64,000 nucleotides of DNA, taken from Planotetraspora sp. A-T 1434 (GTDB lineage Bacteria; Actinomycetota; Actinomycetes; Streptosporangiales; Streptosporangiaceae). Position numbers and translations under genes: made by a program. The stretch is taken from assembly GCF_025420585.1 (NCBI RefSeq), contig NZ_JAOEGB010000004.1:248001-312000 (forward strand), given 5' to 3'. Every line of letters starts with the position of its first letter. Position 1 is the first letter of the stretch. The notes beneath the pieces were generated by a model. That model had not been told where the DNA came from. It ran no database searches and saw only the letters and a list, made by a program, of their open reading frames with translations. Positions 1 to 64,000 of this stretch are shown here, piece after piece.

Positions 1-1
1 C

Positions 2-619
2 CGGCTGACCCCGACCGGCCGCCAGGTCGTGCTCGCCCACGAGCTGGTCCACGTGGCCACCGGAGCGGCGGTCACCGGCGACCTGCCGGCGTGGCTCGTG
101 GAGGGCTTCGCCGACTATGTGGGCTACCTCGGCAGCGGGCTCTCGGCGCGGACCGTCGCCGCCGAGCTCGCCGCCGAAGTCCGGGCCGGGGCCCTGCCGC
201 GCGAGCTGCCGGGGCGCGCGGACTTTCGGGCCGGGTCGGCACGGCTGGCGCAGGCGTACGAGGAGGCGTGGCTGGTCTGCCGGTACATCGCCGGGCGCTT
301 CGGCGAGCGGAAGCTGGTGAAGCTCTACCGCGCGGCCCTGCGTCACCAGGGCCAGGGCGACCAGGACCAAGGCGAGCAGGACCAAGGCGAGCAGGGCCAG
401 GGCGAGCAGGGCCAGGGCGAGCAGGGCCAGGGCGAGCAGGACCAGGGCGACCAGGGCCAGGGCGAGCAGGGCCAGGGCGACCAGGGCGACCGGGACCGCG
501 AGGGGATCGCCCCGGCCCTGTGGGAGACCCTGGGCATCACCCAGGCGGAGCTGACCCGAGACTGGCTGGCCTCCCTTCCTGAGCAGCTGGGCATCCCCAC
601 CGTCCCCTCTTCCCCCTGA
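2..619 (+). CDS. Zinc metalloprotease-like protein, 5' end cut off by the window
   Basis: The reading frame is open to the left edge, so only the C-terminal 205 residues or so are seen. Shortly after the edge comes HELVH, an HExxH zinc-protease motif, followed by a downstream WLVEGFADY segment whose Glu could be the third ligand, as in gluzincin-type peptidases. About 106 residues later the protein enters a run of nine Gln-Gly/Asp-Gln-Gly-Asp/Glu pentapeptides, then ends in a short helical tail (TLGITQAELTRDWLASL). The repeat lies between the protease fold and this tail and is probably a flexible linker. Its TGA stop is part of a TGATCATG element that opens the first repeat array. Substrate and export are unknown because the N-terminus is missing. 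Confidence 0.75.
   Translation, partial: RLTPTGRQVVLAHELVHVATGAAVTGDLPAWLVEGFADYVGYLGSGLSARTVAAELAAEVRAGALPRELPGRADFRAGSARLAQAYEEAWLVCRYIAGRFGERKLVKLYRAALRHQGQGDQDQGEQDQGEQGQGEQGQGEQGQGEQDQGDQGQGEQGQGDQGDRDREGIAPALWETLGITQAELTRDWLASLPEQLGIPTVPSSP
347..490 (+). repeat. 15-bp coding tandem repeat (Q-G-Q-G-E/D units)
   Basis: Nine units of 15 bp (347-481) plus a partial tenth encode a Gln/Gly/acidic pentapeptide repeat inside the metalloprotease gene. The unit is a multiple of three, so copy number can change without breaking the frame. Differences between units are mostly Gly/Asp and Asp/Glu swaps. Confidence 0.9.
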
Positions 620-883
620 TCATGTTGTGATCATGCACGGATTCCCGTTTCCGCCCCCTAACCAAGCCCATCCTCCATGCGTGATCATGCGCGGACTCCC
701 CGCTATCCCGCGAAAGCGGAACGGCCACCGCGCGGAGCTGCCACCATGCGGATTGCGACCTTGTCTTCGCATGATCACGCGAGCGAATGGCCCTGGCGGT
801 GCGGGACGCCGGGGAATCCGTGCATGATCACGCATGGAGGATGGGCCGGTCGCGGGCCGCGAGCGGGAATGTGTGCATGATCA
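617..883. repeat. Array A of the TGATCATGC element family
   Basis: Forward cores (TGATCATGC plus a TTCCC-like tail) start at 628 and 682, with a partial TGATCATG at 617 that includes the protease stop codon. Reverse cores (GCATGATCA) end at 777, 830 and 883. Spacing is 54, 53 and 53 bp. Segments 666-690 and 822-846 are a perfect 25-bp inverted repeat that includes one core each. No convincing gene lies in this stretch. The last reverse copy ends 18 bp before the pimB start codon. Confidence 0.9.
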
Positions 884-901
884 CGGGGAAGGGGTGCGGG
901 G

Positions 902-2071
902 ATGGGGAGGACGCTGATCGTCACGAATGACTTTCCGCCTCGGGCCGGGGGGATTCAGGCGTTCGTCCATGGGCTGGCCTCTCGGCGGCCGCCGGAATCC
1001 GTGACGGTCTACGCCCCCCGGTGGGAGGGATGCGAGTCCTTCGACGTGCGTCAGCCGTACGAAGTGGTGCGGCATCCCGGCACGCTCATGCTGCCCACGC
1101 GGCGGGTCGCCAGGACGGCGGCGGTGCTGGCGAGAGACTGCGACACCGTGGTCTTCGGCGCGGCTGCCCCGCTGGGCCTGCTCGCGCCGGCCGTACGGGC
1201 CGCCGGACCCAGCCGCGTCGTGATGCTGACCCACGGGCACGAGGCGTCCTGGGCGCGGCTCCCGCTCGCCCGTGGCCTGCTCCGCCGCATCGGCGAGGGA
1301 GCCGACGTCGTGACCTACCTCGGCGGCTACACGCGCCGCAGGCTCGCGCCGGTGATCCCCGAGTCCAAGCTCGTACGGCTGGCGCCCGGCGTGGACACCT
1401 CGGTGTTCCACCCCGGGGCGGGCGGCGACGACGTTCGCAAGTCGCTGGGCCTGGAGGGGCGGCCGGTGGTCGTCTGCGTCTCGCGGCTGGTGCTCCGCAA
1501 GGGCCAGGACATGCTGGTCCGCGCCTGGCCGGGGGTGCTCCGCCACGTCCCCGACGCGGCGCTGCTGCTGGTCGGCGGCGGCCCGTCCCGTCAGGCGCTC
1601 CAACGGGCGGCCGCACGGCACGGCGTGAAGGAGTCGGTCGTCTTCACCGGATCGGTGCCGTGGACCGCCCTGCCCGCCTACTACGACGCGGGCGACGTGT
1701 TCGCGATGCCGTGCCGCACCAGACTGGCCGGGCTGGATGTCGAGGGGCTCGGCATCGTCTATCTGGAGGCGTCGGCCACCGGCCTCCCCGTCGTGGCGGG
1801 CTCCTCCGGTGGCGCCCCCGACGCCGTACGGCACGGCGAGACCGGCCTGGTGGTCGACGGCACGTCGCCCGCCGGGATCGCCCGTGCTCTGGTGGAGTTG
1901 CTGGCCGATCCGGCCCGCGCCCGCGCGATGGGGGAGCGGGGCCGGGCCTGGATCGAGGAGGAGTGGGGCTGGGACCGGGTCGCCGCCCGGTTCGCCCGCC
2001 TTCTTACGGCAACGCCCACTACGGGAACTACGGGAACTACGGGAACGGGGTCGGCGGCGGAACGTCGGTGA
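902..2071 (+). CDS. pimB: PimB-type GDP-mannose-dependent glycosyltransferase (GT4)
   Basis: This is a GT-B fold glycosyltransferase that most resembles mycobacterial PimB, which transfers the second mannose to phosphatidyl-inositol monomannoside on the cytoplasmic side of the membrane. The N-terminus has the typical TNDFPPRAGGIQ segment. Residues about 195-205 carry the VSRLVLRKGQD donor-site motif, and MPCR...GLDVEGLGIVYLEA holds the GT4 EX7E region. At 389 residues it has full family length. Its ATG follows a GGGGAAGGGG purine stretch. The last 15 or so residues are a Thr/Gly-rich tail from a 9-bp ACTACGGGA repeat, and the 3' end overlaps the convergent alpha-galactosidase gene by 35 bp. 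The call rests on motif resemblance from memory, not on a search. Confidence 0.88.
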   Translation: MGRTLIVTNDFPPRAGGIQAFVHGLASRRPPESVTVYAPRWEGCESFDVRQPYEVVRHPGTLMLPTRRVARTAAVLARDCDTVVFGAAAPLGLLAPAVRAAGPSRVVMLTHGHEASWARLPLARGLLRRIGEGADVVTYLGGYTRRRLAPVIPESKLVRLAPGVDTSVFHPGAGGDDVRKSLGLEGRPVVVCVSRLVLRKGQDMLVRAWPGVLRHVPDAALLLVGGGPSRQALQRAAARHGVKESVVFTGSVPWTALPAYYDAGDVFAMPCRTRLAGLDVEGLGIVYLEASATGLPVVAGSSGGAPDAVRHGETGLVVDGTSPAGIARALVELLADPARARAMGERGRAWIEEEWGWDRVAARFARLLTATPTTGTTGTTGTGSAAERR

Positions 2072-3368
2072 GGAGCCGTCGCGTGGTCTCCATGCCCCAG
2101 TCGTCGAGCGAGGCGATCCGGTCGGACGAGACCCGCAGGCCGCCGTAGCGCTCGATCACCTCGGCCCAGTCCTCCCGGCGCTCGACCTCCGGGCGCACGA
2201 TCAGGCAGTCCGGATCGTTGACCCAGAACCGGCCGTGCTGCCAGGCCCGGCCGATGGTGGACAGCGCCGCGCCGAGCTGGCCGGGCAGGGCGGGGTCGCC
2301 GTACCACGGCTCGTACTTCGGGGCGGTGTCGGCGGAGACCCGCATCGCGTCGAACAGGCCGACGCTCGGCAGGATGGGCGCGCCGCATCCCAGCAGGTAC
2401 GACTCCGTCCCGATGGCCTCCCTGATCACCCGCAGCCCCTCGCGGTACGCCTCGAGCGGGCCGGCTCCCGAGTGCCGCGGCCCGTCGAGCGCCCCCGCGT
2501 AGAGGAAGTCGATCTTGAAGTAGTCGAAACCGGCGTCGCGGAGCATGCCGAACGTCTCGCGCAGGTAGGCCGCGGCCCCCGGGTGGGTGGCGTCGAGCGC
2601 GGAAAGGTCCTGGTCCCAGTTGTGCCCCGCGTCGGCGGGCTCCCCGGCGGTGTGGCCGATCAGCCATTCGGGGTGGTCGCGGACGACGGCGCTGTGCGAC
2701 CCGGCGAGGAACGGCGCGACCCAGATCCCGGCGCGCAGGCCCGCCTCCTTGATCCGCTTGGTCAGCGCCTCCAGGGAGGCGAACCGGTCGGACAGGTCCA
2801 GCCAGTCGCCGATCTCGGCCTCCCAGCCGTCGTCGATCTGCAGCACGTCGACGGGCAGCTCCGCGTCGGTGATCGCCCGCAGGTTCTCGTCGATGTCGGC
2901 TTCGGTGACGTTCTCGAAATAGTGGTACCAGGAGCACCATGCCGTGGGCCCGGGCCGGATCGGCCCGTTCCCCGCCCGTACGGCGAAGCCGTCCGCCCAG
3001 GTGGCCAGGGCCTGGTACATCGTCCCGGCATGCGTCTGGACGTCCACCGGCCCGTCGGCGCTGATGGTGAGCCGGTCGCCGGACAGCTCCGCCCGGATGG
3101 AGGCGACGCTCGTGATGCCGTCGGCGCAGCCGTACACCACCGTGGAGCCGTCGCCGAGCTCGACGGCGAGCAGGCCCTCGCCCTGGAAGCCCAGCTCCGG
3201 GCCGGGCATCCCGGGCCGGTAGCTCATGGTCTGCGTCACCGGCTTGACCGGCCGCAGGCCGGAGCCGGTCACGGGGTAGTCCGTCGAGGGGCCCCACGAC
3301 TGCCAGCCGTGCTCGTAGACCCGCGTCCTGGCCGGGTCGACGGTAAGGACCTCGATTTGTTCGTACAC
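2037..3368 (-). CDS. Alpha-galactosidase, glycoside hydrolase family 36/clan D type
   Basis: The protein is predicted to remove terminal alpha-galactosyl residues from oligosaccharides. It shows clan GH-D signatures: WCSWYHYF (about 144-151), QIDDGW (177-182), YFKIDF with the likely nucleophile Asp287, and RVSADTAP with the likely acid/base Asp347. At 443 residues it is shorter than most GH36 enzymes (about 700) but keeps an N-terminal beta-domain with EHGWQSWG before the barrel. There is no signal peptide, so it acts in the cytoplasm on imported sugars. It is the last gene of the binding protein-ATPase-permease operon, 19 bp after the permease. Beta-L-arabinopyranosidase activity, known in clan D, is an alternative. 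Confidence 0.85.
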   Translation of the reverse strand: MYEQIEVLTVDPARTRVYEHGWQSWGPSTDYPVTGSGLRPVKPVTQTMSYRPGMPGPELGFQGEGLLAVELGDGSTVVYGCADGITSVASIRAELSGDRLTISADGPVDVQTHAGTMYQALATWADGFAVRAGNGPIRPGPTAWCSWYHYFENVTEADIDENLRAITDAELPVDVLQIDDGWEAEIGDWLDLSDRFASLEALTKRIKEAGLRAGIWVAPFLAGSHSAVVRDHPEWLIGHTAGEPADAGHNWDQDLSALDATHPGAAAYLRETFGMLRDAGFDYFKIDFLYAGALDGPRHSGAGPLEAYREGLRVIREAIGTESYLLGCGAPILPSVGLFDAMRVSADTAPKYEPWYGDPALPGQLGAALSTIGRAWQHGRFWVNDPDCLIVRPEVERREDWAEVIERYGGLRVSSDRIASLDDWGMETTRRLLTDVPPPTPFP

Positions 3369-3387
3369 GATCCCTCCTCAGAGATCC

Positions 3388-4416
3388 TCAGGTCGGCAGC
3401 CCGACGGCGCGTTCGCCGCTCCGCCGCTGCTGGATGACGACCGCGATGACGAGCAGCGCCCCCTGGGCGACGTTCTGCCAGAAGGTGCTGATGTTGTTCA
3501 GGGTCAGGCCGTTCTCCAGGGCGCCGAGCAGGACCATCGCGAGCAGCGTGCCGCCGACGCCGCCCTTGCCTCCGGCGAGCGCGCAGCCGCCCAGCGCGGC
3601 GGCGGTGATGGCCTTCAGCTCCAGGCCCGAGCTGCCCGAGGTGGGGTGGCCGAAGCCGGTCCGCGCCGTGAGGATGATGCCGGCGATCGCGGAGACGACC
3701 CCGGCCAGCGCGTAGACCGCGATGAGGTACTTGTTGATGTTGATCCCGGCGAGGCGGGCGGCGGTGTCGTTGCCGCCGATGGCGTAGATGTTCCGTCCGA
3801 TGTCGGTGTACTTCAGCAGGAGGTGGATGGCGAGCGCCACGGCTGCGAGGATCCACATCAGCGTCGGCAGGCCGAGCAGGGAGCCCCGGGAGATGAAGAT
3901 CCACAGGTCGTCGCCGAGCACGAAGCCCATGGCCGCCCCGTTGGACAGTAGCTGGGCGAACCCGCGGTAGGCCGCCAGCGTCGCCAGGGTCGCGATGACC
4001 GGGTTGACCCGGCCGTAGACGATGATGACGCCGTTGACGAGCCCGAGGACGAGCCCGACGACGATCGCCAGACCCATGCTGGCCAGCGCGTTCTGCGTCG
4101 CGGTGAACGCCATCGCGCTCACGACCGACGCGACGCCGGTGGCCGAGCCGACCGAGATGTCGAGCGCCCCGCAGATGATGACCACGGTCTGGACGACGGC
4201 CAGCAGTCCGGCGATGGTGACGGCGTCGGCGATCACGCGGATGTTGGCCCAGGCCAGGTAGCCGGGGTTGATCACGCCGAAGACCACCACGACCAGCACG
4301 ATCGCCAGCACGAGGATCAGGTTCTGCGCCCCGACGGCGCCGATCAGGTCGCCCAGGCGGCGGCGGGACTCCGGGGCCTGCTCGCCGGGCCCCGCTTGCA
4401 CGGAGGTGGTGGTCAC
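3388..4416 (-). CDS. Sugar ABC transporter permease (RbsC/AraH type)
   Basis: This 342-residue membrane protein belongs to the BPD_transp_2 family, which forms the channel of ribose/arabinose/galactose-type ABC importers. Eight to ten hydrophobic helices are visible, and the family motif ALDISVGS appears after the third helix. It starts at GTG 4416, which overlaps the ATPase stop codon as GTGA. A longer upstream in-frame reading is rejected because it runs inside the ATPase gene. An internal segment rich in Gly (GGCALAGGKGGVGG) is typical of the family near the C-terminus. It should pair as a homodimer with the double ATPase encoded just before it. Confidence 0.92.
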   Translation of the reverse strand: MTTTSVQAGPGEQAPESRRRLGDLIGAVGAQNLILVLAIVLVVVVFGVINPGYLAWANIRVIADAVTIAGLLAVVQTVVIICGALDISVGSATGVASVVSAMAFTATQNALASMGLAIVVGLVLGLVNGVIIVYGRVNPVIATLATLAAYRGFAQLLSNGAAMGFVLGDDLWIFISRGSLLGLPTLMWILAAVALAIHLLLKYTDIGRNIYAIGGNDTAARLAGININKYLIAVYALAGVVSAIAGIILTARTGFGHPTSGSSGLELKAITAAALGGCALAGGKGGVGGTLLAMVLLGALENGLTLNNISTFWQNVAQGALLVIAVVIQQRRSGERAVGLPT

Positions 4417-6077
4417 TGCGCTTCTCCAGAATTCGTCGCTTGGGTGGTGGCCGCTCCGGAGACCGCAGCGGTGAGGTCGTCGACCATGGCGAGGGCGAGG
4501 ATCGCCTCCTCGGAGGCCTCCTCGCGGGACAGCTCCCCGGTGATCCGCCCGTTCTGCATCACCACGATGCGGTCGGCGAGGCCGAGCACCTCGGGCAGTT
4601 CGGATGAGATGACGAGGACCGCCACGCCCGTGCGGGCCAGGTCGGCGATGATGTGGTAGATCTCGGCCTTGGCGCCGACGTCGATGCCGCGGGTCGGCTC
4701 GTCGAGGATCAGCACCTTCGGCCGCCGGGCCAGCCATCTGGCCAGCACGACCTTCTGCTGGTTCCCGCCCGAGAGCTTCCGGACCTCGTGCTCGATGGAC
4801 GGCGTGCGCACGCGGAGCCGCTCGACGTACTCCTGGGCGACGCGGCGCTCCTCGCCCCGCCGTACGAACCGGAACCGGCGGAGCCGGTCGAGCACGGCGA
4901 GCGTCGTGTTGTCGCGCACGCTCCGGGACAGGAAGAGGGCCTGCGCCTTGCGCTCCTCCGGCGCGTAGCCGATGCCGGCCCGGACCGCGTCCTGCGGCTG
5001 GCGGAGGCGCAGCGGCCTCCCCTCGACCAGCACCTGGCCGTCGCGGATCGGCAGGTCGCCCACCAGGGCGCCCGCCAGCTCGGACCGCCCGGCGCCGACC
5101 AGCCCGGCGAGCGCGACGACCTCGCCCGCCCGCACCTGGAGGCTGATGTCGCGGACGTCGTCGGTGGTCACGTCGCGCACGTCGAGCACGACCTCGTCGG
5201 CGGTCGCGGCCTGCTCGCGGGCGAACATGGCCGACAGGTCGCGGCCGACCATCATCCGGACCAGCTCACCCTCGCCGGTCTCCGCCACCGGCCGAACGCC
5301 CACCAGCGCGCCGTCGCGGAGCACGGCGATGCGGTCGGCGAGCCGGAAGATCTCCTGGAGCCGGTGCGACACGTAGACGATGGCGAGCCCCTGCTCGCGA
5401 AGCCGCCTGATCAGCCCGAACAGCGCGTCCACCTCGTGCTCGCCGAGGGAGGAGGTCGGCTCGTCGAAGGCGATGACCTTGGCCTCGGTCGTCATGGCGC
5501 GGAGGATCTCCACGAGCTGCCGCTGGGCGGCCGTCAGCGACGACCCCAGCGCGTCCGGGTCCAGCGCGCGCTCGAAGCCGAGCCGCACGAGGTCGTCGCG
5601 CATCCGCTCGCGCAGGGCCGTACGGTCGAGGACCCGCCGGGTGAGCAGGCCGGAACGGCGGGGGAGCGACCCGGCGTAGACGTTCTCCGCGACCGACACG
5701 TGCGGGATGATCTCCGGCTCCTGGGCGATCACCCGGATGCCGAGACGGCGGGCGTCGGCGGGCGTGTGGAGGTCGACGGGCTCGCCGCCGAGGGTGATCC
5801 GGCCCTCGTCGGGGATGTAGTCACCGTTGATGATCTTGATGAGCGTGGACTTGCCCGCGCCGTTCTCGCCCATCAGCGCGGTCACCTGGCCGGCGGGGAA
5901 GTCGAGCGTCACGTCGCGGAGCGCCCGGACCCCGGCGAAGCGCTTGGAGATGCCCTCGGCCCGTAAGCCGGTGTCCGGTCGTGCCCCCGGCTCGGCATCC
6001 GGGCGATGGTTCTTTTCGCCGGCCCTCGGGTCGGCCCCCTGTTCCTGCTTGGCCGCGGCGTCGGCTGGCTCTGTCAT
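4413..6077 (-). CDS. Sugar ABC transporter double ATP-binding protein (RbsA/AraG/MglA type)
   Basis: The 554-residue protein carries two fused ABC domains. The first has Walker A GENGAGKST at 70-78 and Walker B IAFDEPTS. Its signature is degenerate (LTAAQRQ). The second has a degenerate P-loop (GLVGAGRSE) but a perfect LSGGNQQK signature and LILDEPTRGID, the usual asymmetry of this family. About 35 hydrophilic N-terminal residues precede the first domain, so the true start could be downstream. It energises uptake through the permease that overlaps its 3' end. A strong hairpin separates it from the binding-protein gene upstream. Confidence 0.93.
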   Translation of the reverse strand: MTEPADAAAKQEQGADPRAGEKNHRPDAEPGARPDTGLRAEGISKRFAGVRALRDVTLDFPAGQVTALMGENGAGKSTLIKIINGDYIPDEGRITLGGEPVDLHTPADARRLGIRVIAQEPEIIPHVSVAENVYAGSLPRRSGLLTRRVLDRTALRERMRDDLVRLGFERALDPDALGSSLTAAQRQLVEILRAMTTEAKVIAFDEPTSSLGEHEVDALFGLIRRLREQGLAIVYVSHRLQEIFRLADRIAVLRDGALVGVRPVAETGEGELVRMMVGRDLSAMFAREQAATADEVVLDVRDVTTDDVRDISLQVRAGEVVALAGLVGAGRSELAGALVGDLPIRDGQVLVEGRPLRLRQPQDAVRAGIGYAPEERKAQALFLSRSVRDNTTLAVLDRLRRFRFVRRGEERRVAQEYVERLRVRTPSIEHEVRKLSGGNQQKVVLARWLARRPKVLILDEPTRGIDVGAKAEIYHIIADLARTGVAVLVISSELPEVLGLADRIVVMQNGRITGELSREEASEEAILALAMVDDLTAAVSGAATTQATNSGEAQ

Positions 6078-6097
6078 CGGCCCCTTCTCACATTGGT

Positions 6098-6137
6098 GTA
6101 CGGCTTGCGCGAGGGGTTCTCCTCGCGCAAGCCGTAC
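6098..6137 (-). terminator. 17-bp perfect hairpin between binding protein and ATPase genes
   Basis: Arms 6098-6114 and 6121-6137 pair without mismatch around a 6-nt loop. The hairpin lies inside the operon, 29 nt after the binding-protein stop. It has no clear T-tract, so it may act as a partial terminator or a 3' stabiliser that raises binding-protein mRNA above that of the ATPase and permease. Confidence 0.8.
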
Positions 6138-6165
6138 GGCTTTCCCTCACCACCACAGGGTCAGG

Positions 6166-7209
6166 TCAGGCGCTGCACTTCACGCCCTCGGCCTGCCAGT
6201 TCGAGGCGTCGACCATCTTGGTGGGGGCGAACGCCTCCGGGGGCATCGCGGTGCCGCTCTTGATGTTGTCGTACATCGTCTGCACGGCCAGCTTGCCGAC
6301 CTCGTAGCCGTTGATGAACAGGGCGGCCTTCATGCCGGTCGGCTTGCCGCTGTTCCAGTCCTTGCAGGCGAGGTAGGCGCCGAGACCGACTCCGATGATG
6401 TTGTCGGGCTTGATGCCGGCGTTCTGCATGGCGGTCACGCCGCCGCTGACGTTCTCGTCGTTGCAGCCGACGATCACCCAGTGCTTGACGCCGCTGTTGC
6501 CCTGGACGGTCGCGGCGACCTTGTCCTGCGCGCCGGACGGGGTGTTGTCGGTGCCGACCTCGATGACCTTGACGCCGGAGACGCCGGCGGCCTGCTCGAA
6601 CGCCGGGACGGCGGCCTTGACGCGGTCGGTGCAGACCGTCACGTCCTGCTGCCAGGCGGTGATGATAGCCGTGTCCTCGGGCTTCCAGCCGGCCTTCTTG
6701 AACTCCTCGCCGGCCCGCTGGCCGACCTGCTCGCCCATCTGCGTCCCGCTGAAGCCGACGCGCGGCACGAGCTTGTCCTTGGTGCACTTCGACGGGTCGG
6801 GGCCGTCGACGCAGACCTGGTCGTCGGAGGTGAGCAGCGGGGTGTTCGCCTCCTTGGCCAGCTGCACGATCTGCGGGCCCACCGCCGGCGCCGGGACCAC
6901 GATGATGATGCCGCCGACCTTCTGGCCGAGCGCCGCCTGGGTCTCGCTGACCGCCTTGTTGGTGTCCTCGCCCAGGTTGACGACCTTGAGGTCGACGCCG
7001 AGCTCCTTTGCCTTGTCGGCCGCGCCCTGGGCCTCGCCGACGAAGTATTCCTGGTCTCCCTGCTTCTGCAGGTAGGCGATGGAAATCTTGCCCTGCGCCG
7101 CGGGCTTGCTCTGCGTCGCCTGGGTCTCCTCCTTGCCCGACGAGCAGGCAGCGAGACCGAGGGTGAGCAGAACCGCCATCGCGGCGAGCCTTCCAGGTGC
7201 CAGGTTCAT
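6166..7209 (-). CDS. AraF-like sugar-binding lipoprotein of an ABC importer
   Basis: A 347-residue periplasmic-binding-protein fold (Peripla_BP_4). The signal peptide ends in LAAC with the lipid-anchor Cys at residue 22, so it sits on the outer face of the membrane. The segment VKHWVIVGCNDENVSGGV and the following IIGVGLGAY resemble E. coli AraF more than RbsB. AraF binds L-arabinose and also D-galactose. With a GH36 enzyme in the same operon, galactose or an arabinopyranose released from plant polymers is a reasonable ligand, but this is inference. It is the first gene of the operon, opposite the DeoR regulator. Confidence 0.88.
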   Translation of the reverse strand: MNLAPGRLAAMAVLLTLGLAACSSGKEETQATQSKPAAQGKISIAYLQKQGDQEYFVGEAQGAADKAKELGVDLKVVNLGEDTNKAVSETQAALGQKVGGIIIVVPAPAVGPQIVQLAKEANTPLLTSDDQVCVDGPDPSKCTKDKLVPRVGFSGTQMGEQVGQRAGEEFKKAGWKPEDTAIITAWQQDVTVCTDRVKAAVPAFEQAAGVSGVKVIEVGTDNTPSGAQDKVAATVQGNSGVKHWVIVGCNDENVSGGVTAMQNAGIKPDNIIGVGLGAYLACKDWNSGKPTGMKAALFINGYEVGKLAVQTMYDNIKSGTAMPPEAFAPTKMVDASNWQAEGVKCSA

Positions 7210-7387
7210 GGCAACCCGCTCCTCTCAGCGACCCCGAATGTAAAGAACATTTCCTAATGCAGAAGGGACCATATTCCGCCACATTCCCGCAAGACCACTC
7301 ATGGTCACAAGTCCATTTCGACAGTTTTCCACACAAGAGCCCTGGGATCCCGATGGGTGCTGTGTCATTATGCGTGCGAACGTGTTG

Positions 7388-7409
7388 GATGCGACCTTGA
7401 TGCGACCTT
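7388..7409. promoter_or_regulatory. Adjacent 11-bp direct repeat, possible DeoR operator
   Basis: GATGCGACCTT occurs twice head to tail (7388-7398 and 7399-7409) in the divergent promoter region, 24 bp before the deoR-type start. DeoR-family repressors often bind short direct repeats near their own gene. Binding is not shown by the sequence. Confidence 0.4.
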
Positions 7410-7433
7410 CCTGACGACTTGCAAGGAGGCGGG

Positions 7434-8210
7434 ATGCTGGCCCCTCAGCGGCAGCAGGCGATCCTGGACCTCGTCCGCGCCAACGGCGCGGTGCGGGTGG
7501 GCGACCTCGTCCGCGAGTTCGGCGTCTCCGACATGACGATCCGGCGTGACCTGGAGGTCCTGGCGGATCGCGGTCTCGTCGCCAAGGTGCACGGCGGGGC
7601 TACGGCCATGAGTTCGGGGTCCACGGAGGAGCCCGGGTTCGCGGCCAAGTCGGTCCAGCAGCGCGCCGAGAAGGAGGCGATCGCCCGGGCCGCGGCCGCC
7701 ATGGTCGGTCCCGGTACGGCTGTCGCCCTCTCGGCGGGCACCACCACCTGGACCCTGGCCCACCACCTCATCGACACGCCGGGCCTCACGGTGGTGACCA
7801 ACTCGGTGCGGGTGGCCGAGGTCTTCTACCGTTCGGGGCGGAAGGACCAGACCGTCGTGCTGACCGGAGGCATCCGCACGCCGTCCGACGCGCTGGTCGG
7901 GCCGGTGGCCGTGGCCGCGATCCGGCTGCTCAACGTCGACATCCTGCTGCTCGGGGTGCACGGCATGAGCACGCACGCGGGGTTCACCACGCCGAACCTC
8001 ATGGAGGCCGAGACCGACAGGGCCCTCGTCGGGGCCGCCAGGCGGCTGGTCGTGCTCGCCGACCACACCAAGTGGGGCACCATCGGGATCAGCACGATCG
8101 CGCACCTGGACGAGGCCGACGTCCTCATCACCGACGCCGGGCTCGACGAGCCGGCCCAGCGGACGCTGGGAGAGCAGGTCGGCGAGCTCATCACCGTCGA
8201 GGGCGAGTAG
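7434..8210 (+). CDS. DeoR-family transcriptional regulator of the sugar operon
   Basis: A 258-residue protein with the classic layout: an N-terminal winged HTH (LVREFGVSDMTIRRDLEVL, about residues 27-45) and a C-terminal sugar-phosphate sensor domain with GTTTWTLAHHL and the late LADHTKWG motif. These repressors respond to a phosphorylated sugar made from the transported substrate. The ATG at 7434 is chosen because it follows AAGGAGG and matches the usual MLAPQRQ start. An upstream TTG at 7419 is less likely. It is divergent from the AraF-like/alpha-galactosidase operon, 224 bp away, and probably represses it. Confidence 0.9.
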   Translation: MLAPQRQQAILDLVRANGAVRVGDLVREFGVSDMTIRRDLEVLADRGLVAKVHGGATAMSSGSTEEPGFAAKSVQQRAEKEAIARAAAAMVGPGTAVALSAGTTTWTLAHHLIDTPGLTVVTNSVRVAEVFYRSGRKDQTVVLTGGIRTPSDALVGPVAVAAIRLLNVDILLLGVHGMSTHAGFTTPNLMEAETDRALVGAARRLVVLADHTKWGTIGISTIAHLDEADVLITDAGLDEPAQRTLGEQVGELITVEGE

Positions 8211-8396
8211 CGGGGTCATCTCCCGGCCCTCGGTCGACACAGCAGATTTCTATCATCCGACCTCTCGGCCGTGAAAGAGCCGTCCCGGGCCACATCGGCG
8301 CTCGCCGGCCCAGTCAAGCTCCGATGAATGTTCACGGTAATGATCCACATTAGCGATGTCGCGCCATAGGATTCCCTCGAACGGGGAGGCGAGGAC

Positions 8397-9233
8397 ATGG
8401 GCGATGACACGGGCGATGACATGACGGCGCGCGAGGACCTACTGGCGGGCATCGATCCGTCCATCCCGAGCGTGGCGCGGATGTACGACTACTACCTGCG
8501 CGGCAAGGACAACTTCGAGTCCGACCGCCGGGCCGCCGAGAAGATGATCTCCCTGGTGCCGAACATCCGCGAGGTCGCCCGCGCCAACCGCGATTTCCTC
8601 GGCCGTGCCGTACGGCTGGTGGCCGAGTCCGGGATCAGGCAGTTCATCGACATCGGCGCCGGCCTGCCGACCCAGCAGAACGTGCATCAGGTCGCCCGGT
8701 CCGTGGCTCCCGGCAGCCGGGTCGTCTATGTCGACAACGACCCGATCGTGCTGGTCCACGCCCGCGCCCTGCTCGCCGACAACCGCGACACCATCGTCGT
8801 CCAGGGCGACGTCAACGAGCCGAAGGCGATCCTCGACGATCCCGCCGTCCGGGAGCACATCGACCTCTCCCAGCCTGTCGCCGTGCTGATGCTCGCCATC
8901 CTGCACTTCGTGCCCGACGACGAGAAGGCGGCGGCGATCGTGGCGCGACTCCGTGACGGCATGGTGCCGGGGAGCTACCTGATCATCTCCCACGGATACA
9001 CCGGCGAGATCGGGGGGCGGACCGACCAGCAGGTCCGCGCGCTCTACAACAAGACCGCGACGGGCTCGATCAAGCCCCGGGACCATGCCGAGATCGCGGG
9101 CTACTTCGACGGCTTGGACCTCCTGGAACCGGGCGTCGTGCCGGTCGACTCCTGGCGGCCCGAGCTGGACTGGCAGGCCGGGATCGACCTGACGAAGCCC
9201 ACCATCCTCGGGGGCGTCGCCCGCGTACCGTAG
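8397..9233 (+). CDS. SAM-dependent methyltransferase (DUF574 family)
   Basis: A 278-residue member of the actinobacterial S-adenosyl methyltransferase family. It starts with the family hallmark SIPSVARMYDYYLRGKDNF, which precedes the Rossmann SAM site FIDIGAGLPTQ (about residues 82-92). VVYVDNDPIVLVHA and VLMLAILHFVPD follow as the other conserved blocks. The substrate is not known for most of this family. It stands alone between a rightward regulator and a leftward ABC operon. A GGGGAGG ribosome site precedes the ATG. Members are usually numerous in Streptosporangiales and Streptomyces genomes. Confidence 0.88.
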   Translation: MGDDTGDDMTAREDLLAGIDPSIPSVARMYDYYLRGKDNFESDRRAAEKMISLVPNIREVARANRDFLGRAVRLVAESGIRQFIDIGAGLPTQQNVHQVARSVAPGSRVVYVDNDPIVLVHARALLADNRDTIVVQGDVNEPKAILDDPAVREHIDLSQPVAVLMLAILHFVPDDEKAAAIVARLRDGMVPGSYLIISHGYTGEIGGRTDQQVRALYNKTATGSIKPRDHAEIAGYFDGLDLLEPGVVPVDSWRPELDWQAGIDLTKPTILGGVARVP

Positions 9234-9295
9234 CCGGACCAGCCGGCCACGGCACGCGGATCTCCGAGGCGACCGCCGGGTGCAGGTCACCCCTG

Positions 9296-10126
9296 TCACC
9301 CCTTGGTCGCTCCGCCGGTGAGGCCCTTGACGAAGTGCTTCTGCAGGAACAGGTAGAAGGCCAGCACGGGGATCGTGCCCATGAACATGAGCGAGAAGAT
9401 CGTGCCGTAGTCGGTGCGCCAGACTCCCACCGACCGGAAGATGCCCGTCGTGATCGTGGTGCCCTGGCTCGGCCCGAGGATGATCAGCGGGTCGATGAAG
9501 TCGTTCCAGATCCACACGCCGAGGAAGATGAGCACGCTCGCCGTGGCGGGGCGGAGCAGCGGGAAGACGATCCTCCAGAAGATCTGCCCGCGGGTCGCGC
9601 CGTCGATCGCGGCGGCCTCCTCCAGGTCCACGGGCACCGACCGCATGAACCCCGTGAAGACGAAGACGCCGAACGGCACGTAGTAGCCGACGTTGAACAG
9701 CACCAGGCCGGGCAGCGTGCTCATCAGCCCGACGGCCCGCAGGACGTAGGTCACCGGCGCGAGGATCACCTGGGGAGGGATCATCAGGCCGCACAGCAGG
9801 AGCAGCATCAGCAGGCGGCCCCACAGGCTCGACGTCCTGGCGAGGTAGTGGCCCAGGGTCGCGGACAGGATCGTCAGAACGATGATCGACAGCCCGGTGA
9901 CCAGGATGCTGTTGGTCACGCTCGCCCAGTACAGGTTGTCCGGGCGCGACAGCAGCGTGGTGATGTTGCGCAGCGTGAACGGCTGGGGAAGCGCGAGGGG
10001 CCGCGTGCGGATCTGGTCCGGTTCCTTGAACGTGTTGATGATGCCCAGATAGAGCGGCACGAAGAAGAACGCCCCGACGGCCAGGCCGGCGAGGGGGCGC
10101 AGCCACGGGAGATTGCCGGTCCTCAC
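9296..10126 (-). CDS. Carbohydrate ABC permease, MalG type
   Basis: A 276-residue inner-membrane permease (BPD_transp_1) with six predicted helices and the EAA loop written as EEAAAIDGATRGQIFWRIVFPLL. It starts at GTG 10126, overlapping the stop of the MalF-type gene by GTGA. The C-terminus ends in KHFVKGLTGGATKG, which is the standard MalG-type ending. With the MalF-type partner it forms the channel for an oligosaccharide or glycoside. No ATPase is encoded in the operon, so it probably shares a housekeeping MsiK-type ATPase, as is usual in actinomycetes. Confidence 0.93.
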   Translation of the reverse strand: MRTGNLPWLRPLAGLAVGAFFFVPLYLGIINTFKEPDQIRTRPLALPQPFTLRNITTLLSRPDNLYWASVTNSILVTGLSIIVLTILSATLGHYLARTSSLWGRLLMLLLLCGLMIPPQVILAPVTYVLRAVGLMSTLPGLVLFNVGYYVPFGVFVFTGFMRSVPVDLEEAAAIDGATRGQIFWRIVFPLLRPATASVLIFLGVWIWNDFIDPLIILGPSQGTTITTGIFRSVGVWRTDYGTIFSLMFMGTIPVLAFYLFLQKHFVKGLTGGATKG

Positions 10127-11070
10127 AGGTTGACCTCCCTTCTGCGCAGCACGCCCAGCGAGATGGTCGTCAGCACCGCGATCACCACGAGCATCGCGAT
10201 CGCCTCGGCGGACGCGTATCCCTGGTGGTTGTCCACGAACGCGGTCTGGATCGCGAGGAACGCGATGGTGGCCGTCGAGCCGGTGCCCGGGCCGCCCTGG
10301 GTGATGACCTGGACATGGTCGAAGATCTTGAACGCGGAGATCAGCAGGACGACCGTGTTGACGGTCAGCGCGGGCGCCAGCATGGGCCACGTGACCTGCC
10401 AGAACCGCCGGATCGGTCCCGCCCCGTCGATGGAGGCCGCCTCCAGCAACTCCTTCGGCACGCCGGACAGGCCGGCCAGGTAGATGACCACGCAGAAGCC
10501 GAGCATCTGCCAGCACAGCACCGTGGCCAGCGAGTAGAGCGCGATGTCCGGGTCCGACAGCCAGCCGGGCGGATCCTGCACCCCGATCGCCCGCAGCACG
10601 TCGTTGATGGGGCCGTCGTCCTGCAGCATGCGGGTCCAGATCACGCTGATCACCACGGAGCTGAGCACCATGGGGGTGAAGAAGACGCTGCGCAGCGCGT
10701 TGTACAGCCAGCCGTTCCGGTCGAGCAGCACGGCGATTCCCAGGCCGACGACGTTGGGCACGATGACCACGATGGCGGTCAGAATCGTGGTGATCTTCAG
10801 TGACGTCAGGAACGTGTCGTCCTGGAGCATCAGCTGGTAGTTGCGCAGGCCGACGAACTTGGTCGGCGGGTTGAACGGGTTGTAGTTGGTCAGGCTGTAG
10901 CCGAAGCTCACCACGATGGGGACGAGCACGAAACAGACGTAGATGAGCACCCCGGGTGCGCCGAAGCTCAGGAAGTGCCAGACGCGAGGCCAGATTCGGC
11001 GCTTCGGCCGATGGCGCGTCCGGCTGCCGACCGGGGGCTTCCGAGGCCGTGCGGCGACGTCGGAGACCAT
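10123..11070 (-). CDS. Carbohydrate ABC permease, MalF type
   Basis: A 315-residue permease. A basic N-terminal tail of about 30 residues precedes the first helix (APGVLIYVCFVLVPIVVSFGYSL), the standard opening of actinobacterial sugar permeases. The EAA loop reads LLEAASIDGAGPIRRFWQVTWPML. It is the second gene of the operon, after the binding protein, with a hairpin in the 120-bp gap between them. The transported sugar cannot be told from the sequence. Confidence 0.92.
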   Translation of the reverse strand: MVSDVAARPRKPPVGSRTRHRPKRRIWPRVWHFLSFGAPGVLIYVCFVLVPIVVSFGYSLTNYNPFNPPTKFVGLRNYQLMLQDDTFLTSLKITTILTAIVVIVPNVVGLGIAVLLDRNGWLYNALRSVFFTPMVLSSVVISVIWTRMLQDDGPINDVLRAIGVQDPPGWLSDPDIALYSLATVLCWQMLGFCVVIYLAGLSGVPKELLEAASIDGAGPIRRFWQVTWPMLAPALTVNTVVLLISAFKIFDHVQVITQGGPGTGSTATIAFLAIQTAFVDNHQGYASAEAIAMLVVIAVLTTISLGVLRRREVNL

Positions 11071-11142
11071 TGAATTCAGTCCCTTGCGTTAGGAGCGGGA
11101 GGGCCGTCCTTGCCGGGGGGATCGCCCCCGGACCTGCCAAGG

Positions 11143-11180
11143 CCGCTGGCCGAGGCGGCATCGCGCGCCTCGGCCAGCGG
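11143..11180 (-). terminator. 13-bp perfect hairpin between binding-protein and permease genes
   Basis: Arms 11143-11155 and 11168-11180 (CCGCTGGCCGAGG and its complement) enclose a 12-nt loop, 10 nt after the binding-protein stop codon. A smaller GC hairpin lies at about 11113-11131. The position matches the intra-operon hairpin of the AraF-like operon and suggests stabilised or excess binding-protein mRNA. Confidence 0.78.
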
Positions 11181-11190
11181 ATCGGGGGGA

Positions 11191-12486
11191 TCAGGAGGAC
11201 TTGTCCCACTCGGTGTCGAGATACTTGAGGACCTCTTCGGGCGTCTTCTTCCCGGTGATGATGTCCTGGGCGGACAGGTTCCACTTGTCGGGCATACCGG
11301 CGATCATGCCGTCGTCGCCCTGCTCCCATCCGAAGGAGGGGACGGTCGCGTTCTGGTCGACGGCCTGGCGGTACAGGTCGTACACCGCCTTGAAGACGGT
11401 GCCGTCCTTGGCCGGGAGCGTGTAGCCCTTGATCGCGGGGAACAGGGCGTCGGCCACGGCCGAGGTGTCCAGGTAGTCCTTGTCCGTCTGCCAGGCCACG
11501 GCGAACTTCTTGGCGATGTCCACGTTCGGCGACTTGGCGTTGACCGTCAGCCCGCCGCCCGTGAACGAGGGCAGGTGGAAGGAGCCGTCGTCGGCCGGCC
11601 AGGCGAAGATGCCGATGTCGTCCTTCACCTTGGAGGCGTCGCTCGCGGCGGCGAACCAGCTTCCCATCGGGTACATCGCGCCCTTGCCGTCGAGGAAGGC
11701 GGCCTGTGACGCGTCGTAGCTCTGGCCGAGGTCCTTCTTGTTCAGATAGCCCTTGGCGGCGAGGTCGGCGAACTTCTTCGTCGCCTTCAGGAACTCGGGC
11801 GAGTCGAACTTGACCTTGCCGTCGCGGCGCTGGTGCATCCACTCGGGGTTGCCGGCGTAGAGGTCGGTGGTGAGCTCGCCGGTCCAGGGGAGCGAGGAGC
11901 CCCAGCTCGGGTTGCCGCCGATGACGAACGGCTGGACGCCCTTGCCCTTGAGCTTCTCGGCGTCGGCCAGCAGCTCGGCGTAGGTCTTCGGCGGGGCGCT
12001 GATGCCGGCCTTCTCGAACAGGCTCTTGCGGTAGAAGACCTGCCACGTCTGCGTGTTCGCCGGAAGCTGGACCGTCCTGCCCTTGATGGCGCTGCACTTG
12101 GGGCAGAGGAAGGGCTGAAGGTCCTCGTCGGAGAACTCGGCGAGGTTGCCGCTGCCGTCGAACGAGGGGAGGTCCTGCAGACCGATCTGCACATCGGGGA
12201 ACTGGCCGGAGGCGAGCAGCTGCTTCGCGTAGGCCGTACGGTCACCCGGGGCCACGATCTTCTTGACCGTCACCCCGACTTTCTCGCTCACCCTCTTGAT
12301 GTTGTCGTCCCAGAACTTGGGGGTGAGGTTATCGGTCTCGAAGACGAGGAAGGTGATCTCCTTCTTCGCCGCCGCTCCTGAGCCACTGGGCTGGGTGGTG
12401 CTTCCGCCGTTGTTATCCCCGACCGAGCAGGCGCTCAAGCCGGCGGCGAGCGTGAGGGCCGCACCTAAAGCAAGGATCTTCTTCAT
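11191..12486 (-). CDS. Extracellular sugar-binding lipoprotein (SBP family 1)
   Basis: A 431-residue lipoprotein. The signal peptide MKKILALGAALTLAAGLSAC has a lipobox LSAC with Cys20, and the Ser/Gly/Thr linker after it is typical for surface lipoproteins. The rest is an SBP_bac_1/8-type fold with KEITFLVFETDN at its start. The ATG at 12486 is preferred because it begins the signal peptide after a GAGGAAGGTGG ribosome site. A longer frame to 12615 would place 43 residues ahead of it. Together with the MalF/MalG-type permeases it forms an importer of unknown sugar. A LacI-type operator lies about 75 bp upstream. Confidence 0.9.
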   Translation of the reverse strand: MKKILALGAALTLAAGLSACSVGDNNGGSTTQPSGSGAAAKKEITFLVFETDNLTPKFWDDNIKRVSEKVGVTVKKIVAPGDRTAYAKQLLASGQFPDVQIGLQDLPSFDGSGNLAEFSDEDLQPFLCPKCSAIKGRTVQLPANTQTWQVFYRKSLFEKAGISAPPKTYAELLADAEKLKGKGVQPFVIGGNPSWGSSLPWTGELTTDLYAGNPEWMHQRRDGKVKFDSPEFLKATKKFADLAAKGYLNKKDLGQSYDASQAAFLDGKGAMYPMGSWFAAASDASKVKDDIGIFAWPADDGSFHLPSFTGGGLTVNAKSPNVDIAKKFAVAWQTDKDYLDTSAVADALFPAIKGYTLPAKDGTVFKAVYDLYRQAVDQNATVPSFGWEQGDDGMIAGMPDKWNLSAQDIITGKKTPEEVLKYLDTEWDKSS

Positions 12487-12560
12487 ACTGCCACCTTCCT
12501 CGCCGGTCCTGACCGTGCCGACGAGTTGACGACCCCTACTCATCAGACCACTTCGGGTGT

Positions 12561-12573
12561 TGTAACCGCTTAC
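12561..12573. promoter_or_regulatory. LacI-family operator-like site upstream of the SBP gene
   Basis: TGTAACCGCTTAC has the GTAA-N-CG-N-TTAC shape of LacI/GalR-family operators in actinomycete sugar operons, with one mismatch from symmetry. No LacI-type gene is in the window, so the cognate regulator would be elsewhere. Confidence 0.45.
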
Positions 12574-12845
12574 CCCCGGAGTGTGCTGCGTGTTGTAGCT
12601 AATTGGTTTGACCACTGCTTACCTATGACCTGCGTCACATGTCAAGATGGACAGCCGCTCTTCACGGCAGCCGATATCGAGGTGTGACTTAGCCTCCGAC
12701 CTCTCGACAGGTGTCTTCTCCCGTTGTACCTTCGGTCCGCAGTCCGGGACAACGTTCTGCTACATAGAACATGGCTGCACGGCCTGTCGAATCAGGGGCG
12801 CAGGCCGGGCGAGCCTTCCTATGCCGCTTTCGCGCTGGAGGCACG

Positions 12846-14489
12846 GTGTATCAACAGAACTTCAATCCGACGGGATCACTCCTCCTGTCCGCCCTGCTGG
12901 CCGCCCTGCCCCTGGCGACGGTGCTGGTGCTCCTCGGGGTCCTCAAGTGGAAGGCGCACTGGGCCGGCCTCGCCGCGCTCGCGGTGGGCCTGGTGGTCGC
13001 GGTGGCGGCCTACAAGATGCCGGTGGGGCAGGCCCTCGACGCGGGGCTGTTCGGCGCCGCCCGGTCGATCCTGCTGATCCTGTGGATCACCTTCAACGCG
13101 ATCTGGATCTACAACCTCACCGTCAAGAGCGGCCACTTCGCCGTCCTCCAACGGGCCTTTTCCGGGATCAGCGACGACCAGCGGATCCAGGCGATCGTCA
13201 TCGCCTTCTGCTTCGGCGCGCTGATCGAGGCCCTCGCCGGCGGTGGCTCGCCCATCGCGATCTGCGCGATCATGCTCATCGCGGTGGGCTTCGACCCACT
13301 CAAGGCGGCCGCCCTCGCGCTCGTCGCCAACACGGCCCCCGTGGCCTTCGGCGGCATGGGCAACCCGATTACGATTCTGGGTGGTGCGCCCATCAATCTG
13401 GACCCTGAGCAGGTAGGCGCCATGGCGGGCCGCCAGACCGCGTTCATCGCGATCTTCGTGCCGTTCATCCTGCTCTTCATCGCGGACGGCCGCCGCGGCC
13501 TGCGCCAGGCGTGGCCCGCCGCGCTCGTCGCCGGCCTGAGCTTCGGCGCCACCCAGATCTTCGTCTCCAGCGCCTTCGACTACCGCCTGACCGACATCGC
13601 CGCCTCGCTCGTGTCGGCCGTCGTGCTCATCGTCTTCGGCAAGTTGTGGCGGCCGAGCGAGCGGGTGCTGCCCGTCCCGACCATCGCCGGCGGCTCGGTC
13701 GACGACCCGGCCTTCGTGCGCAAGCACGGCAGCCCGGCCGGTGACACCAGAGCGGACCGGATCCTGGCCTTCGCGCCGTACGCCATCATCATCGTCCTGT
13801 TCTCCCTCTCGGTGATCGAGCCCATCAAGACGTGGCTGAGCAGCGGCTGGCGGACCTACAAGTTCCTGTGGCCGGGGGCCCACATCGCTAAGCCGAACGG
13901 CGATGGGCTCAAGGTCGAGTACGTCCTCAACTGGGCGTCCGCCCCCGGCACGCTGCTCTTCATCTCCGGCATCCTCACCTTCCTGGTCCTGCGGATCGGC
14001 GTCGGCACGGCCATCAAGACGTACGGTGAGACGCTGCGCCAGTTCGGCTGGGCCATCGTGACGATCCTGGCCGTGTTCGCCCTGGCCTTCGTGATGCAGT
14101 ACTCCGGCCAGATCCAGACACTGGGCCTGTTCCTCGCCGGGGCCGGCGCGTTCTTCGCCTTCCTGTCCCCGGTGGTGGGCTGGTTCGGCGTGGCGATCAC
14201 CGGTACGGACGCGGGATCGAACGCGCTGTTCGGCGTGCTGCAGACCACGGCGGCGGGCAAGCTGGGCGAGTCGCCCATCCTGTTCGGCGCGGCCAACAGC
14301 TCCGGCGGCGTCATGGCCAAGATGATCTCTCCGCAGAGCCTGGCCATCGGCGCGGCCGCCGTGGGCATCGTCGGCAAGGAAGGGGAGATGTTCCGCCGGG
14401 TGGTCGGCTGGAGCGCGCTGCTCCTTCTCGGGCTGTGCGTCATCGTCTACCTGGAGTCGACGCCTGTCCTCGGCTGGCTCGTCCCCTAG
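12846..14489 (+). CDS. lctP: L-lactate permease (LctP/LldP family)
   Basis: A 547-residue membrane protein of the lactate permease family with about 12-14 helices. The family start YQQNFNPTGSLLLSALLAALP is present, as are ALIEALAGGGSPIAI, the TAPVAFGGMGNP block and the late ITGTDAGSNALFG and NSSGGVMAKMISPQS motifs. GTG 12846 is chosen because GGAGG sits 4 nt before it and the family start follows directly. The extra 25 residues back to 12771 look unlike the family. It imports lactate and possibly glycolate. The GntR regulator 115 bp downstream is of the LldR/FadR type and probably controls it. Confidence 0.92.
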   Translation: MYQQNFNPTGSLLLSALLAALPLATVLVLLGVLKWKAHWAGLAALAVGLVVAVAAYKMPVGQALDAGLFGAARSILLILWITFNAIWIYNLTVKSGHFAVLQRAFSGISDDQRIQAIVIAFCFGALIEALAGGGSPIAICAIMLIAVGFDPLKAAALALVANTAPVAFGGMGNPITILGGAPINLDPEQVGAMAGRQTAFIAIFVPFILLFIADGRRGLRQAWPAALVAGLSFGATQIFVSSAFDYRLTDIAASLVSAVVLIVFGKLWRPSERVLPVPTIAGGSVDDPAFVRKHGSPAGDTRADRILAFAPYAIIIVLFSLSVIEPIKTWLSSGWRTYKFLWPGAHIAKPNGDGLKVEYVLNWASAPGTLLFISGILTFLVLRIGVGTAIKTYGETLRQFGWAIVTILAVFALAFVMQYSGQIQTLGLFLAGAGAFFAFLSPVVGWFGVAITGTDAGSNALFGVLQTTAAGKLGESPILFGAANSSGGVMAKMISPQSLAIGAAAVGIVGKEGEMFRRVVGWSALLLLGLCVIVYLESTPVLGWLVP

Positions 14490-14568
14490 GGACCGGATGC
14501 AAAGCTCCTCCGACCAATTCTCGATAGGATCCAGCAGTGGGGTCCGCCTTCTCCAAGACTGGCAGAAT

Positions 14569-14579
14569 TGGTAGGACCA
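14569..14579. promoter_or_regulatory. FadR/LldR-type operator ahead of the GntR gene
   Basis: TGGTAGGACCA is a perfect inverted repeat (TGGT-N3-ACCA), the usual operator form for FadR-subfamily regulators. It lies 25 bp before the regulator's GTG start, so autoregulation is likely. I did not find an equally good site upstream of lctP. Confidence 0.55.
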
Positions 14580-14604
14580 CCGGCGAACCAAGGGAAGACG
14601 CGGC

Positions 14605-15336
14605 GTGAAGCGGCCACTCAGGGAGGAGCCCGAGTCCTCGGGCGCGCGGACCACGGTCACCGAGCGGGCGATGCAGCGCATCAAGGACATGATCTCCGAC
14701 GGCCTGCTGGTCCCCGGCCAGCGTCTGCCGACGGAACGGGAGTTCGCGGCAGACCTCGGTCTGTCGCGGAGCTCCATGCGAGAGGCCATCAGGGCGCTGA
14801 CCGTGCTCGGCGTCCTGGAGGCCAGGCACGGCGCGGGGGTCTACGTGACCTCACTGGAGCCCCGCGACCTGCTGGACACGTTCGGGGTCGTCGCGGAGAT
14901 CTCCCGCGGCGACACCCTGCTCCACCTGGTGCAGGTCCGCAAGATCCTGGAGCCCGCCGCGACGGCCACCGCCGCGGCGCGGATCGACGACGAGATCCTG
15001 ACCCTGCTCCGCGCCGAGATGACGGCGATGGAGCAGGGCGGCTCGGCGGAGGAGATCGTCGGCCACGACCTGGAGTTCCACCGGCTCATCGTCGAGGCCG
15101 CGGGCAACCCGGTGCTGTCCGCGATCCTCGATGGCCTGTCCAGCCGCACCTTCCGGGCGAGGGTGTGGCGCGGCTATCGGGTGGAGGGCGTCTTCGAGCG
15201 CACCTTCCAGGAGCACGACCGCATCTACCGGGCGCTGGCCGAGCGCGACCCGGAGAGCGCCAGGACCGCCGCTGCCATCCACGTCACGGCGGTCGAGGAC
15301 TGGCTCCGCACCCAGGCGGAGATAGACGAGGTCTAG
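14605..15336 (+). CDS. GntR-family regulator, FadR/LldR subfamily
   Basis: A 243-residue regulator. The winged HTH occupies about residues 18-80 (LPTEREFAADLGLSRSSMREAIRALTVLGVLEARHGAGVYV), and the rest is an FCD effector domain with the metal-site residues spread over HDLEFHRLIVEAAGN and the late TAAAIHVTAVEDWL. FCD regulators sense small carboxylates such as lactate. Placement directly after a lactate permease supports an LldR-like role. GTG 14605 is the chosen start. Its TAG stop is followed after 26 bp by repeat array B. Confidence 0.88.
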   Translation: MKRPLREEPESSGARTTVTERAMQRIKDMISDGLLVPGQRLPTEREFAADLGLSRSSMREAIRALTVLGVLEARHGAGVYVTSLEPRDLLDTFGVVAEISRGDTLLHLVQVRKILEPAATATAAARIDDEILTLLRAEMTAMEQGGSAEEIVGHDLEFHRLIVEAAGNPVLSAILDGLSSRTFRARVWRGYRVEGVFERTFQEHDRIYRALAERDPESARTAAAIHVTAVEDWLRTQAEIDEV

Positions 15337-15362
15337 CCCCCCCGGGGCCCCCGCCCCCGCCG

Positions 15363-15727
15363 TGATCATGCAGGGTTTCCCGGGAAGCTCCAGGACGTCC
15401 CCCTTCCCGAGTCGTGATCATGCAGGGTTTCCCGGGACGCTCGTAGGCGTCCCGTTCTCCGAAGTGCGATCATGCACGGATTCCGCCGCGCCCTATCTGA
15501 TCAGCGTCGCTACAGTGCGTGATCATGCAGGTGTCCGTCCGGCGGGGCCCCCTTACAGTGCATGATCACGTCACGCATAGCGCCCGGTAGGAGGGGTTAT
15601 GCGGGAAAGCACGCATGATCAGGCCGCGTATAGCGCCTGGTAGCAGGGGTTATGCGGGAAAGTATGCATGATCACGGCGGGTGAGGCGCCAGGTGGGACG
15701 GGTTACGCGGGAACATGTGCATGATCA
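15363..15727. repeat. Array B of the TGATCATGC family: four forward then four reverse copies
   Basis: Forward cores start at 15363, 15415, 15467 (CGATCATGC variant) and 15520. Reverse cores end at 15568, 15621, 15674 and 15727. Spacing is 52, 52, 53, then 53, 53, 53. The reverse half keeps similarity across the full 53-bp unit (GGTAG, GGGGTTATGCGGGAA and core). The array fills the convergent gap between the GntR and acyl-CoA ligase genes and holds no gene. The last reverse copy supplies the ligase stop codon. Confidence 0.93.
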
Positions 15728-17521
15728 CGCGGGGCGGGGGGTGTACAGCTCGTCGATCTGCTTGGCGAAGTCGCGCATCACGAGGTTGCGCTTGACCTTG
15801 AGCGACGGCGTGAGATGGCCGGTCTCTTCGGTCAGGTCGGTCTCCAGGATCACGAACTTCTTGATCTGCTCGGCGTGGGAGACCATCCGGTTGGCGACGT
15901 CGACGGCGCTCTGCACCTCGGCGACGATCGCCGGGTCGGTCGTGGAGACCTCCGGCCTGCCGTTGGCCTCCTTCCACTGCTCCAGCGCCTCGGGGTCGAG
16001 CGTGATGAGCGCCCCGATGAACGGCCGGTCGTCGCCGACCACCATGACCTGGCTGATCAGGCGGTGCGCGCGGATGGCGTCCTCCAGCGGCGCCGGCGCG
16101 ACGTTCTTGCCGCCCGCCGTGACGAGGATCTCCTTCTTGCGGCCGGTGATGCGGAGGTAGCCGTCGTCGTCGAGCGTGCCGACGTCGCCCGTGTGGAACC
16201 AGCCCTCGGGGTCGATGGTCTCCTTGGTGGCGCGCTCGTTGTTCCAGTAGCCGTCGAAGATGTGACGGCCCCTGACGAGGATCTCGCCGTCCTCGGCGAT
16301 CCGGATGCCGACCCCGGGGAACGGCTTGCCGACCGTGCCGATCTTGTTGGCTCCCGGGATGTTGACCGTCGAGGGCGCGCTCGTCTCGGTGAGCCCCCAG
16401 CCCTCGAAGACCTCGATGCCGACGCCGCGGAAGAAGTGGCCGAGCCGCTCGCCCAGGGCCGAGCCTCCCGACACGGCCGCGCTCAGCGCGCCGCCCGTCG
16501 CCGCGCGCAGCTTGCCGTACACGAGCTTGTCGAACAGCGCGTGCTTGAGCCGGACCTTGAGCCCCGCGCCGCCGTCGCTCTCGGCCTTGCTCCACTCGAT
16601 GGCCGCGTCGGCGGCGGCGTGGAAGATCTTGCCCTTGCCGTCGGCGGTCGCCTTCTGCTCGGCGGCGTTGTAGACCTTCTCGAACACGCGCGGCACACCG
16701 AGCAGGAACGTCGGCTTGAACGCCTGCAAATCGGGGGCGACGTTCTTCATGTTCGGGGTGTGCGCCAGGACCGTGCCCGTCTCGATGAGGACGATCTCGA
16801 TGAGCCTGGCGAAACTGTGCGCGAGCGGCAGGAACAGCAGCGCCGCCCGGCCGTCCACGTCGAAGAGCAGTTCGAGCGGGCCGTGGGCGACGTTGCGGGC
16901 GGTGAAGAGCAGGTTGTCGTGCGTGAGCCGGCAGCCCTTGGGCATGCCCGTGGTGCCGGACGTGTAGATGATGGTCGCGAGGTCGCGGCCGCCCCTGGCC
17001 GACCTGCGCTCGGCCAGCGTCTCGTTGCTCACGTCGGCCCCGAGCGCGGCCAGCTCGTCGAGGCCGCCGTCCTCGATGCGCCACACGAGCGAGAGGTCCG
17101 GCATGGCCTCGCGGACCGTCTTCTCGTGCGACTCCAGCTCGGCGAACGCGCCCTTGGCGCCGCTGTCGGACAGGATCCACTTGACCTGGTCGGCGGAGGA
17201 GGTCTCGTAGATCGGCACGCCGACGCCGCCCGCCGCCCAGATCGCGTAGTCGATGACGGTCCACTCGTACCGCGTGCGTGACATCAGCGCCACCCGGTCG
17301 CCGGGCTCGACTCCGGCCGCGATCAGCCCCTTCGCCACGGCCGCGACCTGATCGCGGAACTGGGCGGCGGTGATCGGCTCCCAGGGGGCACCGGGCGCAT
17401 CGCCGCTCTTGCGACGGATCACCACGGCGGCCGGCTCGTCCACACCGCGCTGGAACACCACGTCGGTGCAGTTGGCGGACGGCGGAACGTCCACCAGCAC
17501 GGGAACGCTGAACTCGCGCAC
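15725..17521 (-). CDS. Long-chain fatty-acid-CoA ligase (FadD15-like AMP-binding enzyme)
   Basis: A 598-residue ANL-superfamily ligase that should activate fatty acids to acyl-CoA through an acyl-adenylate. The P-loop motif YTSGTTGMPKG is near residue 190, followed by the GWGLTE block, then WFHTGDVGTLD and the hinge ITGRKKE(I/L). A C-terminal segment LTPSLKVKRN holds the catalytic lysine. GTG 17521 is chosen because AAAGGAG precedes it by 5 nt. A 27-residue basic extension upstream looks non-coding. The length matches mycobacterial FadD15 (about 600). The TGA stop lies inside the last element of array B. Confidence 0.88.
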   Translation of the reverse strand: MREFSVPVLVDVPPSANCTDVVFQRGVDEPAAVVIRRKSGDAPGAPWEPITAAQFRDQVAAVAKGLIAAGVEPGDRVALMSRTRYEWTVIDYAIWAAGGVGVPIYETSSADQVKWILSDSGAKGAFAELESHEKTVREAMPDLSLVWRIEDGGLDELAALGADVSNETLAERRSARGGRDLATIIYTSGTTGMPKGCRLTHDNLLFTARNVAHGPLELLFDVDGRAALLFLPLAHSFARLIEIVLIETGTVLAHTPNMKNVAPDLQAFKPTFLLGVPRVFEKVYNAAEQKATADGKGKIFHAAADAAIEWSKAESDGGAGLKVRLKHALFDKLVYGKLRAATGGALSAAVSGGSALGERLGHFFRGVGIEVFEGWGLTETSAPSTVNIPGANKIGTVGKPFPGVGIRIAEDGEILVRGRHIFDGYWNNERATKETIDPEGWFHTGDVGTLDDDGYLRITGRKKEILVTAGGKNVAPAPLEDAIRAHRLISQVMVVGDDRPFIGALITLDPEALEQWKEANGRPEVSTTDPAIVAEVQSAVDVANRMVSHAEQIKKFVILETDLTEETGHLTPSLKVKRNLVMRDFAKQIDELYTPRPA

Positions 17522-17790
17522 GGTCACTCCTTTGTGCACGCTTCTACGGTCTCCACGAGCAGGGGCGAGCCTTCGACTGGCCCGCGTGACTCGGAGCCGC
17601 ATTGGCGAACGTCACTCTGCAGGTCTCACAGGACGCTACCGCGCGAAGTTACGCGTGGGTAGGGTCCGTCACCCAGGCGTTATCCGGGCTCTTCGCACGC
17701 TATCAGTCTCCCCGCCCGGTCCCGGTCCGAACCGCTTTGTCACGCAAGCGCTTGGTTGGTATCCGGCCAGCCGGCATTACGATGTCCGCC

Positions 17791-18558
17791 ATGCGGATCC
17801 ATGTCGTCAGCGACGTCCACGGCCGGGTGGACGCCCTCGCCCGGGCCGGTGACGGCGCCGACGCTCTCGTGTGTCTCGGCGACCTGATCCTCTTCGTGGA
17901 CTACGCGGACCACTCCCAGGGCATCTTCGCCGACCTCTTCGGCGCCGAGAATGCCGGGGTGTTCATCGGCCTGCGCGCGGAGGGCCGGTTCGACGAGGCC
18001 AGGGCGATGTCGGCCGAGCTGTGGGCCGCCCTCGGCGGAGACCCGCAGGCGCACATCGAAACCGCGGTCCGGCGGCAGTACGAGCAGATCTTCGCGGCCA
18101 TGCCGGCCCCCGCCTACCTCACCTACGGCAACGTGGACCTGCCGCACTTCTGGAAGGAGTACGCCCGGCCCGGCCACCACGTCCTCGACGGGGCCACGGC
18201 CGAGATCGGCGGCCTGACCTTCGGCTTCGTCGGCGGCGGGCTGCGCACGCGCTACCGCACGCCGTACGAGATCGACGACGAGGAGTACGCGCGGAAGGTC
18301 GAGGCGGTCGGCGAGGTGGACGTGTTGTGCTGCCACATCCCGCCCGCGATCCCGGAGTTGCTGTACGACGTGGTGGCCCGGCGCTTCGAGCGGGGGAGCG
18401 AGGCGACGCTGGAGGCCATCAGGAGGACGCAGCCCCGGTACGCCCTGTTCGGCCATGTCCACCAGCCCTTGGCCGGCAGAACGCGCGTCGGCCGCACCGA
18501 GTGCATCAACGTCGGCCATTTCCGCGGCCGTGGCACGCCTTTCGCCCTGGAATGGTGA
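17791..18558 (+). CDS. Calcineurin-like metallophosphoesterase
   Basis: A 255-residue binuclear metallophosphatase. The five blocks of the fold are visible: SDVHG (residues 7-11), GDLIL, GNVD, a central CCHIPPA and the late GHVHQP. The ATG at 17791 gives MRIHVVSDVHG. An ATG 9 nt upstream is equally possible. It lies 14 bp before the SRPBCC gene and is probably the first gene of the run that includes the ArsA-like ATPase. The substrate is not evident. The family includes phosphodiesterases and phosphatases. Confidence 0.82.
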   Translation: MRIHVVSDVHGRVDALARAGDGADALVCLGDLILFVDYADHSQGIFADLFGAENAGVFIGLRAEGRFDEARAMSAELWAALGGDPQAHIETAVRRQYEQIFAAMPAPAYLTYGNVDLPHFWKEYARPGHHVLDGATAEIGGLTFGFVGGGLRTRYRTPYEIDDEEYARKVEAVGEVDVLCCHIPPAIPELLYDVVARRFERGSEATLEAIRRTQPRYALFGHVHQPLAGRTRVGRTECINVGHFRGRGTPFALEW

Positions 18559-18572
18559 AGTACGGTTAGCCC

Positions 18573-19010
18573 ATGGCTGATCGCACCACGTCGAGCATCA
18601 CGATCGGCGCAGACCGGTCGACAATCATGGCCGTGATCGCCGACTTCCCCGCCTACCCCCAATGGGCCGGCCAGGTGAAGGCGGTAGACGTCCAGGAGAC
18701 CGGCGTGGACGGCCGGGCGTCCCGGGTCCGCTTCGTGCTGGACGCGGGCGTGATCAGCGACGACTACGTCCTGGCCTACGACTGGGACGACGACACGGCC
18801 GTCGGCTGGCACATCGTCGAGGCCGGGAAGATGGTGTCCGGCCTTACCGGAAGTTACCGGCTCACCGATGTGGGCAGTGGCACCGAGGTGACATACGAGC
18901 TGGCCGTGGACCTCAAGGTCCCCATGATCGGCATGATCAAGCGCAAGGCGGAGAAGGTCATCATCGACACCGCGCTCAAGGGGCTGAAGCGCCGCGTCGA
19001 GGGCCGATGA
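18573..19010 (+). CDS. SRPBCC-family ligand-binding protein (polyketide cyclase/dehydrase-like)
   Basis: A 145-residue single-domain START/Bet v 1-like protein. It begins with the usual SITIGADRSTIMAVIADFPAYPQWAGQVK block and ends with a C-terminal helix rich in Lys. The cavity ligand is unknown. Its TGA overlaps the ATG of the ArsA-like gene as ATGA, so the two are co-translated. In many actinomycetes this gene sits next to an ArsA-like ATPase and glucokinase, as seen here, but its role there is not established to my knowledge. Confidence 0.82.
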   Translation: MADRTTSSITIGADRSTIMAVIADFPAYPQWAGQVKAVDVQETGVDGRASRVRFVLDAGVISDDYVLAYDWDDDTAVGWHIVEAGKMVSGLTGSYRLTDVGSGTEVTYELAVDLKVPMIGMIKRKAEKVIIDTALKGLKRRVEGR

Positions 19011-20167
19011 GGATCCTTCTCTTCACGGGGAAGGGCGGAGTCGGCAAGACCACCGTGGCCGCCGCGACCGCGACCCTCGCCGCGAAGCGGAGCCTCAAGA
19101 CGCTCGTCGTGTCGACCGACACGGCGCACTCGCTGGCCGACGCCCTCGCCGTGCGGCCCTCCGAGGAGCCCGTCGAGGCGGCGCCCGGCCTCTACCTCCA
19201 GCAGGTCGACACCCAGAGGTCCCTCGAACGCCACTGGGGCGAGCTGCAGGAATACGCGCGGAACGTCTTCAGCGAGCTGGGCCTCGACGAGATCACCTCC
19301 GAGGAGATCACGGTCCTTCCCGGGGCCGAGGAGGTCATCGCCCTGCTGGAGCTGCGTGAGCAGGCGCGCACCGGCAGGTGGGACGTCATCGTGGTCGACT
19401 GCGCGCCCACCGCCGAGACCCTGCGGCTCCTCGCCCTCCCCGAAGCGCTCGACTGGCACGTCAACCGGCTGCTCCCCATCGGGCGCCGCGTGCTCAAGGC
19501 GGTCTCGCCCGTGATCCGGCACGTCGCCAAGATCAGCGTCCCCGAAGGGGAGGTCATCTCGGCGGGGGAGCGGCTGCACCGCGGCCTGCTGGAGATCCGC
19601 GAGCTCCTCACCGGCGACAACGCCTCGGTGCGCCTCGTGCTGACCCCGGAGGCGGTCGTCGTGGCCGAGGCCCGCCGCACGCTCACCTCTCTCAGCCTGT
19701 ACGGCTACCGCGTCGACGCGGTGATCGCCAACCGGGTGTTCCCGGCCGAGGGCGCCGACGAGTGGCGGCGGGCGTGGGTCGAGGCCCAGGTGAGGCACCT
19801 GACCGAGGTCCACGAGTCGTTCGCGCCGCTGCCGGTCCTCACCGTGCCCTACCTGGCCGCCGAGCCCGTCGGCCCCGCGGCCCTCGCCGAGGTCGCCGAG
19901 GAGCTGTACGGCACGGCCGACCCGTTCGCCCGCCCCTCCGTCGAGCCTCCGATGCGGATCACGGCCGACGAGCTGTCGCTGGCCCTGCCGCTCGCGGACC
20001 GGGACGACGTCGACCTGGCCCGCAAGGGTGACGAGCTGATCGTGACCGCCGCCCCCTACCGCCGGGTGATCGCCCTGCCCTCGTCCCTCGCCCGGCGGAC
20101 GATCTCCTCCGCGGCGCTCCGCGACGGCCGCCTCCGGGTACGGTTCGAAGCAGGAGGGGCGAAATGA
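19007..20167 (+). CDS. ArsA/Get3-like anion-transporting ATPase
   Basis: A 386-residue SIMIBI-class P-loop ATPase. The deviant Walker A GKGGVGKTT lies at about residues 8-16, the A-helix STDTAHSLADAL follows, and DVIVVDCAPTAETLRLL is the Walker B/switch region. A C-terminal small all-beta region (ELIVTAAPYRRVIALP) resembles the ArsA HSP20-like domain. There is a single ATPase half, as in Get3, not the tandem form of plasmid ArsA. No arsenite pump, ArsB or ArsR is nearby, so arsenic resistance is not implied. It overlaps both neighbours by 4 bp. Confidence 0.86.
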   Translation: MRILLFTGKGGVGKTTVAAATATLAAKRSLKTLVVSTDTAHSLADALAVRPSEEPVEAAPGLYLQQVDTQRSLERHWGELQEYARNVFSELGLDEITSEEITVLPGAEEVIALLELREQARTGRWDVIVVDCAPTAETLRLLALPEALDWHVNRLLPIGRRVLKAVSPVIRHVAKISVPEGEVISAGERLHRGLLEIRELLTGDNASVRLVLTPEAVVVAEARRTLTSLSLYGYRVDAVIANRVFPAEGADEWRRAWVEAQVRHLTEVHESFAPLPVLTVPYLAAEPVGPAALAEVAEELYGTADPFARPSVEPPMRITADELSLALPLADRDDVDLARKGDELIVTAAPYRRVIALPSSLARRTISSAALRDGRLRVRFEAGGAK

Positions 20168-20670
20168 CGGAAAGCAACGACACCACCACCGGGGCAACCG
20201 GGTCCGGCGGGTATGGCGAGTCCGGGGGCGCCGGCAGGCGGCAGGACCAGCTCGGCTCGGCGGCGGAGGAGGCGCTGAAGCTACTCGACGCGCTCCAGCA
20301 GCGCGTGGGCCGCGAGTTCGGCAAGGGCCTCGTCAAGGGCGGCGTGAGCGGGCTCGGCGGCGCCGTAGGCGGCAGGATCGGCGGCGCCTTCGGCGGAGGC
20401 GGCGGTGCGAGCCGTACTGACGACGTCTGGAGCGAGGCGGTCGCCGGCGGCCACGACGACGAGTACATCTGCCGCGCCTGCCCGGTCTGCCGGGTCATCG
20501 CCGCGCGCAAGGAGGCCGGGGGCGACGTCGCCGACCACCTCATGGCCGCCGGTGGCGAGTTGTTCGCCGCGGTGCGGCAGGCGTTCGACGCCCTTCAGCG
20601 GGCATCCACGGGATCCGCCGAGTCCCGGCCGCCGCGGGAGCCCCGAGTGGAGCACATCGACCTCGGCTGA
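20164..20670 (+). CDS. Conserved actinobacterial protein (DUF5304-like)
   Basis: A 168-residue protein with no enzyme motif. It has a Gly/Ser-rich N-terminus, a helix (AAEEALKLLDALQQRVG), a Gly-rich stretch, and a CRACPVCRVI segment whose two CxxC-spaced cysteines could bind metal. A final amphipathic helix carries the C-terminal part. Its start overlaps the ArsA-like stop as ATGA. Its place between an ArsA-like ATPase and glucokinase is the same as for DUF5304 proteins I recall from streptomycetes. The function is unknown. Confidence 0.75.
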   Translation: MTESNDTTTGATGSGGYGESGGAGRRQDQLGSAAEEALKLLDALQQRVGREFGKGLVKGGVSGLGGAVGGRIGGAFGGGGGASRTDDVWSEAVAGGHDDEYICRACPVCRVIAARKEAGGDVADHLMAAGGELFAAVRQAFDALQRASTGSAESRPPREPRVEHIDLG

Positions 20671-20727
20671 TTTGATCGGCTCCGATCGGGCTCGCGGCCC
20701 GCGGACCCGGGGCGGGAGGAAGACACC

Positions 20728-21669
20728 ATGGCGCTGACCATCGGCGTGGACGTAGGCGGCACGAAGATCGCTTCCGGAGTCGTGGACGACGACGGACGGG
20801 TCATCGAGCGGGGCCTGCGCCGCACTCCCGCGGAGAACCCCGAGAAGGTGGCCGAGACCATCGCCGACGCGGTGACCGAGCTGGCCGCCCGGCACCAGGT
20901 GGAGGCGGTCGGCGTGGGCGCCGCCGGATTCGTTGACGAGACCAGGTCGATCATCCGGTTCGCGCCCAACCTGGCCTGGCGGGAGGAGCCGCTGCGCAAG
21001 AGGGTCAGCGAGCTCGTCGGTCTGCCCGTGGTGGTGGAGAACGACGCCAACGCCATGGCCTGGGGGGAGTACCGCTTCGGCGCCGGGCGGGGCGAGAGCC
21101 ACGTGGTCTGCGTGACCGTCGGCACCGGCATCGGCGGCGGCATCGTGCTCGGCGGTGAGCTCTACCGGGGCCGGTGGGGCATGGGCGCCGAGCTCGGCCA
21201 CGTGCAGGCGGTGCCCGACGGCCGTCCCTGCGGCTGCGGCAACCGCGGCTGCTGGGAGAAGTACGCCAGCGGGAGCGCGCTGCTCCTTGAGGCCAGGAAC
21301 AACGCCGAGGCCGACCCGTCGTCCGCCCCCCATCTGCTGAGGCTCGCCGGGTCCGTCGACGCGATAAAGGGCGAGCACGTGACTGAGGCGGCCAGGCACG
21401 GCGACGCCGCCGCTCTGGAGGCGTTCGACGCGATCGCCGGCTGGTTGGCCCAGGGCCTCGCCGACCTCGCCGCGATCCTCGACCCCGGCCGCTTCATCCT
21501 CGGCGGAGGCGTCTCCGGGGCCGCCGATCTGTTCGTGGACAAGGTCAGGGAGGGCTACGCCGAACGGCTGACCGGCCGCGGCCACCGTCCCCTCGCGGAG
21601 ATCCGGGTGGCCGAGCTCGGCCCGTCGGCCGGCGTGGTCGGCGCCGCCGACCTGGCCCGCCTCCGCTGA
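20728..21669 (+). CDS. glkA: ROK-family glucokinase
   Basis: A 313-residue glucose kinase making glucose 6-phosphate. The ATP phosphate loop GVDVGGTKIA is at the N-terminus. The sugar site ENDANAMAWGEYRFGAG and the ROK signature ELGHVQAVPDGRPCGCGNRGCWE with its zinc-binding His-Cys3 set are intact. In streptomycetes GlkA also mediates glucose repression, and the same could hold here. It follows the DUF5304-like gene by 57 bp. Its TGA stop opens a 13-bp tandem repeat that runs to the next gene. Confidence 0.94.
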   Translation: MALTIGVDVGGTKIASGVVDDDGRVIERGLRRTPAENPEKVAETIADAVTELAARHQVEAVGVGAAGFVDETRSIIRFAPNLAWREEPLRKRVSELVGLPVVVENDANAMAWGEYRFGAGRGESHVVCVTVGTGIGGGIVLGGELYRGRWGMGAELGHVQAVPDGRPCGCGNRGCWEKYASGSALLLEARNNAEADPSSAPHLLRLAGSVDAIKGEHVTEAARHGDAAALEAFDAIAGWLAQGLADLAAILDPGRFILGGGVSGAADLFVDKVREGYAERLTGRGHRPLAEIRVAELGPSAGVVGAADLARLR

Positions 21670-21783
21670 GGCGGCGGACTGAGGCGGCGGACTGAGGCGA
21701 CGGACTGAGGCGACGGACTGAGGCGACGGACTGAGGCGACGGACTGAGGCGACGGACTGAGGCGACGGACTGAGGCGACGGAC
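21667..21783 (+). repeat. 13-bp tandem repeat, nine units, starting at the glkA stop codon
   Basis: Nine exact-register units of TGAGGCGACGGAC run from the glkA TGA itself. The first two units have GGCGG in place of GCGAC-type bases and the other seven are identical. A tenth TGAGGG begins just before the next start codon. Because 13 is not a multiple of three, the repeated TGA puts stops in all three forward frames. Confidence 0.95.
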
Positions 21784-21793
21784 TGAGGGTCGA

Positions 21794-22555
21794 ATGCTGA
21801 GGGTCGCGACGTACAACGTGCGGGGGCTGCGCGACGACCGCGCGGCGCTCGTCCGCGTCATCCGCGCGATGCGGCCGGACGTGCTCTGCCTTCAGGAGGT
21901 TCCCCGCTTCTCGGGCTGGCGGGCCAAGCGGCGACGGCTCGCCCGCGACACCGGGATGACGGTCGCGGCGGGCGGCCGGGTCGGCGGTGTGGCCGTCTTC
22001 GCCGGTCCGGGCGTCCGCGTGCTGCACGGGCGCGGCGCCCGGCTGCGGTGGTTCCCCGGCCTGGAGTGGCGGGCGGTCGCCCTGGCCGTCGTGGAGAAGG
22101 ACGGCGTGCGGTACGCCGTGTGCTCCGCGCATCTCGATCTGCTCCCCGGCGCGCGGCTGCGGCACGCCACCCAGATCGTGCCGATGCTCCAGCGGACGGC
22201 GCGGATGTTCGGGGCGAGAGCCGTACTGGCCGGAGACGTCAACGAGCAGCCCGGCGAACCGACCTGGCGCTACCTGGCCGACCGGTTCACCGACTGCTTC
22301 GGCTGCCACGCCGCGTCATCCGGGGCCGCCCTGGCGGACCGGCGTGAGGGCGGCACGTTCACGGCCACCGACCCCGCGAGGCGGATCGACGCGATCTTCG
22401 CTGAGGCGGGGCTGGCCGTGCTGACGTGCGGCGGCGCGCAGGCCGCCGCCGAGGACCTCCGGAGGGCCAGCGACCATCTGCCGGTGGTCGCCGACATCGG
22501 GCCCGGCCATCCCGTCCGATCGCGCCCACGCATCGCTTCGGGTTCGGAATCGTGA
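21794..22555 (+). CDS. Endonuclease/exonuclease/phosphatase-family protein
   Basis: A 253-residue EEP-fold hydrolase. The catalytic blocks are all present: TYNVRG (Asn), LCLQEVP (Glu metal ligand), CSAHLDL (His/Asp), AGDVNEQPGEP (Asp and Asn) and the final ASDHLPVV (Asp-His pair). Substrates for this fold include DNA, RNA and phospholipids. There is no signal peptide, so a cytoplasmic role is likely. The ribosome site is weak and lies in the last partial unit of the 13-bp repeat, so translation may be influenced by it. Confidence 0.85.
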   Translation: MLRVATYNVRGLRDDRAALVRVIRAMRPDVLCLQEVPRFSGWRAKRRRLARDTGMTVAAGGRVGGVAVFAGPGVRVLHGRGARLRWFPGLEWRAVALAVVEKDGVRYAVCSAHLDLLPGARLRHATQIVPMLQRTARMFGARAVLAGDVNEQPGEPTWRYLADRFTDCFGCHAASSGAALADRREGGTFTATDPARRIDAIFAEAGLAVLTCGGAQAAAEDLRRASDHLPVVADIGPGHPVRSRPRIASGSES

Positions 22556-22598
22556 CCTCTCGCCCGAAGCGCCCGCCCGCCCCCGTACGATCAGTTCC

Positions 22599-23897
22599 AT
22601 GACCCGCCGCTCGACATGGCGTGCGGTCCCGTTGTGTGTGCTGTTCGCCGGTCTGCTGGCCGGCCACTTCCTGCGCGTCACATCGGTGGCGCACGCGCAC
22701 GCAGCAGTTCCGGGGCCCGTCCCCGAAGCCGTCCGGGGAGCCCCGCAAGCAGTCCGGGCAGCCCCGGAAGCCGTCCGGGGAGCAGTCCATGAAGCCGGCC
22801 GTAGAGCGCCGGAGAACGCGGACCCCGGCCGTCCGAAGGCGGAACACACGGTGGCCGCCCAGGAGGTCCCCCAGGGGGCCTCGTCCGCCAAGCTCCAGGC
22901 GGACGCCTCGCTCTCCGACGTCGCCGGGCTCTCGGCCAAGAACATCTGGGCCGTCGGGCAGCAGAACGTCTGGGACTTCTGGAAGAACCGCGGCGTGATC
23001 ACCCACTGGGACGGCACGGCGTGGACCGAGGTGGGCATCCGCGGCGACACCACCGGGGCGGGCCACCTGCGCTCCGTCGCCGCCTCCTCCGCCCAGGAGA
23101 TCTGGGTCGTCGGCGACGGCCACGACGGCCTGCCGTACGTCGCGAAGGGCTCGGAAGACGGGTTCGACCGGGTCGGCGTGCCGCAGTTGCGCTCGGGCGA
23201 CTGGCTCGGCGGCGTGGCGGCGTCCACCGGCAGAGTGGTCGCCGTGGGGAGCCGCGACGGCCGGGCGTTCATGGTGGCGAGCAGTGGCGCCACCAAGGGC
23301 ACCACCTGGACAACCTCCCGGGGACCCGACGGCGCGTTGTACGGCGTGGCGGTCGTCGGCAAGTCCGACGGATGGGCGGTCGGCGACTCCGGCACCGAAC
23401 CGATGATCATGCGGCTGACCGGCCGCGGATGGAAGTCCGCACACATCCCGGACATCAAGGACGGCTTTCTCCGGGACGTCTACGTGGAGAGCCGCAAGCG
23501 CGCGATCGCCGTCGGCGGCGTCTACGAGAGCGGCGGCGGGAACGGCAAGGACGACAGGATCGTGCCGCTCGTGCTGTCATGGGACGGCAAGCGCTGGAAC
23601 AGGGAGGACCCGCCGGAGCACCAGGCCGAGCTGTACGGCGTGACCGGCGACGGGGACGGCACCTTCTGGGTGTCGGGATTCGACTCTCAGCGGCCGGCCG
23701 AGGGCTTCCTGCTCCGGTACGACGGATCCCGGTGGACCACGCTGCGCGGGCAGGCGTCCTCGGAGGACAGGACGGTCCGGCTGCAGGCCGTCACCCACGT
23801 CTCCGGTCTCACCGTCGCGGTGGGCCACGCGATCGACGAGGCCGACCACTACGGCGACCTGGTAGAGCGTTTCGGACCGCCGCCTCCGTCCGAGTGA
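22599..23897 (+). CDS. Secreted beta-propeller-like protein
   Basis: A 432-residue protein with an N-terminal signal sequence (RAVPLCVLFAGLLAGHFL) and an Ala/Pro/Val-rich low-complexity linker (residues about 36-85) formed by an internal repeat of VRGAPQAVRAAPEAVRG type. The remainder has at least six repeated blades with (I/G)W(A/V)VGxG-like strands and W-D-G-xx-W endings, as in sorbitol-binding-like or YCF48/WD-like propellers. No catalytic motif is evident. It probably acts outside the cell as a binding or scaffold protein. It converges on the small membrane protein gene 13 bp away. Confidence 0.7.
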   Translation: MTRRSTWRAVPLCVLFAGLLAGHFLRVTSVAHAHAAVPGPVPEAVRGAPQAVRAAPEAVRGAVHEAGRRAPENADPGRPKAEHTVAAQEVPQGASSAKLQADASLSDVAGLSAKNIWAVGQQNVWDFWKNRGVITHWDGTAWTEVGIRGDTTGAGHLRSVAASSAQEIWVVGDGHDGLPYVAKGSEDGFDRVGVPQLRSGDWLGGVAASTGRVVAVGSRDGRAFMVASSGATKGTTWTTSRGPDGALYGVAVVGKSDGWAVGDSGTEPMIMRLTGRGWKSAHIPDIKDGFLRDVYVESRKRAIAVGGVYESGGGNGKDDRIVPLVLSWDGKRWNREDPPEHQAELYGVTGDGDGTFWVSGFDSQRPAEGFLLRYDGSRWTTLRGQASSEDRTVRLQAVTHVSGLTVAVGHAIDEADHYGDLVERFGPPPPSE

Positions 23898-23910
23898 GCG
23901 CGCGCAGCCG

Positions 23911-24363
23911 TTAGATGACCGCGCCGTCGTCCCAGCCGGAGTCGGCGGGCGGGCCGTCGCCCATGCGGACGACCAGCGCCACGAATCCGCCGATGAACGC
24001 GGCCACGGCGGCGAAGACGATCCAGCCGTCCATCGGCCACCTCAGCAGGGCCGCGAGTAACAGGTAGGCGGGGCCGCCGAACAGGGCCAGCCAGGAGGCT
24101 CTGCTGACCGCGTCGCCCCGGGGTAGCGGCGGGGGAGGCGGCGGCACGTAGTGGCCCTCGTCCTGCCCCTCGTCGCCGTCCTCGCGATGGAGGTCCGGAT
24201 CCTCGCCCGTCCCGTCTCCGTCCTCCTCACTGTCCTCGCCACGCTCGTCCGGCACGTTCTCCCGGTCAGGCCATGGCTGATCGGCCGAGGAGTCCTCGGC
24301 TTTCTCGTTGAAGGAGGCGACGATCTGACGCCAGACCTCGTCCTCGTCACTCTGTGGCGTCAC
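23911..24363 (-). CDS. Small acidic protein with two C-terminal membrane helices
   Basis: A 150-residue protein. The first 75 residues are highly acidic and probably disordered (GEDSEEDGDGTGEDPD), followed by a Pro run, then two hydrophobic helices (ASWLALFGGPAYLLLAALL and GWIVFAAVAAFIGGFVALVVRM). This N-acidic plus two-helix layout is common in conserved actinobacterial proteins of unknown function. The GTG start is 12 bp after the stop of the esterase gene on the same strand, so the two form an operon. The function is unknown. Confidence 0.75.
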   Translation of the reverse strand: MTPQSDEDEVWRQIVASFNEKAEDSSADQPWPDRENVPDERGEDSEEDGDGTGEDPDLHREDGDEGQDEGHYVPPPPPPLPRGDAVSRASWLALFGGPAYLLLAALLRWPMDGWIVFAAVAAFIGGFVALVVRMGDGPPADSGWDDGAVI

Positions 24364-24375
24364 TTCGATCCCAGG

Positions 24376-25140
24376 TCACAAGTCCTTGGTCAAGGGTACA
24401 GAGGCATGGGAGCGGATGAACTCGAGGCTCCCCTCGAAGATCAGGGGCGCGTCGTTGTCGAGGGTCGCGACATGGTAGCTGTCCAGCAGCTCCCTGACTT
24501 CGAGGTTGTCACCCATCCGGGCTCTGAGGAAGGCCACGCTGACCGGCTTGACGACGTGGTCGTCGCGGCTGTGGAAGACCAGCACGGGCTGGGTGATCTT
24601 GCCGATGTCGTCCTGCACCAGCTTCCAAAGCTTCGGCAGGGTGGCGGCCGCCCGGACCGGGGTCCGCGAGTAGCCGAGCTCGTGCTCGCCCCCCTTCTTG
24701 ATATCGTCCGCCAGGCCGGGAACCGAGGGCAGCACCCATTTCAGCACCGGCGCGAGCCGCAGCAAGGGCGCGTCGTTCACCACGGACGGGTTGACCACGA
24801 CGACTCCCCGCACGCCCTCGCCGTGGATCTCGGCGATGCGCAGGGCCATGCAGCCGCCCATGGAAAGGCCCATGACGAAGACGTCCGAGCACCGCCCGCG
24901 CAGGTCCGCGAAGGCCTTGTCCAGCTCGGCGTACCAGTCCTCCCACCGGGTCCGGCTCATCTCCTGCCATGTCGTGCCGTGGCCCGGCAGCCGGGGGAGC
25001 GACACCGTGAGCCCGGCCCGCGCCAGGTGCTCACCCCACGGGCGCATCGACTGCGGTGACCCGGTGAACCCGTGGCACAGCAGGACGCCGATCTCCCCGC
25101 CGTCGTGGTGGTACGGCTCCGCGCCGGGCATCACTGGCAT
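24376..25140 (-). CDS. Alpha/beta-hydrolase, esterase/monoacylglycerol lipase-like
   Basis: A 254-residue carboxylesterase. HGFTG (23-27) forms the oxyanion hole, GLSMGG holds the nucleophile Ser93, FHSRDDHVV the acidic residue and SYHVATLD the catalytic His. It resembles Est30-like carboxylesterases that cleave short acyl or monoacylglycerol esters. ATG 25140 is chosen because GGAGG lies 7 nt before it. An upstream start at 25197 would add 19 poorly conserved residues. It is divergent from plsC, so the pair may share lipid-related regulation. Confidence 0.86.
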   Translation of the reverse strand: MPVMPGAEPYHHDGGEIGVLLCHGFTGSPQSMRPWGEHLARAGLTVSLPRLPGHGTTWQEMSRTRWEDWYAELDKAFADLRGRCSDVFVMGLSMGGCMALRIAEIHGEGVRGVVVVNPSVVNDAPLLRLAPVLKWVLPSVPGLADDIKKGGEHELGYSRTPVRAAATLPKLWKLVQDDIGKITQPVLVFHSRDDHVVKPVSVAFLRARMGDNLEVRELLDSYHVATLDNDAPLIFEGSLEFIRSHASVPLTKDL

Positions 25141-25268
25141 GGGAAACCTCCGCGTCACGAGGCCGAAGTCCGTAATTATTTCGCCCGATAGTCCCACGTA
25201 AGTCGTCGTTAGTGCGAGAGGGCGGCGCGTGCGAAGATGACTGCACGTCCGACGGAGGGGGTGCCTGA

Positions 25269-25967
25269 GTGTTCTACTGGGTGGTTAAGGCGGTCCTTTG
25301 GCCGTTCCTCCACTTCGTGTTCCGCCCGTGGGCCGAGGGCGTGGACAACGTGCCGAAGGAGGGACCGGTCATCCTGGCCGGCAACCACCTGTCGTTCGCC
25401 GACCACTTCTTCGGAGCGCTGTTCCTGCCCCGCAAGGTGATCTCGCTCGGCAAGGCGGAGTACTTCACCGGCCGCGGCCTCAAGGGCTTGTTCAGCCGGG
25501 CCTTCTTCTCGGGAGTCGGGACCGTTCCGATCGACCGCTCCGGAGGCAAGGCCAGCGAGGCCGCCCTCCGCACCGGTCTGCGCATCCTGGGGGACGACCA
25601 GGTCCTCGGCATCTACCCGGAGGGCACCCGCTCTCCCGATGGCCGGCTGTACAAGGGGAAGACCGGCGTGGCCCGGCTCGCCCTGGAGTCCCGCGCGCCC
25701 GTCATCCCCTGGGCGATGGTCAACACGTTCGAGATGATGCCCCCCGGCCGGCCGTTCCCCCGCTTCGGCATCCGCCCCGGAGTGAAGTACGGCAAGCCCC
25801 TCGACTTCTCCCGTTACTACGGCATGGAGAACGACCGGCTCGTCCTGCGGGCGGTCACCGACGAGATCATGTACGCCCTGATGGAGCTGTCCGGCCAGGA
25901 ATACGTGGACAAGTACGCCGCGAGCGCGAAGGTGGAGATGGTCCGCGCCGCCCGTCAAGCCTCCTAA
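25269..25967 (+). CDS. plsC: 1-acyl-glycerol-3-phosphate acyltransferase (PlsC-like)
   Basis: A 232-residue acyltransferase that makes phosphatidate from lysophosphatidate at the inner membrane. NHLSFAD holds the catalytic HX4D motif, and YPEGTRSPDG is the substrate-binding EGTR block. FSGVGTVPIDR and the later VIPWAMV are the other two conserved blocks. An N-terminal hydrophobic segment (WVVKAVLWPFLHFVF) could be a membrane anchor. The GTG start follows GGAGGGGG. Confidence 0.9.
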   Translation: MFYWVVKAVLWPFLHFVFRPWAEGVDNVPKEGPVILAGNHLSFADHFFGALFLPRKVISLGKAEYFTGRGLKGLFSRAFFSGVGTVPIDRSGGKASEAALRTGLRILGDDQVLGIYPEGTRSPDGRLYKGKTGVARLALESRAPVIPWAMVNTFEMMPPGRPFPRFGIRPGVKYGKPLDFSRYYGMENDRLVLRAVTDEIMYALMELSGQEYVDKYAASAKVEMVRAARQAS

Positions 25968-26046
25968 CGCGGCGGAGAGTCCCGGAAACGTCGGTCGTGG
26001 GGAGTAGCGTGGCCTCGTTCCCGCTCGCATTCAGAACGGAGCGCGC

Positions 26047-27585
26047 ATGAGCGTCCGCGAGGAGCCGGAGGTCACCTCCGGCTACCTTCCCCACCGCCAG
26101 ATCCTCGTCGTGCTCTCGGGCGTCGCGGCCGGCATGCTGCTCGCCGCCCTCGACCAGAGCATCGTCGGCACCGCGCTTCCGCGCATCGTCAGCGAGCTGG
26201 GCGGCCTCGACAAGCTGTCGTGGGTCGTGACGGCCTACCTGCTGACCTCGACCGCGGCCACCCCGCTCTGGGGAAAGATCTCCGACCTGTACGGCAGGCG
26301 GATCATCTTCCAGGCGGCCATCGGGATCTTCCTGGTCGGCTCCTGCCTGGCCGGGCTGAGCCAGGACATCGGTCAGCTCATCGCGTTCCGGGCAGTCCAG
26401 GGCCTGGGCGGCGGCGGCCTCATGGCCCTCGCCTTCAGCATCATCGGTGACGTCATCCCACCCCGCGAGCGCGGGCGCTACCAGGGATACTTCGGCGCGG
26501 TGTGGGGTGTGTCGAGCGTGGCCGGGCCGCTGCTCGGTGGCTTCTTCACCGACGGCCCCGGCTGGCGGTGGATCTTCTGGATCAACCTCCCGATCGGCCT
26601 GATCTCGCTGGTCGTGACGTCGGTCGCGCTGAGGATCCCGGTGGTCCGGCGCCCGCACCGGATCGACTACCTCGGGGCCGCGCTGATCGTGGCCGGGGTG
26701 TCCTGCCTGCTGCTCTACCTCGACTGGGCGGGCAACGAGCTCGGCTGGACGGCGCCGGGCGCCCTCGCGCTGCTCGCCGGGTTCGTGTCGCTGTCGGCGC
26801 TGTTCGTGCTGGTCGAGCTGCGGGCGCCGGAGCCGATCCTGCCCATGCGGCTGTTCCGCAACGCCATCTTCAGCGTCGGAAACGGCTTCACCTTCCTCGC
26901 CGGCCTGGCGATGTTCGGCGGCATGATCTTCCTGCCGGTCTACCTCCAGGCGGTGCAGGGCATGTCGCCCACCAAGTCGGGGCTGGCTTTGCTGCCCGCC
27001 GTCGCCGGCATCTTCTCCACGGCGGTCAGCTCCGGGCAGCTCATCTCCCGGACCGGCCGCTACAAGATCTTCCCGATCGTCGGCGCGGCCATTCTCCTGG
27101 TCGCCCTCTGGCTGCTCTCGACCATCAAGGTGGACACGCCGTACTGGAAGGTCGCGATCTACGCCTACCTGTTCGGCGCGGGCCTCGGCTTCACCATGCA
27201 GACCGTCGTGACCGCCGTCCAGAACGCCGTGGAGCGGGCCGACATGGGCACGGCCACCAGTTCGACGTCGTTCTTCCGCATGATGGGCGCCGCCATCGGC
27301 ACCGCCATTATGGGCGCCGTGCTGACGAGCCGGCTCACTCACTACCTCACCGTGGAGTTCGGCGGGCGGATGCCCTCCGGGAGGGTCGACGCCAACAACG
27401 TCCAGGCGATCCAGCAGTTGCCGCCCCCCGTCAAGGAGCACGTGCTGGTCGCCTTCACCAACGCGATCGACGACGTGTTCCTCGCCAGCCTTCCCTTCGT
27501 GGCCGTGGCGCTGGTGGTGGCGTTCTTCCTCAAGGAGATCCCCCTGGGCACCCGCGCCGACGAGCCCATGCCCGTCGCCGGCTGA
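26047..27585 (+). CDS. MFS drug exporter, DHA2 family (EmrB/QacA type)
   Basis: A 512-residue, 14-helix major facilitator. Motif A appears as [10 protein letters not shown], motif C as [25 protein letters not shown], and [12 protein letters not shown] is the DHA2-specific opening in helix 1. It should export hydrophobic or cationic toxic compounds by proton exchange. No regulator is adjacent. A strong hairpin lies 42 bp after its stop. The substrate cannot be told from the sequence. Confidence 0.92.
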
Positions 27586-27626
27586 GCGCAGCGCGAAACG
27601 GTCTGCGCTCGCGAGGCATGGGGCGA

Positions 27627-27656
27627 TGACGACGGCCCGTCAGCGGGTCGTCGTCA
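27627..27656. terminator. Bidirectional hairpin terminator
   Basis: Arms 27627-27639 and 27644-27656 form a 13-bp stem with one G-T wobble and a 4-nt loop. It lies between the convergent MFS exporter and DUF4352-type genes and could stop both. Confidence 0.75.
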
Positions 27657-27721
27657 GCGATTGTCCGGAAGGCGAGCGGAGCTAACGCCATGTTCGCGAA
27701 ATGGGACTGATCCTCGCCTTA

Positions 27722-28306
27722 TCACGCAACCTGAACAGTGATGACCGAGCCATCTAAGTCGATCTGCAGGGCCTTCGCCTCCACCTCCTTGGCCACGTCC
27801 CAGACCACCCGAATGTTGTCCTCCGTGACTCCAGGGTTCATTGACTCATCGCCTGGCATGGTCCAGCCCTTGGGCTCGTAGACGGCTCCGTCACTGGACA
27901 CAAGTTTCGCGTTTGGGAGGCCGGTCATGCTGATGTCGGCCGGAGCCTTCCCTGCGTTCTTGGCTTTGAAGTGGGCGACGATGAGCTGTCCCTGTGTCGT
28001 GACGATGGTGTCCCACGTTCCCTTCTCGGATCTGACGCCGGTGGCCACCTTGACGGTCTTAATCCTGAGGTCGCCGATGCGGAAGATCTCACCGACGGAC
28101 GGGTTCGGGTTACCCACTGCGGCGCTGTTGGCAGGGGACGGCGCTTCGGAAGGCTTTTCCGCGGCGGGAGTCGGGCTTGCGGTGAAAGCTTCACTGAAAG
28201 CCTGAGTGAATTCGTACTTCAGGTACTCAAGTTGGCCGAACCAGCCGGCGAAGAAGAACAGCACCGCTGTCAGTACGTATCCCGTTATGATCTTGCCCTT
28301 GCTCAT
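27722..28306 (-). CDS. Membrane-anchored DUF4352-like protein
   Basis: A 194-residue protein with one N-terminal helix (IITGYVLTAVLFFFAGWFG), a Ser/Pro/Ala linker and an extracellular immunoglobulin-like domain. The domain has the pattern of DUF4352 proteins: GDLRIKTVKV, then QLIVAHFKAKNAGKAPADI, LVSSDGAVYEP and VVWDVAKE. Such domains are found on surface lipoproteins and membrane proteins of Gram-positives with unclear roles. Its codon use is less GC-biased than that of its neighbours, which hints at later acquisition. It is not in an evident operon. Confidence 0.72.
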   Translation of the reverse strand: MSKGKIITGYVLTAVLFFFAGWFGQLEYLKYEFTQAFSEAFTASPTPAAEKPSEAPSPANSAAVGNPNPSVGEIFRIGDLRIKTVKVATGVRSEKGTWDTIVTTQGQLIVAHFKAKNAGKAPADISMTGLPNAKLVSSDGAVYEPKGWTMPGDESMNPGVTEDNIRVVWDVAKEVEAKALQIDLDGSVITVQVA

Positions 28307-28565
28307 GCGGCGCCTTTCGGGGACGGCTTCCTGTCGTCATTGCCAACACCGCAGCGTCTTGGACCGTGCCAAGAGCTGAAGCGACGCTTGATCATCGCCG
28401 TAAAGCCCCTAATGGTTACGCATGGAATGCGATACACACAATCGTTCTCACCGACCGCGTCGCCGGCTAGGGGCACGATCAGGCATACGGCCTACTTGGG
28501 GGGCGACACGTTCACCAGGTGGTACCGAACGAGCGTCCCAAGGGTGAGGAGTCGGGCGACCCGCG

Positions 28566-29438
28566 TCAGGGGCAAAGGGGGAGGCCGCCGAGGTGGGAAC
28601 GGACCTCGCGGATGTGGTCGGGGGTGGTGCGGCAGCATCCGCCGATGTGCTCGGCGCCCATGTCCCGCCACTGCGCGGCGGCCTCGCCGTACTCGACGGG
28701 GTCGGCCAGGCCCAGCCAGCGCTGGTTGGCCGCGTCCCAGGTCTCGCCCGAGTTCGGATAGACGATGGTCGCGCCGTTGCCGATGAGGCTGGGGACGAAC
28801 CTCGGCGCCGTGCAGTTCACGCCCACGGCGATCACCTGGGGGAGGTCCGCGAAGACGGCGGCGCATTCCTTGAACGGCGTTCCGTCGCTGACGTGCTCGC
28901 CGTCGCGGCAGGAGAACGTGACCCACGCCTGCGCCGACGGCGTCTCCCGCAGCAGGGTCGCGAGGGCCCGCGCCTCGTCGAGTGATGGGATCGTCTCGCA
29001 GGCCAGCAGGTCGGCCCCGGCCGAGGCCAGGAGCTCGAAACGGTCCCGATGCCAGTCGACCAGGCCCTCTTCGTCGAGGTCGTAGTCGCCGGTGTACTCG
29101 GCGCCGTTGGCGAGGTAGGCGCCGTACGGTCCGACGCTGGCGGCCACCAGGCCGTGTCCGGCGGCGTCCCTGGCCTGCTTGGCCAGTGTCACCGACAGCT
29201 GGATGAGGTCACGGGCCTCGCCGGGCGTGAGGCCCCGCCGTACGAACCCCGGGATGCTGGCCTGGTAGCTCGCGGTGGTCGCGACGTCCGCGCCCGCGGC
29301 GAAATAGTCGTGATGAGCCTGGCGGATGACGCCGGGATCCTCCACCAGCAGCTTCGCGGACCACAGCTCATCGCTGAGGTCGCAGCCGAGCGCTTCCAGA
29401 TGCGTGGCCAGACCGCCGTCCAGAACCAGGGAACTCAT
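28566..29438 (-). CDS. mmuM: Homocysteine S-methyltransferase
   Basis: A 290-residue zinc enzyme that methylates homocysteine to methionine using S-methylmethionine or SAM. LDGGLATHLEALG opens the barrel, and the zinc ligands are the Cys in VGVNCTAP and the pair in IGGCCRTTP. ATTASYQASIPGF is a family block. The length equals that of E. coli MmuM (310) within 20 residues. No mmuP transporter is nearby. Confidence 0.9.
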   Translation of the reverse strand: MSSLVLDGGLATHLEALGCDLSDELWSAKLLVEDPGVIRQAHHDYFAAGADVATTASYQASIPGFVRRGLTPGEARDLIQLSVTLAKQARDAAGHGLVAASVGPYGAYLANGAEYTGDYDLDEEGLVDWHRDRFELLASAGADLLACETIPSLDEARALATLLRETPSAQAWVTFSCRDGEHVSDGTPFKECAAVFADLPQVIAVGVNCTAPRFVPSLIGNGATIVYPNSGETWDAANQRWLGLADPVEYGEAAAQWRDMGAEHIGGCCRTTPDHIREVRSHLGGLPLCP

Positions 29439-29449
29439 TCAATAACCCT

Positions 29450-29623
29450 ATGCGTTCTTCGCACATGGGGCTTAAAGGGCTCATCAACCGTATGCTGCGC
29501 CGCCGTTCTCGTGTCCTCGCAGGAGGACGTGACGATCGGCCCGACACGGGAGGGGTGAGGGAGCCGCGGCGTCCCAAACCCACACCCCCGTCCGATGTCA
29601 TCCGCCTCCCCGAACCCAAGTGA
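29450..29623 (+). CDS. Possible small basic protein (57 residues)
   Basis: An ORF of 57 codons starts at ATG 29450, with an in-frame ATG at 29465 that may be the real start. The product is strongly basic at the N-terminus (LINRMLRRRSRVL) and Pro-rich at the end, closing with DVIRLPEPK. A perfect 11-bp hairpin lies 30 bp after its stop, where a rightward gene would need a terminator. There is no strong ribosome site. It is divergent from mmuM. The function is unknown and it could be non-coding. Confidence 0.4.
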   Translation: MRSSHMGLKGLINRMLRRRSRVLAGGRDDRPDTGGVREPRRPKPTPPSDVIRLPEPK

Positions 29624-29653
29624 TCGACGGACTACTGATCGAACACCTGCATG

Positions 29654-29699
29654 AACGACCCGAGGGCCGGGCGCTGCCACGCCGGGCACTCGGGTCGTT
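29654..29699. terminator. Bidirectional hairpin terminator
   Basis: Arms 29654-29664 (AACGACCCGAG) and 29689-29699 pair perfectly around 24 nt. It sits between the small rightward ORF and the leftward VIT/VWA gene. The outer A-T pairs give short A and T ends on both strands. Confidence 0.75.
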
Positions 29700-29742
29700 G
29701 TGGTGGTAACGCCGGTATCCCGTCCTCGTCCGCTTGCAGTCG

Positions 29743-32328
29743 TCAGGCGCGCTTCCAGAAGGCCCGGCGGCTCTTCGGCTTCGCTTCGGAGTTCGCTTCG
29801 GAGCCGCTGGTCAGCGCTGTCAGCACGTCGATGGCACGTCGCCACAGGGCGTCGAGGCCCGTGGCGGCCCTCTCGGCCGTGTCCAACTCGGCCGCGAGCG
29901 CGGTGAGCTCGGCGTGGCCCCCGATCATCTGGTCGATCACCCGGAGTCGGCTGGCGAGGTCGGCCAGGTAGCGCCGCCTCTCAAGCTCCGGCAGCGAATC
30001 GGCCGCCCGTAGCCGGGCCAGTTCCTCCGACAGCAGCGGGCGGACACCGTCGAGGTCCGTCTCCGGAGCCCTGTCCCGCCCGGGGTGCGGCATGCGCGCT
30101 CCGACGGAGAAGCCGCGCCCGCCCGTCACCCGTCCCATGGGGCCGGGAGCGGCAGGCGGGGCAGCCGCGTACGGCACCTGCGCCTGGCCGGGCGCCATGG
30201 GCGCCGGGGGAGCGGACGGTGAGGCGCCGCCCATCGCGACGGCCTCGTCCGTCGCCCACTCGGCACTGTTCGTGGTGGTGAACGCCGCCATCTTGGTCAT
30301 GGGTGCCGCGGCCATCATCGGCATGGCCACCGGCATCTCCCAGCCGCCCGGAATTTCGACGGGCTGGATGACGTGATGCTCCGGGCCGCCGTCGGTCACT
30401 ACGCGGGAGTCGACTGCCACGAACGCGGTGAACCGGCACAGCACGCCGAACTTGAGCGACGTGGCGACGATCTCCTGCTCCAGAGAGCGGTCGCCGATGG
30501 CGTACCGATCCTCCAGCCGCCGGAGGTGGGCCCGCGCCCACACGGCCCGCGCCGCGGTGCCGGCGGCCTCCTGGCCGGTCACCCGCGTCTCCCACGGCCG
30601 GCCGTCCGAGGTCAGCCCGCGTACGACCATCGCTCCCGACGGACGGCCCCGGTAGCGTCCGGAGACGGTCAGCGGGACGCCTGGATAGAGCGAACCGACG
30701 TGGGTCACGGTGTCCGCGACGATGTCGAGGCCCTCGGCCTTCAACGCGATGTCGGTGACGAGAGGCGAACCGATTCTCCGGTGGATGTGCTCCATCGCCT
30801 CGTCGAGACGGTCCTCCGACTCGACCAGTTCGCACCGCCCGGAGCCGAGAAGGGCCAGCCTGCCGAGGAACCCCGCGTTGACGGCCTGGTCGATGCCGAC
30901 GGTGTGCATCCGGATGCCGCCGAGCCGAGCCCCGGTCCGCTCCAGGATCTGGTCCTCGTTGCCCACCTGCCCGTCCGTGACGAGCACCAGGACGCGGTCT
31001 CTCGGAGAGTCGTCCAGCAGGCGGAGCCCTTCCTCCATCGGGGCGAGGATCTCCGTGCCGCCCCGGGCCTCCAGCCGGGCCAGGTGCTCCACCGCCCTGT
31101 AGCGGTTGCGGTCGGTGGCCTCCACCAGTCCGCCGGGGAAGGCCCGCTCGATGACCGAGTCGAACGACAGGACCGCGAACCGGTCGCGCTCGGTCAGCGT
31201 GTCGACGATCCGGGCCGCCGCCCGCCTGGCGGCTACCATCTTCCACCCGGTCATGCTGCCCGAGCGGTCGAGGAGCAGCACCACGTCACGCGGGTGGACG
31301 TCGGCTGCGGCGTCGGAAGGCGGCACCACCGTCAGCGTGAAGGTCCCCTCAAGGTCCTCCCGGGAGCCCTCGCTTGAGCCGCCTACAGGCCGCTGGGACG
31401 ACTGCCGCGACAGCGCCTCGGAGCCTTCGCGGCTTCCGCTCTCCTGGGTCTGCGCCTGGCGGCTGTCGCTCAAGCCGGCGCCGGGCGTCCTGCTCCCTGG
31501 AGTCCGCTTCCCGGGAGTCTCGGTGTCGGGAACCAGGGCCAGCGCGGTGGAGGCGTCGAAGGCCAACCGGAGGATGAAGTCCCGGTCGAGGCGCTCGCCG
31601 GGCCGGAGGCTGATGGTGTCCCCCTCGCGGGAGACCTCGTGGAGGCTGGAGCGGATCTCACGGAGGTCGAGCCCCGCCGGTTCGATCGTCGTCGCCAGCG
31701 ACAGCCGTACCGGATTGGGGAATCCGGGCAGCAGCACGGGCGGAGTGATCCGGGAGGCGTCGGGCACCGCGTCGGTGTCCGGCGCCACGCCGTCACCCGC
31801 CGGGGAGCCGGGCAGCGATGCGCCCGGGATGTAGCGCGGTGCCACCACCAGCGGGAACCGGAACTCGGCCGCGCCGTCCTCGTACGGGAGTGGCTGGCTC
31901 AGGGTGAGCCGTACCCGGACGTGCTCTCCGGGCACGATGTTGCCGACGCGGATGGTGAAGACGTCGGGCCGGTCCTCCTCGGCGATCGCGGCCCGCCTGC
32001 CCTCCGCGAGGGCGCGGTCGTAGTCGGCACGCGCCTGCCCACGCTCCTTGAGCACGCCTTCGATGACCCGGTCGTCGGCCTCCATCCGGAAGGCGGTGAC
32101 CGCTGCTCTCGGCGGGAGGGGGAAGACGTATGTGGCCTCCAGCGACACGTCGAACGGGTTCCGGAAGCCCTGGACCACCTCGACTCCGGCCACGAGCCCG
32201 GTCACACGCGCCGTTACATCGACGCTTTCCAGTGGCAGGTTGCCCTTCTCGGTCTCGAGTGCCCCCAGGCCGGCGTCCGGCAGGGGCCGGCACTCCTCCG
32301 GCCGCAAAGGCGTGATGGGAACGGTCAT
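29743..32328 (-). CDS. VIT and von Willebrand A domain protein
   Basis: An 861-residue protein with the layout of inter-alpha-trypsin-inhibitor heavy chains: an N-terminal VIT domain (about 15-135, with VEVVQGFRNPFDVSLEATYVFPLP), a Ser/Gly-rich linker at about 270-325, and a vWA domain with a complete MIDAS (LLLDRSGSMTG, then the later Thr and Asp). A long C-terminal region follows. No signal peptide or membrane helix is clear, so it is probably cytoplasmic and binds a partner through metal. Its start overlaps the stop of the MerR-like gene by ATGA. The function is unknown. Confidence 0.82.
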   Translation of the reverse strand: MTVPITPLRPEECRPLPDAGLGALETEKGNLPLESVDVTARVTGLVAGVEVVQGFRNPFDVSLEATYVFPLPPRAAVTAFRMEADDRVIEGVLKERGQARADYDRALAEGRRAAIAEEDRPDVFTIRVGNIVPGEHVRVRLTLSQPLPYEDGAAEFRFPLVVAPRYIPGASLPGSPAGDGVAPDTDAVPDASRITPPVLLPGFPNPVRLSLATTIEPAGLDLREIRSSLHEVSREGDTISLRPGERLDRDFILRLAFDASTALALVPDTETPGKRTPGSRTPGAGLSDSRQAQTQESGSREGSEALSRQSSQRPVGGSSEGSREDLEGTFTLTVVPPSDAAADVHPRDVVLLLDRSGSMTGWKMVAARRAAARIVDTLTERDRFAVLSFDSVIERAFPGGLVEATDRNRYRAVEHLARLEARGGTEILAPMEEGLRLLDDSPRDRVLVLVTDGQVGNEDQILERTGARLGGIRMHTVGIDQAVNAGFLGRLALLGSGRCELVESEDRLDEAMEHIHRRIGSPLVTDIALKAEGLDIVADTVTHVGSLYPGVPLTVSGRYRGRPSGAMVVRGLTSDGRPWETRVTGQEAAGTAARAVWARAHLRRLEDRYAIGDRSLEQEIVATSLKFGVLCRFTAFVAVDSRVVTDGGPEHHVIQPVEIPGGWEMPVAMPMMAAAPMTKMAAFTTTNSAEWATDEAVAMGGASPSAPPAPMAPGQAQVPYAAAPPAAPGPMGRVTGGRGFSVGARMPHPGRDRAPETDLDGVRPLLSEELARLRAADSLPELERRRYLADLASRLRVIDQMIGGHAELTALAAELDTAERAATGLDALWRRAIDVLTALTSGSEANSEAKPKSRRAFWKRA

Positions 32329-33272
32329 TGCGTCATCCCTTCAGCGTGGTCGGAGCCTGTGTCGCCCCGGGTCCGGGGAGTCTTGCCGCCTCCCGTGAGG
32401 CCGAGCCCGGCCAGCGTGGCCAGGAGCGGCTCAGAAGATCGCCGGAGCGCGGCCATGTCATCGGCGGTCGGCGTACGGCCGGCGAGATCGAGCATCACCA
32501 TCACCCCCGGCGCCAGCCGAACCCCGTACACGACGTCAGCGGGCAGCCGGTTGTCATCAGGCGGCCCAGGTTCCGCCGGCGCGGATGCCGGATAGGCCGC
32601 CACGGTCGCCGCGTGCAGCGGCTCTTCCGTGGCTGTACCCGCGGAGGCGGTTTCTCCCGTGGTCGCCAAGGCGCCCTCCGGCATGGATTCCGGTGGGGGC
32701 ACCGGCGCGGCTGGGGGAGCGGGTCGTGTCCAGAAGCGCTGACGATTCGCTGCGGCCACGCCGCCGGCCTCAGTGGGGTGGCCGTCCGGTGTGACGGCCC
32801 CGCCCCGTGAGACTTCGGCCTTCCGCGTGGCGGCGCCCTCCTGCCCGGAAAGGCCGTCCGGTGTGACCGACCCGAAGGGCATCCTCCCGACGGGCGTGCT
32901 TTCCGGCATGTCGGCATCGGCGGGCATGACGGCGTCGAGGGGCATGACGGCGTCGAGGGTCATGGCTGGAAGGCCCGCCGCCCGTTGGAGCATGCTGTCC
33001 GTGGCTCCGGCGAGCTCGGTCTGGATGGCGGCGATCGAGAGCCCGTCCGCCTGGCGGCGTTTGATCGCCAAGAGCTGGAGCAGATGACGACGCCCGTAGA
33101 GAGCCACCCTTCCGCGCCGGGTCAGAGGCGGGTCAACCAGGCCGATCGTCGCATACCACCTGATCAGCCGCTCATTGGGCACCTCTCGAACCCGGCCGTT
33201 CACGCGTAGCTCGGAGCCGAGCAGGGCCGCCGCCCGCTCCGCCAGCTCGCCGATGGTCCAGGTCTCGCTCAT
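32325..33272 (-). CDS. MerR-like regulator with a long disordered C-terminus
   Basis: A 315-residue protein. The first 85 residues are a MerR-type winged helix: WTIGELAERAAALLG, then NERLIRWYATIGLVDPP and RRHLLQLLAIKRRQADGLS. The remaining 230 residues are rich in Pro, Ala, Gly and Glu with a short tandem repeat (LDAVMP twice) and no recognisable effector domain, except a short hydrophobic block (VVYGVRLAPGVMVMLDL) near residue 255. ATG 33272 is chosen. An ATG 6 nt upstream is equally placed. Two palindromic sites lie just upstream, so it probably represses its own operon, which includes the VIT/VWA gene. Confidence 0.75.
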   Translation of the reverse strand: MSETWTIGELAERAAALLGSELRVNGRVREVPNERLIRWYATIGLVDPPLTRRGRVALYGRRHLLQLLAIKRRQADGLSIAAIQTELAGATDSMLQRAAGLPAMTLDAVMPLDAVMPADADMPESTPVGRMPFGSVTPDGLSGQEGAATRKAEVSRGGAVTPDGHPTEAGGVAAANRQRFWTRPAPPAAPVPPPESMPEGALATTGETASAGTATEEPLHAATVAAYPASAPAEPGPPDDNRLPADVVYGVRLAPGVMVMLDLAGRTPTADDMAALRRSSEPLLATLAGLGLTGGGKTPRTRGDTGSDHAEGMTQ

Positions 33273-33282
33273 GCCCACATAG

Positions 33283-33307
33283 TGACACTGTCATAATGAC
33301 ACTGTCA
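33283..33307. promoter_or_regulatory. Twin palindromic operator of the MerR-like gene
   Basis: TGACACTGTCA occurs at 33283-33293 and again at 33297-33307. Each copy is an inverted repeat around one base, and the centres are 14 bp apart. The first copy starts 11 bp before the chosen ATG, so a bound protein would block the start of transcription or translation. Confidence 0.65.
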
Positions 33308-33651
33308 ACTTGGCCTCAAACGCTTCGCGGCTCGGGCGGCCGTGTCGGCATGCCCGGGGCCGTGAGCCGTAGGTTCGGCGGCCGGCGTCATGACCGGCCA
33401 CGCGTCGTGGAAAGTTTGGCCGCAGGAACCATGTGGCTTCCCCGCCTGTTCATCTCGTTCCGATCGACTGGCCGGGGTCCCACGGCGGGTGGATGTCTCA
33501 GTCGACGTCCCATGGGCGTGGTAGGGAACGGCGAGCCGGGGAACGGGACACCGGTGAGCAGAGGGCGTTCAGCAGGTAAGTAAGCGCAGGTCCATAAGCG
33601 CATGTCATGTCCATAAGCGCATGTCCATAGGCGTAGGTCGAGGAGGCGGTC
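33308..33651. other. Intergenic region with short direct repeats before the PhoX-like gene
   Basis: No convincing gene is seen in this 344-bp stretch. Near its right end GTCCATAAGCGCATG occurs at 33590-33604 and 33609-33623, with a weaker third copy starting at 33623. These could be operator repeats for the PhoX-like gene. They do not match the streptomycete PHO box (GTTCACC). Confidence 0.5.
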
Positions 33652-34866
33652 ATGGTGGGCCGTACGTCCGTCCGGTCCGGAGCTCTCGCCCCACTGTCGG
33701 GCTCACTCTGGCGGTTGGCCCGCGCAGTCCCGTCGCGGACGGAGCCCGTGACCCGCCCGGAAAGCGGTCCCTTCGGCCCGCTGAAGGCGGTGGACGGCAA
33801 CGGTGTCGCGCTCCCCGAGGGCTTCACCTGCCGGATCGTCGGCCGGTCCGGCGAGCGGGTCGGCGGGGTGACGTGGCACGCCGCCCCCGCCGGGGGAGCG
33901 TGCTTCCCTGACGGCGACGGCTGGATCTACGTGTCCAACTCCGATGTCCCACTGGTCGGCGGGGTGTCGGGCGTGCGGTTCGAGCCGGACGGGACCGTCG
34001 GCACCGGCTACCGGATCCTGTCCGGGACCGACCACAACCGTGCCGGCGCGGCGACTCCTTGGCACACCTGGCTGTCGTGCGAGGCCATCCGACTCGGCCG
34101 GGTCTTCGAGTGCGATCCGTACGGCTACCGCGCCGGGCTGCCACGCCTCGCGATGGGCCGGTTCAGGCACGGAGGGGTCGCGATCGACCCCGACAGGGAG
34201 GTCGTCTACCTCATCGAGGACGAGCCGGACGGCTGTTTGTACCGGTTCCGTCCGGAAGACTGGGGCGACCTGACCACCGGCACTCTGGAAGTTCTGGCCG
34301 GGCCGCCCGGCGAACAGGTCGCGATCTGGAAGCCGGTGCGGAACCCCGGCGCGACGTCCGTACCGGCCAGAGAGCAGGTCGAGGGGGCCCGGCGTTTCGA
34401 CGGCGCTCAGGATTGCCACTACGCCGACGGGTTCTGCTACTTCACGACCAGGGGCGACGGCCGGGTGTACGCCTACGACGCGGTGAACGAGCGCGTCACG
34501 GTCCTCTATGACGGCGGGGCCCGCTCGTACGGATATGACCAGGACGCCCAGCCGTACGAATACGACGGCGGCGCCATGAGCACCCCGGGAAACCTCTTCG
34601 TCGCGGAGGACGACGGCGTCATGGAGATCAACGTCATCACCCGCGACGGAGCGGTCTCCCCCTTCCTCCGCGTCGAAGGGCACGAGGGGTCGCGAATCAC
34701 GGGCCCGGCGTTCTCGCCCGACGGCGGCAGGCTCTACTTCTCGTCGCGGCGCGGCGGCACCCAGCAAGCCGGCAGCACAAGCCCACGCGGCAGCACGAAC
34801 CCGGGCGGCGGAGGCTCAACCGGCGCGGGCATCACGTACGAGGTCAGCGGCCCCTTCAGAGGGTGA
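33652..34866 (+). CDS. PhoX-like (DUF839) propeller protein
   Basis: A 404-residue protein of the PhoX/DUF839 group. The key block TPWHTWLSCEAIRLGRVFECDP matches the calcium/iron site region of PhoX phosphatases (normally WxTWxxCEE). Later blocks HGGVAIDPDREVVYLIEDEP and the LFVAEDDGVMEIN strand fit the propeller. The second Glu of the CEE motif is Ala here, so phosphatase activity is uncertain. No twin-arginine signal is obvious in the first 40 residues, although basic residues are frequent. A Gly/Ser-rich tail of about 25 residues precedes the end. Confidence 0.7.
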   Translation: MVGRTSVRSGALAPLSGSLWRLARAVPSRTEPVTRPESGPFGPLKAVDGNGVALPEGFTCRIVGRSGERVGGVTWHAAPAGGACFPDGDGWIYVSNSDVPLVGGVSGVRFEPDGTVGTGYRILSGTDHNRAGAATPWHTWLSCEAIRLGRVFECDPYGYRAGLPRLAMGRFRHGGVAIDPDREVVYLIEDEPDGCLYRFRPEDWGDLTTGTLEVLAGPPGEQVAIWKPVRNPGATSVPAREQVEGARRFDGAQDCHYADGFCYFTTRGDGRVYAYDAVNERVTVLYDGGARSYGYDQDAQPYEYDGGAMSTPGNLFVAEDDGVMEINVITRDGAVSPFLRVEGHEGSRITGPAFSPDGGRLYFSSRRGGTQQAGSTSPRGSTNPGGGGSTGAGITYEVSGPFRG

Positions 34867-35182
34867 CCCCGGCACGCGAGCCGGGCCGGACGCGGACTGC
34901 CTGCCTGAGAACCCCGCGGAAGAAGTACCAGGACACCTTCCTGCGCAACCACGACGGCGGCCCACAGGGACCCTTATTGTCCAGCGGGGATTCCTCGTCA
35001 CCACGTCCGCTTTGGAGAAGGGAGACTCGGCGTCGCCCGCGCGAATTCTGCCCCCGCCGCCATTCGCTCTCGCGCCGAGTAGGGCAGCATCTGCGTGTCG
35101 GGTTGCTTCGCTGCCTGGTCCGCTTCCCCGGGGCGTACGGCCGGCGCCGCCGGATGGCCCGGCGGAGAAGGGACGAAACGGC
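34867..35182. other. Intergenic region without a supported gene
   Basis: I see no conserved protein, RNA or strong hairpin in this 316-bp stretch. Overlapping frames of 90-150 codons exist on both strands but show no consistent codon bias or motif. Confidence 0.5.
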
Positions 35183-35293
35183 ATGGAGCCGGCCCGTCGT
35201 GAGAGTGATCGCTGTCAGAAGATCCGCCTGGTCCTCGCGGCCGCCAGGTTCATCACCTGGCTGGTCTGGATCATCTGGCTTCGCGATCACTAA
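35183..35293 (+). CDS. Possible small membrane peptide (36 residues)
   Basis: An ATG at 35183 begins a 36-residue ORF with a charged N-terminus and a hydrophobic, Trp-rich helix (LVLAAARFITWLVWIIWL) ending in RDH. A longer frame starts at 35012 but its first 57 residues look like random Pro/Ala-rich translation. A 13-bp hairpin terminator follows 18 bp after the stop. The ribosome site is weak. The function is unknown. Confidence 0.4.
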   Translation: MEPARRESDRCQKIRLVLAAARFITWLVWIIWLRDH

Positions 35294-35311
35294 GGCGCCC
35301 GGGTAGGGCGC

Positions 35312-35361
35312 CGGGCCTCCTACCGGCCAAATGCTTGGACGCCCGGCAGGTAGGAGGCCCG
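35312..35361. terminator. Hairpin terminator, 13-bp stem
   Basis: Arms 35312-35324 (CGGGCCTCCTACC) and 35349-35361 pair perfectly around 24 nt. It lies between the small rightward ORF and the leftward secreted-protein gene. Confidence 0.7.
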
Positions 35362-35503
35362 TTCACGGCTCAGAGTACGGCGCCGGGCCGAGGGACACGA
35401 GGCTGGAGCGCATCTGGCCGGGACCGAGTTGAAGCAGGCTCAGGCCTCGGTCCGCTCGGCGTGGGCGTCTCGACCGAGTCGCCCAGGCCCGCGGCGTCCG
35501 TGG

Positions 35504-35974
35504 TCAGCAGGGCGAGGTGTTCGTCTGGGCGAGGATGTGCGCATCCGCGTTGTCCGCGACCTTGACCCAGGCCGCCGACTGCCCCCTCCGGTCGTAGGTA
35601 CGCGTGAAGTCGCTCCCGAAGGAGACGACGAACTTCACCCTGTAACACCACCCGGCGTCCACTCGAAAAGCGTCCCAGTCCTGGCCGAGCGGGGTGTGCC
35701 CCCCTGAGTCGAGGTAGAAGGTGTCCTGCGACGCGCCTCCGCTGGTGCACGTCGGTTCGCTGACCGTCCAGGCGCCCGTACTGTCGCCCTTCCTACACCA
35801 GTTGAAATAGGCCCATGCCTCCATCGGGCTGTCGTTGAACGTCGTCGAGCAGCCCGCGACTGTACAGCTCGGGCCTGCGAACGCGGCGTCCGCCGGAAGC
35901 ACCGCCAGCGCTGTGGAACCGAGCAGCATCGCGGCAAACGCGGTGCGGCGACGCAGAGTGTTGCGGTTTCGCAT
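35504..35974 (-). CDS. Small secreted cysteine-containing protein
   Basis: A 156-residue protein with a clear Sec signal peptide (basic RNRNTLRRR, hydrophobic FAAMLLGSTALAVLP, then ADAAFA before the mature start). The mature part has six cysteines (SCTVAGC, FNWC, PTC, GWC and a terminal Cys), which suggests three disulfides, plus many aromatic residues. I do not recognise a family. It is probably a small extracellular protein of an actinomycete-specific group. Confidence 0.7.
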   Translation of the reverse strand: MRNRNTLRRRTAFAAMLLGSTALAVLPADAAFAGPSCTVAGCSTTFNDSPMEAWAYFNWCRKGDSTGAWTVSEPTCTSGGASQDTFYLDSGGHTPLGQDWDAFRVDAGWCYRVKFVVSFGSDFTRTYDRRGQSAAWVKVADNADAHILAQTNTSPC

Positions 35975-36376
35975 GGTCTGTTCTCCCTTGATTGTCGGTC
36001 CTCGCTCCCGGAACCGGCGAAAGCCTCCCGGGAGCCTCCACCTCTGCCGCCGGCGTCACTGCCACGTCACTGCCACCGCCCCTGTTTCGTCGCAGTCGCG
36101 CGTGATCATCTTTCTCCTCATCGGCCCCTCAACGCCCGGTTGTTCGCCGATGCGAGGCAGGGGACGAAGCCGGGAACGGCTCGGGCTGAGCATCGGATAC
36201 GTCGGTATACGTGAGGTATAGGCCCTGCTAGAACGCGCTTCGGCGCCCGCGGTCGGGGGCGGCGGGGTCGAGGCCGCGCGGGCGGCGCGCGATTCATTGG
36301 GCGGCCCGTGGAAGGCCGTCAGGCAATGGTGAGGCGGTACGGCATGGGTGTGAGCCGCAGCATGACCGGTAGGGGG
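35975..36376. other. Intergenic region without a supported gene
   Basis: This 402-bp stretch lies between the starts of the secreted-protein gene and the end of the MarR-GNAT gene. It must hold the promoter of the former. I see no other gene, hairpin or repeat. A GC-rich run lies near 36240-36310. Confidence 0.5.
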
Positions 36377-37285
36377 TCAGAGGTCGCGGGCCCAGATCTC
36401 CTCGGTGACGGGCTTGCCGGACTCCTCACCCGGGTATTGCTCGACGAGTTCGAAACCGGCCGTCTGGTAGATCCGGCGGGCGCTGACGAGGACGTCCCGG
36501 GTCCACAGCATCATCCGCTCGTAGCCCGCCCGCCGGGCGAACCCGACGCACTCCTCGACCAGCCGCCGGCCCATCCCCATGCCGCGCGCCGACGGCTCGA
36601 CCAGGAGCAGGCGCAGCTGGGCCGTCGTGTCGTCCTTTCGCACACAGAAGACGCAACCGGCGGGCTCGCCGGCGACCTCGGCGATCCAGCACGCCTCTTT
36701 CCCGGGGTCGTGCTCGCCCGCGTAGTCGGCGACGATCCGGGCGACGAGGCCCTCGAAGCCGACGCCCCAGCCGTACTCCTCGCTGTAGAGCGCGCCGTGC
36801 CGGTTCACCACCCAGCCGAGGTCCCCCGGTCGCGGAGGCCTGATGACGTACGGCTCCCGCGCCTCGGCGGGGTCCAGAAGGCCCCGGATCGTCGCCATGC
36901 TCGCGACCAGCTTGCGGCGCTCCTCCTGGGTCAGTCTGCCGAGGATCGTCTCGACCTCGGCGGCCGAGCGCTCGTCGAGCATGCCGTACGCCTCCTGGCC
37001 CTTGCCGGTGAGCCGGACGATCTGGCGGCGGCCGTCCTCGGCCGACCTGTCGCGGGAGACGAGCCCGTCGCCTTCGAACCTCGCGAGGATCCGGCTCATG
37101 TATCCGGCATCGAGGCCGAGCAGCTCCCTGATGGTCGCCGCCTCGGACTTCTCCCTGCCGCCCAGCTCGAAGAGCACTCTCGCCTCCGTCAGCGAGTAGG
37201 GCGTGTCATGCATCCCGGCCCCGAGGACCCCGATCACCTCGGTGTAGAAGCGGTTGAACGCACGGATCTCCGCCACCATATCCAT
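36377..37285 (-). CDS. MarR regulator fused to a GNAT acetyltransferase
   Basis: A 302-residue two-domain protein. Residues about 1-145 are a MarR winged helix (LTEARVLFELGG, then IRELLGLDAGYMSRILARFEGDGLVSRDRSAEDGRRQ). Residues about 150-302 are a GNAT domain with the acetyl-CoA loop VEPSARGMGMGRRLVEE. This fusion is a known family. Ligand and substrate are unknown. The ATG at 37285 is chosen, and one at 37279 is also possible. A palindrome 20 bp upstream is a likely autoregulatory operator. It is divergent from the large membrane protein gene. Confidence 0.88.
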   Translation of the reverse strand: MDMVAEIRAFNRFYTEVIGVLGAGMHDTPYSLTEARVLFELGGREKSEAATIRELLGLDAGYMSRILARFEGDGLVSRDRSAEDGRRQIVRLTGKGQEAYGMLDERSAAEVETILGRLTQEERRKLVASMATIRGLLDPAEAREPYVIRPPRPGDLGWVVNRHGALYSEEYGWGVGFEGLVARIVADYAGEHDPGKEACWIAEVAGEPAGCVFCVRKDDTTAQLRLLLVEPSARGMGMGRRLVEECVGFARRAGYERMMLWTRDVLVSARRIYQTAGFELVEQYPGEESGKPVTEEIWARDL

Positions 37286-37304
37286 TGACCACCTCAAGTA
37301 TTTC

Positions 37305-37319
37305 GTTGACTGCGTCAAC
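37305..37319. promoter_or_regulatory. MarR-type palindromic operator
   Basis: GTTGACTGCGTCAAC is a perfect 6-bp inverted repeat around three bases. It lies 20 bp before the MarR-GNAT start and 81 bp before the divergent membrane-protein gene, so it could control both. Confidence 0.65.
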
Positions 37320-37399
37320 CATAACGGAGATGTAACCCCGCGTGTAAGAGAAGCGACTTTTCTAAAGGATGTTCTTCGCGAAACGACGGAGGTGGCGGG

Positions 37400-39892
37400 T
37401 TGCGAGCACTCGTGACGATCCTGACGATCCTGCTCGTATCGCCGCTCCTTTCCCCGGCACCCGCTTACGCCGCGACGGGGTGCGCCTACGGGCCTCCGGC
37501 GTACGCGTGGGTGGAGAGCTCGCTCAGGCTGGCCGAGCGCGGCCACGACTTCACCCAGGTGATCGTCAGGACTCAGGTGGGCGTGCCGCGCGACTGGCCG
37601 GGGGCGTCCGCCCTGTGGCGGGACGGGGAGGACGCGGCCGACCTCCAGGCCGTCAGCTGCCTCCTTCCCGCCGACCTCGGCGGCCGGGTCCCCAGCCGTA
37701 CGGTGACCGAGTCGCCGGACCGCAAGGAGATCATCGTGACGGGCACCGAGGAGGCGGCCCTGGCCCCGTATGCCGGCAACGCCGGGCCGGCCGATCCTCT
37801 GGTGACCCTCGGCTACTGGAACGTCGGCGTCACGCGGACGCCGGACCGTGACCTGGCCTGGCGCCTCCGGTTCAACCCGGCGCCCGGCCTGCGGGCCCCG
37901 GGGCTCGCGGACGCCCAATGGCGGCGCGTGACGGTCAGGGTGCCCGAGTTCACCGTGCACGACGTCGGGCCGCTGCCGTCGGCCACCGCGCCGGGGCGCA
38001 CCTTCGTCTGGACGGCCGAGGCCGATCCCCGGCGGTTCGCGCCGGTCGCCCTGGCGGTGGAGATGAGCCCGCGGTCACGGTTCCAGCTTTGGATCACGTC
38101 GGCCGGCTGGGAGGCGGGCTTCCTCGCCGGGCTGATCGCGTTCCTGCTGCCCTACCTCGCTCTCGTCGCCGTGCTCCTGCGGGCGCTGCGCGCTCCTGCG
38201 ACCGGCGAGCCGGGGAAGGAGCGCCTCGTCGCCCGGTTGCTCATCGGCGTCGTGGCCCTCATCTCGGCGATCAAGGTGGCGGCTCTGCTGTCGGTTTACA
38301 ACCCCGGCCCCTTCGCGCCGGTACCCGTGGCGGCCACGGGGCTGCTCGGGGTGGCCCTCGCCGTCGTCGCGTGGCCGCTCGCGTCCTCCGGATGGGGCAG
38401 GTACGCGCGTTGGGCTCTGATCGCGCTCGCCGTTGCCGCACCCCTGGCGGGCTGGGCCGCCGGGCGGACGTGGCCGGGCACCGCCGGCGGCCTGGGGCCG
38501 CCCGGGCCGCTGGAGCAGGCCGGGTGGGCGGGGGCCACGGCCCTCGCCGGGCTCGTCGTCGCCGGCCTTCTCTGGGCGTTCGCGGTCCGCTCCGCCCACG
38601 TGCCGGACGGCCGCGTGCCCCCGTCCGTGCTGACGCTGCTCCGGTGGAGCGTCCCCGCCCTCGCCCTGCTGGTGATCCTGCTGATCGCCGAGCCGTACGC
38701 CGCCCGTGCCCTGAAGGGGGAGCCGTTCGGGTTCTTCGACATGGGCCTGGTGGCGCTCTACCCGATCGCGGACGTGATGTGGCCGCTCGTGGTGCTGCTG
38801 CTCCTGGTGCTGCTCCGGCTGCACCGCCGCTATCTCGAGGACCTGACGCCGCGCACCCGCGGGCTGGTGGTGCTGCTGTTCGTGCTCGGGCTCATCCGGT
38901 GGCCCGGATGGTACGCGTTGATCCCCTTCCCGCTGGCCGCCCTCGTGGGCTTGGCGGTCCTCGCGCTGCTGCTCCGGGCCACCCGGCACCGGGCCGTCGC
39001 CGTGCCCGAGGCGTCACGGCGCAGGCTGGCGGTGATCGTGGCGAGATGCCGGGACCTGGAGACGCGCGAGAAGCGGCTCCGGCAGCGCTGGGCCACCGGC
39101 GACCTGCGCGACGCCGAATACGAGGCGGAGAACGCCCCGGTGGTCGAGCAGATCCGGACCCTCCGCGGGGAGATCGGGCTCGACCCCGGCAGGGAGGACG
39201 GCCTCACCCCGCTCGACGTCGCGCTCACCCGCGGCCCGGGAGCCTCCTGGTGGGCGAACGCCCGGCTGGCCGCGACGTACGCCACGGTGGTCGGCGCCCC
39301 GGCGGCGGCCTTCCTCCTCTGGGCGACGTGGAGCACCGACAGCGAGGGCAACGACGGCTGGGCGCAACGGCTGGACGCCGCCGGAGGGGTGGGTACGCTG
39401 GCCGCCGACCTGATCGGCGGCCTGCTGCTCTGGCCGGTCGCCGGTTTCGTGCTCGGCGCGCTCTGGCGGGAGCTGCCCGGACGCCGCGGCTACCTCAAGC
39501 CGCTGATCCCGGTGCTGGCCTACGCCGCCGCGACCGGCGCGCACGGCATGCTCAACAACATGCTCGGCCAGGCGCCCGTGCGCGGGTCGCTGGTGCGGAT
39601 CCTGCTGCTCTTCCTGGTGCTGACGGCCGTCGCCGTCCTCATGGACGCGCGGGCCCTCCAGACCAGGCCGGGATCGTGGGCCTTCCGGCTCTCTCCCGTC
39701 GTGGCCGTCTACCGGCTCGGCGCGGCGGGCAGCGGCGTGGCGCTCATCGTCGCCCAGGCGGCGGCCATCCTGGGCCTGTGGACCCAGCTCAGGCACGGCG
39801 TGGACATCACCTCCCAGGTGGAGCGGACGACACCGGTCTCCGTGACCGCCGACGACGCGGCGCAGATCGTGCGCGGACCCGTGCTCAGGTAG
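37400..39892 (+). CDS. Large multi-pass membrane protein (possibly DUF6185-like)
   Basis: An 830-residue protein. A signal-like N-terminus (LVTILTILLVSPLLSPAPAYA) leads to an extracellular domain of about 200 residues, then some 14 hydrophobic helices in two blocks (about 235-535 and 620-815), with a cytoplasmic coiled-coil-like insert between them (RCRDLETREKRLRQRW, about 550-600). I recall similar actinobacterial proteins labelled DUF6185 but am not certain. TTG 37400 is chosen because GGAGG lies 7 nt before it and the signal peptide follows. No enzyme motif is visible. Confidence 0.78.
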   Translation: MRALVTILTILLVSPLLSPAPAYAATGCAYGPPAYAWVESSLRLAERGHDFTQVIVRTQVGVPRDWPGASALWRDGEDAADLQAVSCLLPADLGGRVPSRTVTESPDRKEIIVTGTEEAALAPYAGNAGPADPLVTLGYWNVGVTRTPDRDLAWRLRFNPAPGLRAPGLADAQWRRVTVRVPEFTVHDVGPLPSATAPGRTFVWTAEADPRRFAPVALAVEMSPRSRFQLWITSAGWEAGFLAGLIAFLLPYLALVAVLLRALRAPATGEPGKERLVARLLIGVVALISAIKVAALLSVYNPGPFAPVPVAATGLLGVALAVVAWPLASSGWGRYARWALIALAVAAPLAGWAAGRTWPGTAGGLGPPGPLEQAGWAGATALAGLVVAGLLWAFAVRSAHVPDGRVPPSVLTLLRWSVPALALLVILLIAEPYAARALKGEPFGFFDMGLVALYPIADVMWPLVVLLLLVLLRLHRRYLEDLTPRTRGLVVLLFVLGLIRWPGWYALIPFPLAALVGLAVLALLLRATRHRAVAVPEASRRRLAVIVARCRDLETREKRLRQRWATGDLRDAEYEAENAPVVEQIRTLRGEIGLDPGREDGLTPLDVALTRGPGASWWANARLAATYATVVGAPAAAFLLWATWSTDSEGNDGWAQRLDAAGGVGTLAADLIGGLLLWPVAGFVLGALWRELPGRRGYLKPLIPVLAYAAATGAHGMLNNMLGQAPVRGSLVRILLLFLVLTAVAVLMDARALQTRPGSWAFRLSPVVAVYRLGAAGSGVALIVAQAAAILGLWTQLRHGVDITSQVERTTPVSVTADDAAQIVRGPVLR

Positions 39893-40004
39893 CGGCTCGC
39901 GGCCTCCGCCCCGCCTCATCGTGGGAGACTGTGTTTCGCGTCACCGTTGTCCGGCGTGCCCGGCCGGAAGTTGTCGTGGCAGGCCCGGTCACATAGCCTC
40001 ATCC

Positions 40005-40018
40005 ATGGTCTAGACCAT
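40005..40018. promoter_or_regulatory. DasR-type (dre) operator upstream of pfkA
   Basis: ATGGTCTAGACCAT is a perfect 14-bp palindrome containing TGGTCTAGACCA, which equals the core of the DasR-responsive element described in streptomycetes. It lies 108 bp before the pfkA start, so glycolytic flux may be tied to N-acetylglucosamine sensing. dasR itself is not in the window. Confidence 0.75.
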
Positions 40019-40125
40019 TGTTGGCGGCTCGGGCAGAATGCGGTGCGTATCGTGCCGGCGTCCCGCATCATCAGCCCGCGCCGCGAACCCTCATATGCGC
40101 GTAATCTCACATGGAGGAATCCGCC

Positions 40126-41151
40126 ATGCGTATTGGAGTCCTAACGGGGGGCGGCGACTGCCCCGGGCTGAACGCCGTGATCCGCGCCGTCGTGCGCAAG
40201 GGCATCGGTGTTTACGGGCACGAGTTCGTCGGTTTCCGAGACGGCTGGCGCGGCCCCCTGGAGGGCGACACCATGCCGCTGGACATCCAGGCCGTCCGGG
40301 GAATCCTGCCGCGTGGCGGCACCGTTCTCGGCTCCTCCCGCACCAACCCCATCAAGATCGAGGGTGGTGTCGAGCGGATCAAGGAGAACCTGGCCGCGAC
40401 CGGAGTCGACGCGCTCATCGCCATCGGTGGCGAGGACACCCTGGGCGTCGCCAAGCAGCTCTACGACCGCGACGTCAAGGTCGTCGGCGTGCCGAAGACG
40501 ATCGACAACGACCTCAACGCCACCGACTACACCTTCGGCTTCGACACCGCGGTCAACATCGCGATGGAGGCCATCGACCGCCTCCACACGACCGCCGAGT
40601 CCCACCACCGCGCGCTGATCTGCGAGGTCATGGGCCGCCACGCGGGCTGGATCGCGCTGCACGCCGGCATGGCCGCCGGGGCCAACGTCATCCTCATCCC
40701 GGAGAAGCCGTTCGACATCGACCGCGTCTGCTCCTACGTCGAGTCGCGGTTCAAGACCCGCTACGCGCCCATCATCGTGGTCGCCGAGGGCGCCCACCCG
40801 ATCGAGGGTCAGATGGCCCTCCAGGCCGGCGAGCTCGACGCCTTCGGTCACGTGCGCCTCGGCGGCATCGGCGAGATGCTCGCCCAGGAGATCGAGAAGC
40901 GCACCGGCAAGGAGGCCCGCACCACGGTCCTCGGCCACATCCAGCGCGGCGGCACGCCGACGGCCTACGACCGTGTGCTCGCCACCCGGTTCGGCCTCGG
41001 CGCGATCGACGCCGTCCACGAGGGCGACTACGGCAAAATGGTCGGCCTCAAGGGCACCGACATCGTCCGCGTGAGCCTGAACGAGGCGACCGCCGAGCTG
41101 AAGACCGTCCCCGTCTCCCGTTACGAGGAGGCCGAGGTCTTCTTCGGCTAG
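40126..41151 (+). CDS. pfkA: 6-phosphofructokinase, pyrophosphate-type residues
   Basis: A 341-residue group III phosphofructokinase that phosphorylates fructose 6-phosphate. GVLTGGGDCPGLNAVIR opens the protein, and PKTIDND, EVMGRHAGWIA and GHIQRGGTPTAYDR are intact. The phosphoryl-donor site reads GGEDT with Asp104, and residue 124 is Lys. ATP-dependent relatives such as mycobacterial PfkA have Gly104, whereas PPi-dependent enzymes such as that of Amycolatopsis methanolica have Asp104 with Lys124. A PPi-dependent enzyme is therefore predicted. ATG 40126 follows GGAGGA by 8 nt. The C-terminal AEVFFG codons and stop are the first unit of a 24-bp tandem repeat. Confidence 0.93.
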   Translation: MRIGVLTGGGDCPGLNAVIRAVVRKGIGVYGHEFVGFRDGWRGPLEGDTMPLDIQAVRGILPRGGTVLGSSRTNPIKIEGGVERIKENLAATGVDALIAIGGEDTLGVAKQLYDRDVKVVGVPKTIDNDLNATDYTFGFDTAVNIAMEAIDRLHTTAESHHRALICEVMGRHAGWIALHAGMAAGANVILIPEKPFDIDRVCSYVESRFKTRYAPIIVVAEGAHPIEGQMALQAGELDAFGHVRLGGIGEMLAQEIEKRTGKEARTTVLGHIQRGGTPTAYDRVLATRFGLGAIDAVHEGDYGKMVGLKGTDIVRVSLNEATAELKTVPVSRYEEAEVFFG

Positions 41152-41226
41152 AACGCCGAGGTCTTCTTCGGCTGGAACGCCGAGGTCTTCTTCGGCTGGA
41201 ACGCCGAGGTCTTCTTCGGCTGGAAC
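41131..41226 (+). repeat. 24-bp tandem repeat made from the pfkA C-terminus
   Basis: Four units of 24 bp. The first encodes AEVFFG and the TAG stop of pfkA. In the other three the stop is TGG (Trp) and the units are otherwise identical. The unit is a multiple of three, so readthrough of the TAG would add three copies of AEVFFGWN. Confidence 0.95.
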
Positions 41227-41236
41227 AGCCCGCGTC

Positions 41237-41273
41237 CGTACGGCTCCCGCCATCGTGTGGCGGGAGCCGTACG
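41237..41273. terminator. Strong hairpin terminator after pfkA
   Basis: A 16-bp perfect stem (41237-41252 with 41258-41273) with a 5-nt loop. It follows the 24-bp repeat by 10 bp and ends the pfkA transcript before the sensor kinase gene. No T-tract is present. Confidence 0.88.
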
Positions 41274-41306
41274 CGTACTCGGCCGGGCGAGGCCGGGGAA
41301 GATGGG

Positions 41307-42530
41307 ATGGCGGAGATGGGTGGGGAGATGGGGATCGAGGGGCCGTTCTGGCGGGCGATCGCGGTCTTCCGGATCGCCTCCCTGGCTTACGCGGCCGTCC
41401 TCCTGGTCAGAGCCGGGGGCTACAGCCACCCGGTCGCCGCCTGGGCGGTCATCGCCGTCATGGCCGTCTGGACGGCCGTCACCGTCGTGGCCTACCCGGT
41501 CGTCCATCCCGCCGCCCCGCCCGCGCGACACGGCTGGCCGCTGCTCGTCGCCGACCTCGCCGTGACGGCCGGGTGTCTGCTGGCGACGCCGCTCGCCCAG
41601 ACCCGGGCCGACGCGCTCGCGGGGACGATCCCGGTCACGGCGACCTGGGTGGCGGGGCCGGTCCTGGCGTGGGGCGTGTCCCGTGGCCGCCGCGCGGGAG
41701 CGGTCGCGGCCGCCGTGATGTCGGGCGCGGACCTGTGGCTCAGAGGCGTGCCGGGCGCCGACGTCGCCTCCATCCCGGTGAACGGCGCGGTGCTGCTCTT
41801 CATGGCCGGAGTCGTCGTCGGGCACGTCGCCCAGCTCGCGAGGCGGGCGGAGGAGCGGATGCAGCGGGCCGTGGAGCTGGAGGCGATCGGCCGGGAGCGT
41901 GAGCGGCTGGCCCGGGGGATCCACGACTCCGTGCTGCAGGTGCTCGCGCTCGTGCAGAGAAGAGGGGCCGAGATCGGCGGCGAGGCGGCCGAGCTGGGCA
42001 GGCTCGCGGGAGAGCAGGAGGCCGCGCTGCGAGCCCTCGTCCAGGCCCCCGCTCTGCGCGGCGAGGGCTCACTCGACCTGCGCGAGCTGCTCAGGCCGTA
42101 CGGCACGGCACGCGTGACGGTCTCCGCTCCGGCGACGCCCCTGGTCCTTCCCGCCGAGACGGCGCGGGAGGTGCGGGCGGCCGTCGGCGCGGCCCTCGAC
42201 AACGTGTCGCGGCACTGCCCGGACGGCACGCGGGCCTGGGTGCTCGTCGAGGAGGACGGCCAGACGGTCGTCGTGTCCGTGCGCGACGACGGCCAGGGGA
42301 TCCCCGAGGGGCGGCTGGAGCAGGCCGAGGCCGACGGCCGCATGGGGGTCGCCCGTTCCATCCGGGGCCGGGTGGCCGATCTCGGAGGCACGGTGACGAT
42401 CACGTCGTCGGAGACGGGGACAGAGATAGAGCTGACGGTCCCCTTGGCACGCCAAGGCCCCGGCTCCTTGGCACGTCAAGCCCCCGGCCCCTTGGAGCGC
42501 CGGGCCTCCGGTCGCCGTAAACGTGTATGA
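41307..42530 (+). CDS. NarL-type sensor histidine kinase with DUF5931-like sensor
   Basis: A 407-residue membrane kinase. The N-terminal 160 residues hold four or five helices starting at FWRAIAVFRIASLAYA, the pattern of DUF5931 sensors. The phosphoacceptor is His in RLARGIHDSVLQVLALVQ, and the HATPase domain has AALDNVSRHC (N box) and VRDDGQGIPEG. Three in-frame ATGs (41307, 41316, 41328) are possible starts. 41307 is taken because GGGGAAG precedes it. The C-terminus carries a Pro/Gly-rich repeat (LARQGPGSLARQAPG). Its stop overlaps an upstream ATG of the response-regulator frame, so the two are a pair. The signal is unknown. Confidence 0.87.
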   Translation: MAEMGGEMGIEGPFWRAIAVFRIASLAYAAVLLVRAGGYSHPVAAWAVIAVMAVWTAVTVVAYPVVHPAAPPARHGWPLLVADLAVTAGCLLATPLAQTRADALAGTIPVTATWVAGPVLAWGVSRGRRAGAVAAAVMSGADLWLRGVPGADVASIPVNGAVLLFMAGVVVGHVAQLARRAEERMQRAVELEAIGRERERLARGIHDSVLQVLALVQRRGAEIGGEAAELGRLAGEQEAALRALVQAPALRGEGSLDLRELLRPYGTARVTVSAPATPLVLPAETAREVRAAVGAALDNVSRHCPDGTRAWVLVEEDGQTVVVSVRDDGQGIPEGRLEQAEADGRMGVARSIRGRVADLGGTVTITSSETGTEIELTVPLARQGPGSLARQAPGPLERRASGRRKRV

Positions 42531-42568
42531 ATGTCCAGGGATCAGGGTCTTCGGGGAGGGCGGTCGGC

Positions 42569-43216
42569 ATGCGGGTCATGGTGGTGGACGACCATCCGAT
42601 GTGGCGGGACGGGGTCGCCCGCGATCTGACCGAGGCGGGATACGAGGTCGTCGCCACGGCGGGCGAGGGACGCCAGGCGCTCCGGATCGCGGCAGCCGTG
42701 CGCCCGGACGTGGTCGTGCTGGACCTGCAGCTTCCCGACCTGCCGGGCGTGGAGGTCGCCCGGGGGCTCGGCGTGTCGGAGAACCCGCCGCGGGTCCTCG
42801 TCCTGTCGGCCAGCGCCGAGCACGCCGACGTGCTGGAGGCCGTCAAGGCCGGCGCGTCCGGATATCTCGTGAAATCGGCGAGCCGGGAGGACTTCCTGAA
42901 CGCCGTCCGCCGCACCGCCGAGGGCGACGCGGTGTTCACGCCGGGCCTCGCCGGGCTGGTGCTGGGGGAGTACCGCAGGCTCGCCGCCCAGCCGCCGAGC
43001 GCGGCGGCCGACGGGCCACGGCTGACCGACCGGGAGACCGAGGTGCTGCGCCTGGTGGCCAAGGGCCTGTCCTACCGGCAGATCGCCGAGCGGCTCGTGC
43101 TGTCTCACCGTACGGTCCAGAACCACGTCCAGAACACGCTGAGCAAGCTCCAGCTCCACAACCGGGTCGAGCTCGTCCGGTACGCCATCGAGAACGGCCT
43201 GGCCGAGCTGGACTGA
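42569..43216 (+). CDS. NarL/LuxR-family response regulator
   Basis: A 215-residue regulator. The receiver domain begins MRVMVVDDHP with phosphoacceptor Asp52 and a Lys near 102 (YLVKSAS). The LuxR-type HTH lies at about 155-210 (LTDRETEVLRLVAKGLSYRQIAERLVLSHRTVQNHVQNTLSKL). ATG 42569 is chosen because GGGGAGGG lies 8 nt before it. The ATG at 42527, which overlaps the kinase stop, has no ribosome site. It is the partner of the sensor kinase just upstream. Confidence 0.9.
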   Translation: MRVMVVDDHPMWRDGVARDLTEAGYEVVATAGEGRQALRIAAAVRPDVVVLDLQLPDLPGVEVARGLGVSENPPRVLVLSASAEHADVLEAVKAGASGYLVKSASREDFLNAVRRTAEGDAVFTPGLAGLVLGEYRRLAAQPPSAAADGPRLTDRETEVLRLVAKGLSYRQIAERLVLSHRTVQNHVQNTLSKLQLHNRVELVRYAIENGLAELD

Positions 43217-43362
43217 CCCCCAACCGGACCGGGCCTCACTGACATGGGCCGCGCCGGAGGGGAACAAGCCCGCCTGATGCCGCACTAAAGTAGGGAAGTT
43301 CCCGCCGCGCCGCCGCGTTGTCCCGCGTGGCGCAGCCGTACGCCCGTCCGGAGGTTCCACCC

Positions 43363-44559
43363 ATGACGATGACCGCCCTCGGAGAGCCCTGTGTGCTGCT
43401 CAAGTTAGGAGAGGTCGTCCTCAAGGGCAGGAACCGCGAGGTCTTCGAGATGCGGCTGCGGGCCAACATCAAGGCCGCGCTGAAGGACTACACGGTCGAC
43501 ATCCGGCAGCGGCACGGCGTGATCGCGTTGTTCCTCCCCGAGGGGACGGGCGTCGAGGTCGCCGAGGCGGTCGCCCAGCGCGTCTCCGAGGTGCCCGGCC
43601 TGGTCCTCGTCCACCTCGCGTGGCGGATCCCCAAGGACCCGGAGGCCGTCACCAAGGCGGCCATCGAGCTCATCAAGGACACCGGCGAGGTGGCCCGCAA
43701 GGCCCGCTTCGCCGTGCGGGCCCGGCGCCGTGACAAGCGGTTCCCGCTGCGGTCCAACGAGATCGACCACCTCGTGGGCGGCGCGATCAACGACACGTAC
43801 GGCCTGCCGGTCGACCTGAAGAACCCCGAACTGACCGTGCACATCGAGGTGGACCGGGACGAGGTGTTCCTGTTCACGGGCGGCCGTCCCGGCCAGGGGG
43901 GCCTCCCGGTCGGCTCCAGCGGCCGGGCCCTCGTGCTGATGTCCGGCGGCATCGACTCCCCGGTCGCGGCCTACCGGATGATGCGCCGCGGCCTCCGGGT
44001 GGACTTCCTGCACTTCTCCGGCATCCCGTTCACCACGTCGGAGTCGATCTACAAGGCGTACGCGCTGGTCCGGAGCCTGGACAGGTTCCAGGGCAAGTCG
44101 CGGCTGTGGGTCGTGCCGTTCGGCAAGGCGCAGCAGTCGATCAAGGCGTCCGGCCAGGAGCGGCTCAACATGATCGCGCAGCGCCGGCTGATGCTGAAGA
44201 CGGCGGAGGAGGTGGCCCACCGCATCCACGCGGAGGCGCTGGTCACCGGCGACTCCCTCGGCCAGGTGTCGTCCCAGACCCTCACGAACATCACCGCGCA
44301 GGACAACGCCGTGGACCTGCCGATCCTCCGGCCGCTGATCGGCCTGGACAAGACCGAGATCATCGCCGAGGCCCGCCGCATCGGCACCCTGGAGATCTCC
44401 GAGCTTCCCGACGAGGACTGCTGTACGCTGCTCGCCCCCCGCTCGGCCGAGACGCGGGCCAAGATCGAGGACCTGAAGCAGATCGAGCGCCGCCTCGACG
44501 CCGAGGACCTCGCCGCCCAGCTCGCCGACTCCATCCAGGCCTACAAACTCGACGCCTAA
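43363..44559 (+). CDS. thiI: tRNA 4-thiouridine synthase ThiI
   Basis: A 398-residue protein that adenylates U8 of tRNA and may hand sulfur to thiazole synthesis. It contains an N-terminal ferredoxin-like region, a THUMP domain (about 65-170) and a PP-loop ATPase domain with SGGIDSP at 194-200. The Cys pair in DEDCCTLLAP includes the equivalent of E. coli Cys344. The C-terminal rhodanese domain of E. coli ThiI is absent, as in most Gram-positives. ATG 43363 has GGAGG 8 nt upstream. thiG, thiS and thiO are 17 kb away in the same window. Confidence 0.93.
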   Translation: MTMTALGEPCVLLKLGEVVLKGRNREVFEMRLRANIKAALKDYTVDIRQRHGVIALFLPEGTGVEVAEAVAQRVSEVPGLVLVHLAWRIPKDPEAVTKAAIELIKDTGEVARKARFAVRARRRDKRFPLRSNEIDHLVGGAINDTYGLPVDLKNPELTVHIEVDRDEVFLFTGGRPGQGGLPVGSSGRALVLMSGGIDSPVAAYRMMRRGLRVDFLHFSGIPFTTSESIYKAYALVRSLDRFQGKSRLWVVPFGKAQQSIKASGQERLNMIAQRRLMLKTAEEVAHRIHAEALVTGDSLGQVSSQTLTNITAQDNAVDLPILRPLIGLDKTEIIAEARRIGTLEISELPDEDCCTLLAPRSAETRAKIEDLKQIERRLDAEDLAAQLADSIQAYKLDA

Positions 44560-45408
44560 CCCTTCCAGGAGAGCACGTCGTCGAGGCCGAAGAGCAGGAT
44601 CTCGTCCGCGGAGTCCGCGGCGGCCTCCCGCAACGAGCGGGAGAAGCCGTAAAGCGAGAAGATGACCAGCGCGGCGATCGCCGCGTCGTGGTCCTTGGAC
44701 AGCAGGGCCCGGATGTGGCGGAGCCGGTCGAGGTCCTTCAGTCCGCGCGGCCGTTCGGTCGCCTTGGCCTCGCCGACGACGGTGACCCGCGTCCCGGTCG
44801 GGAAGGCGTCCGAACCGGAGGCGAGGCCCACGAGATCGACCTCGTGCGTCGTACGGGTCGCGGGATCGTACACCAGGGTCCAGCCGTGGCTGGAGACGTC
44901 GACGCCGCGGGCGCGCAGCATCGGGAACGCGCTGTAGAAGGCGGCCTCCTCGAACGCCGGGCCCAGCACCTGTGACCGGAAGCTCTGCCGTGCGGCCGCC
45001 CACGCGGCCCCCGGCTCGGTCGTCCGGCGGAGCAGATCGGACATCCGCGGCCGCACCACCGCGTGGTGGAAACTGATCACGGGATCGGCGAGCCGCAGGC
45101 CTCGGGAACCCAGGCGTCGAGTTCGTCCATGGTCTGCGGCGCGGGCAGGCCGGCGAGGGTGAGGCGGCGATCACGTCGCGGAAGCGGGCCTGCGCGTCCG
45201 CGCGGCTCTCCTCCTCCGCCGCCTCGAAGTACAGGCCGTCGTTCAGCACCGAGAAGCGGTCGAGGAGGTAGGACTTCCCGGTGCGCCGCCGGCCGGTGAC
45301 GGCCGCGATGGCCGCGCCCGGTTCGCCGGTGACGCGCTCGCGTGGAAATCGCGAAAGGATCTCCCAGTCCTCGTCGCGGTCCACGATCTCGTCCGGCTTG
45401 CGCGGCAT
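44556..45408 (-). pseudogene. Decayed AAA-type ATPase of the DUF234 group
   Basis: The parts of one gene lie in different frames. The N-terminal part starts at ATG 45408 (MPRKPDEIVDRDEDWE) and contains a P-loop TGRRRTGKSYLLDR. The frame then shifts near 45170 (to LAGLPAPQTMDELDAW) and shifts again near 45095 into RLADPVISFHHAVVRPRM, the start of the C-terminal DUF234-like nuclease-fold domain that runs to 44556 with EVDLVGLA and VVGEAKAT. The central ATPase part, about 200 residues in normal relatives, is missing. A deletion plus frameshifts explains this. The C-terminal piece might still be translated alone from 45080. It converges with thiI, whose stop it overlaps. Confidence 0.78.
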
Positions 45409-45514
45409 GGCACCAGCGTATGGTTCGGGTCTCCCGCCACACCTGGGATTGCTCCCATCGGTTCGGTACGGCCGGGCGCTTGTGGCGTGAGCCGTACCGG
45501 ATGCGGGGACTGCG

Positions 45515-45678
45515 TGATCAGGCATGAGGTCGTCGCTGGTGGCGAGCCCTAGCGGGGAAGGTGTGCATGATCACGACTCGCGGAGTCGCTGGTGGCGGGG
45601 CCCCGCGGGAACCCGTGCATGATCACGGCGAGGTGGGGTGCAGGCCGCGGCGGATGCCCGGGAACCTGTGCATGATCA
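45515..45678. repeat. Array C of the TGATCATGC family
   Basis: Reverse cores lie at 45565-45573, 45617-45625 and 45670-45678, spaced 52 and 53 bp, each preceded by GGGAA. A degenerate forward core (TGATCAGGC) starts at 45515. In the sense of the leftward DAHP synthase gene the first element begins 10 nt after its stop codon. Confidence 0.88.
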
Positions 45679-45688
45679 CGGCGGGGGG

Positions 45689-46729
45689 TCAGGCCAGGGT
45701 CGGGGCGGCGGGCTTGGCCAGGGTGCGGGAGACCAGCGGGGGGAATTCCCGCATGATCGTGGCCAGCTCGGACAGGTCGCCGTCGACCAGGGCCTGAGGG
45801 CCGTCGCAGAGGGCCTGCTCGGGATGCGGATGGACATCGATGATCACACCGTCGGCGCCCACGGCGACCGCGGCCCGGGTCAGCGGGAGGACGAGGTCAC
45901 GCCGCCCGCCCGAGTGGGACGGGTCCACGATGACCGGCAGGTGGGACAGCCGCTGAGCGACGGGCACCGCCGAGATGTCCAGAGTGTTGCGGGTGGCCGT
46001 CTCGTACGTCCGGATGCCGCGCTCGCACAGCACGATGTCCAGGTTGCCCCGCTGGGCGATGTACTCGGCGGCCATCAGCCACTCCTCGATCGTCGCCGTC
46101 ATGCCGCGCTTGAGCATGACCGGCTTGCCCGCCGCCCCGACGGCCTGGAGCAGCGCGAAGTTCTGCGCGTTGCGGGTGCCGACCTGCAGCATGTCGGCGT
46201 AGGACGCGACGAGCGCCACGTCGTGGGCGTCGACGACCTCGGTGACGATCGGCAGCCCGGTCTGCTCGCGGACGTCCGCGAGGATGCGCAGCCCGGCCTC
46301 GCCCAGCCCCTGGAAGGCGTACGGCGAGGTGCGCGGCTTGTACGCCCCGCCGCGCAGGAGGGTGGCGCCGGCCGCCTTGGCCATCTCGGCCGCTTCGAGG
46401 GTCTGCCGCGGGGTCTCCACGGCGCAGGGCCCGGCGATGAGCGTGACGGTGTCCGGGCCGATCGGCACGCCGCGCACCGTGACCGTGGACCGCTCCGGAT
46501 GGTTCTCCCTGCTGACGAGCTTGTACGGCATGGAGACCCGTACGACGTCGGCGACGCCCGGCATCGCGCCCAGGTTGAGCGCCGTGAACTGCTCGACGTC
46601 CCCGATCAGCCCGATGATCGTACGGCTCACGCCGCGGCTGGCGAAGGCTTCCCCGCCGGCGGCGCCGACGAGCTCGACGATCAACTCGATGTCGTCCTGC
46701 GTGGCCTCGGGCCCCATGACGATGACCAT
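45689..46729 (-). CDS. aroF: 3-deoxy-7-phosphoheptulonate (DAHP) synthase
   Basis: A 346-residue enzyme of the AroA I-beta type that joins phosphoenolpyruvate and erythrose 4-phosphate, the first step of aromatic amino acid synthesis. An N-terminal ferredoxin-like regulatory domain (about 1-70) precedes a KDO8P-type barrel with [36 protein letters not shown] and the metal-site residues in [10 protein letters not shown] and [15 protein letters not shown]. The regulatory domain is the type that allows feedback control by Phe/Tyr. The start is preceded by AGGGAG and, upstream, by an aromatic leader peptide and terminator. The family is clear. Confidence 0.94.
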
Positions 46730-46751
46730 GTGATGCTCCCTTACAAACGCA

Positions 46752-46785
46752 GAAGGCCCCGGATCCTCGTGGACCCGGGGCCTTC
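46752..46785 (-). terminator. Attenuator hairpin in the DAHP synthase leader
   Basis: On the minus strand a 15-bp stem with one G-U wobble (46771-46785 with 46752-46766) and an ACGA loop is followed by UGCGUUUGU. It lies between the leader-peptide stop (46800) and the aroF start (46729). Its 5' arm carries CGGGUCC, which can pair with GGACCCG in the leader-peptide coding region (46838-46832), giving a possible antiterminator. Confidence 0.82.
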
Positions 46786-46799
46786 GTTCGCCTTGGCTG

Positions 46800-46871
46800 T
46801 CAGCGCAGCGCTTGAGGGCGAGCGGTCCTCACGGGTCCGTCGCCATACCAAAACGCGAAAGCGGTGCGCAT
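46800..46871 (-). CDS. Aromatic leader peptide of the DAHP synthase gene (23 residues)
   Basis: A 23-codon ORF starts at ATG 46871 and stops 14 nt before the attenuator hairpin. Residues 5-9 are Phe-Ala-Phe-Trp-Tyr, so all three aromatic amino acids are encoded in five codons. A gene for the first enzyme of aromatic synthesis follows. This is the arrangement expected of ribosome-mediated attenuation: stalling at these codons when aromatic aminoacyl-tRNA is short would favour expression of aroF. A TATATT box on the minus strand ends just 7 nt before the ATG, so the leader may be translated from a leaderless transcript. There is no Shine-Dalgarno site. Confidence 0.82.
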   Translation of the reverse strand: MRTAFAFWYGDGPVRTARPQALR

Positions 46872-46956
46872 GGCTCGAAATATAGCGCATCGCTCGGACC
46901 GCTGGATCCGTGACACGAGGGGTCCGGTGCCGGGTGATCTTCTCGCTGGTGGCAGT

Positions 46957-47577
46957 ATGGCGTGCGTGCCGGAGAACCCTGAGGAGGAGAACCGCCTGCC
47001 CCCGGGGCAGTACATCCCCCGCGGACGGCCGGTCATCCACTACGGCAGGGTGCCGGCGTTCCGCCCCCAGACGTGGCGGTTCCAGGTGTTCGGCGCGACG
47101 GCCTCGGGCGAGTCACACGACTTCACCTGGGAGGACTTCTCCCGGCTGCCCCGCACGACGGTGGTGGCCGACTTCCACTGCGTCACCAAGTTCTCCATCA
47201 TGGGCAACGAGTGGGGCGGCCATCCGGCGACGGCGCTGCTCGAAAGGGTTCCTCCCGCGCCCGGCGTGCGGCACGTCATGGTCTGGGCCGAGTACGGCTA
47301 CAGCGCCAACCTCCGGCTGAACGACTTCGCGAGCGACACCACGCTGTTCGCCACCGAGCTCAACGAGAAGCCGCTCTCGCCCGAGCGGGGCTACCCCGTG
47401 CGCATCGTCGTGCCGCACCTCTACGCCTGGAAGAGCGTCAAGTGGGTGCGCGGCATCGAATACCTGACGGAGGACCGGCGGGGTTTCTGGGAGGAGCGCG
47501 GCTACCACAACGTCGCGGACCCCTGGAAGGAGCAGCGCTACTCATATCAGGAGGACCCGGGCGACGGCCCGCCGTGA
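46957..47577 (+). CDS. Sulfite-oxidase-like molybdopterin protein
   Basis: A 206-residue single-domain member of the oxidoreductase molybdopterin-binding family. The molybdenum-ligand Cys75 lies in VADFHCVTKFS, the Cys of the YedY/sulfite oxidase fold. HVMVWAEYGYSANL and PVRIVVPHLYAWKSVKWVRGIEYL are the family blocks near the cofactor. It lacks the heme and dimerisation domains of true sulfite oxidases. There is no signal peptide, so it is cytoplasmic. The physiological substrate is unknown. It is divergent from the aroF leader. Confidence 0.85.
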   Translation: MACVPENPEEENRLPPGQYIPRGRPVIHYGRVPAFRPQTWRFQVFGATASGESHDFTWEDFSRLPRTTVVADFHCVTKFSIMGNEWGGHPATALLERVPPAPGVRHVMVWAEYGYSANLRLNDFASDTTLFATELNEKPLSPERGYPVRIVVPHLYAWKSVKWVRGIEYLTEDRRGFWEERGYHNVADPWKEQRYSYQEDPGDGPP

Positions 47578-47604
47578 GGCCTCCGAGGGGCTACGGTTTC
47601 CGGC

Positions 47605-48747
<1,143 letters not shown>

Positions 48748-48835
48748 GCCCGTTTTGGGCGCTCCGTAGTCGCAATATCACGCATTGTGGACGCGCGGCT
48801 TGCGAACGGGGGGAGCGGCGGGGCACGGTGTGGCC

Positions 48836-49609
48836 ATGCTGCGCGTTCTTGCGGTCGACGACGAGGTCCCCGCGCTGTCCGAGCTGGCCTATCTCCTCCG
48901 GCAGGACGCCCGGGTGGAACACGTGGCCACGGCGTCGGACGGCGGGGCGGCGCTCCAGGACATGGTCCAGATGATCGTGGCGGGCGAGCGCCTCGACGGG
49001 GTGTTCCTCGACATCCGGATGCCGGGACTGGACGGACTGGATCTCGCCCGGCTGATCGGAGGCTTCCCCACGCCGCCCCGGCTCGTCTTCGTCAGTGCCC
49101 ACGACTGCGCCGTCCAGGCCTTCGAGCTGGAGGCCGTCGACTACCTCCTCAAGCCCGTACGCCCCGAACGGCTCGCGGAGGCCGTACGGAGGCTCTGGGC
49201 GGCCGTGGCGCCCCCTTCGGGGGAGGAGGCCACGGATGTCATCCCGGTCGAGCTCGGCGGCCGCACGCGCTTTCTGGCGCAGCAGGACGTGCGGTACGCC
49301 GAGGCCCACGGCGACTACGTCCGCCTGCACACGGCCGACCAGGCATACCTCGTGCGGATGTCCCTTGCGGCGCTGGAACGCCGCTGGGGAGGCTCCGGGT
49401 TCATCAGGGCCCATCGCAGCACGCTCGTGAACGCGCGGCACGTCAGTGAACTGCGTTTCGACGCGGGGAGGGTGGTGCTCCAGGTGGGGTCGGAGACTCT
49501 TCCGGTGAGCCGGCGGCACACGAGGCAGGTGCGGGAGCAACTCGTCCGCCAGTTCCGCACGGCGCCCCACTCCGGCGAACCCCTCCCCATTGGTGGTGAT
49601 CATGCATAG
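48836..49609 (+). CDS. LytTR-family response regulator with a repeat-derived C-terminus
   Basis: A 257-residue regulator. The receiver domain has phosphoacceptor Asp59 in VFLDIRMPGLDG and Lys in YLLKPVRP. The LytTR DNA-binding domain covers about 150-245 (IRAHRSTLVNARHVSELRF and PVSRRHTRQV). ATG 48836 is chosen as the start of LRVLAVDDE. An in-frame GTG at 48827 is possible. Its last codons (GGDHA then TAG) are written by the first element of repeat array D. It pairs with the LytS-type kinase 88 bp upstream. Confidence 0.9.
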   Translation: MLRVLAVDDEVPALSELAYLLRQDARVEHVATASDGGAALQDMVQMIVAGERLDGVFLDIRMPGLDGLDLARLIGGFPTPPRLVFVSAHDCAVQAFELEAVDYLLKPVRPERLAEAVRRLWAAVAPPSGEEATDVIPVELGGRTRFLAQQDVRYAEAHGDYVRLHTADQAYLVRMSLAALERRWGGSGFIRAHRSTLVNARHVSELRFDAGRVVLQVGSETLPVSRRHTRQVREQLVRQFRTAPHSGEPLPIGGDHA

Positions 49610-49869
49610 ATTCCCACGACACCGATCGTGATCATGCACGGCTTCCCGCGTGGCCGTTGTCAACTGGCACGACATCGATCGTGATCATGCGTGGCTTCCC
49701 GTGGAATGGCGCTGAGCCGCCCTGGCCGTACTCGTGATCATTTAATCGGCAGATGCATGATCGGGTATGGCGAATGTGCGGGTGGGCACGTGCGACGGGG
49801 ACTTTGTGCATGATCACGCGCAGTGGACGGGCAGCTGGCGACGGGGGCGCGGGAACCTGTGCATGATCA
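49597..49869. repeat. Array D of the TGATCATGC family: four forward, three reverse copies
   Basis: Forward cores start at 49597, 49629, 49682 and 49735. Reverse cores lie at 49755-49763, 49808-49816 and 49861-49869. Spacings are 32, 53, 53 and, in the reverse half, 53 and 53. A degenerate reverse core is at 49992-50000. The first copy supplies the last residues of the LytTR regulator. The last forward copy (TGATCATTTAA) has lost its tail. Confidence 0.92.
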
Positions 49870-50015
49870 CGAGGAGGTTGGGGGGCTCGCACCCCCTACG
49901 ACCGCTCGTCGTCCGGGAGGCTCCGCTCATCGCGGTACGGCGGGCCGCATGGCGCGAACTAGGGACCGCTCATCCGAAGGTCCATCCGCCCGCATGATTA
50001 CCCCTCGTAGTGTTT

Positions 50016-50077
50016 CCCGCGTCGCAAGACACGCGGGGTAGCCAGCGAGGTGAGCAGGTTCTCACCTTGGGGCTACC
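50016..50077. terminator. Nested and overlapping hairpins
   Basis: CCCGCGT at 50016-50022 pairs with 50031-50037. GGTAGCC at 50037-50043 pairs with 50071-50077, enclosing a second stem AGGTGAG/CTCACCT (50048-50054 with 50061-50067). The two outer structures share base 50037. The region lies between convergent genes and may be a terminator or an unrecognised structured RNA. Confidence 0.5.
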
Positions 50078-50133
50078 GGGCGGGGCCCTACCGGGGGGGA
50101 AGGGCCCGGCCCCGCGTGACGGGGGGCGTCAAT

Positions 50134-50172
50134 GCGGGCGATCCGGCCATACGGGGGCGCCGGATCGCCCGC
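50134..50172. terminator. 13-bp perfect hairpin terminator
   Basis: Arms 50134-50146 (GCGGGCGATCCGG) and 50160-50172 pair without mismatch around 13 nt. It is placed to end the leftward endonuclease IV transcript or the rightward regulator transcript. Confidence 0.75.
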
Positions 50173-50243
50173 GGACCCCCGAGCCGGGCACACCGGCCGG
50201 CGTCAGGACGGCGGGCGGACGGCGTGCGGGCGCGTGAAACCTC

Positions 50244-50295
50244 GGCCAGTGTGAAGACGGCCAGTGTGAAGACGGCCAGTGTGAAGACGGCCAGT
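50244..50295 (-). repeat. 15-bp tandem repeat after the nfo stop codon
   Basis: Three identical units of GGCCAGTGTGAAGAC (50244-50288) and a 7-bp partial unit lie 17 bp beyond the endonuclease IV stop. The repeat is in the 3' untranslated region of the leftward gene. Confidence 0.92.
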
Positions 50296-50312
50296 GGACG
50301 GCGCGGCGGATC

Positions 50313-51152
50313 TCAGTCGCCGCGGAGCTTCTTGAGCAGCTCGATGTCCTCGCGGTGCTTTTCGGCCTTGCCGGGGGTCTCGATGCAGATCGGGACCCCG
50401 GCGGCGACGGGGTGGCGCATGAGGTCGCCGAACGCCTGCGCGCCGATGTGCCCGGCGCCGATGTTCTCGTGCCGATCCCGCTTGGAGCCGCACGTGTCCT
50501 TGGAATCGTTGGCGTGGATCAGCTTCAGCCGTCCCGGCGCCACCCCGTGCAGGGCGTCGAGCGTGAGCCGCACCCCATCGGGGGCCGCGAGGTCGTGACC
50601 GGCGGAGAACGCGTGGCAGGTGTCCAGACAGACCCCCACCTTGGGGTGGAAGTCAAGCGCGTCCAGGTAGGGGCCGAGGTCCTGCACGGTGGCGCAGAGC
50701 ATCTGGCCCTGCCCGGCCATCGGTTCGAGCAGCAGGTCCGGACCGTCGTCGGGGATCTCGTCAAGCAGCGGCAGCAGGTGCTCGCGGATCTGCCGCATGG
50801 CGTCCTCGCGTGGCTGGCTGACGGCGGAGCCCGTGTGGACGACCACGCCGAGGGCGCCGGTCTGGGCGCCGCGGCGGAGGGTGTGCCGGATGACGGCGAC
50901 CGAGTTCTCCAGCGTCGCCCGGGTCGGCGAGCCGAAGTTCACCAGATAGTTGGCGTGGACGAACACCGGCACGCCGGACTCGCCCAGCTTCGCGTCCTCG
51001 GCGGGGTTGCCCTCGCTGAGCGCCCAGCCGCGCGGGTTGGTGACGAAGACCTGGATCATCTCGGCGCCGATGTCGGCGGCGTACCGCAGGCCGCCCGTGG
51101 CCAGGCCGCCGGCGACGAACACGTGGCCGCCGATGAGGTTGGAAGCAGTCAT
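50313..51152 (-). CDS. nfo: Endonuclease IV (deoxyribonuclease IV)
   Basis: A 279-residue AP endonuclease of the Nfo family that cleaves DNA at abasic sites. The TIM barrel carries the metal ligands in the expected blocks: VPVFVHANYLVN, GVVVHTGS, DLLLEPMAGQG, VGVCLDTCHAFSAGHD, KLIHANDSKDTCGSKRDRHENIGAGHIG and a final PICIETPG. It starts at ATG 51152 after AGGTCACC. Long upstream in-frame readings pass through simple repeats and are not credible. It is flanked on both sides by 15-bp repeats. Confidence 0.93.
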   Translation of the reverse strand: MTASNLIGGHVFVAGGLATGGLRYAADIGAEMIQVFVTNPRGWALSEGNPAEDAKLGESGVPVFVHANYLVNFGSPTRATLENSVAVIRHTLRRGAQTGALGVVVHTGSAVSQPREDAMRQIREHLLPLLDEIPDDGPDLLLEPMAGQGQMLCATVQDLGPYLDALDFHPKVGVCLDTCHAFSAGHDLAAPDGVRLTLDALHGVAPGRLKLIHANDSKDTCGSKRDRHENIGAGHIGAQAFGDLMRHPVAAGVPICIETPGKAEKHREDIELLKKLRGD

Positions 51153-51175
51153 GGTGACCTCCAGCGTACTGACGC

Positions 51176-51285
51176 CCCCCGGTGTGACGGGCCCGTTGCG
51201 TGACGCCGCCCGGTGTGACGCCCCTGCGTGACGTCCCCCTGCGTGACGTCCCCCTGCGTGATGCCCCCTGGGTGTGACGCCCACT
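51176..51285. repeat. GTGACG-rich imperfect 15-bp repeats upstream of nfo
   Basis: About seven copies of a GTGACG motif spaced 10-20 bp run through this stretch. The clearest are two exact 15-bp units, GCGTGACGTCCCCCT, at 51226-51240 and 51241-51255, with a related unit next. They lie in the divergent region between nfo and the urate-degradation genes. Confidence 0.75.
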
Positions 51286-51381
51286 TTGTCACAACGTACA
51301 AACCGTCGCCCGGCGGCGGGCGGGCGGTTGGGAGTTCCCGCCGCTATCCCCGGTCGCGGAGCGGGCTGTCTACTTGCTGGC

Positions 51382-51855
51382 ATGCGAGAACTCAGCCAGG
51401 AGGAGCTCCGCTCCTGCTGCGCGTCCACCGAGTGGGTGTCGGCCGTCGCGGCGGGCCGGCCGTACCGGGACGCCGGTGAGCTGGTCGCGGCGGGACAGGC
51501 GGCGATCGCGGGCCTGAGCTGGGAGGGCGTGGAGGAGGCCCTGGCGGCGCATCCGAGGATCGGTGAGCGCCCGGCCGGGGACGGTAGGGAGGCCGCCTGG
51601 TCGCGGCGGGAACAGTCCGGCACGGCGGGCGCCGACCCGGCCATCCTCGACGCGATCGCACAGGGGAACCTCGCCTACGAGAGGCGGTTCGGGCACGTCT
51701 ACCTGATCTGCGCGACCGGTCGCCGGGCCGAGGAGATGCTCGACATCCTGCTCGCCCGGCTCGCCAACGACGAGGAGACCGAACGGAAGATCGTCAGGGA
51801 CGAGCTCTCGAAGATCGTCACGCTGAGGCTGGAGAAGCTGTGGGAGGGCCGGTGA
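51382..51855 (+). CDS. OHCU decarboxylase
   Basis: A 157-residue enzyme of urate degradation. It decarboxylates 2-oxo-4-hydroxy-4-carboxy-5-ureidoimidazoline to S-allantoin. The all-helical family blocks EWVSAVAAGRPY, the catalytic His in LAAHPRIGERP and NLAYERRFGHVYLICATGR are present. ATG 51382 is chosen because the family begins there. An upstream frame to 51274 is not convincing. Its stop overlaps the next gene's start as GTGA, so the three urate genes are one operon. Confidence 0.92.
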   Translation: MRELSQEELRSCCASTEWVSAVAAGRPYRDAGELVAAGQAAIAGLSWEGVEEALAAHPRIGERPAGDGREAAWSRREQSGTAGADPAILDAIAQGNLAYERRFGHVYLICATGRRAEEMLDILLARLANDEETERKIVRDELSKIVTLRLEKLWEGR

Positions 51856-52199
51856 GCCTCTCGACGCATGTGCTGGACACCGCCCGGGGCCGTCCCGCCA
51901 AGGACCTGTTCGTACGGCTCTCGCGCCGCGCGGCGCACGGCTTCGTGCCGGTCGCCGAGGGCCGCACCGATGAGGACGGCCGGATCCGCGAGTGGACGCC
52001 GCTGGGGCGGGAGTGGGACGCCGGCGCCGACCCGCGGCCCGGCACCTACCGCCTGGTCTTCGACACGGGGGCCTACCTGGGGGAGGACGCGTTCTTTCCC
52101 GAGGTCAGCGTCGTGTTCACCATCCGCGACGCCGGCGAGCACCACCACGTGCCGCTGCTGCTCAGCCCGTTCGCCTACTCGACCTACCGGGGAAGTTAG
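51852..52199 (+). CDS. uraH: 5-hydroxyisourate hydrolase
   Basis: A 115-residue transthyretin-like enzyme that opens 5-hydroxyisourate, the product of uricase. The family start STHVLDTARGRPA, the middle YRLVFDTGAYL and the C-terminal signature PFAYSTYRGS (normally YRGS) are intact. The His and Arg residues of the active site are within the first and last blocks. It begins at GTG 51852 overlapping the OHCU decarboxylase stop. Confidence 0.94.
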   Translation: MSLSTHVLDTARGRPAKDLFVRLSRRAAHGFVPVAEGRTDEDGRIREWTPLGREWDAGADPRPGTYRLVFDTGAYLGEDAFFPEVSVVFTIRDAGEHHHVPLLLSPFAYSTYRGS

Positions 52200-52200
52200 C

Positions 52201-53079
52201 ATGATCATTTTGGGTCCCAACAGGTACGGCAAGGCCGAGACCAGGGTCGTGCGGGTCACCCGGCACGGGGACGTCCACAGCATCAAGGACCTCAACGTCA
52301 GCACCGCGCTCTCCGGCGACATGAGCGCCGTCCACCTGAGCGGCGACAACTCGGCCGTGCTGACCACGGACGCCCAGAAGAACACCGTCTACGCGTTCGC
52401 CGGAAAGCACGGCATCGGCGCGATCGAGGATTTCGCCCTGCTCCTGGCCCGGCATTTCGTGGACTCGCAGCCGACCATCCGCCACGCCAGGGTCGCGGTC
52501 GAGGAGTACGCCTGGGAGCGCAACGCCGCCTCGGGACACTCGTTCGTCCGGTCGGGCCGGGAGACCCGCACGTGCGTGGCCCACTACGACGGCTCGGACG
52601 CCTGGGTCGTGTCCGGGCTGGCCGGCCTCGTGCTCCTCAACACCACGAACTCCGAGTTCTGGGGCTACATCAAGGACGACTACACGACGCTCCCCGAGAC
52701 CCGCGACCGGATCCTGGCCACTACCGTGAACGCCTCCTGGCGGCACGCGGAGCCGGCCGGGCCTGACCCTGACAGGCCGGATTGGGACAAGTCCTACGAA
52801 AGGGCGCGGCAGGCCATGCTGGCCGCGTTCGCGGACACCTACAGCCTGTCGCTGCAGCAGACCCTCTACGCCATGGGCGCCCGAGTGCTGGCCGACTGCC
52901 CCGAGATCTGCGAGGTACGGCTCTCGCTGCCGAACAGGCACCACCTCCTCGTGGACCTGTCGCCCTTCGGGCTGGGCAATGAGAACGAGGTGTTCTTCGC
53001 GGCCGACCGGCCGTACGGGCTGATCGAGGGCACGGTGCTGCGCGACGACGCCCCCGCCGCCGGACCGGCCTGGGAGTGA
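52201..53079 (+). CDS. pucL: Urate oxidase (uricase)
   Basis: A 292-residue cofactor-free oxidase that converts urate to 5-hydroxyisourate. It has two tandem T-fold domains. NRYGKAETRVVRV holds the catalytic Lys, TTDAQKNTVYAFA holds the Thr of the active-site pair, and NSEFWGYIKDDYTTLPET plus RLSLPNRHHLLVDL are family signatures. The ATG at 52201 follows the uraH stop after one base. Peroxisomal-type ending is not expected or seen. Confidence 0.95.
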   Translation: MIILGPNRYGKAETRVVRVTRHGDVHSIKDLNVSTALSGDMSAVHLSGDNSAVLTTDAQKNTVYAFAGKHGIGAIEDFALLLARHFVDSQPTIRHARVAVEEYAWERNAASGHSFVRSGRETRTCVAHYDGSDAWVVSGLAGLVLLNTTNSEFWGYIKDDYTTLPETRDRILATTVNASWRHAEPAGPDPDRPDWDKSYERARQAMLAAFADTYSLSLQQTLYAMGARVLADCPEICEVRLSLPNRHHLLVDLSPFGLGNENEVFFAADRPYGLIEGTVLRDDAPAAGPAWE

Positions 53080-53083
53080 CGTG

Positions 53084-53947
53084 ATGGACTTCCTGCGCCC
53101 GCTGACCTGGGACGAGGCCCTCGCGTACAAGGCCGGGCGGCCGGAGGCCACGCCGATCCAGGGCGGCACCGACGTCATGGTGGAGATCAACCTCGACAAG
53201 GGCCGCCCGGCCGCCCTGCTCGACCTGAACCCGATATCCGAGCTCACCGGATGGTCCGCGGAGGGCCGGACCGTCCGCGTCGGCGCGGGGGTGACCTACT
53301 CCCGGCTGATCGGCGAGCTCGGCTCCCTGCTTCCCGGGCTGGCCCAGGCCGCCCGGACGGTGGGATCGCCCCAGATCCGCAACCGGGGCACCGTCGCGGG
53401 GAACCTCGGGGCGGCCTCGCCCGCCGGCGACAGCCATCCTCCGCTGCTGGCGTCCGGCGCGGTCGTGGAGGCCGAGTCGGCGCGCGGCAGGCGGATGATC
53501 CCGATCGGCGAGTTCTACACGGGCGTGAAGCGCAACGCGCTCGCTCCCGACGAGCTGATCCGGGCGGTGCACGTCCCGGCCGCGACCGGCCCGCAGTACT
53601 TCTCCAAGATCGGCACGAGGAACGCCATGGTGATCGCGGTGTGCTCGTTCGCCATCGCGCTTCATCCGGGGGAGCGGCGGATCGGGACGGGGATCGGCTC
53701 GGCCGCGCCGACCCCGCGCCGGGCCGTGGCGGCAGAGGAGTTCCTGGCCGGGGAGCTCGACTGGGACGGCCGGTCGGCGCTCGACCCGGGCGTCGCCAGG
53801 CGGTTCGGGGAGCTGGTCGCCGAGGCGGCCTCGCCCATCGACGACGTGCGGGGGCGGGCGGACTACCGGCTGCACTCCCTCTCCGTCATGGCCCGGCGCG
53901 CGCTCGGCTGGGCATGGAAGGACTATGCGGGGAGGGGATCGGCGTGA
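53084..53947 (+). CDS. Xanthine-dehydrogenase-type FAD subunit
   Basis: A 287-residue molybdopterin-dehydrogenase FAD-binding subunit. GGTDVMVEIN and TVGSPQIRNRGTVAGNL are the two FAD-binding blocks, followed by a CO dehydrogenase flavoprotein C-terminal domain. It should pass electrons from the iron-sulfur subunit to NAD or oxygen. Start ATG 53084 or the GTG just before it. Its stop overlaps the next start as GTGA. Placed after uricase it is probably the FAD subunit of xanthine or hypoxanthine dehydrogenase. Confidence 0.9.
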   Translation: MDFLRPLTWDEALAYKAGRPEATPIQGGTDVMVEINLDKGRPAALLDLNPISELTGWSAEGRTVRVGAGVTYSRLIGELGSLLPGLAQAARTVGSPQIRNRGTVAGNLGAASPAGDSHPPLLASGAVVEAESARGRRMIPIGEFYTGVKRNALAPDELIRAVHVPAATGPQYFSKIGTRNAMVIAVCSFAIALHPGERRIGTGIGSAAPTPRRAVAAEEFLAGELDWDGRSALDPGVARRFGELVAEAASPIDDVRGRADYRLHSLSVMARRALGWAWKDYAGRGSA

Positions 53948-54456
53948 GGGTGCACATCGACGTCAACGGCGAACGGCTGGCCGCGGACGACGTCTGGGAG
54001 GGGGAGAGCCTGCTCTATGTCCTCCGGGAGCGGCTGGGCCTGCCGGGCGCGAAGAACGCCTGCGAGCAGGGCGAGTGCGGCTCCTGCACGGTCTACCTGG
54101 ACGGGCTCCCGGTCTGCGCCTGCCTCGTCGCCGCGGGCCAGGCCGAGGGCCGTGAGGTCGTCACCGTGGAGGGGCTGGCCTCGGGTGACGACCTCGATCA
54201 GGGTCTGGACGAGGTGCAGCGGGCGTTCGTGGAGGCGGGAGCCGTACAGTGCGGGTTCTGCACACCCGGCCTCATCGTCCAGGCGCACTCGCTGATCGAG
54301 AGCACGCCGCAGGTCCCGGAGGACGCCGACATCCGGGAGGCGCTGGCCGGCAACCTCTGCCGGTGCACCGGCTACGAGAAGATCATCGACGCCGTCCGCC
54401 TCGCCGCCACCCGCAAGGCTCAGAACAAGGCCGCCCAGAAGAAGGCGCCCCGGTGA
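53944..54456 (+). CDS. Xanthine-dehydrogenase-type 2Fe-2S subunit
   Basis: A 170-residue protein with two [2Fe-2S] domains. The first has the ferredoxin cysteines in CEQGECGSC plus one in VCACLV. The second has CGFCTPG and LAGNLCRCTGY. It carries electrons from the molybdenum site to the FAD subunit. The C-terminus is rich in Lys. The large molybdopterin subunit that should accompany it is not encoded next to it or elsewhere in the window. Repeat array E follows directly. Confidence 0.93.
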   Translation: MRVHIDVNGERLAADDVWEGESLLYVLRERLGLPGAKNACEQGECGSCTVYLDGLPVCACLVAAGQAEGREVVTVEGLASGDDLDQGLDEVQRAFVEAGAVQCGFCTPGLIVQAHSLIESTPQVPEDADIREALAGNLCRCTGYEKIIDAVRLAATRKAQNKAAQKKAPR

Positions 54457-54469
54457 CCCCCCTCCGGCG

Positions 54470-54584
54470 TGATCATGCACAGGTTCCCGGAGCTCCCCCG
54501 CGACCTGCCCCTTCCTCCGCCGTGATCATGCGCGACTTCCCGCCCGCCCGGCCTGACCTGCGAGCTCTCTGTGCGTGATCATGC
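54470..54584. repeat. Array E of the TGATCATGC family, last copy inside the next gene
   Basis: Forward cores start at 54470, 54523 and 54576, spaced 53 and 53 bp. The third lies in the first codons of the amidohydrolase gene (GTG CGT GAT CAT GCA), so the N-terminus reads MRDHA. Confidence 0.92.
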
Positions 54585-55959
54585 AATCCGGCGGGTCGTC
54601 ATCGAGAACGCCTACATCGTCCCCGTAGTGGGCGAGGAGATCCCGTCCGGCCACGTCGTCATCGAGGATGACCGGATCACGGCGGTCGGCCCGGGAAGCG
54701 CTGGAGCCGCGGGCGAGGCGGGAGCCGTGCCGGAGGGGGCGGAGCGGATCGACGCCACCGGCTGCCTGGCGACCCCGGGGCTGGTCAACACCCACCACCA
54801 CCTCTACCAGTGGGCCTCGCAGGGGGTGACGCCCGACGGCACGCTGTTCGAGTGGCTGGTCGCCAGCTATCCGCTGTGGGCGAGGATGGACGCCGAGGTC
54901 GTCTCGGGCGCGGCGACCGCCGGTCTGGCCTGGCTGGCGAGGTCCGGCTGCACCACCACGACCGACCACCACTACATCTTCCCCAAGGGGCGCGGCGACC
55001 TCTTCGACGCGGAGATCGAGGCGGCCCGGCGGGTCGGCGTGCGGTTCCACCCCTGCCGAGGCTCGATGGACCGCGGCCAGTCGCAGGGCGGCCTGCCGCC
55101 GGACGGCGTCGTCGAACGGGTGGACGAGATCCTCCAGGCCACCGAGGACGCGATCCGGAAATATCACGACCCGTCGTTCGGCTCGATGCTGCGGATCGCG
55201 GTCGCGCCCTGCTCGCCGTTCTCGGTCAGCGGCGAGCTCATGGTCCGCTCGGCGGAACTGGCGCGCGCGCACGGCGTCCGCCTGCACACGCACATCGCGG
55301 AGACCGCCGACGAAGACGAGCACTGCCGGGAGCAGTTCGGCGTCCTCCCGGTCGAGTACCTCGACCGGCTCGGCTGGCTCGGCCCCGACGTCTGGCTGGC
55401 CCACTGCGTCCACCTGACCGATAAGGACGTCTACCGGTTCGCCGAGACCGGGACGGGCACCGCCCACTGCCCGTCCTCCAACGGCCGGCTCGGCGCGGGC
55501 ATCGCCCGCATCTCCGACCTGCTCCGCGCCGGGGCGCCCGTCGGCCTCGGCGCGGACGGCGCCGCGTCCAGCGAGATGACGCCGCTCGCCGGAGAGATCC
55601 GGATGGCCATGCTCATGCAGCGCGCCCGGTACGGCCCGCGCGCTCTGACCGCCCGCCAGGCTCTCGAACTGGCCACGCTCGGCGGGGCCCGGTGCCTCGG
55701 GCGGGAGGCCGAGATCGGCTCGCTGGAGGCCGGCAAGCTCGCCGACATCGCCCTGTGGAGGCTGGGCGGCTACCACGCCGCGATCGACGACCCGGTCGTC
55801 GCCTTCGCGTACGGCCAGACCCCGCCGCTGGCTCGCCTCCTGGTCGGCGGCCGGACGGTGGTCGAGGGCGGTGAGCTGCGGACGGTCTCCGACGCGGCGG
55901 CGGCCGAGGCGGGAGCGCGGGCCCACCGTCGCCTCCTGTCCGCCGATCTGCGAAGGTGA
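54571..55959 (+). CDS. Amidohydrolase, probable 8-oxoguanine deaminase
   Basis: A 462-residue metal-dependent deaminase of the ATZ/TRZ/guanine-deaminase group. NTHHHLYQW, THIAETADE, LAHCVHLTD and GLGADGAASSE hold the zinc ligands and catalytic residues. The block CRGSMDRGQSQGGLPPD is that of 8-oxoguanine deaminases as I recall them. It forms uric acid from 8-oxoguanine and so would feed uricase. The GTG start and first five residues come from repeat array E. The natural family start would be close to RRVVIENAYIV. Confidence 0.87.
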   Translation: MRDHAIRRVVIENAYIVPVVGEEIPSGHVVIEDDRITAVGPGSAGAAGEAGAVPEGAERIDATGCLATPGLVNTHHHLYQWASQGVTPDGTLFEWLVASYPLWARMDAEVVSGAATAGLAWLARSGCTTTTDHHYIFPKGRGDLFDAEIEAARRVGVRFHPCRGSMDRGQSQGGLPPDGVVERVDEILQATEDAIRKYHDPSFGSMLRIAVAPCSPFSVSGELMVRSAELARAHGVRLHTHIAETADEDEHCREQFGVLPVEYLDRLGWLGPDVWLAHCVHLTDKDVYRFAETGTGTAHCPSSNGRLGAGIARISDLLRAGAPVGLGADGAASSEMTPLAGEIRMAMLMQRARYGPRALTARQALELATLGGARCLGREAEIGSLEAGKLADIALWRLGGYHAAIDDPVVAFAYGQTPPLARLLVGGRTVVEGGELRTVSDAAAAEAGARAHRRLLSADLRR

Positions 55960-55963
55960 GCCC

Positions 55964-57136
55964 GTGAAAGGACATGTCGTAATCGCACCGGACAAGTTCA
56001 GGGGGTCGCTGACCTCACCACAGGTTGCCGCGCACGTCGCAGCCGGGCTGCTGCTGGCCGGTAGGGGGGCGGTGCCGTCCGTCCCGCTGCCGGTGGCCGA
56101 CGGCGGCGACGGCACCCTCGACGCCGTGGTGGCCTGCGGATTCACCCGGGTGGAGGTCGAGGCGACCGGCCCCACCGGCGAGCCCCTCCTCGCCTCCTAC
56201 GCCGTCAGGGACACGGTCGCCGTGATCGAGCTGGCGGAGGCGTCCGGCCTCCGGCGGCTCCCCGGAGATCCCGCGCCGCTGACCGCCACGAGCTACGGGA
56301 CGGGCGAGCTCGTCCTGCATGCCGTACGGCACGGCGCCACGCGGATCGTGCTGGGCCTCGGGGGCAGCGCCTGCACCGACGGGGGAGCCGGCATGGCCCA
56401 GGCCCTCGGCGCGCGGTTGCTGGACGAGAACGGTGACGACCTGCCCTTCGGAGGGGCCGCCCTGCGGAGCCTGCACCGGATCGACGCCTCCGCGCTCGCG
56501 GAGCTCTCCGGCATCGAGTTCGTCGTCGCGAGTGACGTGGACAACCCGCTGCTCGGCCCGCACGGGGCGGCGGCCGTGTACGGCCCGCAGAAGGGCGCCA
56601 CACCCGGCGACGTGGCCGTGCTGGAGGCGGGCCTGGCCCGGCTGGCCGCGGTCGCCGCCCACACGCACGGCCTCGCCGGGGCGGTCGAGCACGACGGCAC
56701 CGTGCGGAGCATGGGCGTGGCGGCCCACCCGGGCGCCGGAGCCGCCGGGGGAGTGGGCTTCGCCGCGCTGGCCTTCCTGCACGCCGAGATCCGGGCCGGC
56801 ATCGAGTATCTGCTCGAACTGGTGGACTTCGACCGCCACGTCGAGGGAGCGGCCCTGGTGATCACGGGCGAGGGCTCGCTCGACGAGCAGTCGCTGCGCG
56901 GCAAGGCCCCGGTCGGCGTCGCGTCCGCGGCGGCCAAGCACGGGGTGCCGGTAGTCGCGGTCTGCGGCCGGCGGACGATCGGCGACGAGGAGCTCCGGGC
57001 GGCCGGGATCGAGGCGGCCTATGCCCTGACGGAGATCGAGCCCGACGTCGAGCGCTGCATGACCGAGGCCGGGCCGCTCGTCGAGCGCCTCGCCCGCACG
57101 ATCGCCGAGACCCACCTCCAGGGCAGCCCGTCGTGA
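55964..57136 (+). CDS. glxK: Glycerate kinase
   Basis: A 390-residue glycerate kinase of the GarK/GlxK type. HVVIAPDKFRGSLTS opens the protein, PVADGGDGTLDAV and VLGLGGSACTDGGAGMAQALG are the substrate and ATP blocks. It phosphorylates glycerate made from glyoxylate through tartronate semialdehyde, the fate of carbon from allantoin. GTG 55964 follows the amidohydrolase stop by 4 bp with GAAGGTGAG upstream. Its TGA lies inside the first element of array F. Confidence 0.92.
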   Translation: MKGHVVIAPDKFRGSLTSPQVAAHVAAGLLLAGRGAVPSVPLPVADGGDGTLDAVVACGFTRVEVEATGPTGEPLLASYAVRDTVAVIELAEASGLRRLPGDPAPLTATSYGTGELVLHAVRHGATRIVLGLGGSACTDGGAGMAQALGARLLDENGDDLPFGGAALRSLHRIDASALAELSGIEFVVASDVDNPLLGPHGAAAVYGPQKGATPGDVAVLEAGLARLAAVAAHTHGLAGAVEHDGTVRSMGVAAHPGAGAAGGVGFAALAFLHAEIRAGIEYLLELVDFDRHVEGAALVITGEGSLDEQSLRGKAPVGVASAAAKHGVPVVAVCGRRTIGDEELRAAGIEAAYALTEIEPDVERCMTEAGPLVERLARTIAETHLQGSPS

Positions 57137-57271
57137 TCATGCACACCTTCCCGCTCACCCCATTCCACCTGCAAGGCAGCTCGTCGTGATCATGCGCACT
57201 TTCCCGTTCATCCCGTCCCACCCGCGGAGCAGCCATGCGTGATCATGCGCCACAGCCGTACGACCTGGTCG
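57113..57271. repeat. Array F: 53-bp units bridging the glxK stop and the allB start
   Basis: Three units of 53 bp start at 57113, 57166 and 57219. Cores start at 57134, 57187 and 57240. Units 1 and 2 agree at 44 of 53 positions and eight of the nine differences are transitions. Unit 1 encodes the last seven glxK residues and its stop. Unit 3 includes the ATG of the allantoinase gene (ATG CGT GAT CAT GCG), giving MRDHA again. Confidence 0.93.
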
Positions 57272-58557
57272 TCCGGTCGCGCCGCGCGGTGACGCCCGGC
57301 GGCGAGCGACCGCTCGCGGTGGCCGTGCGGGATGGGAGGATCGCCGACCTCGGGCCCTACGACGAGCCGCCCCCGGCGCGGGAGACCGTGGATCTCGGCG
57401 ACCTCGCGCTCCTGCCGGGCCTGGTGGACACCCACGTCCACGTCAACGAGCCGGGGCGGACGCACTGGGAGGGCTTCGCGTCGGCCACCAGGGCGGCGGC
57501 CGCCGGAGGGGTGACGTCGATCGTCGACATGCCCCTCAACTCCCTGCCGCCCACGGTGAGCGTGCCGGCCCTGGAGATCAAGCGGAAGGCCGCCGAGGGC
57601 CAGTGCCACGTCGACGTCGGCTTCTGGGGCGGCGCCATTCCGGGCAACCTGGCGGACCTCGGGCCGCTGCACGAGGCCGGGGTCTTCGGCGTCAAGTGCT
57701 TCCTGTCCCCGTCGGGCGTTGACGAGTTCCCCGCGCTCGACCCCGCCGGACTACACGACGCCCTGGCCGAGGTGGCGTCGTTCGGCGGGCTGCTCATCGC
57801 GCACGCGGAGGACCCCGGCTCCCTCACCGAACCGCTCGGCCCGACATATCCGGAATTCTTGCGATCTCGCACGCAGGACGCCGAGCGCAGGGCCGTCGAG
57901 CAGGTCATCGAGCTGGCCGCCCGGACCGGTGCCCGCGCCCATATCGTGCACGTCTCGGCCGCCGCCTGCGTCGAGCCGCTGCGCAGGGCACAGCGCGACG
58001 GCGTCCGGATCAGCGCCGAGACCTGCCCCCACTACCTCACGCTGGCCGCCGAGGAGGTCAGCGGGCCCGCGTACAAGTGCTGCCCCCCGATCAGAGAGGC
58101 CGCCAACCGCGACGCCCTCTGGCAGGCGCTGGCGGATGGCGTGCTCATGGGCGTCGTCTCGGACCACTCGCCCTCGACGCCCGACCTGAAGGTGCCCGAC
58201 TTCGCCCGGGCCTGGGGCGGCATCTCCTCGCTCCAGCTCGGCCTGCCGGTCATGTGGACCGCCGCCCTCTCCCGGGGGTACGGCCTGGCCGACGTGGTCC
58301 ACTGGATGGCCGAGGGCCCCGCCGGGCTGGTCGGCCTGCCGTACAAGGGGGCGATCAGGGTGGGGGCGGACGCCGACCTCGTGGCCTTCGACCCGGCCGC
58401 CGAGTTCACCGTGGACGTGGCCAAGCTGCGCCACAGGAACCCCGTCTCCCCCTACCACGGCAGGACGCTCACCGGCGTCGTGCGGACGACGTGGCTGCGC
58501 GGCACCCCGATCGACTTCACCACGCCGCGAGGGCGGTTCCTCAGCTCACAGGACTGA
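57235..58557 (+). CDS. allB: Allantoinase
   Basis: A 440-residue cyclic amidohydrolase that opens allantoin to allantoate. [17 protein letters not shown] holds the first two metal His residues, [10 protein letters not shown] the carbamylated Lys, and [18 protein letters not shown] and VVSDHSPS the remaining ligands. EPGR with the later CFL and DHSPS is the allantoinase pattern rather than dihydroorotase or dihydropyrimidinase. The first five residues (MRDHA) derive from array F. The family proper begins at [11 protein letters not shown]. Confidence 0.92.
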
Positions 58558-58577
58558 AGCTCAAAGGACGGATATAG

Positions 58578-59543
58578 ATGACCGACTTCACCCGGCTGCC
58601 CGACCTGGCGCTCCGCACGTACGGCGGGGCGGTCGTCGCCGCCAACGACGAGTCGTTCGCCGAGCGGGAGGCGCTCATCAGGCCCGGACCGCCCGCGTTC
58701 CGGGCGCACACGTTCGGCGCGAAGGGCCAGGTCTACGACGGCTGGGAGACGCGGCGGCGGCGCGAGACCGGCCATGACTGGGCGGTCGTACGGCTCGGCC
58801 TCCCGGGCGTGATCAGGGGCATCGTGATCGACACGGCGTGGTTCAAGGGGAACTACCCGCCGCACGCGTCGGTCGAGGCGTGCGCGGCGGACGGCCACCC
58901 GGCGCCGGGCGAGCTCGATGGCTGGGTCGAGATCGTGCCGAAGAGCCCGCTCAATGGCGACACGGCCCACGAGTTCACCGTCGACGACCCGCGCCGCTTC
59001 ACCCATGTGCGGCTGAACATCTTCCCCGACGGCGGCGTGGCCCGGCTGCGGGTGCACGGCCAGGTGATGCCCGATCCCGAGTTCCTGAGGGACCTCACCG
59101 TGGACCTGGCCGCCCTGGAGAACGGGGCCCTCGTCACCGCCTGCTCCGACCAGTTCTACTCCTCGCCGAACAACGTCATCGCGCCCGGGCTCGCCCGGAA
59201 CCAGGCCGAGGGGTGGGAGACCGCGAGGCGCAGGGACGGCGGCAACGACTGGCTGGTGGTCGCTCTCGCCGGGGCGGGCACGGTCGCCGTGGCCGAGCTG
59301 GACACCACGAACCTGGTGTTCAACGCCCCCGGCTGGGCGTCGCTCAAGGGGATCGACGCGGAGAAGGCGGCGCTCGACGACGACGCGGCGTGGTTCCCCC
59401 TGCTGCCGAAGACCCGGCTGCAGCCGGACACGCGGCACCGCTTCCGCCTCGACAGCGAGCGCAGGATCACCCACGCGCGGCTCGACATCTACCCGGATGG
59501 CGGCCTGGCGAGGCTGCGCCTGCTGGGCAGGCTGGCGGAGTGA
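58578..59543 (+). CDS. alc: Allantoicase
   Basis: A 321-residue enzyme that splits allantoate to ureidoglycolate and urea. Two homologous beta-jelly-roll repeats are visible: each has GWETxRRRxxGxDW (about residues 50-65 and 208-222) and RxTHxRLxIxPDGGxARLRxxG (residues about 145-165 and 293-314). The start follows the allantoinase stop by 20 bp with a GGAC purine stretch. No ureidoglycolate lyase is found in the window. Confidence 0.94.
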   Translation: MTDFTRLPDLALRTYGGAVVAANDESFAEREALIRPGPPAFRAHTFGAKGQVYDGWETRRRRETGHDWAVVRLGLPGVIRGIVIDTAWFKGNYPPHASVEACAADGHPAPGELDGWVEIVPKSPLNGDTAHEFTVDDPRRFTHVRLNIFPDGGVARLRVHGQVMPDPEFLRDLTVDLAALENGALVTACSDQFYSSPNNVIAPGLARNQAEGWETARRRDGGNDWLVVALAGAGTVAVAELDTTNLVFNAPGWASLKGIDAEKAALDDDAAWFPLLPKTRLQPDTRHRFRLDSERRITHARLDIYPDGGLARLRLLGRLAE

Positions 59544-59563
59544 GCCGGACCGCATGAGGCGAG

Positions 59564-59668
59564 CATGATCCCGCGAGGCGGAGCCGCAGGTTGCGACCGC
59601 CTCGCGGGAATCGGTGCATGATCACGTCAACTGGAGGGGCCGGCCGGCCGGGAACCTGTGCATGATCA
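59564..59668. repeat. Array G of the TGATCATGC family
   Basis: Reverse cores lie at 59564-59572 (GCATGATCC variant), 59617-59625 and 59660-59668. Spacings are 53 and 43. In the sense of the leftward kinase gene the first element begins 15 nt after the stop codon. The array lies in the convergent gap after allantoicase. Confidence 0.9.
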
Positions 59669-59683
59669 CGTCAAAGGGGTGGG

Positions 59684-61675
59684 TCAGTGCCAGATGGTGA
59701 TTTTGGTTCCCATCGGCTGCTGGCCGAGCGGCTTCTCGCCGATGACGCGGCCGGTGCCGACGAGGTCACGGATCTTGACCTTGAACCCGGCCGCCCGCAG
59801 CTCCGCGCTGGCGTCGCGCAGATCCTTGAAGCGGACGTCCGGCACGTTGACGAAGTCAGGCGTGGCCACCGAGTCGTCGTTCTCCCACGGCCAGTGCCAG
59901 CCGTCGTCCGGGCCCTTGGAGATGGTCAGGTGGACGACCGCCCCGGCCACGACCTCCGAGCCGCCGGACGGGTCCTGCGCGATCACCGTGCCGGGCGGGG
60001 TGTCGTCGGCCGTCTCGTAGATCTGGACGTTGAAGCCCTTGTCCCGGAGGAACTGCTCGGCCTGGTCGCGCATCATCTGCGTGACGTCCGGCATGAGCAG
60101 GCCCGCGCTCAGCACCAGGTTGATGCTGGAGTTCTTCCTGACCCGTTTGCCGACCACCGGGACCGTGCGGACGACCAGGCCGCGCGCCACGGCGTCGCTC
60201 GCCGTCTTGCTGACCCGCCCGACGCTGAGACCCGCCTCGGCGATCTTCGTCCGGGCGTCGGCCTCGCTGAGGCCCTCGACCTTCGGCACCGGGATCGTCT
60301 CTGGCCCGGCCGACGGGATCAGCGTGAGCAGCGACCCCTTGGCGACCTCCGCGCCGGGTCCCGGCTCGGTATCGAGGACCCTGTCCTTGTCGAGGTGGTC
60401 GTCGAACCGGGCCTTGCCGATCCTGACCTCGAAGCCCGCCTTCTCCGCCTGCTGCCTGGCCACCGTGATGTTCTGGCCGAGCAGCATGTCGGGCACCTTC
60501 GTGTAGCGGCCCTGGGAGAACCACCAGCCGGTGAACGCGATCCCGGCGACCATCACGAGGGCCAGGCCGACGATGAACCAGTTGGGCCGCCACCCGCGCA
60601 CCCGCCCCAGCGGGCCGTTCGCGGCGGGCGTGGCCGGCAGCTCGGACTTCGGCTGGATCATCGTGTGGTTGATCGGCCCCTGCGCGTGCTGGCCGGGCAT
60701 CCCGTGCCCGGCCGACATGTACTGACCCGTGCCATACGGCGGGGCCGTGCCGGCCGCGGCGGCCGTCGGCGGGCGGGTGGCGTACGAACCGGTGTGAGAG
60801 GTGTGCGGACCGGTGGGCTGGCCGGTCCGGGGGAGCGAGCGGTGCGTCTCGACGGCGGCGACCAGCATGGCGGTCGCGTCGGCCGGGCGCTTCGCGGGGT
60901 CCCGGTCCGTGGCCGCGGCGACCAGCGCGTCCAGCGCGGGCGGCGTCTCGGGGGCGATCGACGAAGGGGCCGGGACGCTGTCGTGCACGTGCCGGTAGGC
61001 GACCGACATCGGCGTCTCGCCGTCGTACGGCTGCCGCCCGGTGAGCAGCTCGAACAGCATGATCCCGGCGGCGTAGACGTCGCTGCGGGCGTCCGCCTGG
61101 CCGGAGGTCACCTGCTCGGGCGACATGTAGCCGATCGTGCCGATCATGATGCCGGTCTTGGTCTGGTTGGTGGCCTCGACCGCGCGGGCCAGGCCGAAGT
61201 CGACGACCTTCACCCGGCCGTCGTCGGCGAGCAGCACGTTCTCCGGCTTGACGTCCCGGTGGACCAGGCCCGCCTGGTGGGCCGCGCCGAGGGCGGCGAG
61301 CACCGGGATCATGATCTCCAGGGCCTCGCGCGCGGGAAGCCGACCCCGCAGGCGGAGGACGTCGCGCAGCGTCTTGCCCGGGACGTACTCCATCGAGAGG
61401 TAGACGTGGGCCCCGTCGGTGCCCTGGTCGAAGACCTGCACGATGTTGGGGTGCGACAGGCTGGCGACCGACTTGGCCTCGCCTATGAACCGCCGCACGA
61501 ACTGGGGGTCTTCGGCGAGCGAGCGGTGCATCACCTTGACGGCGACCGTGCGGTCGAGCCGGACGTCCAGAGCCAGATAGACGGAGGCCATGCCGCCCCG
61601 GGCGATCCGGGACTCGACGCGGTAACGCCCGTCGAGCAGTTGCCCTACGAGCGGGTCGGTAAGCGTCGTGTCCAC
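59684..61675 (-). CDS. PASTA-domain serine/threonine protein kinase
   Basis: A 663-residue PknB-type transmembrane kinase. The kinase domain covers about 17-280 (IARGGMASVYLA, AVKVM, HRDVKPENVLL, DFGLA, and GTIGYMSPEQ). A Pro/Thr/Gly-rich juxtamembrane stretch of about 90 residues is followed by one helix (WFIVGLALVMVAGIAFTGWWF, about 372-392) and four extracellular PASTA repeats that bind peptidoglycan fragments. The ending is short and lacks a Pro tail. It is not in the usual fts/pbp cluster here, so it is a paralogue of the division-linked PknB. It stands next to the thiazole genes by chance as far as I can see. Confidence 0.92.
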   Translation of the reverse strand: MDTTLTDPLVGQLLDGRYRVESRIARGGMASVYLALDVRLDRTVAVKVMHRSLAEDPQFVRRFIGEAKSVASLSHPNIVQVFDQGTDGAHVYLSMEYVPGKTLRDVLRLRGRLPAREALEIMIPVLAALGAAHQAGLVHRDVKPENVLLADDGRVKVVDFGLARAVEATNQTKTGIMIGTIGYMSPEQVTSGQADARSDVYAAGIMLFELLTGRQPYDGETPMSVAYRHVHDSVPAPSSIAPETPPALDALVAAATDRDPAKRPADATAMLVAAVETHRSLPRTGQPTGPHTSHTGSYATRPPTAAAAGTAPPYGTGQYMSAGHGMPGQHAQGPINHTMIQPKSELPATPAANGPLGRVRGWRPNWFIVGLALVMVAGIAFTGWWFSQGRYTKVPDMLLGQNITVARQQAEKAGFEVRIGKARFDDHLDKDRVLDTEPGPGAEVAKGSLLTLIPSAGPETIPVPKVEGLSEADARTKIAEAGLSVGRVSKTASDAVARGLVVRTVPVVGKRVRKNSSINLVLSAGLLMPDVTQMMRDQAEQFLRDKGFNVQIYETADDTPPGTVIAQDPSGGSEVVAGAVVHLTISKGPDDGWHWPWENDDSVATPDFVNVPDVRFKDLRDASAELRAAGFKVKIRDLVGTGRVIGEKPLGQQPMGTKITIWH

Positions 61676-61786
61676 CCGCCCGAGTTTACGGGTGATTTGC
61701 CGCCCGCAGGGCTTGCGAATCCCAAACCGAGACCTATTCGGCCGCCCGTTTCCACGTCTGGAAACCGGCGACCGCTCCCAAAACCG

Positions 61787-62773
<987 letters not shown>

Positions 62774-62785
62774 TCATCGTCACTT

Positions 62786-64000
62786 TCAATGGCTGAATCT
62801 CCCTGGATCGCAGGACTTCACGACGTCCGGCGCCTCGCCGCCGGTCAGGAAGGCCACGACGGCCTCCGCGGTGATGGGGGCGAGCAGGACGCCCGCCCGG
62901 TGGTGCCCGGTGGCGGCGAGAACCCCATGGGAACCGGCGGGGCCGATGAGCGGCAGGTTGTCGGGCGTTCCCGGACGGAACCCCACCGCCGTCTCCGTCA
63001 GCTCCAGCTCGGTGATGCCGGGGACCAGCTCGCGGGCGTCGCGCAGCAGCTCGTAGACGCCGCCCGCCGTGACCCTGCCGTCGAACCCCAGCTCCTCCAC
63101 GGTCGCGCCGACGGTGATCTCGCCGTCGCCTCGCGGGACCAGATAGGCGGGGGAGCCGTGCACCAGCCCCCGCACGCACCGGGTGAGGAACCCCTCGGGG
63201 CCGCGCAGCCGGAGGATCTGCCCCTTGACGGGCCGTACGGGCAGCCCCGGCACGAGCGACGGCGACCACGACCCCGCCGCGACGACCACGTTCGTGGCGC
63301 GGACGACCTCGCCGGAGGCCAGCCGTACGCCGCTGGAGCGGTCGCCGTCGCCGCCGTCGCGGCCGGCGGAGAGCGCGGTCACGCGGTCGGGAAGGAGCGT
63401 GCCGCCGGCCTTCTCGAAGGAGGTCAGCAGGGCGCGCACCACCCGGCGCGGGTTCACCCACGCGTCGTCGCGGGCGAGGAGGCCGCCCCGGACCGACGGC
63501 GAGAGCATCGGCTCGAACGCCCGGCACTCGCGCCCCGTCAGCCGCTCCACCCGCAGGCCGAGGGTCTTCTCGAAGGCCGCCAGCTCGTCGAGGTAGGCCA
63601 TGTCGTCCGCGCCGTACGCGATGTCGAGGGTGCCGTCGGCGCGGTAGTCGAGGGCGGAGCCGCTCTCGTCCTCCAGCTCGGCGCGGAACGAGGGCCATCT
63701 GGCCAGGGACGCGAGGCCCAGGCGGAGCAGCGGCTCCTCCGTGTAGGTCACCTCGCTGACGGGCGCGAGCATCCCCGCCGACACGTGAGTCGCCCCGCCT
63801 CCCGGGGCGGGATCGACGACGGCCACCGAAAGGCCCCGCCGCGCCGTACGCCAGGCGACGGACAGGCCGACGACGCCGCCGCCAATGATGACCACGTCAT
63901 AACCGGCTTTACGACCGGTGTCATAAACGGCGTCATAATCGGTGCCATGGGCGGCCTCATGACGGGCCTCATGATCCGTCTCCGCATGGACTCGCCGTGG
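62786..64000 (-). CDS. thiO: Glycine oxidase ThiO, 5' end probably outside the window
   Basis: A FAD-dependent D-amino-acid-oxidase-fold protein that makes the dehydroglycine needed by ThiG. VVIIGGGVVGLSVAWRTARRG is the N-terminal FAD motif, GATHVSAGMLAPV follows, and ATGHHRAGVLLAPITAE is near the C-terminus. The first possible start in the window is GTG 63895, right at VVIIGGG with no ribosome site. The frame stays open for another 35 codons to the edge and the residues before the FAD motif (RKAGYD) look natural, so translation probably begins beyond 64000. That extension is repetitive in His, Glu, Ala and Tyr/Asp. Confidence 0.9.
   Translation of the reverse strand, partial: PRRVHAETDHEARHEAAHGTDYDAVYDTGRKAGYDVVIIGGGVVGLSVAWRTARRGLSVAVVDPAPGGGATHVSAGMLAPVSEVTYTEEPLLRLGLASLARWPSFRAELEDESGSALDYRADGTLDIAYGADDMAYLDELAAFEKTLGLRVERLTGRECRAFEPMLSPSVRGGLLARDDAWVNPRRVVRALLTSFEKAGGTLLPDRVTALSAGRDGGDGDRSSGVRLASGEVVRATNVVVAAGSWSPSLVPGLPVRPVKGQILRLRGPEGFLTRCVRGLVHGSPAYLVPRGDGEITVGATVEELGFDGRVTAGGVYELLRDARELVPGITELELTETAVGFRPGTPDNLPLIGPAGSHGVLAATGHHRAGVLLAPITAEAVVAFLTGGEAPDVVKSCDPGRFSH

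Follow-up and report, generated by a model that had tools for sequence, protein, structure and literature searches.

Three tandem units join glxK and allB

In the window, by which we mean the whole stretch of 64,000 nucleotides analysed here, three tandem 53-bp units (57113-57165, 57166-57218, and 57219-57271; window positions, plus strand) span the junction between two genes of purine breakdown that we call glxK and allB after the original prediction (Table 1). The array was detected by both TRF and a repeat finder, with the TRF call extending over 57111-57248 (score 171). As originally described, unit 1 includes the last seven codons and the stop of glxK (57113-57136; C-terminus ...HLQGSPS*), and unit 3 contains the ATG at 57235, so that it supplies the start of allB. 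The stop codon itself (TGA, 57134-57136) lies inside the core of unit 1, CGTGATCATGC, and core 3 is translated as part of allB after the start Met. The allB start in many related loci apparently lies a few residues before (P/G)YDLVV, as judged by eye in sequences whose starts are unannotated. We take the neighbouring genes to be those of a deaminase and a small subunit. No plasmid relatives of 57000-57400 were found.

Table 1 Genes, repeat units, and core arrays in the window.
Feature	Position	Strand	Evidence
Gene named glxK in the original prediction	55964..57136	+	ORF; name from the original prediction
Gene named allB in the original prediction, start codon from unit 3	57235..58557	+	ORF; name from the original prediction
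Three 53-bp units	57113..57271	+	TRF, repeat finder, unit comparison
Core 1, CGTGATCATGC, its TGA being the glxK stop	57132..57142	+	core search
Core 2	57185..57195	+	core search
Core 3, translated in allB as RDHA	57238..57248	+	core search, ORF
Two-core array, first arm of an inward-facing pair	626..690	+	core search
Three-core array, second arm of the pair with 626..690	769..885	-	core search
First arm of an inward-facing pair with a 31-32 bp centre	15361..15528	+	TRF, core search
Second arm of the pair with 15361..15528	15560..15729	-	TRF, core search
Three-core array	45565..45680	-	core search
Array, first arm	49595..49690	+	core search
Array, second arm of the pair with 49595..49690, first core degenerate	49755..49871	-	core search
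Array E, three cores, between a gene ending at 54456 and a gene starting at 54571	54468..54584	+	core search
Array downstream of a minus-strand gene ending at 59684, with a strong hairpin inside	59563..59670	-	core search, folding

A recount confirmed nine differences between units 1 and 2, of which eight are transitions (83% identity); unit 3 differs from each of them at 22 positions (58% identity). Units from different arrays share a mean identity of 48% (63,654 pairs), and an identity of at least 83% occurs in 0.1% of such pairs and in 7% of 120 adjacent unit pairs. The likeness of units 1 and 2 is therefore far above the background between arrays; that of unit 3 is only modestly above it, since at least 60% identity is found in 9% of the 63,654 pairs. 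Over their left 20 nt, which lie outside the family consensus, units 1 and 2 are still 85% alike, and for this reason a single local duplication that carried the glxK tail along is the likely source of these two units.

The units belong to a dispersed family

Clusters of the core also occur at six other places in the window and throughout the genome, all of which the original prediction had missed. With up to one mismatch, CGTGATCATGC is present 34 times in the window, against 1.7 on average in shuffled sequence. Most copies are clustered at a spacing of 52-53 bp, and TRF arrays with the same core were also called at 15361-15484 and 15559-15733. Two other tandem repeats in the window consist of 24-bp units (41131-41226, 98% matches) and 13-bp units (21666-21788, 99%).

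The source genome (7.78 Mb, 136 contigs) contains 433 pairs of CGTGATCATGC spaced 50-53 bp (207 + 226), while a reversed-pattern control yielded no pairs in the same genome. With position 7 of the core relaxed to A or T and the spacing set to 51-54 bp, 510 pairs were counted. Spacing between same-strand neighbours in contig C1 (762.5 kb) peaks at 53 bp (118) and 52 bp (42), and units are 53 bp, sometimes 52 bp, long. In the averaged unit, GTGATCATGCA occupies positions 1-11, TTCC positions 16-19, and ACCTG positions 35-39, and the consensus reads CGTGATCATGCACAGGTTCCC. We describe the unit as box 1, GTGATC(A/T)TGC, box 2 at 17-19, and box 3 around 34-40 (ACCTG), with freely drifting spacers between them; the core includes the six-base palindrome TGATCA. 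By simple arithmetic, which is not a test, 53 bp equal five helical turns and place boxes 1 and 3 about three turns apart.

The spread of the family was surveyed with GTGATCWTGC pairs spaced 51-54 bp. Such pairs were found in 11 of 150 genomes sampled from the family, the source included, two of which had only one or two. An overlapping sample of 249 genomes from the order gave 15 positives (three with only one or two pairs), all of them in the same family, to which all but 4 of the 249 sampled genomes belong. Among Planotetraspora, we counted 733 pairs in P. thailandica, 655 in P. silvatica, 643 in P. mira, 135 in P. phitsanulokensis, and 574 in genome G143, taken as P. kaengkrachanensis. Counts were also obtained for Sphaerimonospora mesophila (190) and S. 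thailandensis (39), as well as for Microbispora rosea (15) and M. corallina (0). In Sphaerimonospora, the core is GTGATCTTGC, so that the TGATCA palindrome is broken, and CTCGCA follows it in most of the pairs listed. Three IMG/VR viral contigs (L259, L260, and L261) carry a core pair at the family spacing.

Arrays lie between genes and often face inward

Placement was counted in contig C1 on genes predicted with a home-made caller. Intergenic sequence makes up 15% of the bases and holds 244 of the 264 sites. The 238 sites that could be classed fall into codirectional (147), convergent (88), and divergent (3) regions; among regions of at least 30 bp, 40 of 318 codirectional, 24 of 66 convergent, and 1 of 94 divergent ones are occupied. 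Same-strand groups number 122, of which 43 are single sites and 79 contain two to six. Looking 5' from each of 78 arrays, one first meets a stop codon in 55 cases (median distance 25 bp) and a start codon in 23 (median 70 bp).

Within convergent regions, 71 of the 88 sites lie in the half that adjoins the gene on their own strand, and the cores in codirectional regions run along the genes 75 times and opposite to them 72 times. Regions with at least two sites (n = 63) contain an inward-facing pair in 34 cases, a single direction in 27, and outward-facing sites only in 2; exact-core neighbours face inward 31 times versus 2 times outward. Among 698 genes, 12 end on the TGA of a forward core and 3 on that of a reversed core, and two (54571 and 57235) start at xTG followed by the core. 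A core with up to one mismatch lies inside the body of 49 of these genes. Along the chromosome, the spacing of clusters is not significantly regular (four stretches, P 0.06 to 0.41). A half-turn test on the inner gaps gave p of about 0.008 (based on 27 of 49 gaps after manual thinning, P. silvatica being left out), and, of the three periods tried in all, 10.5 gave p = 0.42 and 53 gave p = 0.11; helical phasing of the inner gaps is a weak signal.

The junction in relatives and the turnover of arrays

In 68 of 80 related loci, glxK lies at most 5 kb upstream of allB; this holds for none of the five Planotetraspora loci. The gap to the start of the allB match is at most 60 bp in 29 of the 42 junctions printed (counted by hand). 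Three Microbispora loci (L040, L041, and L047) have reversed units at the junction, and their glxK C-terminus (LVQDH...) is translated from a reversed core. We read these units and those of the source as separate events at the same spot, and the comparison comes close to the independent insertions that the original prediction had set against itself. All five Planotetraspora loci have a unit upstream of the deaminase gene, and glxK is missing there between the deaminase gene and allB.

Arrays differ between species at otherwise conserved places. For 15 P. mira clusters (92 sites with up to one mismatch), the flanks are syntenic in P. phitsanulokensis and G143 in all cases, with 30 sites in the former (none at 3 clusters) and 76 in the latter (none at 1). 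Across the 13 clusters comparable in P. silvatica, hand sums gave 71 sites in P. mira and 72 in P. silvatica. Where P. mira sites align through in P. phitsanulokensis, 10 of 12 cores are exact, which is why the arrays of this species seem to have been shortened and not left to decay, albeit on small numbers. In the part of this genome that was compared (G153; loci L240-L258), arrays are shorter at the same loci, and genome-wide core pairs amount to about a fifth of those of its relatives. Units are also present at the place of array E in all loci compared from Planotetraspora (5 of 5) and Sphaerimonospora (2 of 2). The window has seven array places, and G143 has units at 626, 45565, and E and none at 49595 or 59563; for the other two, 15361 and glxK-allB, it lacks a comparable junction, because the genes next to them are missing there.

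In the source genome, 24 places, 15361-15729 included, show the inward-facing arrangement with a 31-32 bp centre. At the 14 distinct centre places that were compared, most arms resemble one another, consensus drops to the background level some 100-130 bp out in both directions, and the flanks are mostly unrelated. In P. mira (G152), some units of inward-facing arms are near-identical in inverted orientation (C2:206368-206910, C2:273072-273493, and C2:62768-63228), which suggests exchange between the arms in this species.

Boxes are conserved at orthologous sites

Alignments of P. mira and P. silvatica sites included flanks of 400 bp; the sites were chosen by their core in one species only, and boxes 2 and 3 played no role in the choice. 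For the 57 of 79 sites compared, core positions are 96-100% identical, the TTC 95-98%, and box 3 86-93%, while spacer positions mostly range from 71 to 91% (lowest 65%) and flanks beyond 150 bp are 93% identical. For P. mira against G143 (60 of 79 sites), identity is 97% for the core, 85% for box 2, 70% for box 3, and 58% for the spacer; in repetitive sequence, a local alignment may match a unit to the adjacent one, which would lower the spacer values. Identity falls from core through box 2 and box 3 to spacer in 11 of 12 directions among four species. The exception is P. phitsanulokensis to G143, with box 2 at 100% and box 3 (81%) below the spacer (83%); from G143 to P. phitsanulokensis, box 3 and spacer hardly differ. 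Conservation of the boxes above the spacer at orthologous sites is what is expected of an array of protein-binding sites.

The box 2 base differs almost completely between genera. Among 275 cores of the source genome, 196 are followed by TCC, 1 by TCG, and 78 by another triplet, while four stretches of Planotetraspora gave 174 TCG, 3 TCC, and 67 others (244 cores, many from orthologous loci and hence non-independent). The consensus is TTCC in the source genome and TTCG in Planotetraspora. In array E, matched units of the source and G143 have spacers that are 60% and 72% alike and yet differ in this letter; at arrays A and C, units could be matched less well or not at all. From these alignments, the change looks like a substitution in place, and short-tract conversion may be an alternative.

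RNA structure and terminators

No Watson-Crick covariation between unit positions was detected in 91 non-redundant units of the source genome, and no Rfam family matched the window at the gathering threshold. When five arrays of the window were folded, four were ordinary (z -1.44 to 0.13) and the fifth had a z of -2.67. With these results, a structured RNA was rejected as a candidate. The fifth array, on the minus strand at 59563-59626, contains a strong G+C-rich hairpin that ends in ATCATGC, as if a terminator had been fused to a unit. Within the first 120 nt, a best 40-nt hairpin below -20 kcal/mol was present at 7% of 41 array ends versus 40% of 218 others; over whole intergenic regions, the difference in hairpins is not significant. 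The evidence that arrays replace terminators is therefore mixed.

Possible function and alternative explanations

We give about an even chance to the explanation that the glxK-allB array is one member of a dispersed family of conserved intergenic DNA-site arrays that are read by a putative protein and mark the ends of genes. A sequence-specific DNA-binding protein, which we infer together with the boundary function, would load on the phased sites, and the arrays would act at the DNA level as boundaries of transcription units, be it as a roadblock to read-through or insulator, or as a topological anchor. Their turnover would proceed by whole units, with occasional spread in the form of larger modules. 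One such array would have come to lie in the glxK-allB junction, which is short in many relatives, where the TGA of a core could have become the glxK stop and the last unit could have supplied the allB start. A role at transcription-unit boundaries is suggested by the location of the arrays. Recognition as DNA is favoured by the pattern of constraint, the lack of covariation, the equal share of opposite-strand sites in codirectional regions, and the palindrome lost in Sphaerimonospora. The single-site groups, the regions with one direction only, and the genes with an internal core count against a site array, and gene conversion between copies could also have kept the cores alike.

A selfish or neutral interspersed repeat of the MITE, REP, or MIRU kind, which settles near stops without any function and whose cores are alike through youth or gene conversion, seems rather unlikely to us. 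It would account for similar arms in mostly unrelated flanks around the recurrent inward centre and for the units and whole arrays missing in P. phitsanulokensis, and selection against harm alone would yield avoidance of genes and divergent regions. However, spacers at orthologous sites have drifted to 58% while cores remain at 97%, so the copies must be old, and conversion would need to copy the boxes but skip the bases between them. The negative result for the Y1 transposase also speaks against this reading, although CGTC-class REPs are said to do without a dedicated one. An element acting in RNA at mRNA 3' ends, as a terminator, a stabiliser, or a protein site, would fit the stop codons just 5' of most arrays, the inward cores that as inverted repeats could form a hairpin, and the scarcity of near-stop hairpins where arrays are present. 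We regard it as improbable, given that codirectional cores oppose the genes as often as they follow them, that covariation is lacking, and that the one unusual fold is owed to a separate hairpin.

The original prediction had proposed that the 3' end of glxK was duplicated in tandem and that the start of allB was then captured, a scenario that we consider very improbable. The identity of units 1 and 2, their common non-consensus left end, and the start codon supplied by unit 3 speak for it, and duplication is acceptable for the step from one unit to two. As the origin of the unit it is refuted: the genome contains hundreds of copies of the family to which its core belongs, and units occur without an intervening glxK in Planotetraspora and in the opposite orientation in Microbispora.

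Extending the site-array reading, the family might constitute a chromosome-wide boundary system in a clade of Streptosporangiaceae, which we put forward as a possible but somewhat doubtful proposal. A putative protein on phased 53-bp sites, often in inward-facing pairs, would insulate neighbouring transcription units, and hundreds of sites would have followed a shift in its specificity site by site (C versus G in box 2, A versus T in box 1). What the abundant intergenic repeats of bacteria do has been asked for a long time, and recent mobility usually clouds the answer. Here, the copies are old and orthologous, their boxes are conserved, one base differs almost completely between genera, and the arrays of one species are shortened at the same loci, which makes function and co-evolution testable in type strains from culture collections that are not known as pathogens.

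Comparison with known repeat systems

Literature searches, judged by titles and with subscription journals mostly outside their scope, found no published description of the 53-bp family. Its nearest kinds are REP/BIME elements, MIRUs, and other spaced intergenic motifs. According to excerpts of the respective papers, REPs and BIMEs occur in many intergenic copies, mainly between codirectional and convergent genes (PMC3733652), and BIMEs show regular spacing with alternating orientations (PMC2817692). The 53-bp family is likewise intergenic and biased to convergent and codirectional regions, but its units are arranged head to tail and its boxes are conserved at orthologous sites. By eye, the unit consensus contains neither a GTAG nor a CGTC tag, and the palindromic 20-40 bp stem-loop of REPs has no counterpart in the 91 source-genome units, which show no internal pairing. 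The source genome, which is 98% complete, yielded no match to the Y1 tyrosine transposase (PF01797), whereas 5 of 14 controls did; this test bears on GTAG-class REPs only, as the CGTC class is said in the same excerpts to lack a dedicated transposase (PMC3733652). Membership in the REPs was rejected on these three counts.

Paired DNA uptake signals of Haemophilus are short, conserved words, many of which occur as inverted pairs that make up the stem of a terminator (PMC5217627); the excerpted account mentions no 53-bp tandem phasing, and nothing in our family points to uptake. A spaced prokaryotic intergenic motif from the same source, with 44 convergent, 4 divergent, and 59 co-oriented occurrences (PMC5217627), has the same orientation bias, although its words and genomes differ and tandem arrays do not figure in the excerpted description.

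The family shares with the MIRUs tandem units of 40-100 bp, many intergenic loci, and a copy number that varies between species. It differs in having more loci, inward-facing pairs, and conserved boxes, the comparison being by description and not by sequence. MIRUs reportedly use overlaps of stop and start codons in general (Supply 1997). In excerpts on mycobacterial MIRU/VNTR loci, repeat units of 40-100 bp are scattered at 41 places, and the repeat between rnc and fpg1 of M. tuberculosis begins 40 bp downstream of a stop codon and extends to the following start codon, in a place where other species have a gap of only a few bp (PMC2734929). The glxK-allB array shows how a repeat can hand both a stop and a start codon to the genes that adjoin it.
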